In this document: piece by piece, positions 1 through 64,000 of the stretch
Layout of the letters: each line of letters opens with the position of its first letter
How positions within the stretch are numbered: position 1 is the first letter of the stretch
From: Emcibacter nanhaiensis
GTDB taxonomy: Bacteria > Pseudomonadota > Alphaproteobacteria > Sphingomonadales > Emcibacteraceae
Reading direction: 5' to 3'
NCBI RefSeq assembly: GCF_006385175.1
Contig: NZ_VFIY01000004.1
Coordinates: 186,001 to 250,000 of the forward strand
Length of the DNA stretch: 64,000 bases
Program-made: the position numbers and the translations under genes
The notes under the pieces: generated by a model
Database searches by the model: none
What the model saw: only the letters and a program-made list of their open reading frames with translations
Told to the model about the DNA's origin: nothing

Positions 1-95
1 CCTCCTGGAGTGTTGCGCAACTATTGTTTCCGGAAGGATAGCATGTTTCAGGCAGGGTGGGGAGAGGCGGAAAGAAACGGCCTCTCCCGCAAGGG

Positions 96-737
96 TCAAT
101 AAGCCACGGTGAAACGTTTGCGCCGGTGCTTCGGCTGTTCCGCCTCATCGATCATGGCGACGGCGAAATCCTCCATGCTGATACGGGAGTTGCCGTTGCC
201 GTCCACCAGCAGGGTATCGCTGCCGGTCCGGTAGCGGCCAAGACGTTCACCCGGTTCCAGCAGGGCCGGCGGAGAGAGGTAGGTCACGTCTCCTGCGTTG
301 TCAGCCATGCAGAGCTCGAACTGGGCCTGGCTCGCCTGCGCGATCGGCCGGACGGCCGCGGGCAGGAAACCTGGGGCGCTGAGCACCGTGTGGTTCGGGC
401 GGTCGGCCAGTTTCAGGCTTGCCGCCCCGCCGGTAATCAGCAGGCGGACATTGGCATCGGCCGCCGCGCGCAGCATGGAACCGGTCAGCCCGACCAGTAT
501 ATCTTCCCGTCCTTCGCTTGGACGCAGGGCGCTGATCACCAGGTCATGACCGGCGGCAATAAGGGTGACTTCCCGGGTGTCTTCCGCATCGGCCAGGATG
601 GGCCGGACCCCGACGGGCATCCTCGTCAGGCCTAACGGAGTGCGGGACACGGCGGTGACATCGTGATCACGGGACAGGGCTTCCCGGACGATGCGGCTGC
701 CGACATCGCCGGCGGCGCCAAAAACGGCAATTTTCAT
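96..737 (-). CDS. NAD(P)-binding oxidoreductase, NmrA/SDR-like (atypical short-chain family)
   Basis: This 213-residue protein opens with a Rossmann dinucleotide loop of the form GAAGDVGS at about residues 8-15, followed by a strand and an Arg (AVSRTP) that commonly selects NADP(H). The stretch ITGGAASL near residue 101 and YLSPPALLEPGERLG near residue 153 are typical of the NmrA-like/atypical SDR group, which acts as cytosolic reductases or redox sensors; no catalytic YxxxK is evident, so the substrate cannot be named. The ATG at 735-737 is 3 bases beyond the stop of the upstream EamA gene, so the two are probably co-transcribed and controlled by the divergent MarR gene. The family call is good, the exact function unknown. 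Confidence 0.85.
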   Translation of the reverse strand: MKIAVFGAAGDVGSRIVREALSRDHDVTAVSRTPLGLTRMPVGVRPILADAEDTREVTLIAAGHDLVISALRPSEGREDILVGLTGSMLRAAADANVRLLITGGAASLKLADRPNHTVLSAPGFLPAAVRPIAQASQAQFELCMADNAGDVTYLSPPALLEPGERLGRYRTGSDTLLVDGNGNSRISMEDFAVAMIDEAEQPKHRRKRFTVAY

Positions 738-740
738 GGT

Positions 741-1625
741 TCAGATCCTTTGCAAGTTACGATTTGATTTCGGGGACAGGCGCGCCGAGGCATGCTGGCT
801 CATCCAGACGCTGGCGAGGATAATCAGGGCGCCTATGAACTGCAGCTGGCTCAGGGCCTGCTCCAGCACCGCCCAGCCGAGAATGGTGGCGGTGACCGGG
901 CTTAACAGCGCCAGGGCCGAGACCGCCGCCGGCTCCATGCGGGAGATGCCGCGCAGCCACAAAAAGCAGGTCAGTGCCGCGCCAACCAGGCCGAGGTAAA
1001 GAAACCCGAGCCAGTTTTCGGCGCTGAGCGGGGGCAGGGGCGGCTCCAGCAGCAGCGCCGCCGGGATCAGCAGCAGCCCTCCGGCGGTGAGCTGCCAGGC
1101 GGTGAAGGTCAACATGCCCACCGGCGGCTGCCACCTGCGGCTCAGCACCATGCCCGACGCCATGGCGCCGGCACTGGTCAGCGAAGCGGCGATCCCCAAC
1201 GGATCAAGCCGGGCCTCGGGGCCGAGCAATAGCAGCGCCACACCGCCCAGGCCAAACAGGGATGCAAATACCGCCAGCGGGGAGATGCTGCGGCCAAGCA
1301 GCAGGCGGGCAAGGAAGATCACCATCAGCGGCTGTAGCGATCCGATGGTGGCGGCAACCCCGCCCGGCAGGCGGTAGGCACCCATGAACAGCGCAATCCA
1401 GAACAGGGTATAGTTGAGCCCGCCGAGGATAAAAAGGCGCCCCAGCCAGTCCGGGCTCGGCAGTTTCCTGACCAGCAGCAGCAGCAACAGGCCCGCGGGC
1501 AGGGCGCGCAGCAGGGATACCGTGACCGGATAGCCGTCCGGCAGATATTCCGTGGTCACCAGAAACGTGCTTCCCCAGATGGCCGGGGCCAGTGCGGTGA
1601 GCAGGGTGTCGATGGGGCGGGTCAT
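741..1625 (-). CDS. EamA-family (DMT superfamily) inner-membrane transporter
   Basis: The 294-residue product is almost wholly hydrophobic, with about ten predicted membrane segments arranged as two EamA repeats; the first begins LLTALAPAIWGSTFLVTTEY, the second near residue 145 with an AGAMASGMVLSRRW stretch. Proteins of this size and pattern in the drug/metabolite transporter superfamily export amino acids, metabolites or drugs. The substrate cannot be read from sequence. It is the first gene after the divergent promoter region shared with the MarR gene at 1708 and precedes an oxidoreductase by 3 bases, an arrangement usual for a MarR-controlled efflux/detoxification unit. The ATG at 1623-1625 is the only good start. 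Confidence 0.9.
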   Translation of the reverse strand: MTRPIDTLLTALAPAIWGSTFLVTTEYLPDGYPVTVSLLRALPAGLLLLLLVRKLPSPDWLGRLFILGGLNYTLFWIALFMGAYRLPGGVAATIGSLQPLMVIFLARLLLGRSISPLAVFASLFGLGGVALLLLGPEARLDPLGIAASLTSAGAMASGMVLSRRWQPPVGMLTFTAWQLTAGGLLLIPAALLLEPPLPPLSAENWLGFLYLGLVGAALTCFLWLRGISRMEPAAVSALALLSPVTATILGWAVLEQALSQLQFIGALIILASVWMSQHASARLSPKSNRNLQRI

Positions 1626-1642
1626 GAGGGGCTCCGTATAAT

Positions 1643-1685
1643 TATCTTGACCTCAAGATAATTATATAAATCTTGACGTCAAGAT
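1643..1685. promoter_or_regulatory. Two palindromic operators for the adjacent MarR regulator
   Basis: The 82-base gap between the divergent EamA and MarR genes holds two near-identical palindromes. At 1643-1660 TATCTTGA and TCAAGATA flank CC; at 1670-1685 ATCTTGACGTCAAGAT is a perfect 16-base palindrome. Both contain the core CTTGA-N2-TCAAG and their centres lie 26 bases apart. MarR dimers bind palindromes of this length, and the position would let one protein control both directions, including its own gene. Binding itself is inferred. Confidence 0.75.
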
Positions 1686-1707
1686 ATTTTTTTGAAATAG
1701 TCGGGAA

Positions 1708-2196
1708 ATGGATCACGTGGATAGAATTATCGCGCAGTGGCGCCGGGAGCGCCCGGACCTGGAGGTGGGGCCGATGGAGCTTATCGGCCGGGTGAAGCGG
1801 CTGTATCAGCACCTCAGCCGCGGCATGGAAAAAAACTATGCCGCCCATGGGCTTACCGCGTCGGGCTTTGATGTTTTGGCGACATTGCGCCGCTCCGGCG
1901 CGCCCTATGCGCTGTCGCCCGGCGACCTGATGGCGGCGACCATGGTCACCTCCGGCACCATGACCAACCGTATCGATCAGCTGGTGAAAGAGGGGCAGGT
2001 GGAACGGATCCGCAACGAGAGCGATAAGCGCAGTTTCCTGATCTCCCTGACACCCAAAGGGCGCACTTTGATCGATAAAGTCCTGCTCGACCATGTCGCC
2101 ACCCAGCAGGAGCTGGTGGCGGGGTTGTCAGAAGGGGAGCGGGAAGAATTGAACGGGCTGCTGAGAGTTTTTCTAAGCGGGTTTGAGGAGGGGTAA
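1708..2196 (+). CDS. MarR-family transcriptional regulator
   Basis: The 162-residue protein has the winged-helix layout of MarR repressors: a helical dimerisation segment at residues 15-50, then DVLATLRRSG, the recognition region LMAATMVTSGTMTNRIDQLVKEG at about residues 73-95, and a wing with VERIRNESDKRSFLISLTPKG. The DKR within the wing and the LTPKG after it are the usual family signature. Such dimers release DNA on binding phenolic or other small ligands. Two matching palindromes lie just upstream, so autoregulation and control of the EamA/oxidoreductase pair are likely. No strong ribosome site precedes ATG 1708, and Met16 or later cannot be excluded but would cut the dimer helix. Confidence 0.92.
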   Translation: MDHVDRIIAQWRRERPDLEVGPMELIGRVKRLYQHLSRGMEKNYAAHGLTASGFDVLATLRRSGAPYALSPGDLMAATMVTSGTMTNRIDQLVKEGQVERIRNESDKRSFLISLTPKGRTLIDKVLLDHVATQQELVAGLSEGEREELNGLLRVFLSGFEEG

Positions 2197-2200
2197 AAGG

Positions 2201-2578
2201 CTATTTTCGCTCCGGGTAACACGCCTCATACTCCCAGCGCTGTTTGAGCTCTTCCTTGGCCGCCACGGCCATGGTTTCCTTTATCCGGGTCCTGAACTCC
2301 AGGCAGTCGACCGTCTCCGACATCAGCAGGCCCTCGCGGTCGGGATAGAGCTGGTCCACCAGCGGCATCAGGTCGGTCATGCCTTCCTTATAGTCCTTCT
2401 GGGAAATGCTGACGATAAATTCCTGGCCATCGGCCTGCTCCAACCGCATCACCAGCCGCGGCAGATGCTGCTCCTTGTCATAGAGCCAGTTGTTATAGAG
2501 CTCGCCGCCGAAGGTCACGGCGAGGAAAAACAGCACGAAACCGATCACGGTCAGTTGGGCTTTGGTCAGGCCGAACAT
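2201..2578 (-). CDS. Hypothetical protein with one N-terminal membrane segment
   Basis: The open frame reaches further upstream, but ATG 2576-2578 is preceded by AAAGGAAG at good spacing, giving a 125-residue product beginning MFGLTKAQLTV. A single hydrophobic helix (VIGFVLFFLAVTFGGELY) at about residues 10-27 anchors it; the remaining 95 residues are charged and contain two Cys (TVDCLEF and EACYPER). The second half would be periplasmic if the helix acts as a signal anchor. I do not recognise the family. It is convergent with the MarR gene (stop codons 4 bases apart) and divergent from the acyl-CoA dehydrogenase operon. Confidence 0.7.
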   Translation of the reverse strand: MFGLTKAQLTVIGFVLFFLAVTFGGELYNNWLYDKEQHLPRLVMRLEQADGQEFIVSISQKDYKEGMTDLMPLVDQLYPDREGLLMSETVDCLEFRTRIKETMAVAAKEELKQRWEYEACYPERK

Positions 2579-2648
2579 GGAAACTTCCTTTGGTCTTTCT
2601 CTTCTTATTACCTGCTCTCTTTTACTCTTTGGCGACAAAGATTCAAGC

Positions 2649-2701
2649 TTGATCCCTTTATATATCTGATAGATACTTTATCATTCGAACGATCGTTTGA
2701 A
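2649..2701 (+). promoter_or_regulatory. Promoter and two operator-like sites of the acyl-CoA dehydrogenase operon
   Basis: TTGATC at 2649-2654 and GATACT at 2672-2677 are 17 bases apart and read as a sigma-70-like promoter. Two symmetric sites overlap it. TATCTGATAGATAC at 2663-2676 covers the -10 and differs by one base from the core of the PadR palindrome at 61273-61295. TTCGAACGATCGTTTGAA at 2684-2701 is a palindrome with one mismatched pair and a perfect 10-base centre, of the kind bound by TetR repressors of fatty-acid or acyl-CoA genes. Promoter and regulator assignments are inference from position and symmetry. Confidence 0.5.
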
Positions 2702-2759
2702 ATTAAAAAGCGGGAGTGCTATTCTCTTGCGGAGAGTTTATGGGAGAAAGGGAGCCGCC

Positions 2760-3980
2760 ATGGATTTTGAATATTCCGACAAGGTCAGGGAGCTGCGTGA
2801 AAGGCTGATCGCCTTTATGGAGGCGCATGTCTATCCGGCGGAGGAGACCTATTTCGCCCATATCGAGCCCGAGGCCAGCCGCTGGACCATCCCGCCGATC
2901 ATGGAGGAACTGAAGGCCAAAGCCAGGGCGGAGGGCCTGTGGAACCTGTTCCTGCCGGAGAGCGACTACGGCGCCGGTCTGACCAACCTGGAATATGCGC
3001 CGCTCGCGGAAATCATGGGCCGCAGCCTGATCGGCGCCGAGGTGTTCAACTGCCAGGCGCCGGATACCGGCAATATGGAAGTGATTGTCCGCTATGGCTC
3101 GGAAGAACATAAAAAACAATGGCTTGAGCCGCTGCTCGACGGTAGCATCCGCTCCGGCTTCGCCATGACCGAGCCGGCTGTGGCCTCCTCCGACGCCACC
3201 AATATCCAGTGCCGGATCGAGCGCGACGGCGACGATTATGTGATCAACGGCCGCAAATGGTGGACCAGCGGCGCCATGGATCCGCGCTGCAAGATCCTGA
3301 TCGTTATGGGCAAGACCGACCCCGATGCCGATATTCATCACCAGCAATCCATGATCCTGGTGCCGATGGACACCCCGGGGGTAACCCGGGTGCGCCCACT
3401 CAAGGTGTTCGGTGATGACGATGCGCCGCACGGCCATGCGGAAATGCTGTTTGAAAATGTCCGGGTGCCGGCCAGCAACCTGTTGCTGGGCGAGGGGCGG
3501 GGGTTCGAGATCGCCCAGGGCAGACTCGGGCCCGGCCGGATCCATCACTGCATGCGCCTGATCGGCGCGGCGCAACGGGCGCTGGAACTGATGTGTAACC
3601 GGGCCAACAGCCGGGTCGCCTTCGGCAAGCCGCTCAGCGCCCAAGGCTCGGTGCGCGAGGATATTGCCCGCTCCGAATGCGAGATCGAGCAGGCCCGGCT
3701 GCTGACCCTCAAGGCGGCCGACCGCATGGACCGCCATGGCAACAAGGTGGCCCGGGATCTGATCGCCATGATCAAGGTGGTGGCGCCGCAGATGGCCCAG
3801 ACAGTGATCGACCGGGCAATGCAGGTCCATGGCGGCGGCGGCTTGAGCCAGGATTTCGTCCTCGCCCGCGCCTTCGCCTATGCCCGCACCCTGCGGCTTG
3901 CCGACGGGCCGGACCAGGTGCATATGATGTCGCTGTCGAAACAGCTGCTGCGTAAATACCGCACCGAAGGGGAGAGCTGA
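2760..3980 (+). CDS. Acyl-CoA dehydrogenase family protein (ACAD10/11-like)
   Basis: The 406-residue protein is a full-length flavin acyl-CoA dehydrogenase: an alpha N-terminal domain, a middle beta domain with [15 protein letters not shown] (FAD/substrate strand) at about residues 138-152 and the WWTSGAMDP strand, then the C-terminal helical domain ending in the [16 protein letters not shown] segment. It oxidises an acyl-CoA to the enoyl-CoA with transfer to electron-transferring flavoprotein. ATG 2760 follows GGGAG at proper spacing and is preferred over the upstream in-frame ATG 2697. Its stop overlaps the next start (TGATG). Coupling to an APH-fold kinase is the arrangement of ACAD10/ACAD11, which handle 4-hydroxy acids by phosphorylation; that role here is an inference. 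Confidence 0.93.
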
Positions 3981-5023
3981 TGTCGAACGCTGTTGCTGAA
4001 CTGGACGAGGCAAAGCTCGCTGCTTATCTGGAAGGCCGGATTGCCGGATTCAGGGGGCCGCTCAAAGCGACCAAGTTTCCGGGCGGCCAGTCCAACCCCA
4101 CCTTCAGGCTGGAAACGGCAAGCGGCACCTATGTATTGCGCCGCAAGCCGCCGGGCACACTGTTGAAGTCTGCCCACGCGGTGGATCGGGAATTCCGGGT
4201 TATCTCCGCCCTCAGGGACACCGAGGTGCCGGTGGCGAAGGCTTATCACCTGTGCCAGGACGACGAGGTGATCGGCAGCTGGTTCTATGTGATGAGCTAT
4301 GAAGACGGGCGGATATTCTGGGACCCTGGTCTGCCGGATATGGCGAAAGAAGAGCGCCGCGCCTATTTCGACGAAATGAACCGGGTGATGGCCGCCATTC
4401 ATGATGTGGACCTGGACGCGGTCGGGCTTTCCGATTACGGCGCCCCCGGCAATTATTTCGAACGGCAGATCGGCCGCTGGTCCACGCAATATGTGGCCAG
4501 CCGCACCGATCAGTTCGAGGCCATGGAATTTCTGATGGAATGGCTGCCGGAACATATGCCGGCAGACGACGGCAGCGTCAGCCTGATCCATGGCGACTAC
4601 CGGCTCGACAATCTGATTTTCCACAAGGAAAAGCCACAGATCATCGCCGTGGTCGACTGGGAGCTGTCGACCCTGGGGCATCCGCTCGCTGACCTGTCTT
4701 ACCAGTGCATGCAGTGGCGGCTGCCTCGGGAATCCCCCGGCATCAAGGGACTGCAGGGCGTGAACCGGACCAGGGAAGGCCTGCCCACCGAGGCGGAATA
4801 TGTGCGGCAATATTGCGAGCGCCGCGGGATCGGCCCGATTACCGGCTGGCCCTTCTATCTGGCGTTTAATTTTTTCCGGCTCGCCGCCATTGTCCAGGGA
4901 GTCTACAAGCGGGCGCTGGACGGCAATGCCTCCAGCGAGAAGGCCCATATGATGGGGGCACTGGTGCCGGTAATCGCCCAGTTTGCCATTGACGTGATCA
5001 ACAGGGGGGAGGAAATCCAATGA
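3980..5023 (+). CDS. Phosphotransferase family protein (APH fold, ACAD10/11 kinase-like)
   Basis: The 347-residue protein has the aminoglycoside-phosphotransferase/choline-kinase fold. A nucleotide-binding beta lobe holds GGQSNPTFRLET and YVLRRKPPG (the ATP Lys), the catalytic loop is HGDYRLDNLIF at about residues 204-214, and the metal-binding DWE lies in VVDWELSTLGHPLADL near residue 225. It sits between and overlaps an acyl-CoA dehydrogenase (1 base) and an SDR (4 bases). In ACAD10/11 systems the equivalent kinase phosphorylates a 4-hydroxyacyl-CoA before the dehydrogenase acts, so the same job is plausible. Antibiotic modification is unlikely given the operon. Confidence 0.88.
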   Translation: MSNAVAELDEAKLAAYLEGRIAGFRGPLKATKFPGGQSNPTFRLETASGTYVLRRKPPGTLLKSAHAVDREFRVISALRDTEVPVAKAYHLCQDDEVIGSWFYVMSYEDGRIFWDPGLPDMAKEERRAYFDEMNRVMAAIHDVDLDAVGLSDYGAPGNYFERQIGRWSTQYVASRTDQFEAMEFLMEWLPEHMPADDGSVSLIHGDYRLDNLIFHKEKPQIIAVVDWELSTLGHPLADLSYQCMQWRLPRESPGIKGLQGVNRTREGLPTEAEYVRQYCERRGIGPITGWPFYLAFNFFRLAAIVQGVYKRALDGNASSEKAHMMGALVPVIAQFAIDVINRGEEIQ

Positions 5024-5784
5024 CCACTTACGATTATAAAGGTAAAGCTGTCCTGATCACCGGTGCCGGCTCCGGCTTCGGCCGGGCGGCGGCGCTCGCC
5101 TTCGCCAGGGCCGGGGCGGACCTCGCCCTGTCGGATGTGCAGCTCGAGCAGCTCAAGGAAACAGTGAGCCAGGCCGAAGCGCTCGGCGCTACCGTGGCCC
5201 ATTGCCTGTGTGACGTGCGGGACAAGGCCCAGGTACAGAATATGATCGACGGCTCTGTTTCGGTGCTCGGCCGCATCGATATCGCCATCAATAATGCCGG
5301 GGTGGAGCACGAAAACCTGCCCATAGCCCAATGCGATGACGAGCATTGGGAGAAAACCATGGATGTGAACCTGAAGGGAGTCTTCTACTGCCTGAAATAT
5401 GAACTGCTGCACATGATGGAACGCCAGCAGGGGGTGATCCTCAATGTCGCCTCGGTGGCGGGTCTTGTAGGTGCCCCCCGTCTCGGACCCTATGCTGCCA
5501 GCAAGCACGGCGTGATCGGGCTTACCCGGACTGCAGCGGCGGAAAATGCCCGCTATAACATCCGTGTCAACGCCATTTGCCCGGGGGTGACCGGCACTCC
5601 GATGGTGCAGCGGTTTCTGGACAGTGATCCGGAGGCGGTGAAAAAGATCGTCAGGGGAGTGCCCATGCACCGGATTGCCGAAGTTGATGAGATCGTGGAA
5701 GGTATGTTGTGGCTTTGCTCTGCCGGCAACAGTTTTATGACCGGTCAGGCAATCGCCTTTGATGGCGGGATGACGGCGGTCTGA
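5020..5784 (+). CDS. SDR-family NAD(P)-dependent oxidoreductase
   Basis: This 254-residue classical short-chain dehydrogenase shows GAGSGFGRA for the cofactor at residues 16-24, an acidic residue after strand 2 (ALSDVQ) that favours NAD(H), NNAGVE near residue 91, a catalytic Ser in VASVAG and YAASK as the catalytic Tyr/Lys. The C-terminal FDGG motif is present. The start ATG overlaps the preceding stop as ATGA, so it is translated from the same message as the dehydrogenase and kinase. It probably oxidises or reduces a hydroxy/keto intermediate of that acyl-CoA pathway; the substrate is not readable. Confidence 0.92.
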   Translation: MTTYDYKGKAVLITGAGSGFGRAAALAFARAGADLALSDVQLEQLKETVSQAEALGATVAHCLCDVRDKAQVQNMIDGSVSVLGRIDIAINNAGVEHENLPIAQCDDEHWEKTMDVNLKGVFYCLKYELLHMMERQQGVILNVASVAGLVGAPRLGPYAASKHGVIGLTRTAAAENARYNIRVNAICPGVTGTPMVQRFLDSDPEAVKKIVRGVPMHRIAEVDEIVEGMLWLCSAGNSFMTGQAIAFDGGMTAV

Positions 5785-5796
5785 TCTCTTTAAATT

Positions 5797-6282
5797 TCAG
5801 GCCCGGAACGGCACCACATAGGATTTGGTGACCGTGCGCAGGGAGAAATTGCTTTTGATCTGGCTGACCCCGGGCAGGGCGGTCAGCACATCCATATGCA
5901 GTCGCTCATAATCGGAGGCATCCGAGACAATCACCCGGAGCAGGTAATCCGCATCCCCGCTCATCAGGTAACATTCCATGATCTGCGGGCACTCCTTCAC
6001 CTTCTTTTCGAATTCGGCCAGCTTTTCCTTGGTCTGCTTCTCCACGGTGATCTGGACGAAAACATTGTCCGGAAAACCGGCAGCGGCCTGGTCGACAACC
6101 GCCGCATGGCCGATGATGATACCGTCTTCCTCCAGCGCCTTGACCCTGCGCAGGCAGGCGCTCTGGGACAGGCCGACCCGGTCGGCCAGGTCTGCATTGC
6201 TGATGCGGCCGTCTTCCTGTAGGATCCTGAGGATGGCAAGATCAATCTTGTCCAGTTCTATGTGATCAAATTTATTTCTCAT
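5797..6282 (-). CDS. Lrp/AsnC-family transcriptional regulator, probably of ald
   Basis: From the preferred ATG at 6280-6282 the protein has 161 residues; the open frame extends upstream without a good ribosome site. The N-terminal helix-turn-helix reads DLAILRILQEDGRISNADLADRVGLS followed by SACLRRVKALEEDG, the standard Lrp arrangement, and the C-terminal half is the RAM ligand domain (VFVQITV ... YLLRVIVSD). Lrp-type proteins assemble as octamers that sense amino acids. It is divergent from alanine dehydrogenase, and the shared 128-base gap contains repeated TTGCG/CGCAA half-sites, so alanine-responsive control of ald and of itself is a reasonable inference. Confidence 0.9.
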   Translation of the reverse strand: MRNKFDHIELDKIDLAILRILQEDGRISNADLADRVGLSQSACLRRVKALEEDGIIIGHAAVVDQAAAGFPDNVFVQITVEKQTKEKLAEFEKKVKECPQIMECYLMSGDADYLLRVIVSDASDYERLHMDVLTALPGVSQIKSNFSLRTVTKSYVVPFRA

Positions 6283-6295
6283 AATGGTTATTGTA

Positions 6296-6373
6296 CGCAA
6301 TATTATGCGAAGAAACAAGTTATCTGTCGCTTACTTCGCAAGGACATGCGGTGAGTTTTGCGTTATTCTTGCG
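6296..6373. promoter_or_regulatory. Cluster of TTGCG/CGCAA half-sites between lrp-like gene and ald
   Basis: The short gap holds CGCAA at 6296-6300, TGCGA at 6306-6310, CGCAA at 6337-6341, TGCGG at 6347-6351, and TTGCG at 6358-6362 and 6369-6373. Pairs are spaced 10-11 bases, one helical turn. Such phased half-sites fit wrapping of DNA around an Lrp/AsnC octamer. Spacing and repetition are seen; binding is inferred. Confidence 0.45.
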
Positions 6374-6410
6374 TCTTCTACAGGACAACCGCAGGACAGG
6401 GAGACTTCAT

Positions 6411-7511
<1,101 letters not shown>

Positions 7512-7537
7512 TTTGTGCGCGGTAAGCAATTGGAATC

Positions 7538-7566
7538 AAAGGGAGGCTTAGGTCTCCCTTTTTTTT
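7538..7566 (+). terminator. Intrinsic terminator of ald
   Basis: AAAGGGAG at 7538-7545 pairs with CTCCCTTT at 7554-7561 around an 8-base loop, and the T run continues to 7566. It lies 27 bases past the ald stop and separates it from maeB. Confidence 0.9.
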
Positions 7567-7670
7567 GATATTTTTGCCTGAAACAGTACCATTTTTCTTC
7601 CATATATGTTTTATAGGGACATGGCAAAGCAGACTGCCCGCGAAGGCAGCGATCATATGGACAGACGAGA

Positions 7671-9977
7671 ATGGCGGACGACAAGCTCAAGGAAACTTCC
7701 CTTCGGTATCACAAGGAACCGGTAGCCGGGAAACTGGCGATTGTACCAACCAAGCCTTTGGCCAACCAGCGTGACCTGGCCCGGGCCTATTCCCCCGGTG
7801 TGGCCTATGCCTGTGAAGCCATTGTCGAGGATCCTCATGCGGCCGCCGAAATGACCATACGCGGCAACCTGGTCGGCGTGGTGACCAACGGCACCGCCGT
7901 GCTGGGGCTCGGCGCCATCGGCCCGCTGGCCGCCAAGCCGGTGATGGAAGGAAAGGCGGTTCTGTTCAAGAAATTTGCCGGGATCAATGTGTTTGACATT
8001 GAGGTTGATGAGCGCGATCCCGAAAAGCTGATTGATATCGTCGCCTCGCTGGAGCCCACTTTCGGCGGCATCAACCTGGAGGATATCAAGGCGCCGGAAT
8101 GCTTTATCGTCGAAGCCGAATTGAAAAAGCGCATGAACATCCCGGTCTTTCACGACGACCAGCATGGCACGGCCATTGTTGCCGGGGCCGCCATTTACAA
8201 CGGTCTGCGGGTGGTCGGCAAGAAACTGAAAGATATCAAGCTGGTCTCGACCGGCGGCGGAGCGGCGTCGCTGGCCTGCCTGGATGTGCTGGTGAGCATG
8301 GGCCTGCCGAAGGAAAATATTACCCTGGTGGATATCGAGGGCGTCGTCTATGTGGGCCGGGAAAAGGACATGAATCCCTATAAGGACCGCTATGCCCTCG
8401 ACACCGATATGCGCACCCTCGATGACGCCATTGAAGGGGCGGATGTGTTCCTGGGACTCAGTGCGCCCGGCATTCTGAAAAAGGAAATGGTCGCCAAAAT
8501 GGCCGACCGTCCCTTTATCCTGGCCCTGGCCAACCCGACCCCGGAAATTCTGCCGGAGGATGCGCTGGAGGTAAAACCGGATGCGGTGATCGCCACCGGC
8601 CGTTCCGACTATCCCAACCAGGTCAACAATGTGCTTTGCTTCCCGTTCCTGTTCCGCGGCGCCCTGGATGTAGGGGCCACCACCATCAACGAGGAAATGA
8701 AAGTGGCCTGCGTCAAGGCCATCGCCGACCTCGCCTACAAGGAGACGTCGGAGCAGGTGGCTGATGCCTATCGGGGCGAGGAACTGAAGTTCGGTCCCGA
8801 CTATATCATTCCCAAGCCCTTTGACCCGCGCCTGATCCTCGAAGTGGCGCCAGCCGTGGCCAAGGCGGCCATGGACTCCGGTGTCGCCACCCGTCCGCTG
8901 GCCGACGTCGAGGAATATAAGGAAAGCCTCGGCAACTTCGTGTTCAAATCCAACATGCTGCTGCAGCCGATCATCGAAGAAGCCAAGAGCTTGAAAAAAC
9001 GGGTTATCTATGCGGAAGGGGAAAGCGAGTCCGTGCTGCGCGCCGTTCAGGCCGTGGTCGATGAACAGATGGCGTTTCCGATCCTGATCGGTCGTCCCGA
9101 AGTGGTCGCCAGCCGCATCGACAAGATGGGCCTGCGCCTGAAGCAGGGCGAGGATTTCGACCTGATCAACCCGCAAAAAGATGAACGTTACCGGGAATAC
9201 TGGCAGCTCTATCATTCGCTGGTCGGGCGCAAAGGGGTCTCCATCGAGGCCGCCCGGACCATTGTCCGTACCAATACCACGGTGATTGCCGCCCTGGCGG
9301 TGATCCGTGGCGAGGCGGACGCCATGATCTGCGGTAGTTACGGCCGGTTCGATTTCCACATCCGCTATATTATTGAAGTGATCGGCAAGCGCTGTGGCTC
9401 CCAGGATATATCCACCCTGAGTACGCTGATCCTGCCGCGCCAGACCCTGTTCCTGGCTGACGCCTTCATGGGCGTTGACCCGACTGCGGACCAGATCGTG
9501 GAAACCACCATCGCCGCCGCCCGCAAGGTGGAGCAGTTCGGCATCAAGCCGAAAATTGCCCTGCTGTCCCATTCCAACTTCGGCTCGTCCCGGGCGCCGT
9601 CGGCCCGCAAGATGCGGCAGGCGTCGCGAATCCTGCGGGATGAATTCCCGGACATGGAAGTGGATGGGGAAATGCATGCGGCGGCCGCGCTGGATGAGTC
9701 GCTCCGTAACGAGCTGATCACCGACAGCCGCCTCAAGGGCTCGGCAAATCTGTTGATCTTCCCCGACCTGGATGCGGCCAATATCTGCCTGGATATGGTG
9801 AAGAATATCGATAACGGGTTGCTGGTCGGCCCGATCCTGCTGGGGGCGGCGCAATCCGCCCATATCGTCACACCGGCGACCAGTGCGCGCGGCATCTTCA
9901 ACATGACCGCCATTGCCGCCCTGGATGCCAAGAACAATACGCCGCGGGAAGATATCCGGCCGGGCGGGTCAGACTGA
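7671..9977 (+). CDS. maeB: NADP-dependent malic enzyme with C-terminal phosphotransacetylase-like domain
   Basis: The 768-residue protein has the two-domain MaeB layout. Residues 1 to about 430 are the malic enzyme: [12 protein letters not shown], the catalytic Lys region around [28 protein letters not shown] with the metal-binding Asp pair, and a cofactor loop STGGGAAS. Residues from about 430 to 768 resemble phosphate acetyltransferase ([30 protein letters not shown]) but in this fusion usually act as an acetyl-CoA-responsive regulatory part. It converts malate to pyruvate, CO2 and NADPH. Single gene; ATG 7671 has only a weak ribosome site (ACGAGA). The 3' end overlaps the convergent gene by 9 bases. 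Confidence 0.97.
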
Positions 9978-10169
9978 CCCGGGGCCACCGTGCAGGGTCA
10001 TCAGGTGGCGGACCATCAGGATCGCCAACAGGATAAAGAAAAACTGTAGTCCATTCCAGGGGATGGTCCAGGCGCGGCCGATCTCTTTCGGTCGGCGGGA
10101 CATGATATTGGCCACTACCGTGAGGGCAATGCTCAGGGCCAGAAGGCTGTAGGTGGTGACAATATCCAT
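9969..10169 (-). CDS. Small hypothetical membrane protein, two helices
   Basis: ATG 10167-10169 is preceded by GGAG with a 5-base spacer, giving 66 residues beginning MDIVTTYSLL. Two hydrophobic segments (SLLALSIALTVVANIM and GLQFFFILLAILMVRHL) flank a basic linker with SRRPKEIGRAW, and the short tail has HGG. Small alphaproteobacterial proteins with an RPxxxGxxxxIPW linker followed by a second helix are common, but their role is not known to me. Its stop lies inside the 3' end of maeB on the other strand. Confidence 0.65.
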   Translation of the reverse strand: MDIVTTYSLLALSIALTVVANIMSRRPKEIGRAWTIPWNGLQFFFILLAILMVRHLMTLHGGPGSV

Positions 10170-10224
10170 GGTGGCTCCGCTTATCCTGTTTCGGAGCACT
10201 AGGTAAGCACGGTGTGTGCTGCTG

Positions 10225-10620
10225 TCAATATCGAATAATGAAGCCGAATTGTCCCAGGGAAGGAGCGCGGTTCAGGGTCAGGCCCGGATTGAACTCGTAG
10301 CTTCCGGGCGGCGCGTAAAGCCTGGGGTCCACAGTATGAGTGACTTTGCGGCCGACAAGAAAATAGATATCTTTTTTGATCTTATACTTTAGGTTAATAA
10401 AATAACCAATTGGATAAGAATGATTATTTTTTTCATCGGTATCTGAATCCAGGAGCCGGGCCGGTGTATAATTGCTGTCGATCCGATAGCTTTGCGGCAA
10501 ATTACCCGGCTGGGGTGATGACAGATTTAGTTCCTGGGAAAAGCTCTGGAGAGGAAAGAGGATAAACACAGCCAGACCGGTCAGCAGAAAAAGGCTGCTG
10601 AAATGAAACAGGCTTTCCAT
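10225..10620 (-). CDS. Hypothetical secreted or outer-membrane protein
   Basis: From Met8 of the open frame (ATG at 10618-10620) the product has 131 residues: a signal peptide (FLLTGLAVFILFPLQSFSQ) with likely cleavage after FSQ, a polar region, then alternating strands such as YPIGYFINLKYKIKKDIYFLVG, ending FGFIIRY with a terminal aromatic residue as in outer-membrane barrels. It is too short for a whole barrel by itself. Start choice between 10641 and 10620 is unsure. The DNA is more A+T rich than its neighbours. No family recognised. Confidence 0.55.
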   Translation of the reverse strand: MESLFHFSSLFLLTGLAVFILFPLQSFSQELNLSSPQPGNLPQSYRIDSNYTPARLLDSDTDEKNNHSYPIGYFINLKYKIKKDIYFLVGRKVTHTVDPRLYAPPGSYEFNPGLTLNRAPSLGQFGFIIRY

Positions 10621-10797
10621 GTCACCGGCTGTCCTATCCATGGGTAAAAGTGTAGGAATTGTCGGTTAAGGATTTATGATCATTTGCTAAAATTTGTCCT
10701 AAAATTAACCCTGGTGAAACCGGCATGTCGGCCGCAACTTGTAACTGCTTGAAAACAGGATGCCGATGGGATAGGAACGGGGCAGAAAGGGATGCCA

Positions 10798-11808
10798 ATG
10801 ATTAACGAACAAGACAAAAAAAATAACCGGCAGATTGCGTTCTGGCTGTTTTCCGTCTGTGCGCTGATTTTCCTGATGATTGTTGTCGGCGGAATCACCC
10901 GCCTGACCGAGAGCGGTCTCAGCATGGTGGACTGGCATCCGATTCACGGTGTGGTACCGCCGTTGAATGAAGTTGAATGGCAGGAAGAATTCAACGCCTA
11001 TAAACAATATCCCGAATATCAGAAAGTCAACAGCGGCATGACCCTGGAGGAATTCAAGGGGATCTTTTTCTGGGAATACAGCCACCGTATTCTCGGCCGG
11101 CTGATCGGGCTGGCTTTCTTTATTCCGTTCATGCTGTTCCTGTTGCGGGGAAAGGTCATGCCGTCGCTGAAGCCGAGGCTCTGGATCATGTTTATCCTGG
11201 GCGGCCTGCAGGGATTGCTCGGCTGGTGGATGGTGAAAAGCGGGTTGGTGGACCGGCCCGACGTCAGTCACTATCGCCTGACCGCCCACCTGGGGCTCGC
11301 CGTCCTGATCTATCTGTATATATTCTGGACAGCGCTTGACCTGGTTTCGCCGCGGGCGGCCAGTCGCCGGCTGTCCCGGTCCGCTGCGGTGCTGGTTCTG
11401 CTGGTTTTCGGCCAGATCCTCCTGGGCGGCCTGGTGGCGGGACTCAATGCCGGTTTCATCTATACGGACTGGCCGCTGATGGACGGGCAGCTGATCCCCG
11501 CCGGCCTGTTTGACGAAAGTCCCTGGTATATGAATTTCTTTGAAAACCTGATGACGGTGCAGTTCGACCACCGGATCGGGGCTTATATCATCACCATTAT
11601 GTCCGCCTGGCTGGTCTGGAAAAACCGCCTGTATCGGCCATTGGCCAGTCTGCTGCTGGCCGCGGCTGTCCTGGTTCAGGTGACGCTGGGGATCCTGACC
11701 CTGGTCCATGTCGTGCCGATTCCGCTGGCTGCCCTTCACCAGGCGGGGGCAATCGTGCTATTATCTGCCGGTCTTTATTTTCTGCATCGCCTGAAACAGG
11801 AGCATTGA
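10798..11808 (+). CDS. ctaA: Heme A synthase (COX15/CtaA family)
   Basis: The 336-residue integral membrane protein has eight predicted helices in two four-helix halves. VGGITRLTESGLSMVDW near residues 27-43 is a family signature, EYSHRILGRLIG near residue 90 and FDHRIGAYII near residue 255 supply haem-ligand histidines, and LAALHQAGAIVLL supplies another near the C-terminus. It oxidises the C8 methyl of heme O to formyl, making heme A for cytochrome aa3 oxidases. Of two in-frame ATGs, 10798 is 6 bases after GAAAGGG while 10792 abuts it, so 10798 is chosen. cutA follows 3 bases later. Confidence 0.95.
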   Translation: MINEQDKKNNRQIAFWLFSVCALIFLMIVVGGITRLTESGLSMVDWHPIHGVVPPLNEVEWQEEFNAYKQYPEYQKVNSGMTLEEFKGIFFWEYSHRILGRLIGLAFFIPFMLFLLRGKVMPSLKPRLWIMFILGGLQGLLGWWMVKSGLVDRPDVSHYRLTAHLGLAVLIYLYIFWTALDLVSPRAASRRLSRSAAVLVLLVFGQILLGGLVAGLNAGFIYTDWPLMDGQLIPAGLFDESPWYMNFFENLMTVQFDHRIGAYIITIMSAWLVWKNRLYRPLASLLLAAAVLVQVTLGILTLVHVVPIPLAALHQAGAIVLLSAGLYFLHRLKQEH

Positions 11809-11811
11809 CCC

Positions 11812-12135
11812 ATGTCCGCCTGCTGCACCATCTATGTGACCTGCAGCGATCATAACGAAGCATTGGAAATTTCCCGCACCCTGGTCCGGGAAAAGCTTGC
11901 CGCCTGCGCCAATATCATGGACGGCATGACATCGGTATTTGTCTGGGACGGTGAGGTGTGCGAGGAAAAAGAATCTGTTCTGCTGCTCAAGACCCTGGAG
12001 GCGAAGCGGGAAAAGGCTATCGCCCGGATTATCGACCTGCATTCCTATGAAGTGCCCTGCGTCACCGTCTGGCCGATCAATGGCGGCAATCCCGCGTATT
12101 TGAAGTGGGTTGAAGACAGCCTTAGCGGGAAATAA
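11812..12135 (+). CDS. cutA: Divalent-cation tolerance protein CutA
   Basis: The 107-residue protein matches the CutA1 family in length and motifs: IYVTCSDHNEALEISRTLV at the start, KLAACANI at about residues 27-34, VFVWDGEVCEEKESVLLLKT in the centre and HSYEVPCV near residue 80, with the ferredoxin-like trimer fold expected. CutA was named for copper tolerance, but its biochemical role remains unsettled. It begins 3 bases after ctaA, suggesting one transcript. Confidence 0.95.
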   Translation: MSACCTIYVTCSDHNEALEISRTLVREKLAACANIMDGMTSVFVWDGEVCEEKESVLLLKTLEAKREKAIARIIDLHSYEVPCVTVWPINGGNPAYLKWVEDSLSGK

Positions 12136-12348
12136 TCAGTGAAACTGATTGATTTTTTCCGGGGTGTCGTTGATAGTTTGGGGGTTGCTTTTTGCTGAAA
12201 CTGGCAACTTATTTGATGTGTTAGGGGTAGTAAAGTCAGTAGCTTGGGGGATTGCGAGTTTTCTTTCCGGTTATTCAGGTTTCTTTGTCTGTGGTCAGGG
12301 GGCCGCAGTGGGGAACAATCTTGATCTACCTCCTTTGAGGAGGAAATA

Positions 12349-12900
12349 ATGAAATCAAAATTTTTAATGTTGGCGCCCGTTGTGGCGTTGAGCCTATCCG
12401 GCTGTGCGAGCGTGATGAGTGGAACAGACCAGGATATGACTGTTGATTCCAACCCGAAGGGAGCGGAATGTACGCTGACAAGGGAAAATCGGGTGCTGGC
12501 GACAGTCACCACGCCCGAGACCATTCGCGTCAGCAAACTCAAGCATGATATCTATGTCAGCTGCCAGATGGACGGTTTCCATGAGTCCACAGCACATGTG
12601 AATTCAGGCACCGAGGGTTCAACCTTCGGCAATATTATCCTGGGCGGCGGGATTGGCTGGGCTATTGATTCCGCACGGGGCGCTGACAATAAATATGCTG
12701 AAGTTGTGACCGTGACCATGGTACCGCTGAATCAGGCCGCGCCGGAGCCGGTAGTCTATGGCGTCGAACAGAAAGATGAAGGTGCCGGCGAAGCTGAAGC
12801 CGGGCAGACTGACGGTGATGTTGAAGCCACTGAGGAACAGGTGCAGCCAGTTGAGGAAACAACCGCTGTTGAGCCGATCGAAACCGGCGCGACAGATTGA
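12349..12900 (+). CDS. Outer-membrane lipoprotein with PEGA-like domain
   Basis: ATG 12349 lies 6 bases after a full AGGAGG. The 183-residue product has a lipoprotein signal with LSGC (Cys19), followed by ASVMSGTDQDMTVDSNPKGAECTL, the pattern of a widespread proteobacterial lipoprotein group with a short PEGA-like beta domain, and a glycine-rich hydrophobic patch (FGNIILGGGIGWAID) around residue 92. The last 50 residues are mostly Glu, Ala, Val and Thr and are probably disordered. An envelope location is expected; the function is unknown. The stop codon lies in a 19-base tandem repeat and a strong bidirectional terminator follows. Confidence 0.85.
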   Translation: MKSKFLMLAPVVALSLSGCASVMSGTDQDMTVDSNPKGAECTLTRENRVLATVTTPETIRVSKLKHDIYVSCQMDGFHESTAHVNSGTEGSTFGNIILGGGIGWAIDSARGADNKYAEVVTVTMVPLNQAAPEPVVYGVEQKDEGAGEAEAGQTDGDVEATEEQVQPVEETTAVEPIETGATD

Positions 12901-12935
12901 ATTTTCACATTATAACTGAATTTTCACATTATAAA
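12898..12935. repeat. Tandem 19-base repeat spanning the lipoprotein stop codon
   Basis: TGAATTTTCACATTATAAC at 12898-12916 is followed at once by the same 19 bases with a final A at 12917-12935, and a partial third TGAA. The first TGA is the stop codon of the lipoprotein gene. Replication slippage is the likely source. Confidence 0.9.
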
Positions 12936-12944
12936 TGAAATGAA

Positions 12945-12975
12945 CCCTGCTTCAGGTTTGAAGCAGGGCTTTTTT
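12945..12975. terminator. Bidirectional intrinsic terminator
   Basis: CCCTGCTTC at 12945-12953 pairs perfectly with GAAGCAGGG at 12960-12968 around AGGTTT, followed by C and a T run on the + strand. It lies between the converging lipoprotein and metY genes; on the minus strand the run after the stem is weaker. Confidence 0.9.
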
Positions 12976-12996
12976 ACGGATTTTCGTTTTGTTCGA

Positions 12997-14283
12997 TCAG
13001 CTGTTCAGGGCCTGGTCCAGGTCGGCCTTGATATCTTCCACATCCTCGATGCCGATGGACAGGCGCACCACGTCCGGACCGGCGCCGGCCTTGACCTGAT
13101 CGGCTTCTGCCAGCTGGCGGTGGGTGGTGGACGAGGGATGGATGATCAGGCTTCTCGTATCGCCGATGTTGGCCAGATGCTTGAACAGTTTCACATTGGC
13201 GACCACTTTCTTGCCGGCGTCATAACCGCCCTTGACGCCGAAGGTCATCACGGCGCCCGCGCCTTTCGGCAGGTATTTCTGTTTCAGGTCATAATAGGGG
13301 CTGTCTTCCAGCCCGGCGTAGGACACCCATTCCACCTGGTCATGGGCCTGGAGGAATTTCGCCACTTCCAAGGCGTTGTCCGCATGGCGCTGCATGCGCA
13401 GCGGCAGGGTCTCGATGCCGTTCAGGATCAGGAACGCATTCATGGGCGAGAGCGCCGGGCCCAGGTCGCGCAGGCCGACAGCCCGGCAGGCGATGGCGAA
13501 GGCGATATTACCCATGGCTTCGCCGAACACTTCGCCGAATACCATGCCGTGATAGGATTCGCTGGGCTCGGACAGGGTGGAATATTTGCCGCTCTTCATC
13601 CAGTCGAAACGGCCGGAATCGACGATCACACCGCCGACGCTGTTGCCCTGGCCGCCGAGGAATTTTGTCAGACTGTGCACGACAATGTCGGCGCCGTGTT
13701 CGATCGGTCGGCAGAGATAGGGGGTGGCGAGCGTATTGTCCACCACCAAGACGATGCCGGCTTCATGGGCCACCTCGGCGATGGCGGCGATGTCGGTGAC
13801 CACACCGCCCGGGTTGGCCAGGCTTTCCATGAAGATCGCCTTGGTGTTGGGCGTGATGGCAGCCTTCATGGCGGCCGGGTCCGGATCAACGAAATTTGCG
13901 CCCCAGCCGAACTTCCTGAAGCTCTGGCTCAACTGGGTGATGGAGCCGCCATAGAGTTTGGTGGAGGCTAGGATCTCGTCACCCGGCTCCATCAGGGTAT
14001 GGAAGGTGATCAGCTGGGCGGCATGGCCGGACGCCACGGCAAGGGCGGCGGCGCCGCCTTCGAGGGCGGCAACCCGGTTTTCCAGCACACCGACTGTCGG
14101 GTTGGTCAGGCGGCTGTAGATATTGCCGAATTCCTGCAAGTTGAACAGGGCGGCGGCCTGTTCCGGGCTTTCGAATTCATAGGAAGCCGTCTGATAGATG
14201 GGCGTCACGGCGGCCCCGGTGGTCGGGTCTGACTGGGCGCCGGCATGAACGGCGAGTGTCGAAAACTTCTGTGAGTCTGACAT
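12997..14283 (-). CDS. metY: O-acetylhomoserine sulfhydrylase (aminocarboxypropyltransferase)
   Basis: This 428-residue PLP enzyme belongs to the Cys/Met metabolism family. HSLTKFLGG carries the PLP-binding Lys207, VVDNTLATPY the cofactor Asp182, and the opening TLAVHAGAQSDPTTGAAVTPIYQT is typical of O-acetylhomoserine sulfhydrylases, which are longer (about 425-430) than cystathionine synthases. It makes homocysteine from O-acetylhomoserine and sulfide, the direct sulfhydrylation route to methionine. It is transcribed divergently from rplM. I looked for a SAM-II riboswitch upstream and found none, but AT-rich palindromes are present. Confidence 0.95.
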   Translation of the reverse strand: MSDSQKFSTLAVHAGAQSDPTTGAAVTPIYQTASYEFESPEQAAALFNLQEFGNIYSRLTNPTVGVLENRVAALEGGAAALAVASGHAAQLITFHTLMEPGDEILASTKLYGGSITQLSQSFRKFGWGANFVDPDPAAMKAAITPNTKAIFMESLANPGGVVTDIAAIAEVAHEAGIVLVVDNTLATPYLCRPIEHGADIVVHSLTKFLGGQGNSVGGVIVDSGRFDWMKSGKYSTLSEPSESYHGMVFGEVFGEAMGNIAFAIACRAVGLRDLGPALSPMNAFLILNGIETLPLRMQRHADNALEVAKFLQAHDQVEWVSYAGLEDSPYYDLKQKYLPKGAGAVMTFGVKGGYDAGKKVVANVKLFKHLANIGDTRSLIIHPSSTTHRQLAEADQVKAGAGPDVVRLSIGIEDVEDIKADLDQALNS

Positions 14284-14356
14284 GGCTTTGATCCTTAAAT
14301 TATAATGTGTGGCTTATTGTTGAATTTTTGTTTTAAAAACAAGGGGGTTGTAAATA

Positions 14357-14370
14357 GGTATTATAATACC
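14357..14370. promoter_or_regulatory. Perfect 14-base palindrome upstream of metY
   Basis: GGTATTATAATACC is a perfect palindrome 74 bases upstream of the metY start. A second symmetric element, TTCAAG-TC-CTTGAA, follows at 14376-14389. Either could be an operator of a methionine regulator or AT-rich promoter DNA; no regulator is encoded nearby. Confidence 0.35.
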
Positions 14371-14408
14371 ATAATTTCAAGTCCTTGAATTTTAAAGGAA
14401 ATATATCA

Positions 14409-14436
14409 TTGACTTTTATTTTGTAAATGGCATATT
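14409..14436 (+). promoter_or_regulatory. Putative promoter of rplM-rpsI
   Basis: TTGACT at 14409-14414 and CATATT at 14431-14436 are 16 bases apart and followed by a GC-rich start region (GCGCGCC), consistent with a strong, growth-regulated promoter. The message would have a leader of about 135 bases before rplM. No start site data; assigned by eye. Confidence 0.5.
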
Positions 14437-14576
14437 GCGCGCCATTGTTATTTATCGAGTCCCGGGCCTGTCCCGAAGCTGAACAAATAACACCGGAACA
14501 CCATAAAAGCCGTTTGCATCCCGGGCAATTAAAACCTGCAGCAGGGAAAAGAGGCGGCCCATTAAGGAACGAGAAT

Positions 14577-15041
14577 ATGAAAACCTTTTCTGCTACACCG
14601 GCAGACATTGAGAAGAAATGGTATGTGGTCGACGCCGAAGGCGTTGTCCTGGGCCGCCTGGCTGCCATTGTCGCCAATCGTCTGCGCGGCAAACACAAGC
14701 CGTCCTATACTCCGCACATGGATGACGGCGACAACATCATCATTATCAATGCCGAGAAAGTCAAACTGACCGGCAAGAAAATGGACGACAAAATCCATTA
14801 CTGGCACACCGGTTATCCGGGCGGTATCAAAAGCCGTAACGCCAAACAGATCCTCGAAGGCGAGCATCCCGAGCGTCTGATCACAAAGGCTGTACAGCGC
14901 ATGATCCCGAGCGGCCCGCTCGGTCGTCAGCAGATGCGTAACCTGCGCGTTTATGCCGGTGCAGAACATCCCCATACCGCCCAGAACCCGGAAGTTCTGG
15001 ATGTTGCCGGTATGAACGAAAAGAATACAAGGAGCCGCTAA
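14577..15041 (+). CDS. rplM: 50S ribosomal protein L13
   Basis: The 154-residue product has the L13 hallmarks: [20 protein letters not shown] near the N-terminus, [22 protein letters not shown] and YRHTG-like [13 protein letters not shown] in the centre, and [20 protein letters not shown] near residue 110. It binds 23S rRNA early in 50S assembly. ATG 14577 follows AAGGAAC at proper spacing; an upstream extension of the frame to 14427 is not supported. rpsI starts 2 bases after its stop, the conserved rplM-rpsI operon. Confidence 0.98.
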
Positions 15042-15043
15042 TC

Positions 15044-15547
15044 ATGGCTGAAGAAAAGAAAACTCTTGAAGACCTGAAAGAGATCACAGCCGAAGCTGCC
15101 AATGCAGAAGCCGGCAGTGAAGCTTCCGAAGCCGTTACGGCTGAACCGAAACTGGACGCGCAGGGCCGTGCCTATGCTACCGGTAAACGTAAAGACGCGG
15201 TTGCCCGTGTCTGGATCAAGCCGGGTTCCGGTAAAATCACCGTCAACGGCCGCGACCAGCTGACATACTTTGCCCGCCCGACACAGCGTCTGGTCGTGAA
15301 CCAGCCGTTTGAAGTTGCCGGTCGCAAGGATCAGTTCGATGTGGACTGCACCGTTAAAGGCGGCGGCCTTTCCGGTCAGGCCGGTGCCGTTCGTCACGGT
15401 ATCAGCAAGGCGCTGACATATTATGAGCCGGGCCTGCGTCCGGTCCTGAAAGCCAATGGCTTCCTGACCCGCGATGCCCGTGTGGTTGAACGTAAGAAAT
15501 ACGGTAAGGCCAAGGCCCGCCGGAGCTTCCAGTTCTCCAAGCGTTAA
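15044..15547 (+). CDS. rpsI: 30S ribosomal protein S9
   Basis: The 167-residue product carries the S9 core from about residue 40 ([21 protein letters not shown]) to the basic C-terminal tail ending FQFSKR, which reaches the P-site tRNA. The first 37 residues are acidic and alanine-rich and make it longer than the 130 residues of E. coli S9, as is usual in alphaproteobacteria. It is the second gene of the rplM-rpsI operon and is followed by a strong terminator. Confidence 0.98.
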
Positions 15548-15573
15548 TCGCACCAGGATATACAGAATCATCG

Positions 15574-15602
15574 AAAGCCGCCCTCAACGGGCGGCTTTTT
15601 TT
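15574..15602 (+). terminator. Intrinsic terminator of rplM-rpsI
   Basis: AAAGCCGCCC at 15574-15583 pairs with GGGCGGCTTT at 15589-15598 around TCAAC, and the T run extends to 15602. It lies 26 bases after the rpsI stop. Confidence 0.95.
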
Positions 15603-15698
15603 GTGCTGCCCAATTAGTAAATTGTTAAGCTGCGGTCGCATATTTTTGTCTGCTAGGTTTTTGAACAAAAAGCGTTCTAATGGTCAACTTTCCAACGT

Positions 15699-17054
15699 GT
15701 GAACGGTCGGAGTATGCTGGAAAAATTTATAGAAATGCTGCTGTACGATGTGGATGCGTCCGGTGCCAAGCAACCACGACAACGGACATTCGGACTCAGG
15801 ACCAAGCCGACCCCCTCAGTCGAAAAAAAGTTGATGAAAATGCTGTCCGAAAGTTCCATGGTGAACACCGGGCGCGTTCAGCTTCTGGGATTGAAGGAAC
15901 TGAAGGAAAAGATGGGGGACAGATGGCTGGATCTCAGGGAGTCGATACTCACCGGCCTCGAACAGATTGTCCTGAAACGCATCGGCAATCAGGATGTCTT
16001 TTTTTCCAGGAGCGAGGAAGAGCATCTGATTGTTTTCGCCCATCTGGCGGAGGATGAAGCGCGCCTGGTCTGCGCAAAAATACTTCAGGAACTTTCCATC
16101 AAGTTCCTGGGCCAGGTCGAAACCCGGGAGATTGTGGTCCGGACAGCAGTCGGTCAGTTTGACGGGCAATTGACTTTTGAGGAAGACACCCTCGATAACA
16201 TCCTGTCCAACATCGGCATGAAGGAGAATGCATCGCTGTCGGGTGATGAAGAAGACCCCTCGGATGCCCGCTCTGCCAGCAATCTGTTGAGATTTTTTTC
16301 AGGCGAAAACGACCGAATCCGGGAGTTGTTCAAAGTAACCTATGTTCCAATCTGGGACAGTAGGCACCAGGTATTGTCTACCTATGCCGTGGATTGTCAG
16401 ATGCGGGACAAGGTATCGAGCGGCAATTACTCGACTCTGATCAAGCGGCTGGAAAACCGGGACAGGGTTAGCCTGGACTATATGCTTGCAGATGAATGCG
16501 GTAACCAACTTCTGGAATTTTACGCCAAGAAATACCGGGCGGTTTTCTGCCTTCCGGTTTGCTATGATACCGTGTTCAATTCTCAACTTCTGACAGCATA
16601 TTCCCGTAAGATCGTGCAGATTCCCAAGGAGTTGTCCCGCTATACCATGATAACCTTGAAAGGGTTTCCCCAAGGGATGCCGTCCGGCAAAATTCTGGAT
16701 ATTGTTGCCATTCTCGGAAGATACTGTCCGGTCATTATGCTTGACTGTGACGAGTTTATTCCCAAGAACCTGGATTTCTATAAGGAGTGCGGCCTCAAGG
16801 GGATCAGGGTGCGTCTTGATCCGGACAAATCGGATAGTCAGGAATATTGGTCCGCTCTCGCCACCACGATTGACAAGTGTCGAAAAAAAACGCTCAAGGT
16901 TTCGCTGATAGAAGTGGGTGACCGCAAATCACTGCAGCAGGCTTATGAGTATGGGTTTGACTATATCAGTGGTGATGCCGTTCGACAAAAAACCAGTGCC
17001 CCTGGTCATATGCTGCGCGTAAATTTTGAAGAGCTGATCGCAGGAGATGAGTAG
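15699..17054 (+). CDS. Degenerate GGDEF-EAL protein, copy 1 (no catalytic motifs)
   Basis: I read this 451-residue soluble protein as a decayed GGDEF-EAL pair. At residues about 57-150 VQLLGLKELKEKMGDRW, then SRSEEEHLIVFAHL in the place of the GGDEF loop, then LVCAKILQELSIKFLG follow the order of a GGDEF domain. From about residue 210, TYVPIWDSRHQVLSTYAVD replaces the EAL strand, and the last third ends YEYGFDYISGDAV, like the QGY/F strand. GGDEF, EAL and the DDFGTG loop are all missing, so no c-di-GMP synthesis or cleavage is expected; ligand or protein binding is possible. A second copy of the same design lies at 20651. The GTG at 15699 or ATG at 15714 may be the start; neither has a good ribosome site. 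Confidence 0.7.
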   Translation: MNGRSMLEKFIEMLLYDVDASGAKQPRQRTFGLRTKPTPSVEKKLMKMLSESSMVNTGRVQLLGLKELKEKMGDRWLDLRESILTGLEQIVLKRIGNQDVFFSRSEEEHLIVFAHLAEDEARLVCAKILQELSIKFLGQVETREIVVRTAVGQFDGQLTFEEDTLDNILSNIGMKENASLSGDEEDPSDARSASNLLRFFSGENDRIRELFKVTYVPIWDSRHQVLSTYAVDCQMRDKVSSGNYSTLIKRLENRDRVSLDYMLADECGNQLLEFYAKKYRAVFCLPVCYDTVFNSQLLTAYSRKIVQIPKELSRYTMITLKGFPQGMPSGKILDIVAILGRYCPVIMLDCDEFIPKNLDFYKECGLKGIRVRLDPDKSDSQEYWSALATTIDKCRKKTLKVSLIEVGDRKSLQQAYEYGFDYISGDAVRQKTSAPGHMLRVNFEELIAGDE

Positions 17055-17440
17055 CGGCTGGGGTGAACAATTTTACGGGTATTGAAAATACAGAACAGAC
17101 GCCCCCACAAAATAATTCGAATAATTCCGTAGAATTATGAAATTTCATACTTCAAATAAACAGAAATTTTACTAATTCTCGTCCATACAGGTTCAATGGC
17201 ACAGGAGGTAACTGTACATGCGGATGATCGATAAAAGAAAAATTATTACGGGTAAATAAAACAAGTAAACACGAAGTAAGAGTATATTTACATAAGTATG
17301 TTCTACAATAAGCCAAAGTCGGAAGTATCAACTGGTTTGGTTTTGGTCAGCAAGCACTTCTCAGGGCTTTAAAGTCGCGAATACTGACACGGGAAACATA
17401 GCTGTTAAATATGCGATGAGAGTATTTTTGAGGAACCTCG
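17055..17440. other. AT-rich 386-base gap upstream of the PAS/chemoreceptor pair
   Basis: No long reading frame is present. The only notable element is AGGAGG at 17203-17208 nine bases before ATG 17218, opening a 13-codon frame (MRMIDKRKIITGK) that ends at 17259. This could be a leader peptide or chance. The region is clearly more A+T rich than the genes on either side and probably contains the promoter for the PAS and chemoreceptor genes. Confidence 0.4.
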
Positions 17441-17971
17441 ATGGCAAATATGAATATTGAACCTGTGGATGAAGAAATAACTTTCGGACAAGACGAGATT
17501 ATTGTTTCCAAAACCGACCTCAAGGGCCGGATCACATATGTTAATGATATTTTTTGTAAAGTCGCGGAAATGAAGGAACGGGAGGTGTTGGGGGAGCCGC
17601 ACAGCATCATCCGGCACCCTGATATGCCGCGCGCCGTCTTTCAGCTTCTCTGGGAAACCATCCAGCATAAAAAAGAGATTTTCGCCTACGTTAAGAACAT
17701 CTCCAAGACAGGAAAATACTATTGGGTTCTTGCCCATGTCACCCCGACCATGGACGATCAGGGCAATATCGTTGCCTATCACTCGAACCGTCGCAGTGTT
17801 TCCGCCAACGAAGTTCAGAAAATCGATAAGCTGTATAAAGAAATCGCAGCGGTGGAACGTCAGCATGCCAACCGTAAGGAAGGCATGCTTGCCGGTGCAA
17901 AATATCTGGCGGAACAGGCTGCAAATAGTGCCACGTCATATGATGAATTCATCTGGTCAGTAGGAGCGTAA
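17441..17971 (+). CDS. Aer-like PAS domain protein
   Basis: The 176-residue soluble protein carries one PAS domain at residues about 18-118. The segment [21 protein letters not shown] and the later [18 protein letters not shown] match the N-terminal sensory domain of the aerotaxis receptor Aer, which binds FAD. The remaining 55 residues are helical and have no membrane segment or chemoreceptor domain. The next gene, 2 bases downstream, encodes a soluble chemoreceptor, so the two look like an Aer receptor divided into sensor and signaller. FAD binding is an inference from the Aer resemblance. Confidence 0.88.
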
Positions 17972-17973
17972 GA

Positions 17974-19215
17974 ATGTTTGCTTTTGGAAAAAAGAATGCA
18001 GGAGCCACCTCCCAGCAGGATAGTTCGCTGGCAAAGGAACTGGCGGAAACCAAAGAAAAACTCGCCCAGTATGAGAAAGCCTTTGCTGCTTTGAAGCAGC
18101 TTGGGCCGGAATTGCGCAAAGGCAATCTCGAAGCCAGGATTGTCGGTTGGCAGGACCATGGTGAGCTTTCCGCGACCATGGCCGATATCAATTATCTGCT
18201 TGATTTGTCCGATGCCTTCGTCCGGGAAGCCGGCGCCTCCCTCGAGGCGGCACAGGATGGCGCCTATTATCGCCAGTTCATGACCCGCGGCATGCGTGGC
18301 AGCTTTGGCCTCGGCGCCGAGGTCATCAATGCGGCCGGACTCAACATGGAGCAAATGGAAGAAAAGGCGTATTCCGAACGGGAGCGCCTCGCCAAGGAAT
18401 TCAATGATAATGTGATGCAGTCCCTGACCACCATCACTGAAGAGATTGGCAACCTGAGACGGATGTCAGACCTGCTCAACAATAATGCTTCCGAGACCCA
18501 GAGCATGGCCACCAGTGTCGCCGCTGCTTCCGAACAGACAACAATGAATGTCCAGACCGTTGCGGCTGCCGCAGAAGAACTGACCAAGTCGGTCGAGGAA
18601 ATCGCCCGTCAGGTGGCGACCTCTTCACAGAAATCAAATACTGCGGCTCAGGAAGCCATCGCGGCCAAGGACACCATTGATGCCCTGCAGAGTTCTTCAA
18701 CCTCGATTGGTGAAGTGGTCAAGATGATCAATGATATCGCCGGGCAGACCAATCTGCTGGCGCTGAACGCAACCATCGAGGCAGCACGGGCAGGGGAAGC
18801 CGGTAAAGGGTTTGCCGTGGTCGCCAATGAGGTGAAGTCCCTGGCAACCCAGACGTCCGACGCGACCGGCAATATTGCCGAGCAGGTGGGCACCATCCAG
18901 GAGAACGCCGGCTCTACGGTTGAGGTAGTGGATGGTATCGCCCAGAGTATTGCCCTGTTGAGTGAAATCGCTTCCAATATCGCTGCTTCGACCGACGAGC
19001 AGTCTGCCGCAACGCTCGAAATCAGCAAGAATATTCAGGAGGCCTCCCGCGGGACCCAGGATGTGACCGTCAATATTACCAGGGTCAGCGACACAGCTGT
19101 GAAAACCATGGAGAGTGCTACAAGGCTGGCGGAAGCCTCCAGCTTGATGGAAAGCCAGGCCACTCAGTTGCGTGACCAGGCGGATTCCTTCATGAAGGCC
19201 ATCCTCGCCCGCTAG
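17974..19215 (+). CDS. Soluble methyl-accepting chemotaxis protein
   Basis: The 413-residue protein has no membrane segment. Its first 130 residues form a coiled coil and HAMP-like helices ([32 protein letters not shown]). The C-terminal half is the chemoreceptor signalling hairpin with the conserved tip [20 protein letters not shown] at about residues 263-282, which contacts CheA and CheW. It lies 2 bases after the PAS gene and is probably co-translated. A cytoplasmic cluster or a complex with the PAS protein would be expected. No che genes are in the window. A terminator follows 31 bases after the stop. Confidence 0.95.
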
Positions 19216-19246
19216 TCGCTTAAAACGCCAGTCGAGAAAAAAACTG

Positions 19247-19275
19247 AAACCCGCCGGCTTGATCGGCGGGTTTTG
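19247..19275 (+). terminator. Intrinsic terminator of the chemoreceptor gene
   Basis: AAACCCGCCG at 19247-19256 pairs with CGGCGGGTTT at 19264-19273 around GCTTGAT, followed by further T. It ends 20 bases before the next start. Confidence 0.9.
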
Positions 19276-19293
19276 CTGTTCTACTGTGGCGGC

Positions 19294-20439
19294 ATGACAT
19301 CAACACTCGACATACACACCTCGTTTCCCGACGCGCCGGAATTTTATGAGGTCTACTGGAACAGAAAACCCTTTGTGGTCAAGGGCGGCGTCGAGGCTGG
19401 GCTTGCCGCGGAACTGATCGAACCCGACGAACTGGCCGGCCTGTCCCTCGAAGAAGAGGTGAGATCGCGCCTGGTGACAGGACCCGTTGGGGGCTGGGCC
19501 TGCAGGCACGGTCCGTTTGAAGAAGGGGATTTCGCCGGTCTGGGGGAGCAGGGATGGAATCTCCTGGTGCACAATGTGGAACATTTTCATCCGCCGGTGG
19601 CCCGGCTTCTGCCACTGTTTAATTTCTCTCCCCGCTGGTTGCTGGATGACATCATGATCAGCTATTCGGTGCCCGGCGGTACTGTCGGGCCGCATATCGA
19701 CAGCTATCACGTTTTTCTGGTTCAGGGGCAGGGGCGTCGCCGCTGGAAGGTGGGAGCGGCCGCCCTGAAGGAGGAACGCTACATCCCAGGTATTGACCTC
19801 AGGGTTCTGAGGGATGACTTTGACGGGACCTCGGTCGATGTCGGGCCGGGAGATGTGATTTACATACCGCCGCGCGTGCCCCATGAGGGGATCACCCTGG
19901 AGAGCGCCCTGACGTATTCTGTCGGTTTTCTCGGCCCGTCGGTGCCGGAACTTTTCATGGCTTATGGCCAGTATCTGGAGGAACGGGGCGAGACAGAAGC
20001 AAGATATCTCGGCGACGGCCTTACCGAACAGAACGGCGGTTTTGCGGCCGGGCCTGAGGTCACGGGCGGTATTCGACAGTTGATGAAACAGGGACTGGAG
20101 GGACAGACATTCACAGACTGGCTTGTTTCCTATTTTTCCACCAGTCCCGTTGAAGACGAGATATATCAGGAACCCAGTCCCGACATTCGGGAATTTCTGA
20201 CGGAAGGGACGCTATCCCGGCCGGAACAGGAGAAGATTGTCATATCCCCTTCCGCAAACGGCGACATGCTGGTGGGCTATCGGGGGGAGTGCTACCGGGT
20301 TGCCGGGAGCAATGAGCCGCTGCTGCGCAAAATCGAATCCGGAGAAATTATTTCCGCTTCTGATCTGGAAAACCTGTTCGACGGGGATGAATTGCCTTCG
20401 CTTTTGAAAAATATTTTGCTTGCCTCCAGTCCGGAATAA
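19294..20439 (+). CDS. roxA: Cupin/JmjC-type ribosomal oxygenase (RoxA/YcfD-like, L16 arginine hydroxylase family)
   Basis: The 381-residue protein resembles the Fe(II)/2-oxoglutarate oxygenase YcfD. The strand LDDIMISYSVPGGTVGPHIDSY contains the iron ligands His134 and Asp136, and IYIPPRVPHEG the third ligand His197; FLVQGQGRRRWKVG is the 2-oxoglutarate strand seen in this group. The family length and the C-terminal helical part agree. Known members hydroxylate an arginine of ribosomal protein L16 in the cytosol. ATG 19294 is preferred, although its ribosome site is poor; upstream starts fall within the terminator. Confidence 0.88.
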   Translation: MTSTLDIHTSFPDAPEFYEVYWNRKPFVVKGGVEAGLAAELIEPDELAGLSLEEEVRSRLVTGPVGGWACRHGPFEEGDFAGLGEQGWNLLVHNVEHFHPPVARLLPLFNFSPRWLLDDIMISYSVPGGTVGPHIDSYHVFLVQGQGRRRWKVGAAALKEERYIPGIDLRVLRDDFDGTSVDVGPGDVIYIPPRVPHEGITLESALTYSVGFLGPSVPELFMAYGQYLEERGETEARYLGDGLTEQNGGFAAGPEVTGGIRQLMKQGLEGQTFTDWLVSYFSTSPVEDEIYQEPSPDIREFLTEGTLSRPEQEKIVISPSANGDMLVGYRGECYRVAGSNEPLLRKIESGEIISASDLENLFDGDELPSLLKNILLASSPE

Positions 20440-20456
20440 ACCTTCCGCATTTTGCC

Positions 20457-20483
20457 AACAGCCTGTCATTTCTGGCTTTTTTT
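20457..20483 (+). terminator. Weak intrinsic terminator after roxA
   Basis: AGCC at 20460-20463 pairs with GGCT at 20474-20477, with one or two more A-T pairs outside, and is followed by seven T. The stem is short, so termination may be partial. Confidence 0.4.
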
Positions 20484-20650
20484 GCGACTGCTTTTTCAGT
20501 CGAATATGCGCACTTCCTTAGGAAAGATGTTCACTTTTTGTTTACCATAATTGTTAGGTTTTTATTAATTTTGTAGACATTATTTTAAAAGCCGGGGTGT
20601 CCGAATTAGATAAAATTTTATATATTTATCAGTGGGTTGTAAGGTTCTAG

Positions 20651-21997
20651 ATGGCGCAGGGCAAGCGATCGGTATTTGACAGGTTCAAATCAGGGAACGG
20701 GGGGCAAAAGCTGGCTCCGCCGAAAAGCAGGCCGCTGCGTTCCCTGTCCTCGGGCGATGACGGAAGTTCCTCGGTCAAACCCATCACCAACAGCAAACTC
20801 GAGAGCTTTCTGGAAAAGGATGACATCGCCCTGAGCGGGCGCGCCCAGTTGATCAGCATGCTGTCGATGAAGGAAAAAGTCGGTGACAGCTGGAACAGTG
20901 TAAAGGGGCGTATTGCTTCCGCTTTCGAAAGCTCTCTGGAAAGTTCCTGCAGTCCCAATGACAATTTGTTCAAGCGATCCGATGAAGAATATATAGCTAT
21001 TTTTTCGTCCCAGACAGCCGAGAACAAAAGCCCCGACGACCTGAGCAACATTTGCCGCAACCTGATGGTCGAAGTCGCCCGCAAATTCCTTGGCGAAATC
21101 GAGCCGGATCCCGATATCGCCCGAACCATCTATGGTTTCAAGGATGGAAAATTTCTCTTCGACCGTGAAGTCAGGGAAGGGCCGGACAGGAAAAAAGCCG
21201 GGTCGGCAGCCAAACCGGAGGAACAAAAATCCTCGGTCAATGACCTGTTCGTCAGCAATGAACGTTTTGATCTTCTGTACCGGCCCAACTGGAGTGTCAG
21301 TCACGAAACCATTACGACTTATTCGGTTCATGCCAGCGCCCACGACGCCCAGGACAATGTGCGTTACGACTATAATGTTCTGAAGGACAAGACTGCGCTC
21401 GAGTGTCTGATTGGTCTCGACTGGCTGCTGCTGTCCGACTCCATAGAAATTATGGAGGGACTTTATATCAACAATTTCAGAACCGTTTATGCCATCCCGG
21501 TCCATTACGAAACCGTGTTCAGTCCGGAACGCATCAAGGGATATCTGCTGCGCTGTAAGAAGATTCCGGAAGAGCTGAGGAAATATGTGATTTTTAACCT
21601 CACCGGCATTCCTGACGGCGTACCCGTTACAAAACTGCAGATGATTATTTCATCCCTGAAACCCTATTGCAACTCGGTGCAGCTTGAATGTGCCTCGTTG
21701 CCCAGAGACTGTTCAAAACTTGTCATGCCCGGGTTGCGGTACCTCAAATATCGTCTGCCGGATAAGGTGCCGTCCGATAAAAGTTACTGGGTGAAGATGG
21801 CGGAATTTGCCATTTCCTGCAAAAAGAACAAGCTGCTGAGTGTCATCACCAATGTCAATTCGGTCGAACACCTGATGATTACCCGGGAGATAGGTGTAAA
21901 TTTCCTCAGCGGTGATATAATAGGGAATTATTGCGAGATTCCCGAGCATATGCAGAAGATCAAGTGGCAGGAACTCGTCAATAAGGCAGAGTTCTAA
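20651..21997 (+). CDS. Degenerate GGDEF-EAL protein, copy 2 (no catalytic motifs)
   Basis: The 448-residue protein is a paralogue of the product at 15699, with the same order and similar lengths. RAQLISMLSMKEKVGDSW and FKRSDEEYIAIFSSQ stand where a GGDEF domain would have its helix and its GGDEF loop, and NLMVEVARKFLGEIEP follows. The EAL-like half begins DLLYRPNWSVSHETITTYSV near residue 215, contains ECASLPRDCSKLV, and ends TREIGVNFLSGDIIG. Neither GGDEF nor EAL nor DDFGTG residues remain. The two copies have diverged widely, so the duplication is old and both look maintained. ATG 20651 lacks a clear ribosome site. A non-catalytic receptor or scaffold role is an inference. Confidence 0.7.
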   Translation: MAQGKRSVFDRFKSGNGGQKLAPPKSRPLRSLSSGDDGSSSVKPITNSKLESFLEKDDIALSGRAQLISMLSMKEKVGDSWNSVKGRIASAFESSLESSCSPNDNLFKRSDEEYIAIFSSQTAENKSPDDLSNICRNLMVEVARKFLGEIEPDPDIARTIYGFKDGKFLFDREVREGPDRKKAGSAAKPEEQKSSVNDLFVSNERFDLLYRPNWSVSHETITTYSVHASAHDAQDNVRYDYNVLKDKTALECLIGLDWLLLSDSIEIMEGLYINNFRTVYAIPVHYETVFSPERIKGYLLRCKKIPEELRKYVIFNLTGIPDGVPVTKLQMIISSLKPYCNSVQLECASLPRDCSKLVMPGLRYLKYRLPDKVPSDKSYWVKMAEFAISCKKNKLLSVITNVNSVEHLMITREIGVNFLSGDIIGNYCEIPEHMQKIKWQELVNKAEF

Positions 21998-22132
21998 ATC
22001 GAATATTATTCGGATTAATAAGTAAATACAGAATAATATTTGTCATAATATCTCTTGAAAACCATAATATTTCGGTTTAGACAGGGCTGCGAAAGATTCA
22101 TACCAATCTGCGGAGCAAAGGATTAGATCGAA

Positions 22133-23263
22133 ATGAGCGAGTCAGCAAAGAAAATCAGAGCCGGAATTCTGGGGGCAAGTGGATATACAGGCGCTGAGCT
22201 GGTTCGCCTGTTGGCACTGCATCCCCATGTCGAGATCGTCCTTCTGACTGCCGACCGCAAAGCCGGTCAGCCTATCGCTGATGTTTTCCCCCATCTGGCG
22301 ACGACGGATTTGCCGGATCTGATGGCGGTTGATGAGGTGGAATGGCCGGGCCTCGAACTGGATGTGGTCTTTTGCGCGCTGCCCCATGCCACTTCGCAGG
22401 AAATTATCAAGGGCATTCTTCATGCCACCGGCCACGGATTCATTGACGAAATGATTATTGAATCGCCGTCGGATTATGCCAATGCCATCCATGGCTCGGT
22501 CAAGGTGATCGACCTGTCAGCCGATTTCCGGCTTCGGGATCAGGATGTGTATCAGAAATGGTACGGGGATGAGCACCGGGCGCCCGAACTTCAGAAAGAG
22601 GCCGTCTATGGCCTGACCGAGCTCAACCGGGAAGATATCACCCGGGCGCGGCTGGTGGCCTGTCCCGGATGCTATCCCACGGCGGCGTTGCTGACCTTGG
22701 TGCCGCTGCTGCAGTCCAGGGTTATTGCCAAGGGCAATATCATTATTGACGCCAAATCCGGCGTCAGCGGTGCCGGGCGGTCCCTCAAGGAGGCAAACCT
22801 GTTCACGGAAGTCTCCGAAGCCATGCACCCCTACGGCATTGCCGCCCATCGGCATTCGCCGGAGATCGAACAGGAACTGACCAAGGCGCTTGGTGAGCAG
22901 GTCTACGTTACCTTCACGCCGCACCTGGTGCCCATGAACCGGGGCGAACTGGAAACCATCTATGTGCAGTATGCAGACGGCAAAACGGTCGCTGATCTGC
23001 GCGCGGTGCTGGAAGAACAATATGCCGATGATCCGTTTGTCACGGTGGCGCCGGAAGGCGTAGTGCCCGCCACGCGCCAGGTGCGGGGCTCCAATCATTG
23101 CGTGATCAATGTGTTCGAGGACCGGGTCCCCGGCCGGGCGATCCTGGTGGTGGTCATAGACAATCTGGTCAAGGGCTCTTCCGGACAGGCCATTCAGAAT
23201 ATGAACCTGATGTTCGGTCTGGAGGAAACATTGTCGCTGGAACAGTTGCCACTGTTCCCCTAA
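22133..23263 (+). CDS. argC: N-acetyl-gamma-glutamyl-phosphate reductase
   Basis: The 376-residue enzyme has the NADP-binding start AGILGASGYTGAELVRLL at residues 10-27, the catalytic Cys180 in VACPGCYPTAA, and KSGVSGAGR and AAHRHSPEIEQ in the second domain. It reduces N-acetylglutamyl phosphate to the semialdehyde, third step of arginine synthesis. It is about 25 residues longer than usual because of an insertion at about residues 97-121 (ATGHGFIDEMIIES and following) between the ALPHATSQEI helix and the VKVIDLSADFRL strand. A gamma-carbonic anhydrase gene starts 25 bases downstream. Confidence 0.95.
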   Translation: MSESAKKIRAGILGASGYTGAELVRLLALHPHVEIVLLTADRKAGQPIADVFPHLATTDLPDLMAVDEVEWPGLELDVVFCALPHATSQEIIKGILHATGHGFIDEMIIESPSDYANAIHGSVKVIDLSADFRLRDQDVYQKWYGDEHRAPELQKEAVYGLTELNREDITRARLVACPGCYPTAALLTLVPLLQSRVIAKGNIIIDAKSGVSGAGRSLKEANLFTEVSEAMHPYGIAAHRHSPEIEQELTKALGEQVYVTFTPHLVPMNRGELETIYVQYADGKTVADLRAVLEEQYADDPFVTVAPEGVVPATRQVRGSNHCVINVFEDRVPGRAILVVVIDNLVKGSSGQAIQNMNLMFGLEETLSLEQLPLFP

Positions 23264-23288
23264 TTTTCCCGATAAAGAAGGAGGCCGT

Positions 23289-23840
23289 ATGTCAGAGAAA
23301 CAGAGCCGCCGCGTGAATGGCGGAGGAAAGATTTATCCTTACCGTGGGGTCTGGCCGACCATTCATGAAACCGCCTTCATCGCGCCGGGCGCGCGGATAA
23401 TCGGTGACGTGCATATCGGCGCCGGCAGCAGCATCTGGTTCAACTGCGTGCTGCGCGGTGACGTGAACAAAATCCGCATTGGCTGCAACAGCAATATCCA
23501 GGACGGTTCCGTGGTCCATGTGGAAGGCGGCGGGGCAGAGACAGTGATCGGCGACGATGTTCTGGTCGGACACCTGGCCCTGGTGCATGGAACAACCATC
23601 GAGGACGGTGGCTTTGTCGGCATGAAAGCTGTGACCATGGATGGCTGTCATATCGGCGCCCAGGGCATGCTGGGGGCAGGGGCTCTGCTCAGCCCGGGCA
23701 AGAAAATCGGCCCCGGTGAATTGTGGCTCGGTCAGCCGGCGCGTCATATACGCGATATGAGCGAAGAAATGAAAGCCGGCCTCAGGGACGGTACGGATCA
23801 CTACAAGCAGCTGGCCCAGGAGTATCTGGAAGACTACTGA
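23289..23840 (+). CDS. Gamma-carbonic anhydrase family protein (hexapeptide repeat)
   Basis: The 183-residue protein is a left-handed beta-helix trimer protein of the gamma-carbonic anhydrase/PaaY/YrdA group. Hexapeptide repeats run from about residue 35 to 140. The metal-ligand histidines fall in GSVVHV (near residue 79), VGHLALVHG (near 96 and 101), and the Arg/Gln pair in LRGDVNKIRIG and NIQDG is present. GGAGG before ATG 23289 supports the start. It may be an active carbonic anhydrase or an inactive scaffold; sequence alone does not decide. It probably shares a transcript with argC. Confidence 0.9.
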   Translation: MSEKQSRRVNGGGKIYPYRGVWPTIHETAFIAPGARIIGDVHIGAGSSIWFNCVLRGDVNKIRIGCNSNIQDGSVVHVEGGGAETVIGDDVLVGHLALVHGTTIEDGGFVGMKAVTMDGCHIGAQGMLGAGALLSPGKKIGPGELWLGQPARHIRDMSEEMKAGLRDGTDHYKQLAQEYLEDY

Positions 23841-23842
23841 GG

Positions 23843-24904
23843 TCAGACTTCAAAAACGTGCCGGAACGGAACTTCGCAGCGGGGCAGGCCGCTCATGCTC
23901 GGCTCGATATTCATTTCGATCATGGTCGGCCCCTTGTCGCTGACGGCGATGTCCAGACCCAGAAATCGGGTTTCCGGCATATAAGAAATGGCTTTGATGC
24001 CAAGCTCCCGGATTTCCTGCCACATGGGGATCTGGAAGCCAAGGATCTTCTCGCCACTGTCAGGGTGATGCGTGATTTCTGTCATGGCCGGGCTGCTCTG
24101 GTGAAGGAATTCCACAATACCGGTCTCGGGATTGATATTGCCGCTGACGCCGCCGGCTTCCGTATTATCCACCAGGGATCCCGCCCGGCCAATGCGAATT
24201 CTCGTGCCCAGGATTATGATATCCCCGGCCTTGTTTTCATAGATATACATGCGGATGGTGTTGACGCTGGTCGGATTGAGCTGCGACATGATCGGGTGCT
24301 GGGTCAAATATTCCTCCATCACCCAGCCGTCGGGATTTTCCTCTGCCAGCTGGTCATAGACTTCCCGTGCAGGATGGCTTTCATCGCTGGAAAGTTTTCT
24401 CAGGGTAATCTGTTCGCCGTCCAGGGAAATTTCACAGGCCTTGAAGCCGCTGCCGCCGTAGCCGACGATCTTTTTGATGCAGATCCTCTCGCCAACCATG
24501 GGGAGGAGAAAACGTTCGAAGTCCTCCGGGGTGGAGAGGGGGTGCCCGCCGGCGGTTTGGCCGTGCCTGGCATGGAAGGTGCCGAGATAGGCTGGCGTCG
24601 GCAGGTGGAAATGATTGAAATAGGCCTTTTCAAATGACTTATACTGGGAAACGCCGTGGTATTTGCCGCGATTGAGCTGATAAATCAGGTCCCGATATTT
24701 GGCGGGTGACGTGAAACCTGTCTTATAGTTCCAGCTCAGGCCCCGCCGCCACATGCGGGCATGATGATAGGTGGCATAGTTAATTCCGGTGGTCAGCCGC
24801 AGCCAGGCCATTTCCACTATCTGCCGCGCTACGGAAGCATGTCCTTCGTCAGCCCTGACACTACAGAGATCATATACATATTTGAATTTATTATCATTTT
24901 TCAT
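23843..24904 (-). CDS. ATP-grasp protein of the sugar-transfer-associated type, copy 2
   Basis: The 353-residue protein resembles the ATPgrasp_ST family. After an N-terminal helical part (residues 1 to about 110) come the ATP lysine and glycine-rich loop ICIKKIVGYGGSGFKACEI (about 133-151), SVNTIRMYIYENKAGDIIILGTRIRIG (about 220-246), and the metal-binding LGLDIAVSDKGPTMIEMNIEP near the C-terminus. These motifs look intact, so it should activate a carboxylate with ATP and join it to an amine or other nucleophile. It is the last gene of a four-gene minus-strand cluster, 6 bases after its paralogue, which is similar along the whole length. Its stop is 2 bases from the convergent carbonic anhydrase stop. 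Substrate unknown. Confidence 0.82.
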   Translation of the reverse strand: MKNDNKFKYVYDLCSVRADEGHASVARQIVEMAWLRLTTGINYATYHHARMWRRGLSWNYKTGFTSPAKYRDLIYQLNRGKYHGVSQYKSFEKAYFNHFHLPTPAYLGTFHARHGQTAGGHPLSTPEDFERFLLPMVGERICIKKIVGYGGSGFKACEISLDGEQITLRKLSSDESHPAREVYDQLAEENPDGWVMEEYLTQHPIMSQLNPTSVNTIRMYIYENKAGDIIILGTRIRIGRAGSLVDNTEAGGVSGNINPETGIVEFLHQSSPAMTEITHHPDSGEKILGFQIPMWQEIRELGIKAISYMPETRFLGLDIAVSDKGPTMIEMNIEPSMSGLPRCEVPFRHVFEV

Positions 24905-24910
24905 GCTTGA

Positions 24911-25969
24911 TCACGTTTTGAAGATGTGCCGGATTGGCGTCTCCGCAGTTGAAAGCCCATTCATGCTTGGTTCGATGTTCATCTCAATCATCACAGGCCC
25001 TTCTTCCGTGATGGCGATATCCAGTCCAAGGAACCTTGTTTTCGGCATATGGCTCAATGCATTTGCTCCCAGTTCCTTGGCTTCTTCCCAGAAGGGTACT
25101 TTGTAGCCTACAACCTGTTCCTTGCTGTCTGGGTGATGGGAAAGTGTATTCATAATAGGTGAATAGTGATAGGCCAGTTCGACAATGCCTGTCTCAATAT
25201 TCACATTGCAGCTGATGCCGCCAAGCTCGTTATTGTCCACCAAGGAACCGGCTGCACCGACCCGAAGCCGGGTGCCCAGAATGTGAATTTCGCCTTTTTC
25301 ATCCTGAAATACATGCATGCGCAGGGTGTTGACGCTGGATGCATTGAGCCTGGACAACTCCGGATGCTGGACAAGATAATCTTCGATAAGCCAGCCGTCG
25401 GGCTCTTTGACAAGTTCATAATATAGGTCGGCTGTTGTGCTTTGTGTTTCCGTGCCTGGTTTTTGCAGTGTTGTCCCGTTGTCGCTCGGCGTAATTTTAA
25501 ACGCCATGAAACCCCGGCCTCCATGTCCTTCGACTTTCTTGAAGCAGACGGTTTTTCCAGGATTTTCTGAAAAAAGTCTTTCGAGGTCTTCCTGGCTGCA
25601 GAGGGAGGTTCCCACGGGTGTCTTTCCGTTTTTCTCGTGGAAAAATCCCAGGTAGTCAGGCGTTTGCAGGCCAAAAAGACTAAAATAGGCTTTTTCCAGA
25701 GGTTTGTATTGGGAAACGCCATGGAACTTGCGATCATTCAGGCGCAATATCTCTTTTTTATAAAAGTCCTGGGACATAAAGCCGGTTTTGTATTCCCAGC
25801 TTACATCTTTGCGCCACATGCGAGCATAGTGATAGGTGGCATAACTGATCCCAGTTGTCATACGCAGATACATCATTTCCATGATCTGCCTTAGAACTGA
25901 GGCGTGGCCTTTGTCGGCCTTGTCCTTGCAGAGGTCGTAGACATATTTCACTTTTGATAAATTAGCCAT
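24911..25969 (-). CDS. ATP-grasp protein of the sugar-transfer-associated type, copy 1
   Basis: This 352-residue protein aligns with the next gene almost without gaps: both begin with YVYDLC and the GHASVxRQIxEM helix, share WxYKTGF and the (F/Y)HGVSQYK segment, then the ATP-binding CFKKVEGHGGRGFMAFKI, NTLRMHVFQDEKGEIHILGTRLRVG and the C-terminal LGLDIAITEEGPVMIEMNIEPSM. The catalytic residues are kept in both copies, which argues for two substrates or two steps instead of decay. The gene starts 20 bases after the second PP-loop gene. Base composition is visibly more A+T rich than the flanking housekeeping genes, which hints at acquisition. The product and role are unknown. Confidence 0.82.
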   Translation of the reverse strand: MANLSKVKYVYDLCKDKADKGHASVLRQIMEMMYLRMTTGISYATYHYARMWRKDVSWEYKTGFMSQDFYKKEILRLNDRKFHGVSQYKPLEKAYFSLFGLQTPDYLGFFHEKNGKTPVGTSLCSQEDLERLFSENPGKTVCFKKVEGHGGRGFMAFKITPSDNGTTLQKPGTETQSTTADLYYELVKEPDGWLIEDYLVQHPELSRLNASSVNTLRMHVFQDEKGEIHILGTRLRVGAAGSLVDNNELGGISCNVNIETGIVELAYHYSPIMNTLSHHPDSKEQVVGYKVPFWEEAKELGANALSHMPKTRFLGLDIAITEEGPVMIEMNIEPSMNGLSTAETPIRHIFKT

Positions 25970-25989
25970 GTGCTATCCGTTTGATATTA

Positions 25990-27186
25990 TTATTGCAGAT
26001 TTGATTTCAGAGGACGGTGCCCGGTTCTGTAGCGCTCCCACGCGCCTTTCTTATTGAACATCCTGTGCAATTTCCAGCCCCAGCCGCCGGTAATAGCTTT
26101 TACAAGATTGGTGAGGGCGTTTTTCACAATATAGTTCCGGCGGAGCTTTTTAAGCGCTTTCTCGAGGTCGACTGCATTGTGCCGGTGGGCAAAATAGATC
26201 AGGTCCTCGGTAAAGGGCAGGGTGCCTTCGGATGTTGGTTTCAGGTAATTTATATCGGCATGAGTTTTGAACGCCGGGAGGTTGGCGGAGTGTTTGCCCA
26301 GCACATCAAGCGCCACGGAGGTGCGGACACATTTCGGACAGTTGCCGCAATTGCTCCCGGAGGAGCGCCAGCACACCTGTAACTGATCCAGAAGTTCCTG
26401 GGACTGTGCCACATATTCCGTTTTCTGGCTTCTGGTTGCTTCAAGGCCGTCATGGATGATTTGTGTGCTTTCCGTACTCCACAATATATCCAGCAACGGA
26501 TGAGAACCCCACGGAAACATCGCATTATAGGGGAAGGTCGACGGAATATATAACCGTTCGGCGCCGAGCGTGACGGCCGTGCAACACAGTATGGCGCCGT
26601 GAACCGGAATGAACGGAATCCACCGGTTCTCAAGAAACGCCCTGCCGTTATTGTCGACAGGCACCAGTTTCTTGCCTTCCTTGTCTGCAAACTCCTGCCG
26701 ATTCCGGATATTCTGCTGCCAGCCATCCTCGTCTCTAAAGTTGTCAAATCCCTTGATCAGTATCAGGTGCGTGATCTGGTCCCGGTATTTGGCGTAGGTA
26801 TAGGTGCTGTCGATGCCGCCTGAATAACAGCAATAGACATCATCGGAAGTGTTGCTTGTTTTTTCCGTGCTTGCCACCAGTTGGACCTTGCTGAGGTCGC
26901 TGTTCCAGCTGCAGTAGATATTCTGGATTTCTTCAAAATGAGCGAGGATTTTTTCGGAGACGGGATACTCCGGATCCACCACGATCGGGCACCCCTGCAA
27001 CATGGCCTCAAAGATGCAAAAGGGAATGAAAATTTCCGGTCGGGCCTTGATGTCAATGTCCAATGGAAAACGGAACCAGACATGCTCACCGTCCAAAGTC
27101 GCGGACAGTTCCTGATAGTCCGGGTGTTTTGACAGGGTAACATCAGAAATTCTGATTTCTTTTTTCTGCGGAGCGGCGCCCGACAT
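25990..27186 (-). CDS. QueC-like PP-loop ATPase with zinc site, copy 2
   Basis: The 398-residue protein has SGGIDS at residues 122-127, the pyrophosphate loop of N-type ATP pyrophosphatases, after a roughly 115-residue N-terminal domain of unknown type (YQELSATLDGEHVWFRFPLD). The cysteines C272, C280, C283 and C286 in VCWRSSGSNCGNCPKCVRT have the C-x7-CGxC-x2-C spacing of the QueC zinc site. QueC itself is only about 230 residues. Such enzymes adenylate a carbonyl or carboxylate and then add ammonia or sulfur. It is 147 bases after its paralogue and 20 before the first ATP-grasp gene. GAGGAA and GGGAAC precede the ATG. Function not known. Confidence 0.8.
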   Translation of the reverse strand: MSGAAPQKKEIRISDVTLSKHPDYQELSATLDGEHVWFRFPLDIDIKARPEIFIPFCIFEAMLQGCPIVVDPEYPVSEKILAHFEEIQNIYCSWNSDLSKVQLVASTEKTSNTSDDVYCCYSGGIDSTYTYAKYRDQITHLILIKGFDNFRDEDGWQQNIRNRQEFADKEGKKLVPVDNNGRAFLENRWIPFIPVHGAILCCTAVTLGAERLYIPSTFPYNAMFPWGSHPLLDILWSTESTQIIHDGLEATRSQKTEYVAQSQELLDQLQVCWRSSGSNCGNCPKCVRTSVALDVLGKHSANLPAFKTHADINYLKPTSEGTLPFTEDLIYFAHRHNAVDLEKALKKLRRNYIVKNALTNLVKAITGGWGWKLHRMFNKKGAWERYRTGHRPLKSNLQ

Positions 27187-27333
27187 GTTCCCGATTCCTC
27201 AATCTGCTTCTGGCTATGCCTTTATATTCTGCTTTTATTTCGAAGATATTAGACACAATAGGTTTATTATTTCTCAACAAACAGGTAAAAGTCCGTGAGG
27301 TGCGCGGGATCTTTTTCCCGGCAATCCGCTTTA

Positions 27334-28530
27334 TCAGTCGTCGAGAATGGATTTTCTGGCGACAAGACCTGTCCGGTAAGCTTCCCATGGTCTGGGGAAG
27401 AATTTCTGTTTTAGATTGCGGACGCGGTTGCCCAATATCGTTTTGGCGATCATGGTCATGTTTGACGTGATGATATAATTGCGCTTCATCTTCAGCAGTT
27501 GCTTTTTGATGTCATGACGTCCGTGCTTGTGCATAAAGACTGCGAAATCGTCCATATAGCTCAGCGTCCCGTTGTCGTAAGGCTGTAACTGCTTCAGTTC
27601 GCCATGGCTCTGGTAGTCCGGCAGGCTTGCGGAGTTTTTACCCAGGACATCCAGAATAATAGATGTTCGCACACACTTGGAACAATTGCCGCAGTTGTCA
27701 CATTGCGAATAGCAACAGACCTGCAACTGGTCGAGCAGGTCCTGGAATTGCGCCACAAATTCGGTTTTCCTGGTACGGCTGGCCTCGCAGCCGTCATGGA
27801 TGATTTTCGTATTCTCCGTACTCCAGTTCACTTCCAGCAAGGGATGGGAACCGCAGGGGAAAAGGTCAGCATAGGTGTTGGAGGAAGGCACAATAAACGT
27901 CTCTGCGTTCAGGGTGACGCCCAGGCAGGCAAGGATGCTGCCAAGGACCGGAACCCAGTGCAGTTTTCTTTTGCCCAGGAATTCGATGGCGTTGTGGGTG
28001 ACGTCGACAAGCTTTTTATGTTCCTGATCAGCAAACGCCTTTCGGTCCGCCACGCATTTTTTCCAGCCTGACTTGTCTTTCAGTTGATCAAATCCTTCAA
28101 GCACCAGAAGATGGGTAATCTTGTCCCGATGTTTGGCATAGCTGTAGGAGCTGTCGATCCCTCCGGAAAAACAGCAATAGACATCTGCGCTTTTTTCATC
28201 CTGGATCCCGGCTGTCGCGACAAGCTGCGTGCGATTGAGGTCGCTGTTCCAGCAGGTGTAAATATCCTGAATTTCTTCGAAACCCGTCAGCAATTCGGCT
28301 GATACGGGAAAATCCGGATGTATGACAATGGGAACCTTGCGCAGCATGGCGTCAAACAGGCAGAACGGAATGAACGCTTCGGGACGGGCCCTGACTGGGA
28401 CATCCGCCGGGAAACGAAACCAGACTTTTTCGTCGTCAATGAGCGCAGAAAGCTCCTGGTATGCCGGGCCTTTGTCAATCCGGATATCAGATATTGTAAT
28501 ATTATTGCCGATACGCGAATGCATATTCAT
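27334..28530 (-). CDS. QueC-like PP-loop ATPase with zinc site, copy 1
   Basis: The first gene of the cluster encodes 398 residues, exactly the length of the next gene's product. SGGIDS (122-127), HPLLE near residue 229, WSTEN-T-IIHDG, and the zinc cysteines C272, C280, C283 and C286 fall at identical positions. ADVYCCFSGGIDSSYSYAKHRDKITHL shows the loop and following helix. The N-terminal domain is shared with copy 2 and has no match I recognise. GGGTGGGGG lies 7 bases before ATG 28530. A 26-base inverted repeat upstream may be an operator. As with the partner, an ATP-dependent amide- or thio-forming role is inferred from fold only. Confidence 0.8.
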   Translation of the reverse strand: MNMHSRIGNNITISDIRIDKGPAYQELSALIDDEKVWFRFPADVPVRARPEAFIPFCLFDAMLRKVPIVIHPDFPVSAELLTGFEEIQDIYTCWNSDLNRTQLVATAGIQDEKSADVYCCFSGGIDSSYSYAKHRDKITHLLVLEGFDQLKDKSGWKKCVADRKAFADQEHKKLVDVTHNAIEFLGKRKLHWVPVLGSILACLGVTLNAETFIVPSSNTYADLFPCGSHPLLEVNWSTENTKIIHDGCEASRTRKTEFVAQFQDLLDQLQVCCYSQCDNCGNCSKCVRTSIILDVLGKNSASLPDYQSHGELKQLQPYDNGTLSYMDDFAVFMHKHGRHDIKKQLLKMKRNYIITSNMTMIAKTILGNRVRNLKQKFFPRPWEAYRTGLVARKSILDD

Positions 28531-28568
28531 CTTGTTTCCCCCACCCTTTTAGCCCCTCCCGCGGGCAA

Positions 28569-28594
28569 CTATATTTTAGTTTTAACAAATATAG
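28569..28594. promoter_or_regulatory. Inverted repeat upstream of the PP-loop/ATP-grasp cluster
   Basis: CTATATTT at 28569-28576 and AAATATAG at 28587-28594 are perfect complements around 10 bases, 39 bases before the first gene of the cluster. It may be an operator or an mRNA hairpin; the AT-rich stem is too weak for a terminator. Confidence 0.35.
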
Positions 28595-28672
28595 CGGGAA
28601 GTAGAACAACCGCAAAGCAAATACGGCCTGGTTCTAACTTTGAAGTGATGAAAAATATGAATCCGGGGGCGG

Positions 28673-30454
28673 CTAGTAGCGAATTTTTACGTAGCTGCCC
28701 GGTGCATCCTCGATGATTTCAAGTTTGCCGTCGCCCGGAACCCTGGCGTCCACTTTTTTACCGGATCTTTTCTTCAGCCAGTTATGCCAGTCGTCCCACC
28801 AGGAACCAGGATGGTCCTCGGCCTGCGCAAGCCAGTCGTCAGGATTTTCCGGAGTATCCGTGTTCACCCAGTGATTGTATTTTTTGGCGGCCGGCGGGTT
28901 TACCACCCCGGCGATATGCCCCGACCCGGCCAGCATGAACCGGCGTTCCCCGCTGAACTGCTGGGTGGCCTTGTACACTGATTTCCAAGGACAGATATGG
29001 TCAGTCTGCGCAGCCTGGATATAGGTCGGAATCGTGATATTGGCGAGATCAATCGGCGTATCATGCAGGACGAATGCGCCCGGTTTGACCAGGTTGTTTT
29101 CCTTGTACATCTCCCTGAGGTACTGGGAATGACAGGCCCGTGTCAGCCGGGTTGAATCGCTGTTCCAGTAGAGCAGGTCAAAGGGGAAGGGATCCCGGCC
29201 CAGGAGGTAATTATTGATGACAAAGGACCAGATCAGGTCGTTGGAGCGCAGCATGTTGAAGGTCTGGGCCATGGTGCTGCCGTCGAGATAGCCTTTTTCC
29301 TCCATCAGGTTTTCCATCACCGCCAGCTGCCGGTCGTCGACAAACAGTTTCAGTTCGCCGGACTCACTGAAATCCACCTGGGTGACCAGGAAGGTGGCGC
29401 TTTTCACCCGGTCGATGGACTCTTTGGCGCCGAGGAAGGCCAGGGTGCAGGCCAGAAGGGTGCCGCCGATGCAATAGCCGATGGCGTTGACCGATTTTTC
29501 GCCGGTGGCGTCTTCAATGGCGCCGAGGGCGGACAGGGGGCCAAGGGTCATATAATCGGCAAAATCAAGATCAGCCATGCTTTCGTCCGGATTTTTCCAC
29601 GAGATGACAAAAACCGTATAGCCTTTCTCCACCAGCCAGCGAATGAGGGAGTTTTCCGGCCGCAGGTCGAGGATGTAGAATTTGTTGATCCAGGGCGGCG
29701 TAATCAGGACCGGTGTTTTATAGACCGTCTCTGTCAGCGGCTCATACTGGATCAGCTGGATCAATTCATTCTGGTACACCACTTTGCCGGGGGTGGTGGC
29801 AACATTCTTGCCCAGCTCGAACGCCGTTTCGTCGGTCATGCGGATCCTGAATTCGCCGGTTTCCGGATTGATGTCCTTGGCAATATTTTCCAGGCCGTTC
29901 AGCAGGTTCTTGCCGTTCTTTTCGATGGTCTCCCGGATCACTTCCGGATTGGTCATGGCAAAATTGGTCGGTGACATGGCGTCAATGAACTGGCGGGCAT
30001 AAAATTTAAGCTTCTGGCCCTCATGGCTCTCCGCCTGTGGGTTTTCCTCCACCAGGTTTTCGATCCATTTCGAGGACAGCAGGTAGGATTGCTTGATATA
30101 GTCGAAGATCTGGTTTTCTTCCCACTCCTTGTCCTTGAATCGTCGATCCTCTTTGGCCGGGCTGACGATAGGCTCCACATCCTGGTCCCCGACCATTTTC
30201 TTGGCGGTGGACTGCCAGAGTTTCATGTAATCTTTCCACAGATTGACCTGCTTTTCGACAATCTGCTCCGGATGCTCGGCAAAATATTTGGTCATTTCCA
30301 TCATGGCGCCGGACAGGTTCAGGGGGTCAGGATCGGAAGGGGCGGACTGTTCCTTTTGCCGTTCCAGGAAATCTGAAGCCAGCTTCTGAAACTTCTCGGT
30401 ATAGGCCTTCATGTTTTCCGCAAATTGTTCCATGTCAGGCGTCTCTTTATCCAT
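28673..30454 (-). CDS. phaC: Poly(3-hydroxyalkanoate) synthase, class I
   Basis: The 593-residue enzyme has the long N-terminal domain of class I PhaC and an alpha/beta-hydrolase core. The lipase-like box is GYCIGGT with catalytic Cys328, DHICPW supplies the Asp and GSGHIAGVVNPP the His. PWINKFYILDLRPENS and ISWKNPD are family hallmarks. It polymerises 3-hydroxyacyl-CoA at the surface of cytosolic PHA granules. ATG 30452-30454 follows a perfect AGGAGG with a 6-base spacer and is preferred over the 17-residue longer frame. No phaA, phaB or phasin gene is nearby. Confidence 0.96.
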   Translation of the reverse strand: MDKETPDMEQFAENMKAYTEKFQKLASDFLERQKEQSAPSDPDPLNLSGAMMEMTKYFAEHPEQIVEKQVNLWKDYMKLWQSTAKKMVGDQDVEPIVSPAKEDRRFKDKEWEENQIFDYIKQSYLLSSKWIENLVEENPQAESHEGQKLKFYARQFIDAMSPTNFAMTNPEVIRETIEKNGKNLLNGLENIAKDINPETGEFRIRMTDETAFELGKNVATTPGKVVYQNELIQLIQYEPLTETVYKTPVLITPPWINKFYILDLRPENSLIRWLVEKGYTVFVISWKNPDESMADLDFADYMTLGPLSALGAIEDATGEKSVNAIGYCIGGTLLACTLAFLGAKESIDRVKSATFLVTQVDFSESGELKLFVDDRQLAVMENLMEEKGYLDGSTMAQTFNMLRSNDLIWSFVINNYLLGRDPFPFDLLYWNSDSTRLTRACHSQYLREMYKENNLVKPGAFVLHDTPIDLANITIPTYIQAAQTDHICPWKSVYKATQQFSGERRFMLAGSGHIAGVVNPPAAKKYNHWVNTDTPENPDDWLAQAEDHPGSWWDDWHNWLKKRSGKKVDARVPGDGKLEIIEDAPGSYVKIRY

Positions 30455-30521
30455 CCAGTTCCTCCTCGAATCCGACCATTGGCAATTGATGAGTCCCTCA
30501 TGCATAATATTTTATGGGGCT

Positions 30522-30537
30522 TGTCATTCTTATGACA
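30522..30537. promoter_or_regulatory. Inverted repeat between phaC and alaC
   Basis: TGTCAT at 30522-30527 and ATGACA at 30532-30537 are perfect complements around TCTT, in the 205-base divergent gap. It lies 68 bases upstream of the phaC start and could be an operator for either gene; no regulator is adjacent. Confidence 0.3.
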
Positions 30538-30659
30538 GTATTTTTTCCTATTTTTTTCACATTTTTGGTGAATGAATGTTTTAGATATGCCAAATACCTG
30601 CTAAAGAGATGGCCTGCCGGAGCAGCCGGCATTTTATTGACAATTTAAGCGAGTTTCCA

Positions 30660-31892
30660 ATGGAGTCAGAATTCTACCGGATCAAGAGATTACCGCCTTA
30701 CGTTTTTGCTGAAGTCAATGCGATGAAAGCAAAAGCGCGAGCGGCCGGAGAAGACATCATTGACCTGGGCATGGGGAACCCCGACCTGGTGCCGCCGCAG
30801 CATGTCATGGACAAGCTGGTGGCCACCCTGCCGGACCCCAAGGCTCATCGCTATTCCGCCTCAAAGGGCATTCCCGGGCTGCGCAAGGCGCTGAGCGCCT
30901 ACTACAAGCGCCGCTTTGACGTGGAGATTAATCCCGAGACCGAGACCATTGTCACCCTGGGGTCCAAGGAAGGTCTGGCCAACCTGGCCCAGGCCATTAC
31001 CGCACCGGGGGACGTGATCCTGGTGCCGAACCCCACGTATCCGATCCATCACTTCGGTTTTATCATCGCCGGGGCGACCATCCGTCATTTGCCGCCGGGG
31101 ACCCAGGATAATTTCATGGAAAGCCTGGAGCAGGCGGTACGCCACAGCGTGCCCAAACCGCTGGCGCTAGTGCTCAACTATCCGTCCAACCCGACGGCTG
31201 AAGTGGTTGACCTGGAGTTTTATGAAAAAGTCGTGGCCTTTGCCCGCAAGCACGGCATCTGGGTCCTGTCCGACCTGGCCTATTCGGAGATTTATTTCGA
31301 TGATGTGCCGCCGCCGTCCATCCTGCAGGTGGACGGGGCCAAGGATATCGCGGTGGAGTTTACCTCACTCAGCAAGACCTATTCCATGGCCGGCTGGCGG
31401 ATCGGTTTTGCCTCCGGCAACGAAAAACTGATCAGCGCGTTGACCCGGGTGAAATCCTATCTGGACTACGGCGCCTTTACGCCGATCCAGGTTGCCGCGA
31501 CCGCAGCCCTCAACGGTCCGCAGGATTATATTGATGAAGTGCGGGCCATCTATAAATCCCGCCGGGATGTTCTGGTCAAGGGACTGGAAGCGGCCGGCTG
31601 GCCGATCCCGTCGCCGCGGGCAACCATGTTTGCCTGGGCTCCGATTCCCGAGGAATGGAAGGAAGTGGGCTGTATGGAATTTGCCAAGCAGCTGCTGACC
31701 CATGCCCAGGTGGCGGTCTCGCCGGGCATTGGCTTCGGGGAATATGGCGAAGGCTATGTGCGGATTGCCATTGTGGAAAACGAGCAGCGTATCCGCCAGG
31801 CCACACGCAACATCAAACGCTTTATGTCCAAGAGTCAAGAATATCTGGAGGAATCCAGGCAGCACCTGAAAGACAGGGAAGAAAACAAGTGA
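30660..31892 (+). CDS. alaC: Alanine-synthesising class I/II aminotransferase (AlaC-like)
   Basis: The 410-residue PLP enzyme has LGMGNPDL near residue 37, NYPSNPTAE at 173-181, SDLAYSEI with the cofactor Asp/Tyr near residue 205, the PLP Lys239 in SLSKTYSMAGWRIGF and RIAIVENEQRIRQA near the end. The order and motifs match AlaC/YfdZ, which transfers amino groups to pyruvate, and the group is also close to LL-diaminopimelate aminotransferase. Its stop overlaps the GTG start of hom (GTGA), so translational coupling is likely. ATG 30660 is chosen because it starts the conserved MESEFYRIKRLPPYVFAEV. The ribosome site is weak. Confidence 0.93.
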   Translation: MESEFYRIKRLPPYVFAEVNAMKAKARAAGEDIIDLGMGNPDLVPPQHVMDKLVATLPDPKAHRYSASKGIPGLRKALSAYYKRRFDVEINPETETIVTLGSKEGLANLAQAITAPGDVILVPNPTYPIHHFGFIIAGATIRHLPPGTQDNFMESLEQAVRHSVPKPLALVLNYPSNPTAEVVDLEFYEKVVAFARKHGIWVLSDLAYSEIYFDDVPPPSILQVDGAKDIAVEFTSLSKTYSMAGWRIGFASGNEKLISALTRVKSYLDYGAFTPIQVAATAALNGPQDYIDEVRAIYKSRRDVLVKGLEAAGWPIPSPRATMFAWAPIPEEWKEVGCMEFAKQLLTHAQVAVSPGIGFGEYGEGYVRIAIVENEQRIRQATRNIKRFMSKSQEYLEESRQHLKDREENK

Positions 31893-33181
31893 CTAATTCT
31901 TTGAAAGTAGCAATCGCCGGTCTGGGAACGGTCGGCGTTGGTGTCGTCAAAATCCTGGAATCGCACAAGGACCTGATTGCGGCCCGTTGCGGTCGTCCGA
32001 TTGAAATCGTTGCCGTGTCCGCCAGCAATCGCGCGCGGGACCGCGGTGTGGATATTTCCGGTTATCAGTGGTTTGACAACGCCCTGGATTTTGCCGAGCA
32101 GGATAACATTGACCTGGTGGTGGAATTGATCGGCGGTTCTGACGGCATCGCCAAGGAACTGGCGCAGCAATCTCTTGAGGCCGGTAAATCCTTTGTCACC
32201 GCCAACAAGGCGTTGATTGCCCATCACGGGGCAAGTCTGGCGACGACGGCTCAGGAGGCCGGCGTCGCCCTGCGCTATGAAGCGGCGGTGGCCGGGGGCA
32301 TCCCGATTATCAAGGCTGTGGGCGAGGGCCTGGCGGCCAACAAGATGAATCTGATCTACGGGATTTTGAACGGGACCTGCAACTATATCCTGACCCAGAT
32401 GGAATCCACCGGGCAGGGATTTGGGGACGTGCTGGCCGAAGCCCAGCGCCTGGGTTACGCCGAGGCTGACCCAACCTTTGATGTGGACGGTATCGATACC
32501 GCCCACAAACTGGCAATCCTGTCCAGCGTGGCGTTTGGCACGGAAACCGATTTCAACAGCATCTATGTTGAAGGTATCCGCCGGATCGAAGCCGTGGATA
32601 TCGAATATGCCCGGGAAATCGGCTACCGCATCAAACTGCTCGGCCTGGCGAGATTGGGCAGCAACGGTCTGGAACAGCGTGTCCATCCGGCGATGGTCAA
32701 ACTTGAAGAGCCGATTGCGCAGGTTGAAGATGCCTTCAATGCGGTGGTGGCCGAGGGTGACTTTATCGACCGCACCTTCTATCAGGGCCGGGGTGCCGGG
32801 GAGGGACCGACTGCGTCTGCGGTGGTGGCGGATATCATTGATATCGCCCGGGGCCATATGGACGCGCCTTTCTTTGTGCCGGCGTCCGAGCTGGTCAAGG
32901 CGGAACCAGTGCCGATGGATGATCACGAAGGGGCCTTTTATATCCGCCTGCATGTCCAGGAACGTCCCGGCGTGATCGCCGACATTACCTCTGTGCTCAA
33001 GGACAGGAATGTATCCCTGGACGTGATGCTGCAGAAAGGGCACGAGCTCGATGGTTCGGTCTATGTGATCCTGGTCACCCATGTGACGCGGGAAAATATC
33101 ATTATGGGCGCTTTGCAGGAGATCGCTGGTCTCTCTTCCGTCCAGGACGAGCCGCTGACCATCAGAATTGAAAATTTGTGA
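31889..33181 (+). CDS. hom: Homoserine dehydrogenase with ACT domain
   Basis: The GTG at 31889 overlaps the alaC stop by 4 bases and has GGGAAG eight bases upstream; this gives 430 residues. VAIAGLGTVGVGVVKIL at 7-23 binds NAD(P), YEAAVAGGIPII and GILNGTCNYIL belong to the catalytic domain, and GYAEADPTFDVDGIDTAHKL is the substrate site. From about residue 350 a C-terminal ACT domain (YIRLHVQERPGVIADITSVL) gives feedback control by threonine. The enzyme reduces aspartate semialdehyde to homoserine for threonine and methionine, feeding the metY step upstream in this window. Confidence 0.97.
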   Translation: MTNSLKVAIAGLGTVGVGVVKILESHKDLIAARCGRPIEIVAVSASNRARDRGVDISGYQWFDNALDFAEQDNIDLVVELIGGSDGIAKELAQQSLEAGKSFVTANKALIAHHGASLATTAQEAGVALRYEAAVAGGIPIIKAVGEGLAANKMNLIYGILNGTCNYILTQMESTGQGFGDVLAEAQRLGYAEADPTFDVDGIDTAHKLAILSSVAFGTETDFNSIYVEGIRRIEAVDIEYAREIGYRIKLLGLARLGSNGLEQRVHPAMVKLEEPIAQVEDAFNAVVAEGDFIDRTFYQGRGAGEGPTASAVVADIIDIARGHMDAPFFVPASELVKAEPVPMDDHEGAFYIRLHVQERPGVIADITSVLKDRNVSLDVMLQKGHELDGSVYVILVTHVTRENIIMGALQEIAGLSSVQDEPLTIRIENL

Positions 33182-33269
33182 GATGATTTGAAATACCGCC
33201 TGTAAAGGAATAGTCTCACAACAGGCAATGAAACATTTGGGAATTTTATAATAGAGGAATTGAGAACCT

Positions 33270-34241
33270 ATGTCGTTTGATTCAAATATGGACCGTCTGT
33301 TTGTCCTCGAACTTGTCCGGGTAACCGAGGCCGCCGCCGTGGCTGCCGCCAAGCTGGTGGGTAAAGGTGACGAGAAGGCAGCCGATGCCGCCGCCGTGGA
33401 CGCCATGCGCGATGCCCTGAACCAGATGGATATCCAGGGTCGGGTTGTGATTGGCGAAGGCGAGCGCGATGAGGCCCCGATGCTGTATATCGGTGAGGAA
33501 GTCGGCACCGGCAACGGTCCGAAAGTGGACATTGCGCTTGATCCGCTGGAAGGCACCACTATTGCGGCCAAGGCCGACCAGAACGCCCTGGCGGTGATTG
33601 CCCTGTCCGAAGAAGGCCATATGCTGAATGCCCCCGACGTTTATATGGACAAGATCGCTGTTGGCCCGGGCCTGCCGGAAGGGATTGTCGACCTCGACAA
33701 AACCCCGGCCGAAAACATCAAGGCTGTGGCTGATGCCAAGGGCCAGAGCGTCAGCGACATGCTGGTGTGTATCCTGGATCGTCCGCGCCATGCCGACCTG
33801 ATCAAGGCGGTGCGCGAGTCCGGCGCCCGTATCAAGCTGATCGGTGACGGTGATGTGGCCGGCGTGATCGCGACCACTAATCCCGACACCAGTGTTGATA
33901 TCTATATGGGCTCCGGCGGGGCGCCGGAAGGCGTGCTGGCGGCGGCTGCGCTGCGCTGCATCGGTGGCCAGATGCAGGGCCGCCTGTTGTTCCGGAATGA
34001 TGACGAACGCGGCCGCGCCCACAAATGGGGCATCACCGACCTGGATCGCAAATATAACACCATGGACCTGGCCAGCGGTGAAGTGATTTTCGCCGCCACC
34101 GGTGTCACCGACGGCACCATGCTGCGCGGTGTGCACGGTTCTGCGGACGGCAGGAAATACACTACAGATTCTGTCGTGATGCGGTCCAAGACCAAAACCG
34201 TGCGCTGGATCAAAGGTGAACATCACCGCAAGAAAAGCTGA
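33270..34241 (+). CDS. glpX: Fructose-1,6-bisphosphatase class II
   Basis: The 323-residue protein matches GlpX: LELVRVTEAAAVAAA near the N-terminus, GEGERDEAPMLYIGEEVG at about residues 57-74 with metal-binding acids, the IALDPLEGTT motif at about 89-98, and the C-terminal VTDGTMLRGV. It hydrolyses fructose-1,6-bisphosphate in gluconeogenesis, in the cytosol, with Mn2+ or Mg2+. It lies between hom and recJ, a conserved alphaproteobacterial order; AGAGGAA precedes the start. Its stop overlaps the recJ start by one base. Confidence 0.97.
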   Translation: MSFDSNMDRLFVLELVRVTEAAAVAAAKLVGKGDEKAADAAAVDAMRDALNQMDIQGRVVIGEGERDEAPMLYIGEEVGTGNGPKVDIALDPLEGTTIAAKADQNALAVIALSEEGHMLNAPDVYMDKIAVGPGLPEGIVDLDKTPAENIKAVADAKGQSVSDMLVCILDRPRHADLIKAVRESGARIKLIGDGDVAGVIATTNPDTSVDIYMGSGGAPEGVLAAAALRCIGGQMQGRLLFRNDDERGRAHKWGITDLDRKYNTMDLASGEVIFAATGVTDGTMLRGVHGSADGRKYTTDSVVMRSKTKTVRWIKGEHHRKKS

Positions 34242-36055
34242 TGACAGAGGTTTTTTCTGACACGGAACAGAGTGAATTTCTGCTCGGTGTGGAAAAATCC
34301 GTCACGGGGCGGGCCTGGAAAGTCAGGCCCGCTGAAATGCGTGAGGTCCAGGCCATTGCGCAGCAGAATAATGTCTCTGAAATCGTCGCCCGCGTTGTCG
34401 CGGGCCGGGGGGTCTCTATCGAAGAGGCTCCGTCCTTTTTAAATCCCACTTTGCGCGAAAGCCTGCCGGATCCCTCAATGTTCAGGGACATGGACCTGGC
34501 CTGCAGTCGTCTGGCCGACGCCATTATCAAGGGCGAGCAGGTTGCCGTGTTTGGCGACTATGATGTGGACGGCGCCACGTCTTCGGCGCTGTTCAGGCGC
34601 TTCTTTGCCGCCCTTGACCGGAAGCTGCTGGTCTATATTCCCGACCGTATGAAAGAGGGCTATGGCCCCAATGCCGAAGCCTTCCTCAAGCTGAAGGAGC
34701 AGGGGGCTGAGCTTGTCGTGACCGTGGACTGCGGCATTGTCTCCTTTGCCCCGCTGGAGGCGGCGGCCGAAGCCGGGCTCGAGGTCATTGTGGTCGATCA
34801 TCATCAGGCTGAACCGGCCCTGCCGAAAGCGGTCGCCGTGGTCAACCCCAACCGGCTCGATGAGATCGACGGCTATGGTCAGCTCGCCGCCATCGGCGTG
34901 TCTTTCCTGGTCATAGTCGGCCTGAGCCGGGAGCTAAGGAACCGCGGCTGGTATGAGGCCCAGGGCATCAAGGTGCCGGACCTGATGCAGTGGCTCGACC
35001 TGGTGGCGCTCGGCACCATCTGCGATGTGGTGCCGCTCAAGGGTGTGAATAGAGCGCTGACCTCTCAGGGTCTCAAGGTCATGGCCCGGCGCGGCAATGC
35101 CGGCATCAACGCCCTGATGGACGTGTGCGGCACGACCGAACCGCCCGGCACCTATCATGCCGGTTTCCTGATCGGTCCCCGGGTCAATGCCGGCGGCCGG
35201 GTCGGGCGCTGCGAGACCGGCTATGAAATCCTCAGCACTGACGACCAGCTGCATGCCGGCAACCTGGCCCGGGAACTGCATCAGTATAACGCCGAGCGCC
35301 AGGCCATCGAGGCCATGGTGCTGGAACAGGCCAAGGATCAGGTAGCGGCGAAGATTGGCCCCGGGGGCGAGGTGCCGCCGGTCATCATCGCCCATGGCGA
35401 CGGCTGGCACCCGGGCGTGATCGGCATTGTCGCCGGCCGGCTCAAGGAATTTTACCAGCGCCCCACCTTTGTGATTGGCATTGACGAAAACGGCATCGGC
35501 AAGGGCTCCGGCCGCTCGATCCCCGGCGTCGATCTCGGTGCCGCGGTCACTGCCGCCCGCCAGGAAGACCTGCTGATCAACGGCGGCGGCCACGCCATGG
35601 CGGCGGGCCTGACCGTGTCCGGTGAATTGCTGGAGGAACTGGAGGCTTTTCTTGCCGAGCGGCTCGGTCGCCAGGTGGGCGAAGCGCTCGAGGGTCTGAG
35701 CCTCAAGCTGGACGGTGCGCTGGCGGCATCGGCGGTGCGGCCCGAGCTGGTCAATGAACTGAACCGGGTCGGCCCCTACGGCCAAGGCAACGCCCAGCCG
35801 CGATTTGCCCTATCGCACATGAAAGTGACCTATGCCGATGTGGTCGGGCAGGACCATGTCAAATGCGCGCTCCAGGGCCGGGACGGCGCCACCATCAAGG
35901 GCATGGCGTTCAGGTCAGCGGAACAGCCGCTGGGGCAGCTGATTCTGGGCTCGCGCGGACAGATGATTCATGTGGCCGGAACGCTGAAAAACAACAGCTG
36001 GAACGGCCGCACAACCGCGGAAATCTTCATCGATGACGCGGCCCCGGTCTCTTGA
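34241..36055 (+). CDS. recJ: Single-stranded-DNA-specific exonuclease RecJ
   Basis: The 604-residue enzyme carries the DHH phosphoesterase motifs: FGDYDVDGATSSALFRRFF near residue 105 (motif I), VTVDCGIV near 164, VVDHHQAE (the DHH) near 186, and the DHHA1 domain motif INGGGHAMAAG near 447, then an OB-fold C-terminus. It degrades single-stranded DNA 5' to 3' in RecF-pathway repair, mismatch repair and base excision. It begins within the glpX stop (TGATG), so translation is coupled. Length is usual. Confidence 0.97.
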   Translation: MTEVFSDTEQSEFLLGVEKSVTGRAWKVRPAEMREVQAIAQQNNVSEIVARVVAGRGVSIEEAPSFLNPTLRESLPDPSMFRDMDLACSRLADAIIKGEQVAVFGDYDVDGATSSALFRRFFAALDRKLLVYIPDRMKEGYGPNAEAFLKLKEQGAELVVTVDCGIVSFAPLEAAAEAGLEVIVVDHHQAEPALPKAVAVVNPNRLDEIDGYGQLAAIGVSFLVIVGLSRELRNRGWYEAQGIKVPDLMQWLDLVALGTICDVVPLKGVNRALTSQGLKVMARRGNAGINALMDVCGTTEPPGTYHAGFLIGPRVNAGGRVGRCETGYEILSTDDQLHAGNLARELHQYNAERQAIEAMVLEQAKDQVAAKIGPGGEVPPVIIAHGDGWHPGVIGIVAGRLKEFYQRPTFVIGIDENGIGKGSGRSIPGVDLGAAVTAARQEDLLINGGGHAMAAGLTVSGELLEELEAFLAERLGRQVGEALEGLSLKLDGALAASAVRPELVNELNRVGPYGQGNAQPRFALSHMKVTYADVVGQDHVKCALQGRDGATIKGMAFRSAEQPLGQLILGSRGQMIHVAGTLKNNSWNGRTTAEIFIDDAAPVS

Positions 36056-36111
36056 AAATCAGGCCTCGCATAACTATTTGCCAAAAAAGTTATTTTTTTC
36101 GGAAATAGCTA

Positions 36112-36140
36112 TTGACCGGAGGTGGGATAACGTTTAGAAA
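36112..36140 (+). promoter_or_regulatory. Putative tRNA-Glu promoter
   Basis: TTGACC at 36112-36117 and TAGAAA at 36135-36140 are 17 bases apart and would start transcription about 13 bases before the tRNA. The -10 is poor (4 of 6). Confidence 0.4.
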
Positions 36141-36159
36141 CCACCTCACCAAGCAAGAC

Positions 36160-36235
36160 GGCCCCTTCGTCTAGCGGTCTAGGACGCCGCCCTTTCACGG
36201 CGGAAACACGGGTTCGAGTCCCGTAGGGGTCACCA
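36160..36235 (+). tRNA. tRNA-Glu (anticodon TTC), CCA encoded
   Basis: The 76-base sequence folds as a standard cloverleaf. The acceptor GGCCCCT pairs with AGGGGTC (one G-T), the anticodon stem CCGCC at 36187-36191 pairs with GGCGG at 36199-36203 around CTTTCAC, placing TTC at 36194-36196, and the T arm is ACGGG-TTCGAGT-CCCGT. The 3' CCA is in the DNA. It follows recJ at 104 bases. Degenerate sequence lies immediately downstream, so this could be an old integration site, but I see no integrase and no repeat of the tRNA end. Confidence 0.97.
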
Positions 36236-36414
36236 TCCTTAGGTTTCAATAACTTAGCAAACAGGGTGGTTTAATGTTTCCCGATTTCCACAAAATATTT
36301 CCCGTTTTTCAGGATTTTTCGAGCTGCTGAACTGCCGCTACGGAGAGTTTTTCGATCCCTAATTCCTTGAGGAAAGGGCGAAGAGCCCAGCGATCCGAAT
36401 AACCAGATGCCGAT
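36236..36414. other. Gap after tRNA-Glu without an intact gene
   Basis: No intact gene is seen. On the minus strand a short open frame reads GYSDRWALRPFLKELG... and ends in a stop at about 36318; its composition looks protein-like, so it may be the end of a decayed gene, but its upstream part runs into antisense of the beta-propeller remnant. Confidence in this fragment is low. Confidence 0.3.
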
Positions 36415-36752
36415 ATGGTAGATGTGATAGATGTCGCCTCTCAAACTGTTTCCAAAACTATCAAGGGGGCAATTTCCAGCGGGGTCACGATCAGCCCGGA
36501 TGACAAGCGGGTCGATATTTCCAACAGACGGCGTGTGCCATAGTTTTCGCTATCGATACAAAGAGTAATGAAATTATTTCCACAATTCCGGTTGGCAAGC
36601 GTCCCTGGAATATGGCAATTTCCCCCTCAGGAGAAAAGCTTTGTGTGGCCAACGGCCGTTCTGGCAGCATATCTGTTGTCAATACTCAAATTTTTAAAGT
36701 CATAAAAGAAAATAAGGTAGGAATTCGCCCATGGGGTGTCGTGATACAATGA
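36415..36752 (+). pseudogene. Decayed YVTN-type beta-propeller gene
   Basis: Two beta-propeller blades can be read in two frames. From 36415 the frame gives VDVIDVASQTVSKTIKG and GVTISPDDKRVDISN, then meets TAG at 36541. In another frame from about 36540 it continues AIDTKSNEIISTIPVGKRP, MAISPSGEKLCVANGRSGSI and KVGIRPWGVVIQ to TGA at 36750-36752. The pieces fit one YVTN-repeat protein split by a single frameshift at about 36520-36540 and lacking its N-terminus. The end overlaps the TonB receptor start as ATGA, so the two genes were once translationally coupled. Such propellers often sit beside TonB receptors or PQQ-dependent oxidation genes. Confidence 0.8.
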
Positions 36753-38857
36753 AAAAAAATTCTATAAAACAAGATATTAAAACGCAAAACTGGTTATCAT
36801 TCTTTAAATTCATTCTTTTTGCCGGGGGCGCTTTGGGAGCAACCTGCGCTTATGCGGAAGAGGCGGAAATTGAAGAGGTTGTTTCCACCCAAAGCCGGAC
36901 GGAAAAACCCCTGTCCGCCCAAAGCGGGAACCTGTCGCTGGTGAAGGGGGAGGAAATCGAGTTTCTGGGAACAACTCATATCAATGAGTTGGCGGTGCGC
37001 GTCCCCGGGGTAAATATCAGCCGCAATGACGGCCAGGAATATCTGGCTTCCATCCGCTCTCCCGTTCTTTCCGGGGCAGGGGCCTGCGGCGCCTTTCTCA
37101 TGGCCCAGGACGGGATCGCCCTGCGTTCGGCCGGCTTCTGCAACGTCAATGAACTGTTTGAAGCCTTTACCGAACAGGCCGAACGCATCGAAGTAGTGAA
37201 GGGGCCGGGATCCGCCCTCTATGGCTCCAATGCCCTGCACGGGATCATCAATGTCATCACCCCGCCGGCCGATACCGACAAGGGCCGGATAAGCCTGGAA
37301 GGCGGCCGCTATGAGTTCGGCCGGATTAATATTTCGAAGGGGGTTTTGAGGGAAAATCATGGCGTCAGGGCCATGGCCTCTGTTACCCACGACGGCGGTT
37401 ACCGCGATGAATCCGGCTATGACCAGCAGAAGGTCAACCTGCGCCACGATTATACTGGCGAGGACTGGACCATTTCCTCCAACCTGTTGCTGACCAACCT
37501 GGACCAGGAAACGGCAGGCTATATTACCGGCCTGGATGCCTACAAGGACCGGGATATTGCCAAAACCAACCCGAACCCGGAAGCATTCCGCAAGGCGAAA
37601 TCCCTGCGCTACTGGTCGCGCTTCTCAACCAAGATCAGTGACAACATAGGCTGGCAGTTTACGCCTTACGCCCGGGTTCTGGACATGGAATTCCTGATGC
37701 ATTTCCTGCCGGGCGAGCCCCTGGAGGAAAACAGCCAGACCAGTTTTGGCCTGCAGAACGGATTCTATTTCAATGAAGGCAGTGATCTGGAGCTGATCGC
37801 GGGGGCGGATTTCGAATATACCCGGGGTTCTCTGGAACAGACCCAGGAAAATCCCACGGAAGGCTCCGCCTTCCTGCAGGCCACGATCCCCGCCGGCAAA
37901 CAATATGACTATGATGTGGACAGCATCATGGCCGCCGCCTTCCTGCAGGGGGACTGGGCCATAACCCCGAAACTGCATCTTACCGCCGGCGCCCGCCTCG
38001 AATATATCCATTATGACTATACCAATAATATGGTGTCCGGGCGGGTTGATGAGGATGGAAATGAGTGCGGGTTCGGCGGCTGCCGCTATACCCGGCCGGA
38101 AAGCCGGACAGATGACTATACCGTCTTCTCCCCCAAGGTCGGGCTGATGTATGACTTGTCCGATACTCAGAGTGTTTATGTGAACCTGAGCCATGGCTTC
38201 CGGGCTCCCCAGGCGACCGAGCTTTATCGCCTGCAAAGGGCCCAGACTGTTGCGGACCTGGGCAAGGAAAGCCTGAAAAGCATTGAACTTGGCATCAAGG
38301 GTAATGAGGATCGCCTGTCCTATACGCTTGCGCTCTATGCCATGAAAAAGGACAATTATATCTTCCGGGACTCCGACTTTTTCAATGTGGACAGCGGCAA
38401 GTCAGATCATATCGGCGCCGACATTCTGGTCTCCTATGATCTTACCGACCGCCTGAAGGTCCGCGGCAATGTCAGCTTCGCCCGGCATCGCTATACCTTT
38501 GATCTGTACAGCGGGGATGTGAATCTCAACGGCAAGGATATTGATACCGCGCCCCGCCATTTCGGCAGCATGCAGTTGAACTGGCGCGTCACCGACAAAC
38601 TCACGGCGGAACTGGAATGGGTTCATATGGGCTCCTACTGGCTGGACCCGGAAAATCTGCACAAATATGACGGCCACAATTATCTGAACCTGAGGGCGGA
38701 GGTGCAGATTAAGGAGAGCTTCGGCATGTTTATGCGGATCATGAACCTGACCGATGAGAAATATGCCGAGCGGGCCGATTACACCAGCTTTACCGAGGAG
38801 CGATATTTCCCCGGCAAACCCCGATCCCTTTATGCCGGGATCAAGGCAAACTTTTAA
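36749..38857 (+). CDS. TonB-dependent outer-membrane receptor
   Basis: The 702-residue protein has an N-terminal signal (FFKFILFAGGALGATCAYA), a TonB-box-like EIEEVVSTQ just after it, a plug domain to about residue 165 (AERIEVVKGPGSALYGSNALHGIINVI), then a 22-strand barrel with YVNLSHGFRAPQATELYRL and a terminal Phe (YAGIKANF). The ATG at 36749 is chosen over 36731 because it overlaps the stop of the beta-propeller remnant (ATGA). The substrate is not known; no Fur box is seen and the propeller neighbour does not suggest iron. CGGC and NECGFGGC cysteine pairs lie in plug and barrel loops. Confidence 0.93.
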   Translation: MKKNSIKQDIKTQNWLSFFKFILFAGGALGATCAYAEEAEIEEVVSTQSRTEKPLSAQSGNLSLVKGEEIEFLGTTHINELAVRVPGVNISRNDGQEYLASIRSPVLSGAGACGAFLMAQDGIALRSAGFCNVNELFEAFTEQAERIEVVKGPGSALYGSNALHGIINVITPPADTDKGRISLEGGRYEFGRINISKGVLRENHGVRAMASVTHDGGYRDESGYDQQKVNLRHDYTGEDWTISSNLLLTNLDQETAGYITGLDAYKDRDIAKTNPNPEAFRKAKSLRYWSRFSTKISDNIGWQFTPYARVLDMEFLMHFLPGEPLEENSQTSFGLQNGFYFNEGSDLELIAGADFEYTRGSLEQTQENPTEGSAFLQATIPAGKQYDYDVDSIMAAAFLQGDWAITPKLHLTAGARLEYIHYDYTNNMVSGRVDEDGNECGFGGCRYTRPESRTDDYTVFSPKVGLMYDLSDTQSVYVNLSHGFRAPQATELYRLQRAQTVADLGKESLKSIELGIKGNEDRLSYTLALYAMKKDNYIFRDSDFFNVDSGKSDHIGADILVSYDLTDRLKVRGNVSFARHRYTFDLYSGDVNLNGKDIDTAPRHFGSMQLNWRVTDKLTAELEWVHMGSYWLDPENLHKYDGHNYLNLRAEVQIKESFGMFMRIMNLTDEKYAERADYTSFTEERYFPGKPRSLYAGIKANF

Positions 38858-38900
38858 TAGAGTGTGATGGGGGGCCTCCAGATCGCCCGGGTGCGCGTGA

Positions 38901-39917
38901 TCAGGACAGGATCCGGATCGCCAGCAGGCTCATCCCGGCCAGTGTCAGGATGGAAAAGGTCCCGGTGGCCAGCACCCGGCCGCCGCTGCTCATCACGGTG
39001 CGGATGTCTACGGACAGGCCGAGCGCCGCCATGGCGACCAGGGTCAAAGTCGAGGAGGCCGTTCCAAACTGTGTCTTTAACGGCACGGGGATGAGGGCGG
39101 CGCTGTTGAGGCCCATCAGCAGCAGGAAACAAATAATGAACCAGGGCACAAGGCGGACAAATCGCCGTGGCTGGTAACACGTTTCAGCTTTGCTCCTGCC
39201 ATAGAACACCCCAAGAAACAGGGTGACCGGCCCGAGCATGAGCACCCGCATGAGTTTCACCAAGGCCCCGATATGGAGGCTGGTAGTGCCGATCGGTGCT
39301 GTCGCCGCCATGATCTGGGGGACTGAATAGACCGTCATGCCGGCAAGAATGCCGAATTCCCGTTGTTCGAGCCCGCACATGCCTGCGGCGAAGGGAAGAA
39401 GCATGACAACAATGATCCCTAGGGCGGCGGTGAAGGCGATGGAGGCGGCGACATCGTCAGAGCGGGCGTCGATGACCGGGGCGGCCGCAACAATGGCGGA
39501 ATTGCCGCATATGGAGTTGCCGCAGGCGACCAGCGTTGCCAGCTGTTTGGGCAGGCCGAACAGGCGGCCGATGGCATAACTGCTGGTCAGGGCGAGAAAT
39601 ACCAGCCCCACGATTACGGCAAACAGACCTGGCCCGAGTTCTTTTACCGCATCGAAACTGACCGAGGCGCCCAGGAAAGCGATGGCCAGCTCGAGGACAA
39701 ATTTGGTCGCAAAGCGGATTCCCGGGTGCAGAAAGGCAGACAGGCCGAACAGGCTGCGAAAAGCTGTCCCGAGCAAAATTGACAGCACCAGACCGTCAAA
39801 CAGGGGAGGAGAGGAGAAAGCCAACTGGGCCTTTTCCAGCCCCAGGGCAAGGCCGCCGACGGTGGCGGACAATATCAGGCCCGGGAGTATAGCGGCCGGT
39901 TTTTCGATAAAAGTCAT
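38901..39917 (-). CDS. YeiH/YadS-type putative sulfate exporter family protein
   Basis: The 338-residue integral membrane protein has about ten helices and matches the YeiH family: ILPGLILSATVGGLAL at the N-terminus, LLGTAFRSLFG, PGIRFATKFVLELAIAFLGA, VACGNSICGNSAIVAAAPVI near residue 150 and GMTVYSVPQIMAA. Some homologues have been linked to sulfonate or sulfate export, but the substrate is not settled. ATG 39915-39917 follows AAAGGA with an 8-base spacer. It is divergent from a LysR gene with an inverted repeat between them, the usual YeiH/LysR pairing. Confidence 0.9.
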   Translation of the reverse strand: MTFIEKPAAILPGLILSATVGGLALGLEKAQLAFSSPPLFDGLVLSILLGTAFRSLFGLSAFLHPGIRFATKFVLELAIAFLGASVSFDAVKELGPGLFAVIVGLVFLALTSSYAIGRLFGLPKQLATLVACGNSICGNSAIVAAAPVIDARSDDVAASIAFTAALGIIVVMLLPFAAGMCGLEQREFGILAGMTVYSVPQIMAATAPIGTTSLHIGALVKLMRVLMLGPVTLFLGVFYGRSKAETCYQPRRFVRLVPWFIICFLLLMGLNSAALIPVPLKTQFGTASSTLTLVAMAALGLSVDIRTVMSSGGRVLATGTFSILTLAGMSLLAIRILS

Positions 39918-39966
39918 GGGAACATCCTTTCGGATATTCTTATCACCGATGGAAATATAAAATAAA

Positions 39967-39983
39967 ATCATATAATATATGAT
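39967..39983. promoter_or_regulatory. LysR-type operator between yeiH-like and lysR genes
   Basis: ATCATAT at 39967-39973 and ATATGAT at 39977-39983 are perfect complements around AAT. The site contains the T-N11-A pattern of LysR operators and lies in the 97-base divergent gap. Binding is inferred. Confidence 0.55.
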
Positions 39984-40014
39984 GTATTATTAAATAAAAT
40001 CGAATGAATAACGG

Positions 40015-40899
40015 ATGACTTTTGAACAGCTGACTATTTTTGTCGCCGTCGCCGAGCGGCAGCATCTGACCCGGGCGGCAGAGGACATCGGTCTTACGCC
40101 CTCGGCGGTCAGCGCCTCGATCAAGGCGCTGGAGACATTTTACAATGTGCGATTGTTCGATCGTGTCGGCCGGGGAATTGAACTCAGCCCGGCCGGCCGG
40201 CTCTTTCTGGACGAAGCAAAAGCAACCCTGGCCCGGGCCAATGCGGCGGAGCAGGTGCTGAGTGAACTGGGTGGCCTGCGTCGCGGCAGACTGACTCTCT
40301 TTGCCAGCCAGACCATCAGCAGCTACTGGCTTCCGCCCCGGCTCATGCAGTTCCATCAGCGCTATCCGCAAATCGAGCTGCAGGTTACCTCTGCCAACAC
40401 GGCCGAGGTGAGCCAGGCGGTGCTGGAGGGGGCGGCGGATCTCGGATTTATCGAAGGAGAGATCGACCAGCCGGCCCTTGCCACCCTTCCGCTGGCGCTT
40501 GACCAGATGGTGATCGTAGTCTCGGCGTCTCACCCGCTCGGAACAATCACCCCGCGCAATTTTGCAGGATTTCTGATGTCTTCTTCCTGGATCATGCGGG
40601 AAAAGGGATCCGGGACACGATCCCAGTTCGAGGTAGCGCTGAAAAATTTTTCGCTCAATCCTGATGATCTTGAGATTGCGTTCACCCTGCCGTCAAACGA
40701 GGCGATCCTGTCGGCATTGCGAGACAGCCAGTGCGCAGCTGCGCTCTCCCGGCTGGTGGCGGACCCCTATATCCGCAGTGGAGAATTGCGGGCGATTGAA
40801 ATAGAACTTCCGCCGCGGACGTTCATGGCTGTTCGGCATAAGGAACGCACTGAAAGTCCCGCGGCGAGGGAGTTGCTGGGGGTGTGCAGGGAGGTGTGA
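40015..40899 (+). CDS. LysR-family transcriptional regulator
   Basis: The 294-residue protein has the LysR helix-turn-helix: MTFEQLTIFVAVAERQHLTRAAEDIGLTPSAVSASIKALE at residues 1-40, then a linker helix and the two-lobe ligand domain from about residue 88 (GRLTLFASQTISSYWLPPRLMQF; EGAADLGFIEGEID). The likely target is the divergent YeiH-type exporter, through the inverted repeat in between; sulfur or a small anion/sulfonate as inducer is a guess from homologous pairs. Length and motif order are normal. Confidence 0.93.
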   Translation: MTFEQLTIFVAVAERQHLTRAAEDIGLTPSAVSASIKALETFYNVRLFDRVGRGIELSPAGRLFLDEAKATLARANAAEQVLSELGGLRRGRLTLFASQTISSYWLPPRLMQFHQRYPQIELQVTSANTAEVSQAVLEGAADLGFIEGEIDQPALATLPLALDQMVIVVSASHPLGTITPRNFAGFLMSSSWIMREKGSGTRSQFEVALKNFSLNPDDLEIAFTLPSNEAILSALRDSQCAAALSRLVADPYIRSGELRAIEIELPPRTFMAVRHKERTESPAARELLGVCREV

Positions 40900-40933
40900 A
40901 GCAAGGTTAAAGGCTTGCCTCTTCCTCCCGGTA

Positions 40934-41617
40934 TCAAAAGGTATAGGTCATGCCCAGGGAAACCACCGGATAGTAGCGGAAGAAGTCGATTTCATCGGCC
41001 ACATTGTCCTGTTCGCGTTGGATATTTTCCAGGAAAACGGGGTTGTCGGACAGCGAGCCACCGGTGGAGCTGAGGGACACCCGCGGCGCACCGGTGAAGA
41101 TCACGCCGATATCGGCAGTGAAATTCCAGCCGCTTTCCTTGCGCACGTTATGGCCGAAACCGATACCCACATAGGGGGAGATATCCCGGAAGTCGATGTT
41201 GCCGGCCAGCGTGCCTACTTCGGCCTGGGTATAAACATCGTTACCAATGTTGTAGGTGGCGGCCTCGACAGCCTGGCCGTTGAGGCTGTTCTTGTCCCAC
41301 ACCCCGCCGGCCGTGATCCGGAACCCATTGCCGAACGGGTGAAGGTCCACCAGCAGGTTGACGCTTTTGAGTTCGAGGTCCAGGTCGTAGTCGATGTCGC
41401 TCTCCTCCATGGTCCTGCTGAGCTGGAAATAGTTGAAACCGATCCGCAACGCCAGGTTATCCGACAAGCCGGTGGCCAGTTCGGCGCCGATGCCCTGGGT
41501 GCTGGCTTTGAAGGCGGCAGAGCTTTCCGCATTGGCCTGGGCGTGTATCAGGCCGCCGGCCAGCAGTGCGGTTAAAGCGAGGCCGTATTTTACGCCGCAT
41601 TTTGCAATATGTTTCAT
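40934..41617 (-). CDS. Hypothetical outer-membrane beta-barrel protein
   Basis: The 227-residue protein has a signal peptide with cleavage near HAQANA, then alternating strands: AELATGLSDNLALRIGFNYF, LKSVNLLVDLHPFGNGFRIT, DISPYVGIGFGHN and a C-terminal VVSLGMTYTF with final Phe. This is the pattern of an eight-stranded OmpW/OmpA-like barrel. The ligand or function is not evident. GGAG lies 9 bases before the ATG. Its leader contains two compact hairpins (41663-41700). Confidence 0.75.
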   Translation of the reverse strand: MKHIAKCGVKYGLALTALLAGGLIHAQANAESSAAFKASTQGIGAELATGLSDNLALRIGFNYFQLSRTMEESDIDYDLDLELKSVNLLVDLHPFGNGFRITAGGVWDKNSLNGQAVEAATYNIGNDVYTQAEVGTLAGNIDFRDISPYVGIGFGHNVRKESGWNFTADIGVIFTGAPRVSLSSTGGSLSDNPVFLENIQREQDNVADEIDFFRYYPVVSLGMTYTF

Positions 41618-41662
41618 ACTCTCTACTCCAGATAATTTTGCTAACCCTTTGGACCTCGCCTG

Positions 41663-41700
41663 CGGGGCTGGCCCCGTCGGTGCAATCCTGATCCGTCAGG
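41663..41700 (-). other. Two adjacent hairpins upstream of the barrel-protein gene
   Basis: CGGGG-CTGG-CCCCG at 41663-41676 and CCTGA-TCCG-TCAGG at 41687-41700 are both perfect tetraloop hairpins in the leader of the minus-strand gene. They do not match a riboswitch I know and have no T run, so they are not terminators in the usual sense. Confidence 0.4.
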
Positions 41701-41849
41701 GGAGGAGCCTAGAAGGATGACCTTGCCATTTGGTTACCTGATAGAGTCAATTTTAGGCATTTTGTGAGTCTGCATGGTACAAGTCAGGCCTTCTGCATTT
41801 TTTGCGATTTATCAATTCATCGGCTGGCAAATTAGGTTAAAATAGCATT

Positions 41850-42878
41850 ATGCGCGCCATGATCCTGAACTCAGTCGTCGACTTGTCCGAAAACCGCACC
41901 CCGCTTGAGCTGGTGGAGCTGCCCGATCCTGTGCCCGCTTTGGGCGAAGTTCTGATCCGGGTGTCGGTCTGCGGCGTTTGCCATACGGAACTTGACGAAA
42001 TCGAGGGCCGCACACCGCCGCCGTGCTTCCCCATGATCCCGGGCCACCAGGTGGTGGGCACAGTGCAGCAGCTGGGGGAAGGCGTCTCTTCGGTCAGTGT
42101 CGGAGACCGGGTCGGTGTCGCCTGGATATATTCCGCCTGCGGTACCTGTCGCTTTTGCCAGCGGGGCGAGGAAAACCTGTGTCCCGACTTCCGGGCCACG
42201 GGACGGGACGCCAACGGCGGTTACGCGGAGCTGATGACGGTACCGGCTGCCTTTGTCTATCCCATTCCCGATGTGTTCAGTGACGCCGAGGCGGCGCCAT
42301 TGCTGTGCGCTGGCGCCATCGGCTACCGTTCCCTGCGCCTGACCGGCCTGCTCAACGGCCAGAATCTGGGCCTGACCGGTTTCGGCGCCTCGGCCCATCT
42401 GGTGCTGCAGCTGGTCCGGCATCATTATCCCGACAGCAAGATCTTTGTCTTTGCCCGCCAGGAAAAGGAGCGGGAGTTTGCCCTCACGCTCGGCGCCCAC
42501 TGGGCCGGGGACACCATGGAGGTGGCGCCGGAGTCGCTTCATGCGATCATCGACACCACCCCGGCCTGGCTGCCGATCATCGGCGCGATGCAGAACCTGG
42601 AGCCGGGCGGGCGGCTGGTGATCAATGCCATCCGCAAGGAAGCCGGCGACAAGGAAGCCCTGCTCAGGATGGACTATCCGGAACATCTGTGGATGGAAAA
42701 GGAAATCAAGTCGGTCGCTAACATCGCCCGCTCGGATGTCGGTGATTTCCTGCGGCTGGCCGCCGAGGTGCCGCTCAAACCCGAAGTGCAGCTCTATCCG
42801 CTCGAAGAGGCCAACACCGCTCTTGTGGAAATGAAAGAGCGGCATATCAAGGGCGCCAAGGTGCTGACCTTGCGTTAG
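41850..42878 (+). CDS. Zinc-dependent alcohol dehydrogenase family protein
   Basis: The 342-residue protein is a medium-chain dehydrogenase. VCGVCHTELDEIEGRTP near residue 35 carries the catalytic zinc Cys, MIPGHQVVG the His/Glu, and CGTCRFCQRGEENLC at residues about 95-109 the four structural zinc cysteines. GLTGFGASAHLVLQLV near residue 175 binds the nucleotide. It oxidises alcohols or reduces aldehydes; the substrate is not readable. It stands alone between the barrel gene and the macroglobulin operon; the start has no clear ribosome site. Confidence 0.92.
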   Translation: MRAMILNSVVDLSENRTPLELVELPDPVPALGEVLIRVSVCGVCHTELDEIEGRTPPPCFPMIPGHQVVGTVQQLGEGVSSVSVGDRVGVAWIYSACGTCRFCQRGEENLCPDFRATGRDANGGYAELMTVPAAFVYPIPDVFSDAEAAPLLCAGAIGYRSLRLTGLLNGQNLGLTGFGASAHLVLQLVRHHYPDSKIFVFARQEKEREFALTLGAHWAGDTMEVAPESLHAIIDTTPAWLPIIGAMQNLEPGGRLVINAIRKEAGDKEALLRMDYPEHLWMEKEIKSVANIARSDVGDFLRLAAEVPLKPEVQLYPLEEANTALVEMKERHIKGAKVLTLR

Positions 42879-42939
42879 GAAGGCTGCCGTTCGGCACGCT
42901 TCGGCCACAAAATAACCCGGCAATGGTCAAAATACAGTC

Positions 42940-42967
42940 TTAAAGCCGCCTGAGTTTCACGTATACT
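42940..42967 (+). promoter_or_regulatory. Putative promoter of the macroglobulin-pbpC operon
   Basis: TATACT at 42962-42967 is a good -10; TTAAAG at 42940-42945, 16 bases upstream, is a weak -35. It lies 34 bases before the chosen start. Confidence 0.35.
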
Positions 42968-43001
42968 GGTTGCAAACAATCAATCAGAAATGGGGGCTTT
43001 C

Positions 43002-46000
43002 ATGGCTGTTGTCCGGTTATTCGCTTTACTCCTTATCCTGTTTCCCGTCGCGGCTTTCGCCCAGTCCCTAGGCGGGGAGAGGCCCTATATCGATGAAAAT
43101 TACCAGGTGCCGGATCATTCGGCGCAGATGGAGGTGATTCTTGACCGGGCCCAGCAGATCCTCGCCATCCGTGACGCCATGAAGGCGCATAAGAAGCTCA
43201 CCGAGGAGCGGGCCCGGCAAAGCCTGGCGGAGGCGGTCAAGGACATGTATGTGCCTACCAGCCTGCAGGATATTAACAGCCAGTATGGCGAAGAAATCTC
43301 GCTGGCGGTAAATTCAAAGAATGTCTACATCTGGGAGCGCCTGGCGCGAAAATACCGCGGCCAGGGCCGCCTGGACGAGGCTTTGGGGGCCGCCTTCGGC
43401 CAGTACCAGCGGGCGCTGTCTGACAATCACAAATCCGACGCGCTGCAGAATATGGCGGAAATTTACCTGGCCCGGGACGAAAATCAGGATGCCCTCAATC
43501 TTTATCACCTGGCGGTGAAGGCGTCGAAAGGCACCAGATACACATCCAATTATCAGCGCCTCAGGGAACGGTTTTTCCTGCTGATCCGCGATGTCAATGT
43601 AGATGCGGAACAGGACGTGCCGCGGGCCTGTATCAATTTTTCCCAGGATTTGCAAAAAGAACTTCATCCCGAAGATTACGTCAGCCTGGAGGGGGAGACG
43701 GACCTGGATATCAGCGTCAGCAAGAACCAGATCTGCCTGCGCGGCCTGTCCCACGGTCAGTCTTACACGCTGCTGGTGAAAAGCGGAGTCCCGGCGGCCA
43801 ATGGCCTGAAGCTGGAAGAGGAAAGCAAACGCAGCATCCGGGTGCCGGACCGGGCCCAACGGGTGACCTTTGAAACCGCAAGTTATGTGCTGGGCAACAG
43901 TCATAATAACCTGGTGCCGGTGACTACCGTCAATATGGACAGCCTGTCTCTGGAACTCTACATGATCCACGACCGCAACCTGGTGAACGGGTTGGAGCGC
44001 GGCTTCACCCAGGATCTGAATTACTACCTGACCAATGAGATCAGGGACGATACCGGCCGCAAAGTGTGGCAGGGGACAGTGGACATCGACAATGTCAAAA
44101 ACCGGGAAGTCAAAACCCTGATCCCGCTCAACGACATCCTCGAGCGGGAGGCCAAGGGCGTCTATATCCTCACCGCCAAACGAAAGAGCACAGGCTACCG
44201 CAGCCAGCCGGAGGCGACCCAGTGGTTGCTGGTCTCCGACCTGGGCCTGACCGGTTTCAAGGGCGCGGACGGCCTGCATGTTTTTATCCGCTCGCTGGAG
44301 ACGGCAAAGCCCCAGTCCAAAGTGACAGTGAACCTGCTGGCGCGCAACAACCGGATCCTGGCCACGGCCAAAACCAACAGCAAGGGCTATGCCCGTTTTC
44401 CGCGGGAAGCGGCACTGGGGCAGGGCGGCGACCGGCCGGTGATGATCACCGCCGGGCGCGGGGATGAGGATTTCAACTTCCTGCGCCTCACCTCCGCCCT
44501 CGACCTCAGCGAGCGCGGCGTCGAAGGACGGGACATGCCCGACCATTATGACGCCTATCTTTATACTGACCGCGGGGTGTACCGGCCCGGGGAGAGCGTG
44601 AAACTGTCGGCCCTGCTCAGGGACCTGGATGCCAAGGCGGTGGGCAACAGCCCGCTGACGTTCGAGGTCTGGACCCCGGATGATACCCAGCTTCTGGCCA
44701 CGACCCTGACCGGGGACGAGCTTGGCGGGTATGCGCTGGATATTCCCCTGTCCGCCATCGCCCGCACCGGGGAATACCGGGTTACGGTCTATCTGACCGA
44801 CCAGCTGGACAGTCTTGGCGAAGCAACCTTCCAGGTTGAGGATTTCGTGCCGCAGCGGATCCGGGCGAGGATGACCTCCGATGATGATATGCTGGAAGTC
44901 GGCAAAGCAGTGTCCCTTGACCTGCAGGCGGATTTCCTGTACGGCGCCCCGGCAGCGGACCTGATGACCACAACGGAACCGATGATTGTTCCGAACAACA
45001 GGCCGTTTGAGAAGTTCGCGGCCTATAAATTCGGCCGCCATGATGATGGCTTTCACCGGAAGGAACTTCCGCCCGTCGAAGGAAACACCGATGAGGACGG
45101 TAAAGTAAAAGTCTCGCTGACGCTGGACAAGCTGCCGGAAACCAGCCTGCCGCTGCAGGTGGTTTTCGGGGCGGAGGTACAGGACGTGGGCGGCCGGGCG
45201 GTCACCGCGGGATATGTCCTGCCGGTCCAGGGCCGCGAGGTGCAAGTGGGGCTTAAGTCCCTGATCACGGGAACCCTGTCCACCGGGGACAAGGCGGCTT
45301 ATGAAATTGTCGCGGTGTCCCGGGACGGAGAGCCGGTGGCCGGCCGCAAGGTCAACTATCGGATTATCCGGGAAGACTATTATTATAGCTGGTATATGTC
45401 GTCCGGCTACTGGCGCAGTCGCCGCAGCATCACCGAGGAGATCGTTGCCAGCGGTGACCTGCTGACCGGTGAAGACGGACGGATCAAGCTGGAACAGGAG
45501 CTTCAGGACGGGCGCTACCGGATCGAGGTGGCCGATACGGACGGCAGTTCCGAAGCCAGTCTGCCGTTCTATGTGGGCTGGTGGCGCGGCTCCGGCCAGC
45601 CGGACGAGCCGGACCAGATGGAAATCGCCCTGAAAGAGGACGATGTGGCCGATGGCGACAAGCTCACTGCCTTCATCCGGGCGCCGTTCGCCGGACGAGC
45701 CATGATCAATGTGGTCAGCCACAAGCTGCTCAAAACTATGGAAGTGGAGCTACCCGAGGAAGGGCGTGAGGTCAGCCTCAAGGTGGACAAGGCCTGGGGA
45801 CCGGGCGCTTATCTGATGGTCACCGCCTACCGCCCGGATGGCGGCGAGGTGACCCTGCTGCCGTTCCGGACCATGGGTCTGAAATGGTTTTCCATCAACC
45901 GGGAAAAACGCCAGGCCAACGTGGAGCTGGAGGTCCCGGAATATGCCCAGCCGCGCCAAAAGATCACCCTGCCGGTCAAATTGTCCGGTGCCGATGTCAG

Positions 46001-48302
46001 CGGCAAGAAAGTGTTGCTGACCATTGCCGCCGTCGATGAAGGGATTCTGCAGTTGACCAAATTCAACAGCCCGCAGCCGGAGAATTACTTCCTCGGCAAG
46101 CGCAGCCTCGGCCTCAGCATTCATGACCTTTACGGCCGCCTGATCAAGGCCGTGGACGGAGTCGAGGGCAAGCTGCGCACTGGCGGTGGTGTAGAGTTGG
46201 CCCCAGAACCATTCTTAGAACAGGTCGTCGTTACCGCCAGAAAACGCTCCGACAATGAGGCCGGCGTGCAGACCAAGACCAGCCGTACGGTGGCGCTCTA
46301 CACCCGGGAAGTAAGTCTGAATAAGGAGGGAGAAGGCGAAGTGACCCTCGACCTGCCGGATTTTGCCGGCCGGTTGCGGCTGATGGCTGTGGCCTACGGC
46401 GAAGAAGTAATCGGTTCCGGCGAGGAGCAGCTGGTGGTCCGCGATCCGGTGGTGGCCTCCATGATCCTGCCGCGCTTCCTCGCCCCCGGCGACATGACGG
46501 AAACCAGCCTCAGCGTCCATAACCTGTCCGGGTCGGACAAGACCCTCAAGGTGAGCATGTCCGTTGACGGCGTGGTGACGGCACAGGGCTTTACCGGCGG
46601 AGAGATGAAGCTCGCCGACCGGGAACGCCATGAGGAAACCGTTCTCCTCACGGCACCCGATGCCGGGATCAGCACCATCACGCTGACAGTGGAAGGGGAC
46701 GGCTTCAGGCCGATCAAGCGGAGCTGGCAGATCGAAAGTCGCGCATCACAGCCCTATACCAGCGAGCGCACGATCGGCCTGATCGGGCCCGGCCAGACCT
46801 ATACCGTCAGGGACGACATCCTGTCACCTTATTACGATGCGACCGCGTCGCTGATGCTGACGGTCACCGACCGGCCGGACTTTGACGTGCCGGCGCTGCT
46901 GGACAGCCTCTATATGTATCCCTATGGCTGTGGCGAACAGACCACTTCCAAGGCGCTGCCTCTGCTCTATTATGGCAACCTGGCAGAGACCTGGCACAAG
47001 GCCTATAATCCGCAGAAATTGCGCCGCAATCTGGATGTCTCGATCCAGCGCCTGATCGATATGCAGACCGAAGACGGCGCCTTCGGGGTCTGGAACGCCT
47101 GGGGTGATCCGCATCCCTGGCTCACCGCCTATATCTTTGAATATCTGTCCCGGGCCAGGGAGCAGGGCCTGCATGTGCCCGACGCCGCCTATGAGCATGC
47201 CATGGAATGGCTGAAGGATTTCGCTGGCGACCGGGTCGATGATGATGAAACCCATATGAAGGCTTATGCCCTCTATGTGCTGGCCCGCATCGGCAAGGTC
47301 ACGGCCAGTGAAGTCCGCTATGCAGCCGATCATTATGCGGACAAGATGCCGACCCGGCTCGGCCTTGGCCATCTGGCCGCTGCCCTGGCTATCGTTGGCG
47401 AGCGGGACAAGGCGGAAAAGCTCTTTATCGAGGCGATCGGGCGACGGCGGGACCGGGAAAAATACTACAAGGACTATGGCTCCGACATTCGCGACAATGC
47501 CGCCCTGCTGGTGCTGATGCTGGAGAATATGCCGGGCCAGGAGCTTAAACTGAAGCTGGTGGATATGCTGGAAAACCAGTTCAGCAATCGCCGCTATTTC
47601 AGCACCCAGGAAAAAGCCTGGCTGGTGGTCGCCACTTATCACCTGACCCGGGGTAAACTGGGCGAAGGCTTTACCGTTACCCTCAACAGCCAGTCGTTTG
47701 ATGAGCGCTCCGAACCGCTGCGCCTGCAACTGCTGCCGAAGCACCTCGAGCGGGGTGTCACCCTCAAGAATGAGGAAGAGACGCCGCTGCGCCTGATCCA
47801 GTCGACCCGGGGCGTGCACAGGACGCCGCTGCCGGCGGAGGCGAACGGCATGGAGATCCGGCGGCAGTTCTTCACTTCCGACGGCCGCCCGGCGGACCTG
47901 GAAAATGTCCGGCAGAATGATCTGCTGACGGTGGTAATCGACGTCCGTCTCGACGGCAGCCGGACCTATGAAGGCCTGATTGTGGACTTGCTGCCCGCCG
48001 GGTTTGAGATCGAGACCCAGGCATTGGGTGGCGCGGAAGGCGTCGAGCTCAAAGACGTGGTCGAAGGCGGCCGCTATTCCGATAACTTCGAGTTCGAAGA
48101 CGACCGGGACGACCGTTATGTTGCCGCCTTCGACGGTGGTGGCTATTTCAGGCGGGACCGCTTCGTGGCCAGCTATGTGGTGCGGGCCGTGACCCCCGGC
48201 AGCTACACCGTGCCGGCTCCCTATGTGGAGGATATGTATAAACCGCAGTTCTTCGCCCGGGGCGAGATGGGCAAGCTGGTGATCCGCCGGAGAGGGGAAT
48301 AG
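43002..48302 (+). CDS. Bacterial alpha-2-macroglobulin family protein with thioester motif
   Basis: From ATG 43002, 5 bases after GGGGG, the protein has 1766 residues: a signal peptide (LFALLLILFPVAAFAQ), a helical N-terminal part, macroglobulin domains, the bait region, and a thioester domain with YGCGEQTT at 1308-1315 (reactive Cys1310, Gln1313). It should trap proteases in the periplasm, protecting the cell wall when breached, and works with PbpC encoded next. An odd feature is EQVVVTARKR at residues 1073-1082, which reads like the N-terminal TonB box of a TonB receptor. An in-frame ATG at 42990 has no ribosome site. An 802-residue antisense frame is a shadow. Confidence 0.95.
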   Translation: MAVVRLFALLLILFPVAAFAQSLGGERPYIDENYQVPDHSAQMEVILDRAQQILAIRDAMKAHKKLTEERARQSLAEAVKDMYVPTSLQDINSQYGEEISLAVNSKNVYIWERLARKYRGQGRLDEALGAAFGQYQRALSDNHKSDALQNMAEIYLARDENQDALNLYHLAVKASKGTRYTSNYQRLRERFFLLIRDVNVDAEQDVPRACINFSQDLQKELHPEDYVSLEGETDLDISVSKNQICLRGLSHGQSYTLLVKSGVPAANGLKLEEESKRSIRVPDRAQRVTFETASYVLGNSHNNLVPVTTVNMDSLSLELYMIHDRNLVNGLERGFTQDLNYYLTNEIRDDTGRKVWQGTVDIDNVKNREVKTLIPLNDILEREAKGVYILTAKRKSTGYRSQPEATQWLLVSDLGLTGFKGADGLHVFIRSLETAKPQSKVTVNLLARNNRILATAKTNSKGYARFPREAALGQGGDRPVMITAGRGDEDFNFLRLTSALDLSERGVEGRDMPDHYDAYLYTDRGVYRPGESVKLSALLRDLDAKAVGNSPLTFEVWTPDDTQLLATTLTGDELGGYALDIPLSAIARTGEYRVTVYLTDQLDSLGEATFQVEDFVPQRIRARMTSDDDMLEVGKAVSLDLQADFLYGAPAADLMTTTEPMIVPNNRPFEKFAAYKFGRHDDGFHRKELPPVEGNTDEDGKVKVSLTLDKLPETSLPLQVVFGAEVQDVGGRAVTAGYVLPVQGREVQVGLKSLITGTLSTGDKAAYEIVAVSRDGEPVAGRKVNYRIIREDYYYSWYMSSGYWRSRRSITEEIVASGDLLTGEDGRIKLEQELQDGRYRIEVADTDGSSEASLPFYVGWWRGSGQPDEPDQMEIALKEDDVADGDKLTAFIRAPFAGRAMINVVSHKLLKTMEVELPEEGREVSLKVDKAWGPGAYLMVTAYRPDGGEVTLLPFRTMGLKWFSINREKRQANVELEVPEYAQPRQKITLPVKLSGADVSGKKVLLTIAAVDEGILQLTKFNSPQPENYFLGKRSLGLSIHDLYGRLIKAVDGVEGKLRTGGGVELAPEPFLEQVVVTARKRSDNEAGVQTKTSRTVALYTREVSLNKEGEGEVTLDLPDFAGRLRLMAVAYGEEVIGSGEEQLVVRDPVVASMILPRFLAPGDMTETSLSVHNLSGSDKTLKVSMSVDGVVTAQGFTGGEMKLADRERHEETVLLTAPDAGISTITLTVEGDGFRPIKRSWQIESRASQPYTSERTIGLIGPGQTYTVRDDILSPYYDATASLMLTVTDRPDFDVPALLDSLYMYPYGCGEQTTSKALPLLYYGNLAETWHKAYNPQKLRRNLDVSIQRLIDMQTEDGAFGVWNAWGDPHPWLTAYIFEYLSRAREQGLHVPDAAYEHAMEWLKDFAGDRVDDDETHMKAYALYVLARIGKVTASEVRYAADHYADKMPTRLGLGHLAAALAIVGERDKAEKLFIEAIGRRRDREKYYKDYGSDIRDNAALLVLMLENMPGQELKLKLVDMLENQFSNRRYFSTQEKAWLVVATYHLTRGKLGEGFTVTLNSQSFDERSEPLRLQLLPKHLERGVTLKNEEETPLRLIQSTRGVHRTPLPAEANGMEIRRQFFTSDGRPADLENVRQNDLLTVVIDVRLDGSRTYEGLIVDLLPAGFEIETQALGGAEGVELKDVVEGGRYSDNFEFEDDRDDRYVAAFDGGGYFRRDRFVASYVVRAVTPGSYTVPAPYVEDMYKPQFFARGEMGKLVIRRRGE

Positions 48303-50447
48303 ATGAACCCGCGACTGCGGCATATCACCCTCTATGGGATCGGGATCAGCCTCGGGCTGGTCCTGAGCCTGTTTATCCTGGACCGGCTCTATGATCCGGA
48401 CCTAAGCCGTTACATCAACTTATCAACAGAAATTATTGATAAAAAAGGGGAAACGATCAGGATATTTTTGTCCGAGGACGGCTATGTCCGCCTTCCGGTC
48501 AAGGCCCGCGACGTCGACCCCACTTATCTCCGCATGCTTATCGCCTATGAGGACAAAAGGTTTTATGAGCATTCCGGTGTGGATTTCCTGGCCTTCGGCA
48601 GGGCTTTGTGGCAGGCGGCATCCAACGGCCGCATTGTCTCCGGCGGATCGACCCTGACCATGCAGGTGGCGCGGCTGCTGGAGCCGCGGCCACGCACGCT
48701 AGCGGCCAAACTGAAGGAGATGTTCCGCGCCTGGCAGCTGGAACGCCGCTTCAGTAAAGAGGAAATCCTGTCCATCTACCTGACCGTCGCCCCTTACGGC
48801 GGTAACAGGGAAGGGGTAAGGGCCGCGAGTCTGGCCTATTTTGACCGGCCGCCAACCAGGCTGACCCTGTCCGAAGCGGCCCTGCTGGTGGCCTTGCCCC
48901 AGTCCCCGGCGGCGGTGCGGCCGGACCGCCACCCGGACCGCGCCCGCCAGGCCCGCAACAAAGTTCTGGATCGGGTGCGCGAGACCGGGGAGTTTGATCC
49001 GGACCTGATCCGGATTGCCCTGGCCGACAAGATGCTGGTGGAGAATGCGCCTTTGCCGTTCATGGCGCCGCACCTGACCCGGCGGTTGAAAAATGAAAGT
49101 GCTGACGCTCAGGTGCAAAGCTTCCTTGACCGGGGCCTGCAGAAACATCTGGAGCAAAGCCTGCGCGCTTATAAAAGGACTTTAAATGACGGCATGACGG
49201 CGGCGGTGCTGATCGTCGACAATCGAAGCCGGCAAGTCCTGGCCTATGCCGGGTCCGCAGACCTGACCGATGACAAAAGCGATGGCTATGTGGATATGGT
49301 GCAGGCCATTCGCTCGCCGGGCTCCACCCTGAAGCCATTCATCTATGGCATGGCCTTCGACCGGGGCATTGCTCATCCGGAGACCCTGATCCATGATGCG
49401 CCGACGGTTTTCGGCAACAGCTACGCCCCGTCCAATTTCATGGATCGCCATTACGGGGATGTGACCATCAGGGAGTCCCTGCAGCGGTCGCTCAATGTGC
49501 CGGCGGTGCTGGCGCTGGACCGGGTCGGGCCGGTTTCTTTTATCGAGCGCTTGCGCCGCCATGACATCACCATGAAGCTTCCCGGAGTGGAAGAAAGACC
49601 GGGCCTGGCCGTGGCCCTGGGCGGGGTCGGCACAAGTCTCGAAGACCTGGTCAGGCTTTATGCCGCCATTGCCGATGACGGCCTGGTTCGCCCGTTGGGG
49701 TATGAGGCGGGTAGGGCGGAAGCGCCGGTGCTGGCGGACCCGATCCTGGGGCAGCGGAGCCGGGAACGGCTGGCGCAGATCCTGCGCCACGTCTCGCCGC
49801 CGGCGCATCTGTTGCCGGAGAGCTTTTTGGCCAAGCGCCGCAACATCGCCTTCAAGACCGGAACGTCCTATGGCTTCCGCGATGCCTGGGCGATCGGCTA
49901 TACCCGCGATCATACCATAGGCGTCTGGATCGGCCGGCCGGACGGCCAGCCCAATCCCGGCTTTTACGGCTCCAATGCGGCGGCGCCGCTGTTGTTTGAA
50001 TTGTTTGACTTTTTTGATGACAACCAGCCGGCCCACGGTGATCCGGTGGCGGAAATCCATACCGCCAACAAAGACCTGCCGCCGGGCCTGCAGCGACTGA
50101 CCCTGGCCGGACAGAGGATGAAATGGTCCAGGGAAACACCGCCCATCAGTTTCACCTATCCTTACCACGAAGCTGTTTTGCTTCTGCCGCCGGGGGGGCA
50201 GGGCCTCGAACTGGAGGTCAAGGGCGGCACCTATCCGCTGACCTGGGTGATCAACGGAGAGATTGTTGCCCGCGGCCGGGACAGCCGGCGCCTGCTGTGG
50301 CAACCTGCCGGAGCAGGCTTTCACCATGCCCATGTCATTGATGCGGAGGGGCGGCGGGCCAATGTTGATTTTCGCACGGTTGCGACTGTCTCGGCTGCTT
50401 TGACCGGGCAGAGGGTCCACAGCGAAATTCCTGGAAGGAATTGGTAA
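48303..50447 (+). CDS. pbpC: Penicillin-binding protein 1C
   Basis: The 714-residue bifunctional enzyme has an N-terminal anchor (LYGIGISLGLVLSLFILDRLY), a GT51 transglycosylase domain (AYEDKRFYEHSGVD with the catalytic Glu; GGSTLTMQVARLL), a transpeptidase with the SxxK serine in SPGSTLKPF near residue 343 and KTGTSYGFRDAW near 519, and a C-terminal PbpC-specific beta domain. It polymerises peptidoglycan in the periplasm, probably for repair. The ATG follows the macroglobulin stop directly, with the conserved A2M-pbpC pairing. Confidence 0.97.
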   Translation: MNPRLRHITLYGIGISLGLVLSLFILDRLYDPDLSRYINLSTEIIDKKGETIRIFLSEDGYVRLPVKARDVDPTYLRMLIAYEDKRFYEHSGVDFLAFGRALWQAASNGRIVSGGSTLTMQVARLLEPRPRTLAAKLKEMFRAWQLERRFSKEEILSIYLTVAPYGGNREGVRAASLAYFDRPPTRLTLSEAALLVALPQSPAAVRPDRHPDRARQARNKVLDRVRETGEFDPDLIRIALADKMLVENAPLPFMAPHLTRRLKNESADAQVQSFLDRGLQKHLEQSLRAYKRTLNDGMTAAVLIVDNRSRQVLAYAGSADLTDDKSDGYVDMVQAIRSPGSTLKPFIYGMAFDRGIAHPETLIHDAPTVFGNSYAPSNFMDRHYGDVTIRESLQRSLNVPAVLALDRVGPVSFIERLRRHDITMKLPGVEERPGLAVALGGVGTSLEDLVRLYAAIADDGLVRPLGYEAGRAEAPVLADPILGQRSRERLAQILRHVSPPAHLLPESFLAKRRNIAFKTGTSYGFRDAWAIGYTRDHTIGVWIGRPDGQPNPGFYGSNAAAPLLFELFDFFDDNQPAHGDPVAEIHTANKDLPPGLQRLTLAGQRMKWSRETPPISFTYPYHEAVLLLPPGGQGLELEVKGGTYPLTWVINGEIVARGRDSRRLLWQPAGAGFHHAHVIDAEGRRANVDFRTVATVSAALTGQRVHSEIPGRNW

Positions 50448-50525
50448 CGTATTGTATATGCATATAAAATAGAGATAATATATGAAGAAACCGATCTGGA
50501 AAATATTTATTATTAATATTGCTTC

Positions 50526-50540
50526 TGATAATCATTATTA
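50526..50540. promoter_or_regulatory. Fur box of the siderophore receptor operon
   Basis: TGATAATCATTATTA matches the 7-1-7 Fur consensus (TGATAAT-N-ATTATCA) with one mismatch and lies 44 bases upstream of the receptor start, where bound Fur-Fe(II) would block transcription. Iron-repressed expression of the receptor and the membrane genes behind it is therefore expected. Confidence 0.85.
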
Positions 50541-50581
50541 ATATAGTTCCGCAGAATCGACTCCAGAGGAAGGAACTATAT
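50541..50581 (+). promoter_or_regulatory. Inverted repeat enclosing the receptor ribosome site
   Basis: ATATAGTTCC at 50541-50550 and GGAACTATAT at 50572-50581 are perfect 10-base complements. The 21-base loop and the 3' arm hold the ribosome site AGAGGAAGG (50565-50573), just before ATG 50584. If transcribed, the hairpin would partly cover the ribosome site; translational control is inferred. Confidence 0.5.
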
Positions 50582-50583
50582 TT

Positions 50584-52707
50584 ATGTTTAAACGCTATCT
50601 TGCGGCGTCCTGTGCCGTAGCCGCATTAACTGTCGGCAGTCATTCTGCCTCAGCAGCTGAAACAAGCTATCAGGACGATGATGATCGTGCCATCGAAACC
50701 ATTAACGTAGTGGCGCACAAGCTGACCGAGCTCGAAACTGAAAACAACGGCGGGGCCCTGGGGAAACGCCCGGTACTGGAGACCCCTTTTTCGGTGGATT
50801 TGATTTCGTTGGAGGATATGGAAATCCGCCAGGTGAATACGCTGGACAGCCTGTTCAGCCGTGAAGCCTCTGTCTCCATCGACGGCAGCGCCTACAGCAC
50901 CTTTGGGGCAACTGTTCGCGTGCGGGGTTTGCCGCTGGACTACACCAACAGTTTCAAAATCAACGGCATGTCCATCAACAACTTCAGCGGCGAATTGCCC
51001 TATGAAGCCTTTGAACAGGTCACGCTTCTGAAGGGGGCGACCGGCTTTATGTACGGTATGGCGGCGCCCGGCGGTACAGTGAACTATGTGACCAAAAAGC
51101 CGGTTGCCGATCTGCTGAGCGTTGATTTCGGCATTCGCAGCGACAGTGTGCTCAGCGGTCATCTGGATGCGGGCACCAGACTGGGTGATCATGAGCAGTA
51201 TGGCTTTCGGGTCAATCTGGTGAAGGAGAACGGCAATACCTACCTGGACGAGGGGAAAATTGACCGTGAGACAGCGGCGCTGGCGTTTGATGCCCATCTG
51301 ACAGAGTCGCTTTACTGGACGGTGGACCTGATGTACAGCGATCGTCTGACAGAGAATTCATGGACGGTGATGAATAACTCCATGGACAGCAGCGAACCGC
51401 TGCCGGATACCGTAGACGGCAACCGTAGTATCGGCGTTGACGGGACTTTCGACAGTTACAAGAATCTGGTCGCTATCACCAGCCTGAACTGGGACATCAA
51501 TGACAACTGGAACGCCCGCCTGGAATATGACTATTCCGAGAATGACACCCGCTGGGTGAAAACCCTGGCGTATCTGCTGAATGGTGCGGGTGACGTCTCA
51601 CTGGCTTTGTATGACCAGTATTTCGACGTCAATTACAGTCAGGTCCAGGCTATTGTGAACGGTGAATTTGAAACCGGTGGCTTGACACATAATGTGGTGC
51701 TGGGGGCATCCTACCAGAAGGCCACCACTTATCGAAATGACCCTAATCGGAGAGTTACCTGGGGATACGGTGTCGATAATCTGTTTAACCCGGTAGACCT
51801 GCCGGCTTATAGTTCGACCCTGGAAGAAGACCTGTCCATGGCTTGGACTGACACGCAAAGGTCGGCGTTTGTCAGCGATGCGATCGAGTTTTCAGAGAAG
51901 TGGGAAGTGCTGTTCGGTCTGAGGGCTAACGAAATTGAGCATACGCCCAGCGATTATTTCTCCGCCTTTCATGATGACTATAAAGATACTGCGGTAAGTC
52001 CCACAGCCGCGCTGATGTTCAAGCCTAACTCGAAAACAATCTATTATGTGAGCTTTGTCGAATCCTTCGAAGGTTCCACCTCTGCAGTCGGCGAAAGCTA
52101 TGCAAATGCAAACGAGCTTCTGCCGCCGCTGAAGAGCAAACAGTATGAGCTCGGTATGAAAACAGCAGGGGATGGCTGGTCCGTTACTCTTGCACTGTTC
52201 CGGATTGAACGCGGGGCCGAGATCGTAACTGCAGACAATTACCTGGTCCAGGATGGTAATACCCTCTACCAAGGGCTTGAATTCAGTGGTGCCGCGGAGG
52301 TTACCGAAAATTTGTCGCTTTATGGCGATGTGATGCTGCTGGATACCGAGTATGACAAGACCAATAGTGCGATCGAAGGCAACGATGTGGCCGGGGCACC
52401 CAAGCAGCAGGTCAGTTTGCAGCTCAACTATGTGGTTGATGCCCTACCCGGTCTGACCCTCAACCTGGGGGGCAAATATCATGGCAAGACAAAACTGGAT
52501 GCTGCCAATGTCTGGGAACTGCCGGCCTATACCGTGATCTATAGCGGGGCGAGTTACAGTACAACGCTGGCCGGTAATGCCATTACTCTGATTGGTACGA
52601 TAGATAACCTGTTCGACAAGCAATACTGGGCCGTGGGCGATGCCTATGGCGGCCTGCGTATCGGTGAACCGCGCACCTTTGCCTTCAAGGTGAAAGCGGA
52701 CTTCTAG
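50584..52707 (+). CDS. TonB-dependent siderophore receptor
   Basis: The 707-residue protein has a signal peptide (YLAASCAVAALTVGSHSASA), a TonB-box-like TINVVAHK, a plug with TPFSVDLISLEDM, YTNSFKINGMSINNFSGELPYEAFEQVTLLKGATGFMYGMAAPGGTVNYVTK, and a barrel ending FKVKADF. The plug signature GxxGxxYGxxxPGGxVNxVTK is typical of ferric-siderophore receptors. A Fur box precedes it. It is followed by two small membrane proteins and a PepSY protein, the arrangement of siderophore uptake/reduction operons. The exact siderophore is unknown. Confidence 0.95.
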   Translation: MFKRYLAASCAVAALTVGSHSASAAETSYQDDDDRAIETINVVAHKLTELETENNGGALGKRPVLETPFSVDLISLEDMEIRQVNTLDSLFSREASVSIDGSAYSTFGATVRVRGLPLDYTNSFKINGMSINNFSGELPYEAFEQVTLLKGATGFMYGMAAPGGTVNYVTKKPVADLLSVDFGIRSDSVLSGHLDAGTRLGDHEQYGFRVNLVKENGNTYLDEGKIDRETAALAFDAHLTESLYWTVDLMYSDRLTENSWTVMNNSMDSSEPLPDTVDGNRSIGVDGTFDSYKNLVAITSLNWDINDNWNARLEYDYSENDTRWVKTLAYLLNGAGDVSLALYDQYFDVNYSQVQAIVNGEFETGGLTHNVVLGASYQKATTYRNDPNRRVTWGYGVDNLFNPVDLPAYSSTLEEDLSMAWTDTQRSAFVSDAIEFSEKWEVLFGLRANEIEHTPSDYFSAFHDDYKDTAVSPTAALMFKPNSKTIYYVSFVESFEGSTSAVGESYANANELLPPLKSKQYELGMKTAGDGWSVTLALFRIERGAEIVTADNYLVQDGNTLYQGLEFSGAAEVTENLSLYGDVMLLDTEYDKTNSAIEGNDVAGAPKQQVSLQLNYVVDALPGLTLNLGGKYHGKTKLDAANVWELPAYTVIYSGASYSTTLAGNAITLIGTIDNLFDKQYWAVGDAYGGLRIGEPRTFAFKVKADF

Positions 52708-52802
52708 GTGAGCCCCAAGCCGGAAGACAACCCATGGCCACTCAAGATCTCCAGTCTGCAGTGGCCATGGCGTCCACTAGTCCCGTATCGAAGGATGAGA
52801 AG

Positions 52803-53072
52803 ATGTATATATTTTTTCTGGCCGCCGTCATCATCGGAATAACCGGCGCGGTCGTTCTGTATCTTGGTTCCCCGCATCAGCGGTTACTGCAGCGGAAGTT
52901 AACACAAAAATCAAGCATCGCCGCCGGCACAGGTGGTCTTGTCCTGTCGCTCATTCTGTTCGGAAAGGCGGTGTCCCCGCTGACCGCTATCTTCTGTCTT
53001 TTTGTCTTGATGATGCTGGTCTGGTCAGTGCTGCCTTTTGTGGCGTTTCTGAAGAGGGAAGAGGGGAACTAA
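52803..53072 (+). CDS. Small membrane protein, DUF3325-like
   Basis: ATG 52803 has AAGGA with a 7-base spacer, giving 89 residues; the open frame starts at 52734 but without a good site. Three hydrophobic helices (FFLAAVIIGITGAVVLYL; AAGTGGLVLSLILFG; AIFCLFVLMMLVWSVLPFVAF) and a short basic loop after the first (SPHQRLLQRKL) resemble DUF3325 proteins, which are encoded between TonB siderophore receptors and PepSY proteins. A role in iron-siderophore handling is inferred from context. The next gene starts 4 bases after the stop. Confidence 0.7.
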   Translation: MYIFFLAAVIIGITGAVVLYLGSPHQRLLQRKLTQKSSIAAGTGGLVLSLILFGKAVSPLTAIFCLFVLMMLVWSVLPFVAFLKREEGN

Positions 53073-53076
53073 TCAG

Positions 53077-53376
53077 ATGACTGTCGAAGAAAAACTGAGC
53101 AGCGGGAACTGGTTTGGCAAGGTGTCGGCCGCGGTAATTCTGGGCTTCCTGTTGTCCATCGGATTGACCGGTCTGGTCGGCCAGATAACTGTCGGCGGAT
53201 TGCCGGGCGACGCAAACAAGGTTCAGTTCACCATGTGGATGACGGCGCCCATCTGGATCGCCTTGCTCGGGAGTTGTTTTCTGTTCAGAACCGGGCTTCG
53301 GGCCTGGCTTGGGCTCGGCGCAGCCAATGTTGTTTGTTACGGTCTGCTGTTTGGCGGGCGATTTATTTTGGGGTAG
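53077..53376 (+). CDS. Small membrane protein, DUF3649-like iron-uptake partner
   Basis: The 99-residue protein has three hydrophobic segments (VSAAVILGFLLSIGLTGLVG; MWMTAPIWIALLGSCFLF; GAANVVCYGLLFGGRFIL). Its size, the WMTAPIWIALLG helix and its place directly before a PepSY protein suit DUF3649-type proteins of siderophore operons. No catalytic motif is visible. GAGGGGAAC precedes the start. The reading frame of the PepSY ORF overlaps this gene upstream, but its real start is after this stop. Confidence 0.7.
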   Translation: MTVEEKLSSGNWFGKVSAAVILGFLLSIGLTGLVGQITVGGLPGDANKVQFTMWMTAPIWIALLGSCFLFRTGLRAWLGLGAANVVCYGLLFGGRFILG

Positions 53377-53387
53377 GAGCTGGTTCC

Positions 53388-54992
53388 ATGCGTACCGATA
53401 TCGTCAAAATGTATAAGGATGTCCACACCTGGACGGGGATCATCAGCGGTCTTTTTCTGTTCATCGCCTTTTATGCCGGTGCCATTACCATGTTTGAGAA
53501 GCAGCTTGATCAGTGGTCGTCTCCCCCGGTGGAATTTTCCGATCCGCCTTCGCTGGAGCAGACGCAGAAACTAGTGGACATGACACTGGCGGCCCGGCCG
53601 GAGGCGCGCGGAAATTATGAGATACATCTTCGACCAGGCCCGCAGATGCCGGCGCGTCTGAGCTGGTCGGTGCCGCTGGACGGCGAGAGGGGGCGCCACG
53701 CGAAACATATCACCTATGTTTCTTCCCTGACCGAAGCAGGGGAGCTGCGGGTCAGCGAGTATCAAAAGTCAGGGTTGGCCAATTTCATCGATATCCTGCA
53801 TGAACAGGTAGGTCTTCCTTTCGATCACGAGATAGTTATGCCGGTGACCGGTATCGTGGCGCTGCTCTATGCAGTTGCCCTGATTTCGGGCGTTATTGTG
53901 CTTGTGCCGAGCCTGATCAAGGATCTTTTCGCCCTTCGGGTAGGGAAAAACATGAAGCGTATGTGGCTCGACAGCCATAATATACTCGGACTGTTCAGCC
54001 TGCCGTTCCATATGGTTATGGCCTTTACCTCGGTTATTTTTGCTTTTCATGACGAGATTTACGACGTTCAGGATCAGTTGCTCTATGGCGGAACCCTGGA
54101 AAATGTCTGGCGCGGAGCGAATGTTGCGCCGCTTCATTCTCCTGAAGATACAACGACACTTGCCCCGTCCGAGTTAGTCAAACGGATTCGGGAACAGGCG
54201 CCGGGCTTCGAGCCGTTTCATCTGCATTATCTGGGAGCGGAAAACGGCAGAGGCGTGGTCCGTGCCGAGGGAACAGACCCCCGAAATATCGTGCCGCGGG
54301 CCAATGGCGGATTTGCCATAGTCGATCCCTACAGCGGCAATCTTGTCGACACGGATTTGCTGCCGGGGCATCAGGAAGGCTGGATTGTGCCGGTAACCAG
54401 TTTCTTTACCCTGCATTTCGGCAGCTATGGCGGGACGCCGGTACGCTGGGGCTATTTCATCCTGGGAATGGCTGGCGCTCTGCTGTTTTATACCGGCAAC
54501 CTGTTGTGGATCGAGAGCCGGCGGAAAAAGGAACGCCGGAATAGCGGACCGGTAACGCAATGCAGGAACACGCGCCTGATGGGGAGTCTGACTGTCGGGG
54601 TGTGCCTCGGCTGTGTTTGCGGGATTTCTCTGATCCTGGCAGCGGCCAAATGGGCGCCGCTGCTGATGTCATCACCCGGCGAATGGTATGTCTGGCTCTA
54701 TTATGCCATGTTCATAGTGGCGATTGCGCTCTCCTTTGTGCTGGGTGCAGCACAGGCGTCAATTGTGCTGCTGTGGGCTGCGGCGGTCCTGACGGCACTG
54801 GTTCCCTTGAGCAGCCTGACCGGTTTCCTGTTCGGTGCCACATGGCATTATGGCGGAAACGGCGTCGTCAGCGTGGATATCGTGGCCTGCCTGGGGGCCG
54901 GAATATTTGCTTTTATGGCGCTATCTGTGTCACGCCGGAGACGGACTGGTCCCCGGGACAGTATCTGGGCGAAACCAGCCACCAGTCCCTGA
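53388..54992 (+). CDS. PepSY-associated membrane protein (siderophore-iron reductase type)
   Basis: AGGAG with an 8-base spacer supports ATG 53388, giving 534 residues. The opening KMYKDVHTWTGIISGLFLFIAFYAGAITMF has the typical first helix of PepSY_TM proteins with the HTW/HxxxG histidine, and later HNILGLFSLPFHMVMAFTSVI adds another His-bearing helix. A large periplasmic part lies between. Members of this group reduce ferric siderophores at the inner membrane with haem bound by the helix histidines; that role here is an inference. About seven helices are predicted in all. It ends the Fur-controlled operon. Confidence 0.88.
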   Translation: MRTDIVKMYKDVHTWTGIISGLFLFIAFYAGAITMFEKQLDQWSSPPVEFSDPPSLEQTQKLVDMTLAARPEARGNYEIHLRPGPQMPARLSWSVPLDGERGRHAKHITYVSSLTEAGELRVSEYQKSGLANFIDILHEQVGLPFDHEIVMPVTGIVALLYAVALISGVIVLVPSLIKDLFALRVGKNMKRMWLDSHNILGLFSLPFHMVMAFTSVIFAFHDEIYDVQDQLLYGGTLENVWRGANVAPLHSPEDTTTLAPSELVKRIREQAPGFEPFHLHYLGAENGRGVVRAEGTDPRNIVPRANGGFAIVDPYSGNLVDTDLLPGHQEGWIVPVTSFFTLHFGSYGGTPVRWGYFILGMAGALLFYTGNLLWIESRRKKERRNSGPVTQCRNTRLMGSLTVGVCLGCVCGISLILAAAKWAPLLMSSPGEWYVWLYYAMFIVAIALSFVLGAAQASIVLLWAAAVLTALVPLSSLTGFLFGATWHYGGNGVVSVDIVACLGAGIFAFMALSVSRRRRTGPRDSIWAKPATSP

Positions 54993-55078
54993 TGGTTTTG
55001 CAGCACACTCTCGGGCTTTGCAAGTCTGGCAGGTAAAGCTATTTTATTAGGGAAATAAAAATACTGGACCTGCAAAAG

Positions 55079-55666
55079 ATGACAGACAAGGAAAATGAGA
55101 AGGCCTACCAGCGCCTGTTCATCGCCATTCGTCCCGATGACGATGTGGTAAAATCCCTGCGCCGTGTGTGCGGCAACCTGAAGAAGGATAAAGCCTTCGA
55201 GAACGTCCGCTGGATGCGTCCCGAAAACCTGCATGTGACGCTGGCTTTCCTGGGCCGGCAAAGCGCAGACGATGTGGAGCAAATTGTTGCGGCCATGGCC
55301 GAGGTCTCTGCGGGGCATACTTCATTTGACATGGAAATTTCGGGCCTGACTTCGGTCCGGAACAGCTGGCATAAGGGTGTCATCATTGCCCGGGTGCTGG
55401 AAAATGAAAGCCTGATGACACTCCAGCGTGATCTGGTGGAGGTTTTGAGCGGGAGGGGTATCGAGGGGCTCGACAACAGGAAATATATGCCCCACGTCAC
55501 CCTGGCCAGGCTCAAGACGGAAAAAATCTCCCAGGACCGGCTGTCCGCCGTCGGCTTTTCCCTCAGGCAGCAGGTAACAACCATGGAGCTGTATGAAAGT
55601 GTGACGCTGCAGTCTGGCGCCGTTTATACCATGCTGAATTCAGTTCATCTCGGTCGGAAGGATTAA
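55079..55666 (+). CDS. thpR: RNA 2',3'-cyclic phosphodiesterase ThpR (LigT family)
   Basis: The 195-residue protein has the two 2H motifs of the family: HVTLAFLG at about residues 56-63 and HVTLARL at about 139-145, with the RLFIAIRPDDDV start. It opens 2',3'-cyclic phosphates on RNA to 2'-phosphates in the cytosol; the E. coli homologue was first seen as a 2'-5' RNA ligase. It lies 86 bases after the siderophore operon and overlaps by 4 bases the convergent small gene. The ribosome site is poor. Confidence 0.93.
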   Translation: MTDKENEKAYQRLFIAIRPDDDVVKSLRRVCGNLKKDKAFENVRWMRPENLHVTLAFLGRQSADDVEQIVAAMAEVSAGHTSFDMEISGLTSVRNSWHKGVIIARVLENESLMTLQRDLVEVLSGRGIEGLDNRKYMPHVTLARLKTEKISQDRLSAVGFSLRQQVTTMELYESVTLQSGAVYTMLNSVHLGRKD

Positions 55667-55929
55667 TGAGTGGTGTTGTAATCGTCATCCGTGATGGTTG
55701 CTTTTTCCAACATTTCTGCCGCTTCCCCGTAGATCCGACCCTCCAGGGACAGTTCAAGGAACCGGATATAATCCTGCGGCTCGGATATTTTCGTTCTGGC
55801 CACGACAATGATTTCCAGAGATGAACTCGCATCGAGGTTGTATTTCTGGATCAGGGCGATCATTTCATTGCTGATCCTGTCCAGTTCATTGCGAATATTG
55901 GTCAGGGTGAGTTGATCCGGTGTTAGCAT
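55663..55929 (-). CDS. Small hypothetical protein
   Basis: The 88-residue product begins MLTPDQLTLTNIRNELDRISNEMIALIQKY, a helical segment, followed by an SSLEIIVVART strand and another helical part with LEGRIYGEAAEMLEKA. It is soluble, acidic and has no recognised motif. AAAGGAG lies 10 bases before ATG 55927-55929. It converges on thpR with 4 bases of overlap. Confidence 0.65.
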   Translation of the reverse strand: MLTPDQLTLTNIRNELDRISNEMIALIQKYNLDASSSLEIIVVARTKISEPQDYIRFLELSLEGRIYGEAAEMLEKATITDDDYNTTH

Positions 55930-56131
55930 AGGTAGTCACTCCTTTGCACTCATTTTACCTAACGGGAAGAAAAAATAAAACGGTAATGAGAGTTGCTGAA
56001 AAATCGTTCATTAACAGCACGTTGCACCAAGGCGGGATTTGAGGTAATATTTTCGCACATCTTGTTAATTTATTTACGTTTATCGCATTATATACGAACG
56101 TTAAAATCGCACCGAAGAAGAACAATATTAT

Positions 56132-58513
56132 ATGAAACCTGCTTCAAGCAAATTCTTCGATGACATGGAATATGCAACAGACGGTAGTTCGTTTATGTCG
56201 CATGTTGCACCGTCAAAATTACGTTCGGAACAGATCAGGACACTCAGTTCTGTCGCAATTCCAAATGTTATCGCGTCGCTGTTTCTCGGCCTGATGTTTC
56301 TTTGGCTGGTCTGGAATAGTGTGCCGCATGATCGTGCCTACCTGTGGTACGGGGCGCTTTTTATCAGTATGCTGCCGCGGATTGCCATGTCGGTGCTGGC
56401 GTCAATATATGGTAGCGACCGGCGTCAGGCTGCCTTGATAGGCCTCTACATCACGTCTACCTCTCTGGGGGGATTTATCTGGGGGTCAGCCATTCTTTTT
56501 ACCGGGGATTTTCCGTCGAGTGTCGATCCGTTTTTGATCATGGCCCTGCTGGCCGGCGTTTCTGCCGTTACCGTATTTGCCGGTGTGGCGCATCGTTTGG
56601 CGGTATGGGCCTTTATGGTGCCCTGCAGCATTCCCGTGCTTTACTTCTTTATTGGCCGTGGCGAACCGCAGGATATGGCCTTTGCCATCGCTTCCGTCAT
56701 TTTTGTCCTGATCCTCGGCTATGCCGGTCATCAGTTTAACAGAATGTATGTTGCCTCGGTCGCCCTGCAACAAAAAAACAAAGACCTGGTCCATGAAGTG
56801 TCTGAAATCTATGGATCACATTTCAAATCTATTGAAAGCCTGCACCACCTGGTCAATCAGATCGGGGCGGGCCTGGCCATGTTTGACAAAAATTTAAACC
56901 TGATCATCTGGAACAAGGCCTATCAGAACCTGCATGACTTCCCGGACAACCTGCTGACGATGGGCGTCAACATGCGTCAACTCAACAGATGGCTGCTCAA
57001 CAGAGAAGGTCTGTCACCCTCTCAGATTGATGCGGAAATAGAAAAACGGATAGAACATCTGAGGGCAAGACGGATTGAAGGTAGTTTTCATGAGCAAATC
57101 GACTTCACGGATGGCCGTGTCTTCGATATGCGGGCTGATTTCCTGCCGGATGGGGAAACGATTCTCAGTTTTACAGATATGACGCACCGAGCCCAGGCCA
57201 GTACCGACGCTCTTGTGAAAATGGCGCAACTGGATTCCCTGACCAGTCTGCCGAACCGGATGCTGTTCCGGCGCGAACTGAAAAAAAAGCTGATGCAGTC
57301 AAAAAATACGGAAAAAATCGTCGGTGTTATCCTGGTCAATATTGATAATTTCAAGAATATCAATGACGTTTTCGGCCATGGTGTCGGTGACAATGTGATC
57401 GTCAAGCTGGGCGAGGTTCTGAAATCATATATGCGGCCCGACGAGTTTCTGGCCCGGCTTGGCGGGGATGAATTCGCCATTACCGGCGATATTTATGGAT
57501 CCGTCGAGGATATTGTCGCTGAAGCCCGCAAAATCCGGGACAATACCAGGAAGGCGATCAATATCGAGGGCGCCCAGATCCCGGTCGAGCTGTCTATCGG
57601 GATCACCTATTATCCGGAAGACAAGGGAAGCGCGGAGCATATGGTGCGCAATGCCGGAATCGCCCTGCATAAGGCCAAGGAAGAAGGCGGCCGGCAGATT
57701 GTGCTCTTTGATTCCGAGATGCAGGCGGAATTGGTGGACCGCAACACCCTGCTGTCCGACATCCGCGAAAATATGGAAACCAGCCAGTTTTTGCTGCACT
57801 ACCAGCCGCAAATTGATTTGCAGACCCGCCAGATTTGCGGCGTGGAAGCCCTGATGCGCTGGAACCACCCGGAAAGAGGGTTTGTCTCGCCGGGTGAATT
57901 CATCCCGCTCGCGGAATGGTCAAAGCAGATTATCCCGCTGACCGAGCAGCTGTTGCCGGAGGCCTGTGTCCAGGCGAAGCTCTGGCAATCGAGGGGATTG
58001 CCGCCCTTTCCGGTATCGGTGAATATTTCTCCGTTGCATTTCCACGACAACCGCATTGTCGATTTTGTTCGTGAGTGCCTCGAGGAAGCCAGCCTGGAGC
58101 CCAGGTACCTTGAGCTTGAAATCACGGAAGGTATCGTGATGAGCAAAACCGAGGAAGTAATGGGGACACTTCGCGGGTTGGCCGATCTCGGCATAAAGCT
58201 GTCCATTGATGATTTTGGAACAGGCTACTCCTCCTTGTCCTACCTGCCGCGCCTGCCGGTCGATAAACTAAAAATCGACAGGGCGTTTGTTCATGGTATG
58301 ATGGACGACAAGGAATCACAGTCCCTGATTGAAGCCATCATCAGTATGGGACACAGTTTCGGCCTCAAGGTTATTGCCGAAGGGGTCGAGGACAGTGCAG
58401 AGTTGGAGCTTTTGGCGAAGCTCAAATGTGACCAGGCGCAGGGCTACTATATCAGTCGGCCGATGGAGGCCGGGAAAGTGACCGAGTGGTGTCAGGCCCA
58501 CGCAAGTATTTGA
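56132..58513 (+). CDS. Membrane GGDEF-EAL protein with PAS domain
   Basis: The 793-residue protein has six to seven N-terminal helices (about residues 40-210), a PAS domain (QIGAGLAMFDKNLNLIIWNKAY) at about 243-355, a GGDEF domain with intact GGDEF at 444-448, and an EAL domain with EAL at 572-574, DDFGTGYSSL near 693, and QGYYISRP near 770. Both active sites look complete, so it may both make and degrade c-di-GMP, usually with one activity dominant. The membrane part is a likely sensor but of no type I can name. It contrasts with the two inactive GGDEF-EAL relatives earlier in the window. Confidence 0.93.
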   Translation: MKPASSKFFDDMEYATDGSSFMSHVAPSKLRSEQIRTLSSVAIPNVIASLFLGLMFLWLVWNSVPHDRAYLWYGALFISMLPRIAMSVLASIYGSDRRQAALIGLYITSTSLGGFIWGSAILFTGDFPSSVDPFLIMALLAGVSAVTVFAGVAHRLAVWAFMVPCSIPVLYFFIGRGEPQDMAFAIASVIFVLILGYAGHQFNRMYVASVALQQKNKDLVHEVSEIYGSHFKSIESLHHLVNQIGAGLAMFDKNLNLIIWNKAYQNLHDFPDNLLTMGVNMRQLNRWLLNREGLSPSQIDAEIEKRIEHLRARRIEGSFHEQIDFTDGRVFDMRADFLPDGETILSFTDMTHRAQASTDALVKMAQLDSLTSLPNRMLFRRELKKKLMQSKNTEKIVGVILVNIDNFKNINDVFGHGVGDNVIVKLGEVLKSYMRPDEFLARLGGDEFAITGDIYGSVEDIVAEARKIRDNTRKAINIEGAQIPVELSIGITYYPEDKGSAEHMVRNAGIALHKAKEEGGRQIVLFDSEMQAELVDRNTLLSDIRENMETSQFLLHYQPQIDLQTRQICGVEALMRWNHPERGFVSPGEFIPLAEWSKQIIPLTEQLLPEACVQAKLWQSRGLPPFPVSVNISPLHFHDNRIVDFVRECLEEASLEPRYLELEITEGIVMSKTEEVMGTLRGLADLGIKLSIDDFGTGYSSLSYLPRLPVDKLKIDRAFVHGMMDDKESQSLIEAIISMGHSFGLKVIAEGVEDSAELELLAKLKCDQAQGYYISRPMEAGKVTEWCQAHASI

Positions 58514-58529
58514 ATTTTCTTTTTAAAAC

Positions 58530-58543
58530 CTGATCTAAATCAA
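58530..58543. promoter_or_regulatory. FNR/Anr-type box upstream of ompW
   Basis: CTGATCTAAATCAA matches TTGAT-N4-ATCAA at nine of ten fixed positions and lies 91 bases before the OmpW start. FNR-type oxygen sensors control ompW in enterobacteria, which supports the reading. No promoter was matched with confidence. Confidence 0.6.
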
Positions 58544-58634
58544 TTTAATACGAGTTCTGTTTTCCTATAGTAGCGTTAGTTGACGGGATAATTTTATCCA
58601 ATTTATTTCTCAATTATGACTGAGAGGAAACACC

Positions 58635-59285
58635 ATGAAAACAAAACTTCTTACAACTTGTTGCATTGCCGGGCTGGCTGCTGCCACGCTGATGAGCGGG
58701 GTCGCCGAGGCAAAGGAAAAAGGTGATTGGATGATCCGCGCCCGCGGTATCTGGGTTTCTCCGGATGCCGGCGGAACGACTTCAATCGGCGGTGACGTGG
58801 ATATTGACGACAAAGTCGTTCCCGAAGTGGACTTCACATATTTCGTTACTGACAACATCGCCCTTGAGCTGATTGCTGCGACCACCAAGCATAATCCGGT
58901 GGTAAAAGGCAGCGATCTTGGTGATGTGCCGATCGGCAGTGTCTGGCTGCTGCCGCCGACAGTGACGGTTCAATATCATTTCGCCCCCCAGGAAGATTTC
59001 AGCCCCTATGTTGGCGCCGGGGTAAACTATACCTTCTTCTATAGCGAAAATACATCAGATACCCTGGACGGCTTGGGACTGACCACAATCGATTATTCCG
59101 ACGGTTTTGGCTGGGCGCTGCAGGCTGGTGTCGATTACAAGATCAAGGATCAATGGTATTTCAACATTGATGTCAAGAAACTGTTCCTGAGCACTGACGT
59201 CAGCATTGCGAACGGTGCGGTGACAGCACCTGACGTTGACATTGATCCCTGGATCGTCGGTGTCGGTATCGGTTACCTCTTCTAA
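58635..59285 (+). CDS. ompW: OmpW-family outer-membrane protein
   Basis: The 216-residue protein has a signal peptide ending near GVAEA, then the OmpW pattern: WMIRARGIWVSPDAGG, DVDIDDKVVPEVDFTYFVTDNIALELIAATTKH, and PPTVTVQYHF followed by FSPYVGAGVNYTFFY, and ends IVGVGIGYLF with a final Phe. The family forms eight-stranded barrels with a hydrophobic channel for small molecules. GAGAGGAAAC precedes ATG 58635. An FNR-type box lies upstream, so induction at low oxygen is likely. Confidence 0.95.
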   Translation: MKTKLLTTCCIAGLAAATLMSGVAEAKEKGDWMIRARGIWVSPDAGGTTSIGGDVDIDDKVVPEVDFTYFVTDNIALELIAATTKHNPVVKGSDLGDVPIGSVWLLPPTVTVQYHFAPQEDFSPYVGAGVNYTFFYSENTSDTLDGLGLTTIDYSDGFGWALQAGVDYKIKDQWYFNIDVKKLFLSTDVSIANGAVTAPDVDIDPWIVGVGIGYLF

Positions 59286-59333
59286 AAAGCAGGCCTCATA
59301 AATGAAATATTTATGATGCAGCGCAGAAAGATT

Positions 59334-59506
59334 TTACATTTTCACTCTGAACGATTACACTTGTTGTAACGAATCTTTGAGAAAGGATGTTTCAGAGTGA
59401 AGCTACCGCGAGCGGGAATAGACGATCCCAGTCGAGACAGTGAAACCCTTTCTGTTGCCCAAAAATGCAAATCAAACGCCTTCCCTGCCGGGAAGGCGTT
59501 TTTTGT
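59334..59506 (+). ncRNA. Candidate structured RNA with own promoter and terminator, upstream of phoH
   Basis: TTTACA (59333-59338) and TACACT (59356-59361) are 17 bases apart, which would start a transcript near 59368. AGAAAGG (59380-59386) plus GTTTCA (59389-59394) pair with TGAAAC (59441-59446) plus CCTTTCT (59447-59453), a 13-pair stem with an AT bulge; inside are CCGC-GA-GCGG and GGGA-TCCC hairpins. AACGCCTTCC (59475-59484) and GGAAGGCGTT (59491-59500) with a T run form a strong terminator. No coding frame fits. An upstream arm TTCACTCTGAA at 59341 is complementary to TTCAGAGTGAA at 59391. It is either an sRNA of about 138 bases or a leader of phoH with attenuator. Confidence 0.6.
59475..59505 (+). 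terminator. Intrinsic terminator between ompW/RNA and phoH
   Basis: AACGCCTTCC at 59475-59484 pairs with GGAAGGCGTT at 59491-59500, with C-G also closing at 59485/59490, and the T run follows. It ends 49 bases before the phoH start. Confidence 0.93.
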
Positions 59507-59553
59507 TGTTCTGAAGAGTAGAGTTTCTGTCCACCTTAAATTTGGAGACTGCA

Positions 59554-60306
59554 ATGGGTAAAAAATCCAGACGCATGCACAACACTTCCGAAAACCAGAA
59601 TATTCACAGTTCGAATATTCGACCGCTGTATCGTGACGGCGGATGGGACCCCCTTGGCGGCGAACAGGAAAGGAGAGACAGAAAGTACGTCCGGAAAATC
59701 AAACCCCAGAGCGACAACCAGGCCCAGTTGATCAAGGCCATTGAGGAACACAATGTAATTCTTTCCGTCGGGCCGGCGGGAACCGGGAAAACCTATATTG
59801 CCGTGGCCAAGGCCGTGGAAGCTCTGGAAGCCGGGGAGGTGTCCAAGATCCTGCTCTGCCGTCCGGCTGTGGAAGCCGGGGAAAGCCTCGGCTATCTGCC
59901 TGGCGCGGTAGATGAAAAGCTGGCACCCTATCTCAGGCCGCTATATGACGCGCTGGCTGACCGCATGGGTCTCAAAAACCTGAAAAAATACCTTCACGAC
60001 GGCACGATTGAAATTGCACCGGTCGCCTATATGCGAGGCCGCACACTCAACAATGCCTTTGTCGTCGTCGACGAGGCCCAGAACTGTACTTACGGCCAGA
60101 TCAAAATGCTGCTGACCCGGCTGGGCTGGCAATCCACCATGGTCATGACGGGAGATCCCAACCAGACCGACCTGCTGGACGGCCTGTCCGGACTGGCTGA
60201 CATCTCCGAACGGCTGTCCACGCTGGAAGATGTTGCTGTGATCAGACTTGCGGACAAGGATATTGTCCGTCACCCGCTGGTGGCAGCTATGTTACGGGTA
60301 ATTTGA
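59554..60306 (+). CDS. PhoH-family ATPase
   Basis: From ATG 59554, 6 bases after GGAG, the protein has 250 residues. The core from about residue 55 shows GPAGTGKT (Walker A, residues 73-80), the RPAVEAGESLGYLPG segment near 108, VVVDEAQN (Walker B) near 169 and TGDPNQTD near 197, all typical of the PhoH NTPase domain. The first 50 residues are basic and probably disordered. It is shorter than the ybeZ-type PhoH with a KH-like N-terminus. It is a cytosolic nucleotide hydrolase, thought to act on RNA. It overlaps the convergent monooxygenase gene by 15 bases. Confidence 0.92.
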   Translation: MGKKSRRMHNTSENQNIHSSNIRPLYRDGGWDPLGGEQERRDRKYVRKIKPQSDNQAQLIKAIEEHNVILSVGPAGTGKTYIAVAKAVEALEAGEVSKILLCRPAVEAGESLGYLPGAVDEKLAPYLRPLYDALADRMGLKNLKKYLHDGTIEIAPVAYMRGRTLNNAFVVVDEAQNCTYGQIKMLLTRLGWQSTMVMTGDPNQTDLLDGLSGLADISERLSTLEDVAVIRLADKDIVRHPLVAAMLRVI

Positions 60307-61260
60307 TACCGTAAGCAGATCGGCCTTCGCGTCGGTATATTCCTGGACCAGGTGGGCCACAAGGTCCGCCGTCGCCGGGGCATCCTTGATACTGCCGAGG
60401 CCCTGGCCGGCGCCCCAGATATCGCGCCAGGCCTTGGTCTCGGCGCTGCCGAAATTCATCTTTGACTTATCGGCTTCCGGAAGGTTTTCCGGATCCAGAC
60501 CGGCACGGGAAATACTGGGCTTGAGGTAGTTGCCGTGCACCCCGGTGAACAGCGAAGAATAGACAATATCGCTGGCGGCATGGTCGATCAGCATTTGTTT
60601 GTAGTCCGGATCCGCGTTCGCTTCCTTCGTTGCGATGAACCTGGTCCCCATATAAGCCAGGTCCGCGCCCATGGCCTGGGCCGCCAGAACGGACCGTCCG
60701 GTGCTGATGGAGCCGGCCAGCAGGATCGTACCGTCGAAAAACTCTCTGACTTCCTGAACCAGGGCAAAGGGGCTGAGGCTGCCGGCATGGCCGCCGGCGC
60801 CTGAACAAACCAGAATCAGCCCGTCCACACCGGCTTCTGCCGCCTTGCGGGCATGGCGGATATTGATGACGTCGTGGAATACCAGACCCCCATAGTCGTG
60901 GACCGGGCCGACGATCTGGTTCGGCGCCATCAGGCTGGTGATGATGATGGGAACTTCATGCTTGATACAGAGGCCGAGGTCATGTTCAAGCCGGTCGTTG
61001 GAGCCGTGGATAATCTGGTTGACCGCAAACGGGGCGACTTTTTTACCCGGATTGGCGGCCTGATAGTCGGCAAGCTCGGTTTTGATACGGATCAGCCATT
61101 CATCCAGCACCTCGGCAGGCCGGGCGTTCAGGGCCGGAAAGGAGCCGACAAGCCCAGCCTTGCATTGCTCGATCACAAGGTCTGGATTGGAAATAATAAA
61201 CATCGGCGAACAGATCACCGGCAGGGACAGGCGGTCAGCAAGAAGTTCCGGCATGGACAT
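60292..61260 (-). CDS. Nitronate monooxygenase family flavoprotein
   Basis: ATG 61258-61260 follows AAGGAG with 7 bases spacing, giving 322 residues; the frame upstream crosses the PadR palindrome. The TIM-barrel enzyme has PVICSPMFIISNP near the N-terminus, VCSGAGGHAG with the catalytic His near residue 170, and the FMN phosphate loop GSISTGRSVLAAQAMGADLAYMGTRFIA near residue 200. It oxidises nitronates with O2 or acts on a related substrate. It lies 71 bases behind a padR gene on the same strand, and a 23-base palindrome overlaps its -10 region, so it is very likely PadR-repressed. Confidence 0.93.
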   Translation of the reverse strand: MSMPELLADRLSLPVICSPMFIISNPDLVIEQCKAGLVGSFPALNARPAEVLDEWLIRIKTELADYQAANPGKKVAPFAVNQIIHGSNDRLEHDLGLCIKHEVPIIITSLMAPNQIVGPVHDYGGLVFHDVINIRHARKAAEAGVDGLILVCSGAGGHAGSLSPFALVQEVREFFDGTILLAGSISTGRSVLAAQAMGADLAYMGTRFIATKEANADPDYKQMLIDHAASDIVYSSLFTGVHGNYLKPSISRAGLDPENLPEADKSKMNFGSAETKAWRDIWGAGQGLGSIKDAPATADLVAHLVQEYTDAKADLLTVSNYP

Positions 61261-61272
61261 TGAATTTCTCCT

Positions 61273-61318
61273 TAATGTATCTAATAGATACATTATTATG
61301 AAACGGCCACAAAGTCAA
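61273..61318 (-). promoter_or_regulatory. PadR operator and promoter of the nitronate monooxygenase gene
   Basis: A perfect 11-1-11 palindrome occupies 61273-61295; its core is ATGTATCTAATAGATACAT with the ATGT and ACAT ends typical of PadR sites. On the minus strand TTGACT (61313-61318) and TAATGT (61290-61295) are 17 bases apart, and the -10 is the first arm of the palindrome. Binding would block transcription. The core TATCTAATAGATAC is nearly repeated at 2663-2676. Confidence 0.8.
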
Positions 61319-61331
61319 AGGGGACATAAGC

Positions 61332-61895
61332 TTATGTGATGTCCATATCCTTTAGCATCTGAATGGTGTCTTCTGCCCACTGGATATTATGTTTTGTGCC
61401 GGATAATCCGTAATTCAGAGTCGCGGCCAGAAAGATCAGGTTGGGGGTCATTTCCTTGCCGTTCCGGGGCAGGGTGGAATTAAATCCTTCAAACATTTCC
61501 AGTCGCTGCTTCTCATGTTTAATGAAATCTTCGAGGTGGCGAATACTGATTGCCGGATCGACTGTGCTGCCAAAGAACAGCTTGAGCAGGAGTTCGTTCC
61601 GGAAACCGCCATAGTCAGCGTCTTCTTTGATCCAGTCGGCAAGGACCTGCTTGCCTTTGTCGGTGATGGCGTAGCGCTGCCGACGCCGGCTTGAGGGCTC
61701 CTCCTCTTTGACCCTGACGGCAAGACCTTCCGCTTCCAGTTTCTTGAGCATGGGATAGATCTGGCCATAGCTTTCGCTCCAGAAAAACCCAACGCTTTTC
61801 TCAATTGCTTTCTTGATGTCATAGCCTGAGCGGGGCTTGCTGCAGAGAAATCCCAAAATGGCGTAAAGAGTGCGGCTTTTTCTGTTGTTATTCAT
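61332..61895 (-). CDS. PadR-family transcriptional regulator
   Basis: The 187-residue protein from ATG 61893-61895 has the PadR winged helix at residues about 8-85 (TLYAILGFLCSKPRSGYDIKKAIEKS; WSESYGQIYPMLKKLEAEGL; RQRYAITDKGKQVLADWI) and a C-terminal Vir-type helical dimerisation part (KLFFGSTVDPAISIRHLEDFI). PadR proteins are repressors released by phenolics or other ligands. The palindrome downstream at 61273-61295 before the monooxygenase gene is the probable target. AAGG precedes the start. A small gene diverges from it at 62009. Confidence 0.92.
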   Translation of the reverse strand: MNNNRKSRTLYAILGFLCSKPRSGYDIKKAIEKSVGFFWSESYGQIYPMLKKLEAEGLAVRVKEEEPSSRRRQRYAITDKGKQVLADWIKEDADYGGFRNELLLKLFFGSTVDPAISIRHLEDFIKHEKQRLEMFEGFNSTLPRNGKEMTPNLIFLAATLNYGLSGTKHNIQWAEDTIQMLKDMDIT

Positions 61896-62008
61896 AAAAC
61901 TACCTTGCTTCCCAGGCTGCGAAATTTGATGCCGGATCGTCATACAATGGTCACAGAGCAGCAGTATATAGCATACCTCAGCAAATTACATTCGGAGGTT
62001 TTTTTCTG

Positions 62009-62194
62009 ATGCCATCAATTGTCCCGGAACTTATCCAAGACACAGAGACCACTCAGCGCATTGCACGGGTTTTGCTGAAGCATATTCGCCCGAAAAACAA
62101 AGAAGAGGCGCGGGAAATTCTGAAGGGGCGGCTGGGAGTATATGTAACCAAAAAGGAAAACCTGGACCAGGAAATAGAACGTTATTTCAACTGA
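62009..62194 (+). CDS. Small hypothetical helical protein
   Basis: The 61-residue product starts at ATG 62009, 11 bases after GGAGG. It is basic and probably fully helical (QDTETTQRIARVLLKHIRPKNKEEAREILKGRLG). No domain is recognised; small soluble proteins of this kind are found in several alphaproteobacteria. It lies between a PadR gene on the other strand and a converging DUF4170 gene. Confidence 0.6.
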   Translation: MPSIVPELIQDTETTQRIARVLLKHIRPKNKEEAREILKGRLGVYVTKKENLDQEIERYFN

Positions 62195-62212
62195 TCCAGG
62201 TGGCCTGTTCCT

Positions 62213-62434
62213 TTAGTCGCTTTCCGGTTCCAGAAGTCTGTGGAGATGTACAACAACATATTTGGTAAGGGCGTCGTCAACATTGGCCTGGCTGGCGCCC
62301 TTCCAGGCATCCCGCGCTTCCTTGTAGTTGGGAAAAATCCCGACGATATCCAGTTCCTCAGTATTTTCGAACTCCAGTCCGCTGGGGTCCGTCACTTTCC
62401 CGCCGAATACGAGATGTAAAAGTTGTTCTGACAT
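62213..62434 (-). CDS. DUF4170 domain protein
   Basis: From ATG 62432-62434 the protein has 73 residues starting MSEQLLHLVFGGKVTDPSG. The order LVFGG-strand, a LDIVGIFPNYKEARDAWKGASQANVDDA helix region and KYVVVHLHRLLEPE is that of DUF4170, a small alphaproteobacterial family of unknown function. The frame extends 6 codons upstream without a better site. It converges on the small gene at 62009. Confidence 0.85.
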   Translation of the reverse strand: MSEQLLHLVFGGKVTDPSGLEFENTEELDIVGIFPNYKEARDAWKGASQANVDDALTKYVVVHLHRLLEPESD

Positions 62435-62575
62435 ATTTTGTACCTGCTGCAATTGAAAAAGGCTTGTCCGTCAATGATGATCCGGAAATCATTTACTGGC
62501 AGAATAGCACTTTATCAGTTATTTTTTATGAATAATAGAAACTCTGTCATATAGGTAATCGGTTCAAAGCGCAAC

Positions 62576-63115
62576 ATGTCTCATACCAGAAATCATACAG
62601 TTCTTATCTCAATTGTCAGTCCTGATCAGGTTGGACTGGTGGCGGCCGTCACCGGGCGTCTTTTCGATCTTGGCGTCAATCTGGCGGACACCTCCTTTGC
62701 GGTGCTGGGCAAGGGATGCGAATTTTCCTGCGTTGCCGAGCTGCCGGCCGATATTTCCAGCCGGTTCCTTCAGAGTGAACTCCAGTCACTGGAGTGCCTG
62801 GCCCATGCCGATTGCCTGGTGACCGATTTTCGCTTTCCGGTGGACCAGGACAGTTCCTCGGATGTTACCCACATCATAGAAGTGGGGGGCGGGGACCAGC
62901 CCGGCCTCATTGCCCGTCTGGCGGAAGCCTTCATCGATTATGACGCCAATGTGGTCCGCATGCATTCAACGCGGCGGCTGGGCGAGGATGGAAAAATGAC
63001 CTATCACACCACCTTTGCCATTTCCGTGGCGCCTGAGCGGGCAGAGGCCTGTATTGCGGCGATAAACAATACGGCAGGCCAGTTGCAACTGACCTGCCGT
63101 GATCAAAAGGTCTGA
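62576..63115 (+). CDS. GcvR-like protein with two ACT domains
   Basis: The 179-residue protein is built of two ACT repeats. The first begins VLISIVSPDQVGLVAAVTGRLFDLGVNLADTSFAVLG (residues 9-45), the second VTHIIEVGGGDQPGLIARLAEAFIDYDANVVRM (about 97-129). This is the layout of the glycine cleavage system regulator GcvR, which binds glycine and works through GcvA in enterobacteria. Here no gcv genes are near, so the amino acid sensed is unknown. The start has no strong ribosome site. Confidence 0.85.
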   Translation: MSHTRNHTVLISIVSPDQVGLVAAVTGRLFDLGVNLADTSFAVLGKGCEFSCVAELPADISSRFLQSELQSLECLAHADCLVTDFRFPVDQDSSSDVTHIIEVGGGDQPGLIARLAEAFIDYDANVVRMHSTRRLGEDGKMTYHTTFAISVAPERAEACIAAINNTAGQLQLTCRDQKV

Positions 63116-63130
63116 CGACTGACTGGAAAA

Positions 63131-63877
63131 TCAGCTGTCTTCTGTATCGTCATTTTCTGGTTTGTCGGCTTTTTCGATTTCCAGCGGTTCCGCTTCCTCG
63201 GTGCCGTCAATGATATTCTGCATATACTGGTTCAATCCCGCCATTTTGCTTTCAGACACCCGCGAGGTAAAGTCGTCGCGCTGGGTGCGGGCCATGCTGA
63301 TGCCTTCGATTTTCACATCGATAATCTGATAACCCTTGTCTTTGAAGGGGCGGATGCGCCAGTCGACGTCAAAGGTTTCGTTGTTCTCGCCATCAACCTT
63401 GCTGCGGACAAACATGTCTTTTTTGCCGTGCGGAATGACCCGCTCGATTTCGATCTCCGTGGTATCCAGCTTGGTCAGGCGGGACGCATAGACCTTGATC
63501 AGAAAATCAGGGAAAAGGTCGAAATAGGTCTTTAGTTCCTCTTTGGTGGCCTGTTTTCTGTGGCGGCCGAGCACCAGCTTGCCAATATAATCAATGGCAA
63601 AGGAATCCGTCAGGATCACCCGCATCTGATCTTCCAGCTCGGCCTGGGAAAGCACGTCCTTTTGTTTCAGGACGTCGAAGGCGCGTTTGGAGGTGACCTC
63701 AATAAACTCGCGACCCTTGGCTTGTTCTTCTGCGCTTTGATTTGGATATTCCTCTTCCGCCAACACTGTCTGGGAAAAGAAGACGGCTCCAATGACTAAA
63801 AGCAGGGAAAAAGCGATCAGGATAGCTCTTCGGGGAAGTCCCTGGTCCCGTGAGATGGCTTTAGCGGCAGTTTTCAT
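63131..63877 (-). CDS. MlaC/Ttg2D-family periplasmic protein
   Basis: ATG 63875-63877 gives 248 residues: a signal anchor (AILIAFSLLLVIGAVFFSQTVLA), then AKGREFIEVTSKRAFDVLKQKDVLSQAELEDQMRVILTDSFAIDYIGKLVLGRH, the MlaC core with the FDVLKQ and RVILTDSFAIDYIGKLVLG pattern, and a C-terminal strand DVKIEGISMARTQRDDFTS. The last 30 residues are acidic. MlaC carries phospholipids between the membranes or serves hopanoid/lipid transport; here no mla operon partners are visible in the window. Its promoter lies near the window edge. Confidence 0.9.
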   Translation of the reverse strand: MKTAAKAISRDQGLPRRAILIAFSLLLVIGAVFFSQTVLAEEEYPNQSAEEQAKGREFIEVTSKRAFDVLKQKDVLSQAELEDQMRVILTDSFAIDYIGKLVLGRHRKQATKEELKTYFDLFPDFLIKVYASRLTKLDTTEIEIERVIPHGKKDMFVRSKVDGENNETFDVDWRIRPFKDKGYQIIDVKIEGISMARTQRDDFTSRVSESKMAGLNQYMQNIIDGTEEAEPLEIEKADKPENDDTEDS

Positions 63878-63918
63878 ATCAGGCAGCCTTAAACTTGTTT
63901 CCAATAAAACTCATATGA

Positions 63919-63939
63919 CTCAATGTTAGGATCATTGAG
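63919..63939. promoter_or_regulatory. Inverted repeat upstream of the mlaC-like gene
   Basis: CTCAATG at 63919-63925 and CATTGAG at 63933-63939 are perfect complements around TTAGGAT, about 42 bases before the gene. It may be an operator or the leader hairpin; a TTGACA occurs further upstream on the same strand, near the window end. Confidence 0.35.
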
Positions 63940-64000
63940 CCATCAATCAAGTATTCTCTTTTCGCATCATGTCAAAAAATGGGCGCTTTCAAAATAAAAG

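Follow-up and report, generated by a model that had tools for sequence, protein, structure and literature searches.

A doubled PP-loop and ATP-grasp gene islet in Emcibacter nanhaiensis: a possible module for surface-glycan decoration

The closest known counterparts of the proteins discussed here belong to several systems. QatC is a component of an anti-phage system, and the reaction it carries out is unsolved (PMC13279940). QueC-fold sugar amidotransferases of the WbpG type provide a precedent for the function proposed below (PMC13329287, PMC10607449), and a second precedent is Cj1438C, a TupA-like ATP-grasp by which capsular glucuronic acid is amidated (PMC11800379). A survey of the QueC family from 2026 (PMC13329287) leaves polysaccharide and ATP-grasp partners unmentioned, and the PP-loop proteins described here score below the Pfam model employed in it. 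The enzymes of the present module are of known kinds and represent a new variant of them; we found no published account of the two-enzyme module, and neither DUF6395 nor the "sugar-transfer associated ATP-grasp" turned up in the literature searched.

An inserted islet of four genes

The window analysed is the whole 64-kb stretch of the Emcibacter nanhaiensis contig. Four intact ORFs on its minus strand, each running from ATG to stop, occupy 23843-28530 and form two paralogous pairs, just as a preliminary description of this DNA had reported (398/398 and 352/353 aa, in tandem). The features are as follows.

23289..23840, plus strand: left boundary, outside the module; hexapeptide-repeat gamma-carbonic-anhydrase-like (gCA) gene, from Pfam Hexapep and synteny
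23841..28672, no strand: inserted islet, the four genes and ~140 bp upstream, between the gamma-carbonic-anhydrase-like gene and phaC
23843..24904, minus strand: ATPg2, predicted ATPgrasp_ST carboxylate-amine ligase, 353 aa
24911..25969, minus strand: ATPg1, predicted ATPgrasp_ST carboxylate-amine ligase, 352 aa
25990..27186, minus strand: PP2, second QueC/QatC-like PP-loop protein, 398 aa
27187..27333, minus strand: gap between PP1 and PP2, 147 bp
27334..28530, minus strand: PP1, first gene, QueC/QatC-like PP-loop protein, 398 aa
28673..30505, minus strand: right boundary, outside the module; phaC, polyhydroxyalkanoate synthase (PhaC_N E 1.3e-75; synteny)

In three relatives, the block rpsI ... 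argC-gCA-phaC-aat-hom-glpX is conserved with gCA directly adjoining phaC and the four genes absent, and we therefore regard the four genes as an inserted islet. The islet has neither repeats at its flanks nor a transposase to account for the insertion. PP2, ATPg1, and ATPg2 are tightly packed, given that the gaps between them are just 20 and 6 bp, and within the 147-bp gap between PP1 and PP2 no promoters or terminators were detected above chance, as judged against shuffles. The A+T richness noted initially holds in that the four genes have a GC content of 0.48-0.54 compared with 0.54-0.64 in most flanking genes, but it is a weak signal, as several unrelated genes of the window have an equally low GC3. 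We thus rejected an argument for horizontal origin made from composition alone.

Next to the four genes the window has neither a glycosyltransferase nor an exporter, which agrees with what was first described. No small ORF there is convincing, and no carrier protein or precursor peptide accompanies the genes. Exosortase, associated hydrolase, and amidotransferase genes are likewise absent from the window. The four genes are the sole close copies of both enzyme families in this genome.

The PP-loop and ATP-grasp proteins

PP1 and PP2 share 52% identity and form a sister pair in the tree (support 100/97). Both carry SGGIDS at residues 122-127 and the cysteines C272, C280, C283, and C286, zinc-site residues by pattern, at the identical positions given in the preliminary description. 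PP1 differs at 4 of 38 columns that are otherwise identical within its clade, including H196L and D233E. The four cysteines are invariant across 33 sequences of the PP-loop family, and a His-Pro motif is conserved in the family and invariant in 14 closer relatives. In contrast, the substrate motifs YxQxHxxE, VPxRN, and YPDC, which are invariant or nearly so in an alignment of canonical QueC, are absent from the alignment of the PP-loop family. Against PF06508, PP2 scored 12.2 bits where the gathering score is 22, and PP1 was not listed. No NCBIfam match to TIGR03573 was retrieved for the PP-loop proteins up to E 1, while a positive control from the same genome scored 297 bits, and sequence profiles of the family yielded no match to solved structures below E 0.1. 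The profile phrog_1550 mainly represents canonical QueC. A role in the deazaguanine pathway was rejected due to the genome having a normal QueC elsewhere and the PP-loop family lacking the CDG-binding motif.

The AlphaFold2 model of PP2 (pLDDT 90.4) has as its best solved match QatC (9y01_B; Z 14.3, rmsd 4.9, 288 residues aligned), with an alignment spanning model residues 6-347, N-terminal domain included; QueC (Z 11.8) and Cap9 are the next matches. This structure match, together with published motifs, suggests kinship of the PP-loop branch to QatC. Both the rank and span of the match would fit a system akin to QatC/Cap9, for protein modification or defence against phages, in which the PP-loop protein would conjugate an acid, a carboxylated nucleobase or another, to a partner protein at its N-terminus, and the conserved His-Pro and lost QueC substrate motifs are also as in QatC (PMC13329287, PMC13279940). 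However, we consider this improbable: a defence system was rejected when PADLOC gave no match, QatA-, QatB-, or QatD-like neighbours were recognised at no locus, neither ATP-grasp begins with Met-Gly, the CDG-recognition Tyr-Pro-Asp-Cys is absent, and the surroundings described below are those of polysaccharide loci, not of defence islands.

The PP-loop model also matches the nitrile synthetase ArtA, though weakly (Z 7.8), and TtuA, LarE, ThiI, and MnmA are among its lower-ranking matches. The latter four would be in keeping with a sulfur transferase producing a thio-carboxylate or thioamide. Nevertheless, every sulfur transferase is outranked by QatC, QueC, and Cap9, and the CxxCxxC pattern of the QueC zinc site recurs in the invariant cysteines, so that we give sulfur transfer very little credence.

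The two ATP-grasp proteins, at 55% identity to one another, match PF14397 (ATPgrasp_ST, "sugar-transfer associated") with bit scores of 144.6 and 158.6, well above the cut-off of 31.4 (E 4.5e-42 for ATPg2 and 2.4e-46 for ATPg1). All 14 residues that are invariant in a 10-sequence family alignment are present in both, including K144, R217/218, D317/318, E329/330, and N331/332, and the motifs are thus retained as first reported. The model of ATPg1 (pLDDT 88.8) matches the carboxylate-amine ligases ArgX (Z 16.3), RimK (Z 16.1), and LysX (Z 15.9), and also DcsG. We would like to note that the name ATPgrasp_ST itself derives from gene context, which is no part of how the family is defined by sequence. 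Such sugar-transfer surroundings are absent in the window and present at the related loci L012, L044, L085, L086, and L088.

Both duplications are recent and lineage-specific. In each pair the two copies are sisters, and the depth is similar for the two pairs (path lengths 0.89 and 0.86). Next to an intact ATP-grasp, the related genome G001 has the decayed 3' remnant of another, and copy number varies freely among loci, from one to three PP-loops and from one to two ATP-grasps. These findings favour dosage or neutral retention, with each pair performing the same reaction and one copy on its way out, an explanation that addresses copy number alone and is compatible with all of the others. Set against it are the catalytic residues, which are intact in every copy at 52-55% identity and argue that both copies have long been under selection, and the two or three PP-loop genes kept at ten examined loci, window included. 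On the whole we lean away from dosage or neutral retention while counting it a serious possibility. The preliminary description had proposed two reactions or two substrates; the two pairs may act on two positions or substrates, but dosage or complex formation would fit equally.

Recurrence beside polysaccharide genes

A PF14397-family ATP-grasp adjoins a relative of the PP-loop proteins in seven other genomes (L014, L012, L085, L088, L086, L044, and L092). The genes thus do stay together elsewhere, though the exact 2+2 arrangement was seen solely here, the other loci being 1+1, 2+1, or 1+2: L012 has two ATP-grasp genes, and L085 and L088 have two PP-loop genes each. The PP-loop branch was found in 10 of 398 phylum-level genomes (this one included) and in 16 of the 391 genomes of one gammaproteobacterial order. 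In 28 PP-loop genomes there are 14 ATP-grasp copies once a single high-scoring PF14397 subfamily is set aside, and 6 of these are no more than 3 kb from a PP-loop gene (binomial p ~3e-12, a value inflated by related genomes). One PP-loop clade (100/99) takes in the proteins of the window along with most of the members linked to an ATP-grasp, and the distances within the two families correlate (Mantel r 0.86, p 0.002). Two complete loci of the same clade, L016 and L087, have no adjoining ATP-grasp, and many more distant PP-loop relatives are far from any. For the module proteins we found no homologue whose function is defined, and no catalytic motif proved to be missing on alignment.

The informative flanks are exopolysaccharide loci with exosortase A-associated hydrolases, exosortase, amidotransferase, glycosyltransferases, and flippases; exosortase A-type surroundings occur at the relatives L012, L044, L046, and L085. 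The wider family is often accompanied by polysaccharide pyruvyl transferase (8 of 19 copies of the transferase within 8 kb), for example in Gloeothece, Azospirillum, and Gemmobacter. No glycan genes lie beside the module here or in G001. Elsewhere the host encodes a polysaccharide cluster, which has a WbuX, a flippase, and a pyruvyl transferase of its own.

The lack of glycan genes beside the window genes and the G001 copy would be consistent with a module making a soluble amide or peptide-like metabolite (a cofactor, osmolyte, or antibiotic), for which the ATP-grasp would join amino acids and the PP-loop protein would amidate or make a nitrile. The matches to RimK, LysX, ArgX, and DcsG and the weak match to ArtA point the same way, as do nonribosomal peptide synthetases near PP-loop relatives on two Gloeothece plasmids. 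Those Gloeothece loci, however, also have glycosyltransferases and pyruvyl transferase, most of the contexts that are informative are polysaccharide loci, and beside the window genes there is neither an exporter nor a carrier protein nor a precursor peptide. We find a soluble metabolite unlikely, if worth bearing in mind.

Proposed function and comparison with known systems

Decoration of a surface glycan with an amide or amino acid is probable because the same gene pair recurs beside surface-sugar genes elsewhere. The specific reading that we narrowly favour is a mobile two-enzyme module, doubled here, that decorates a polysaccharide of the cell surface, either on the polymer itself or on a nucleotide-sugar or lipid-linked precursor of it. 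The PP-loop enzyme would adenylate a carbonyl or carboxylate on a glycan unit and add ammonia or a small amine, and the ATP-grasp enzyme would form an acyl phosphate and join a carboxylate (uronic acid, amino acid) to an amine, giving an amide bond. We infer this reaction type, substrate, and order of steps, as well as a joint operon of the four genes; the gene context fits ammonia, amine, and sulfur transfer alike. The unusual amide or modified sugar suggested initially gains support from the conserved context elsewhere and from the folds. A more speculative idea, to which we attach a low probability, is that the QatC-like enzymes, as a branch closely akin to QatC, conjugate an activated acid, perhaps a nucleobase- or amino-acid-type carboxylate, directly onto a surface-glycan amine and that the ATP-grasp partner extends it to a peptide- or base-tagged polysaccharide.

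The locus represents a widespread but patchy QueC-like branch with a fold nearest QatC, accompanied by an ATP-grasp ligase and polysaccharide genes. If solved in a glycan setting, its chemistry could bring to light new decorations of surface sugars and help to explain the function of QatC, and the relocatable islet is small and self-contained.

With QatC (qatABCD; PDB 9y01/9y02, PMC13279940), the PP-loop family has in common its whole-length fold, comprising an N-terminal alpha/beta extension, PP-loop core, and C-terminal helices, as well as the cysteines of a putative zinc site, the His-Pro motif, and the absence of QueC substrate motifs. Identity is ~11%, and the zinc spacing is Cx7CxxCxxC here versus Cx19CxxCxx in QatC; the QatC variant C(x)19CGxCxxRR is not matched, as the spacing here is 7 and a fourth Cys replaces Arg. 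Unlike QatC, the family has an ATP-grasp ligase partner and occurs in polysaccharide loci, with no qatA, qatB, or qatD nearby. Similar to canonical QueC, PP1 and PP2 have an SGGxDS PP-loop, a putative zinc tetracysteine site, and a Rossmann-like core (hhalign E 5e-6, 173 columns), but with C(x)7CxxCxxC instead of C(x)8CxxCxxC, an extra N-terminal domain and C-terminal helices, YxQxHxxE, VPxRN, and YPDC missing, and scores below the PF06508 cut-off. WbpG/WbuX (TIGR03573; LpNASAT) is a zinc-binding PP-loop enzyme of similar length that amidates a sugar substituent for surface polysaccharide; PP1 and PP2, by contrast, have no TIGR03573 match, cysteines all C-terminal to the PP-loop, and no HisH/HisF partner genes, and the genuine WbuX lies in another host cluster. 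ATPg1 and ATPg2 have the ATP-grasp fold and metal/ATP residues in common with the RimK/LysX/ArgX ligases and ATPgrasp_ST, while their N-terminal helical region (~60 residues) lies largely outside the match. Finally, the C-terminal domain of Cj1438, from the Campylobacter jejuni capsule, carries out ATP-grasp amide formation on the glucuronic acid C6 carboxylate (PMC11800379); it belongs to a different Pfam family with no PP-loop partner and is likened to the present proteins by proposed function and ATP-grasp fold.

Organization and insertion of the four genes

The four genes span 23843-28530, and the coordinates, lengths, and motif positions that the preliminary description had read from the sequence proved exact. 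They are listed in transcription order:

27334-28530, minus strand: PP1, PP-loop protein, 398 aa, intact, first
25990-27186, minus strand: PP2, PP-loop protein, 398 aa, intact, second
24911-25969, minus strand: ATPg1, ATP-grasp protein, 352 aa, intact, third
23843-24904, minus strand: ATPg2, ATP-grasp protein, 353 aa, intact, fourth

The intergenic gaps are 147 bp (PP1-PP2), 20 bp (PP2-ATPg1), and 6 bp (ATPg1-ATPg2). PP1 and PP2 are 52% identical and both carry SGGIDS at residues 122-127 and cysteines at 272, 280, 283, and 286. ATPg1 and ATPg2, 55% identical, belong to PF14397 (ATPgrasp_ST; E-values 2.4e-46 and 4.5e-42, respectively) and retain in alignment every position invariant in ten relatives. 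Searches of the host genome with a PP-loop query and PF14397 matched these four genes only.

The four genes are an insertion in the host genome, since relatives G002, G003, and G034, in which argC, a gamma-carbonic-anhydrase-like gene, phaC, an aminotransferase gene, hom, and glpX form one conserved block, place phaC directly after the carbonic-anhydrase-like gene (~30-150 bp apart) with no insert. The lower GC content noted in the preliminary description is consistent with insertion but is weak evidence by itself, and neither a transposase nor a flanking repeat was seen at the islet's flanks. Because G001, of the same family as the host, has a PP-loop/ATP-grasp pair at a different place, and because only six of 60 relatives (host included) carry the PP-loop gene, the module is patchy and mobile. 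Between rpsI and argC, G003 encodes another ATPgrasp_ST protein (L140, 6759-7976; 405 aa; PF14397 E 3e-38) with 25-30% identity to the window ATP-grasps; its position near the islet's insertion point is perhaps a sign of a favoured site.

Elsewhere in the window, two similar-looking proteins of ~450 aa (15714-17054 and 20651-21997) flank a PAS/methyl-accepting chemotaxis pair, and a relative has a tandem pair of genes like them (L136, 5268-8102).

Recurrence and doubling of the gene pair

Profile searches found the PP-loop family in 10 of the 398 genomes searched from the phylum, host included, and in 16 of the 391 from a single gammaproteobacterial order. Co-occurrence in other genomes, which the preliminary description had raised as a question, holds for the pair: an ATPgrasp_ST gene adjoins the PP-loop at loci L014, L012, L085, L088, L086, L044, and L092. 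At L092 a RimK-like ATP-grasp lies between the two, L085 and L088 each have two PP-loop genes and one ATP-grasp, and the single PP-loop gene of L012 is flanked by ATP-grasp genes on both sides. Across 28 PP-loop genomes, with one high-scoring subfamily (above 290 bits) left out, six of 14 ATPgrasp_ST copies lie within 3 kb of a PP-loop gene and eight within 8 kb, where well under one is expected; as these genomes were chosen for having the PP-loop and some are congeneric, p-values for this linkage are overstated. By lineage, the independent instances number about seven, one of them the window.

The window PP-loops fall in a 12-member clade (support 100/99) with most of the ATP-grasp-linked PP-loops, and an ATP-grasp is next door at 6/8 complete loci within this clade versus 2/28 outside it (Fisher p 0.0004). 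PP-loop identities track ATP-grasp identities from locus to locus (Mantel r 0.86, p 0.002, seven loci compared), a sequence correlation that fits joint inheritance, with a contribution from shared species history.

PP1 and PP2 are sisters in the tree (support 100/97), as are ATPg1 and ATPg2 with slightly weaker support (92/96). Both duplications are later than the split from G001 and alike in depth (0.89 changes per site for PP-loop, 0.86 for ATP-grasp), and both genes were therefore doubled in the host lineage at about the same time; the PP-PP-ATP-ATP order argues against a two-gene unit having simply been copied in tandem. At least nine further loci, L013, L018, L045, L046, L048, L055, L085, L088, and L089 among them, have PP-loop genes side by side in twos or threes, so doubling is habitual in the family.

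The two window pairs could have different substrates, form heteromers, or be redundant. Four columns that are uniform in the rest of the clade are changed in PP1, two of the changes being H196L and D233E near the presumed substrate side, and PP2 differs mildly at three such columns; the PP1 changes are compatible with a shifted substrate. In G001, the intact ATP-grasp gene has directly upstream of it the degraded 3' end of another copy (L014, 12342-12638), a doubling in the course of loss. In G718, three PP-loop genes stand in succession (L089, 23-3771), two of which sit on a very long branch, without the neighbouring ATP-grasp and deacetylase of its sister genomes.

Genomic context and proposed function

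Exosortase A system hydrolases 1 and 2 are encoded at L012 and L085 (the latter also with an asparagine-synthase-type amidotransferase), an exosortase at L044 and L046, a flippase at L086 and L087, and a glycosyltransferase and GNAT protein at L044. Eight of 19 polysaccharide pyruvyl transferase copies lie within 8 kb of a PP-loop gene, and this transferase also stands beside PP-loop relatives on plasmids of Gloeothece (two), Azospirillum, and Gemmobacter. On another contig the host has a polysaccharide cluster with a WbuX-type sugar amidotransferase, flippase, pyruvyl transferase, and HisF/HisH-like partners (named by eye), and a possible target glycan is thus present. The WbuX/WbpG N-acetyl sugar amidotransferase and its HisF- and HisH-like partners occupy 4389-6932 of L134 (contig C18), in the main surface-polysaccharide cluster. 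The exosortase A exopolysaccharide cluster of L012 also encodes a Mur-ligase-like protein fused to a peptidyl-tRNA hydrolase domain (5463-7286).

Going by established families, the PP-loop enzyme would adenylate a carboxylate or carbonyl, releasing PPi, before attack by an amine or ammonia, and the ATP-grasp ligase would form an amide by way of an acyl phosphate. WbpG-type amidotransferases offer one surface-glycan precedent (PMC10607449, PMC13329287), and another is the amidation of capsular glucuronic acid in Campylobacter by the TupA-like ATP-grasp Cj1438C (PMC11800379). On this chemistry and these precedents we read the module, by analogy and with about an even chance of being right, as one for glycan amidation or aminoacylation. 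Rival readings are that it makes a soluble metabolite or that it transfers sulfur.

Relation to known systems

The ATPg1 model (pLDDT 89) best matches ArgX, RimK, and LysX (Z 16.3-15.9 over ~205-214 residues), ligases that couple a carboxylate to an amine. In the PP2 model (pLDDT 90), a PP-loop core sits between an N-terminal domain and C-terminal helices. Among solved structures the model most resembles the anti-phage protein QatC (Z 14.3 and rmsd 4.9, with 288 residues aligned over residues 6-347); next come QueC (Z 11.8) and Cap9 (Z 10.7), whose alignments are confined to the core. Foldseek alone gave weak E-values with QueC on top, and the QatC match is therefore one of fold likeness rather than family. 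Canonical QueC matches the PP-loop family by profile comparison (E 5e-6, 173 columns), but its motifs YxQxHxxE, VPxRN, and YPDC are missing from the family. Approximately at the position of YPDC lies a conserved His-Pro, invariant in the 14 closer relatives; a conserved His-Pro is also reported for QatC (PMC13329287). A QatC-like protein modification is a further rival to the glycan reading. No published description of the PP-loop/ATP-grasp pair was found in the open-access literature searched, and the recent QueC family survey does not mention such partners (PMC13329287).
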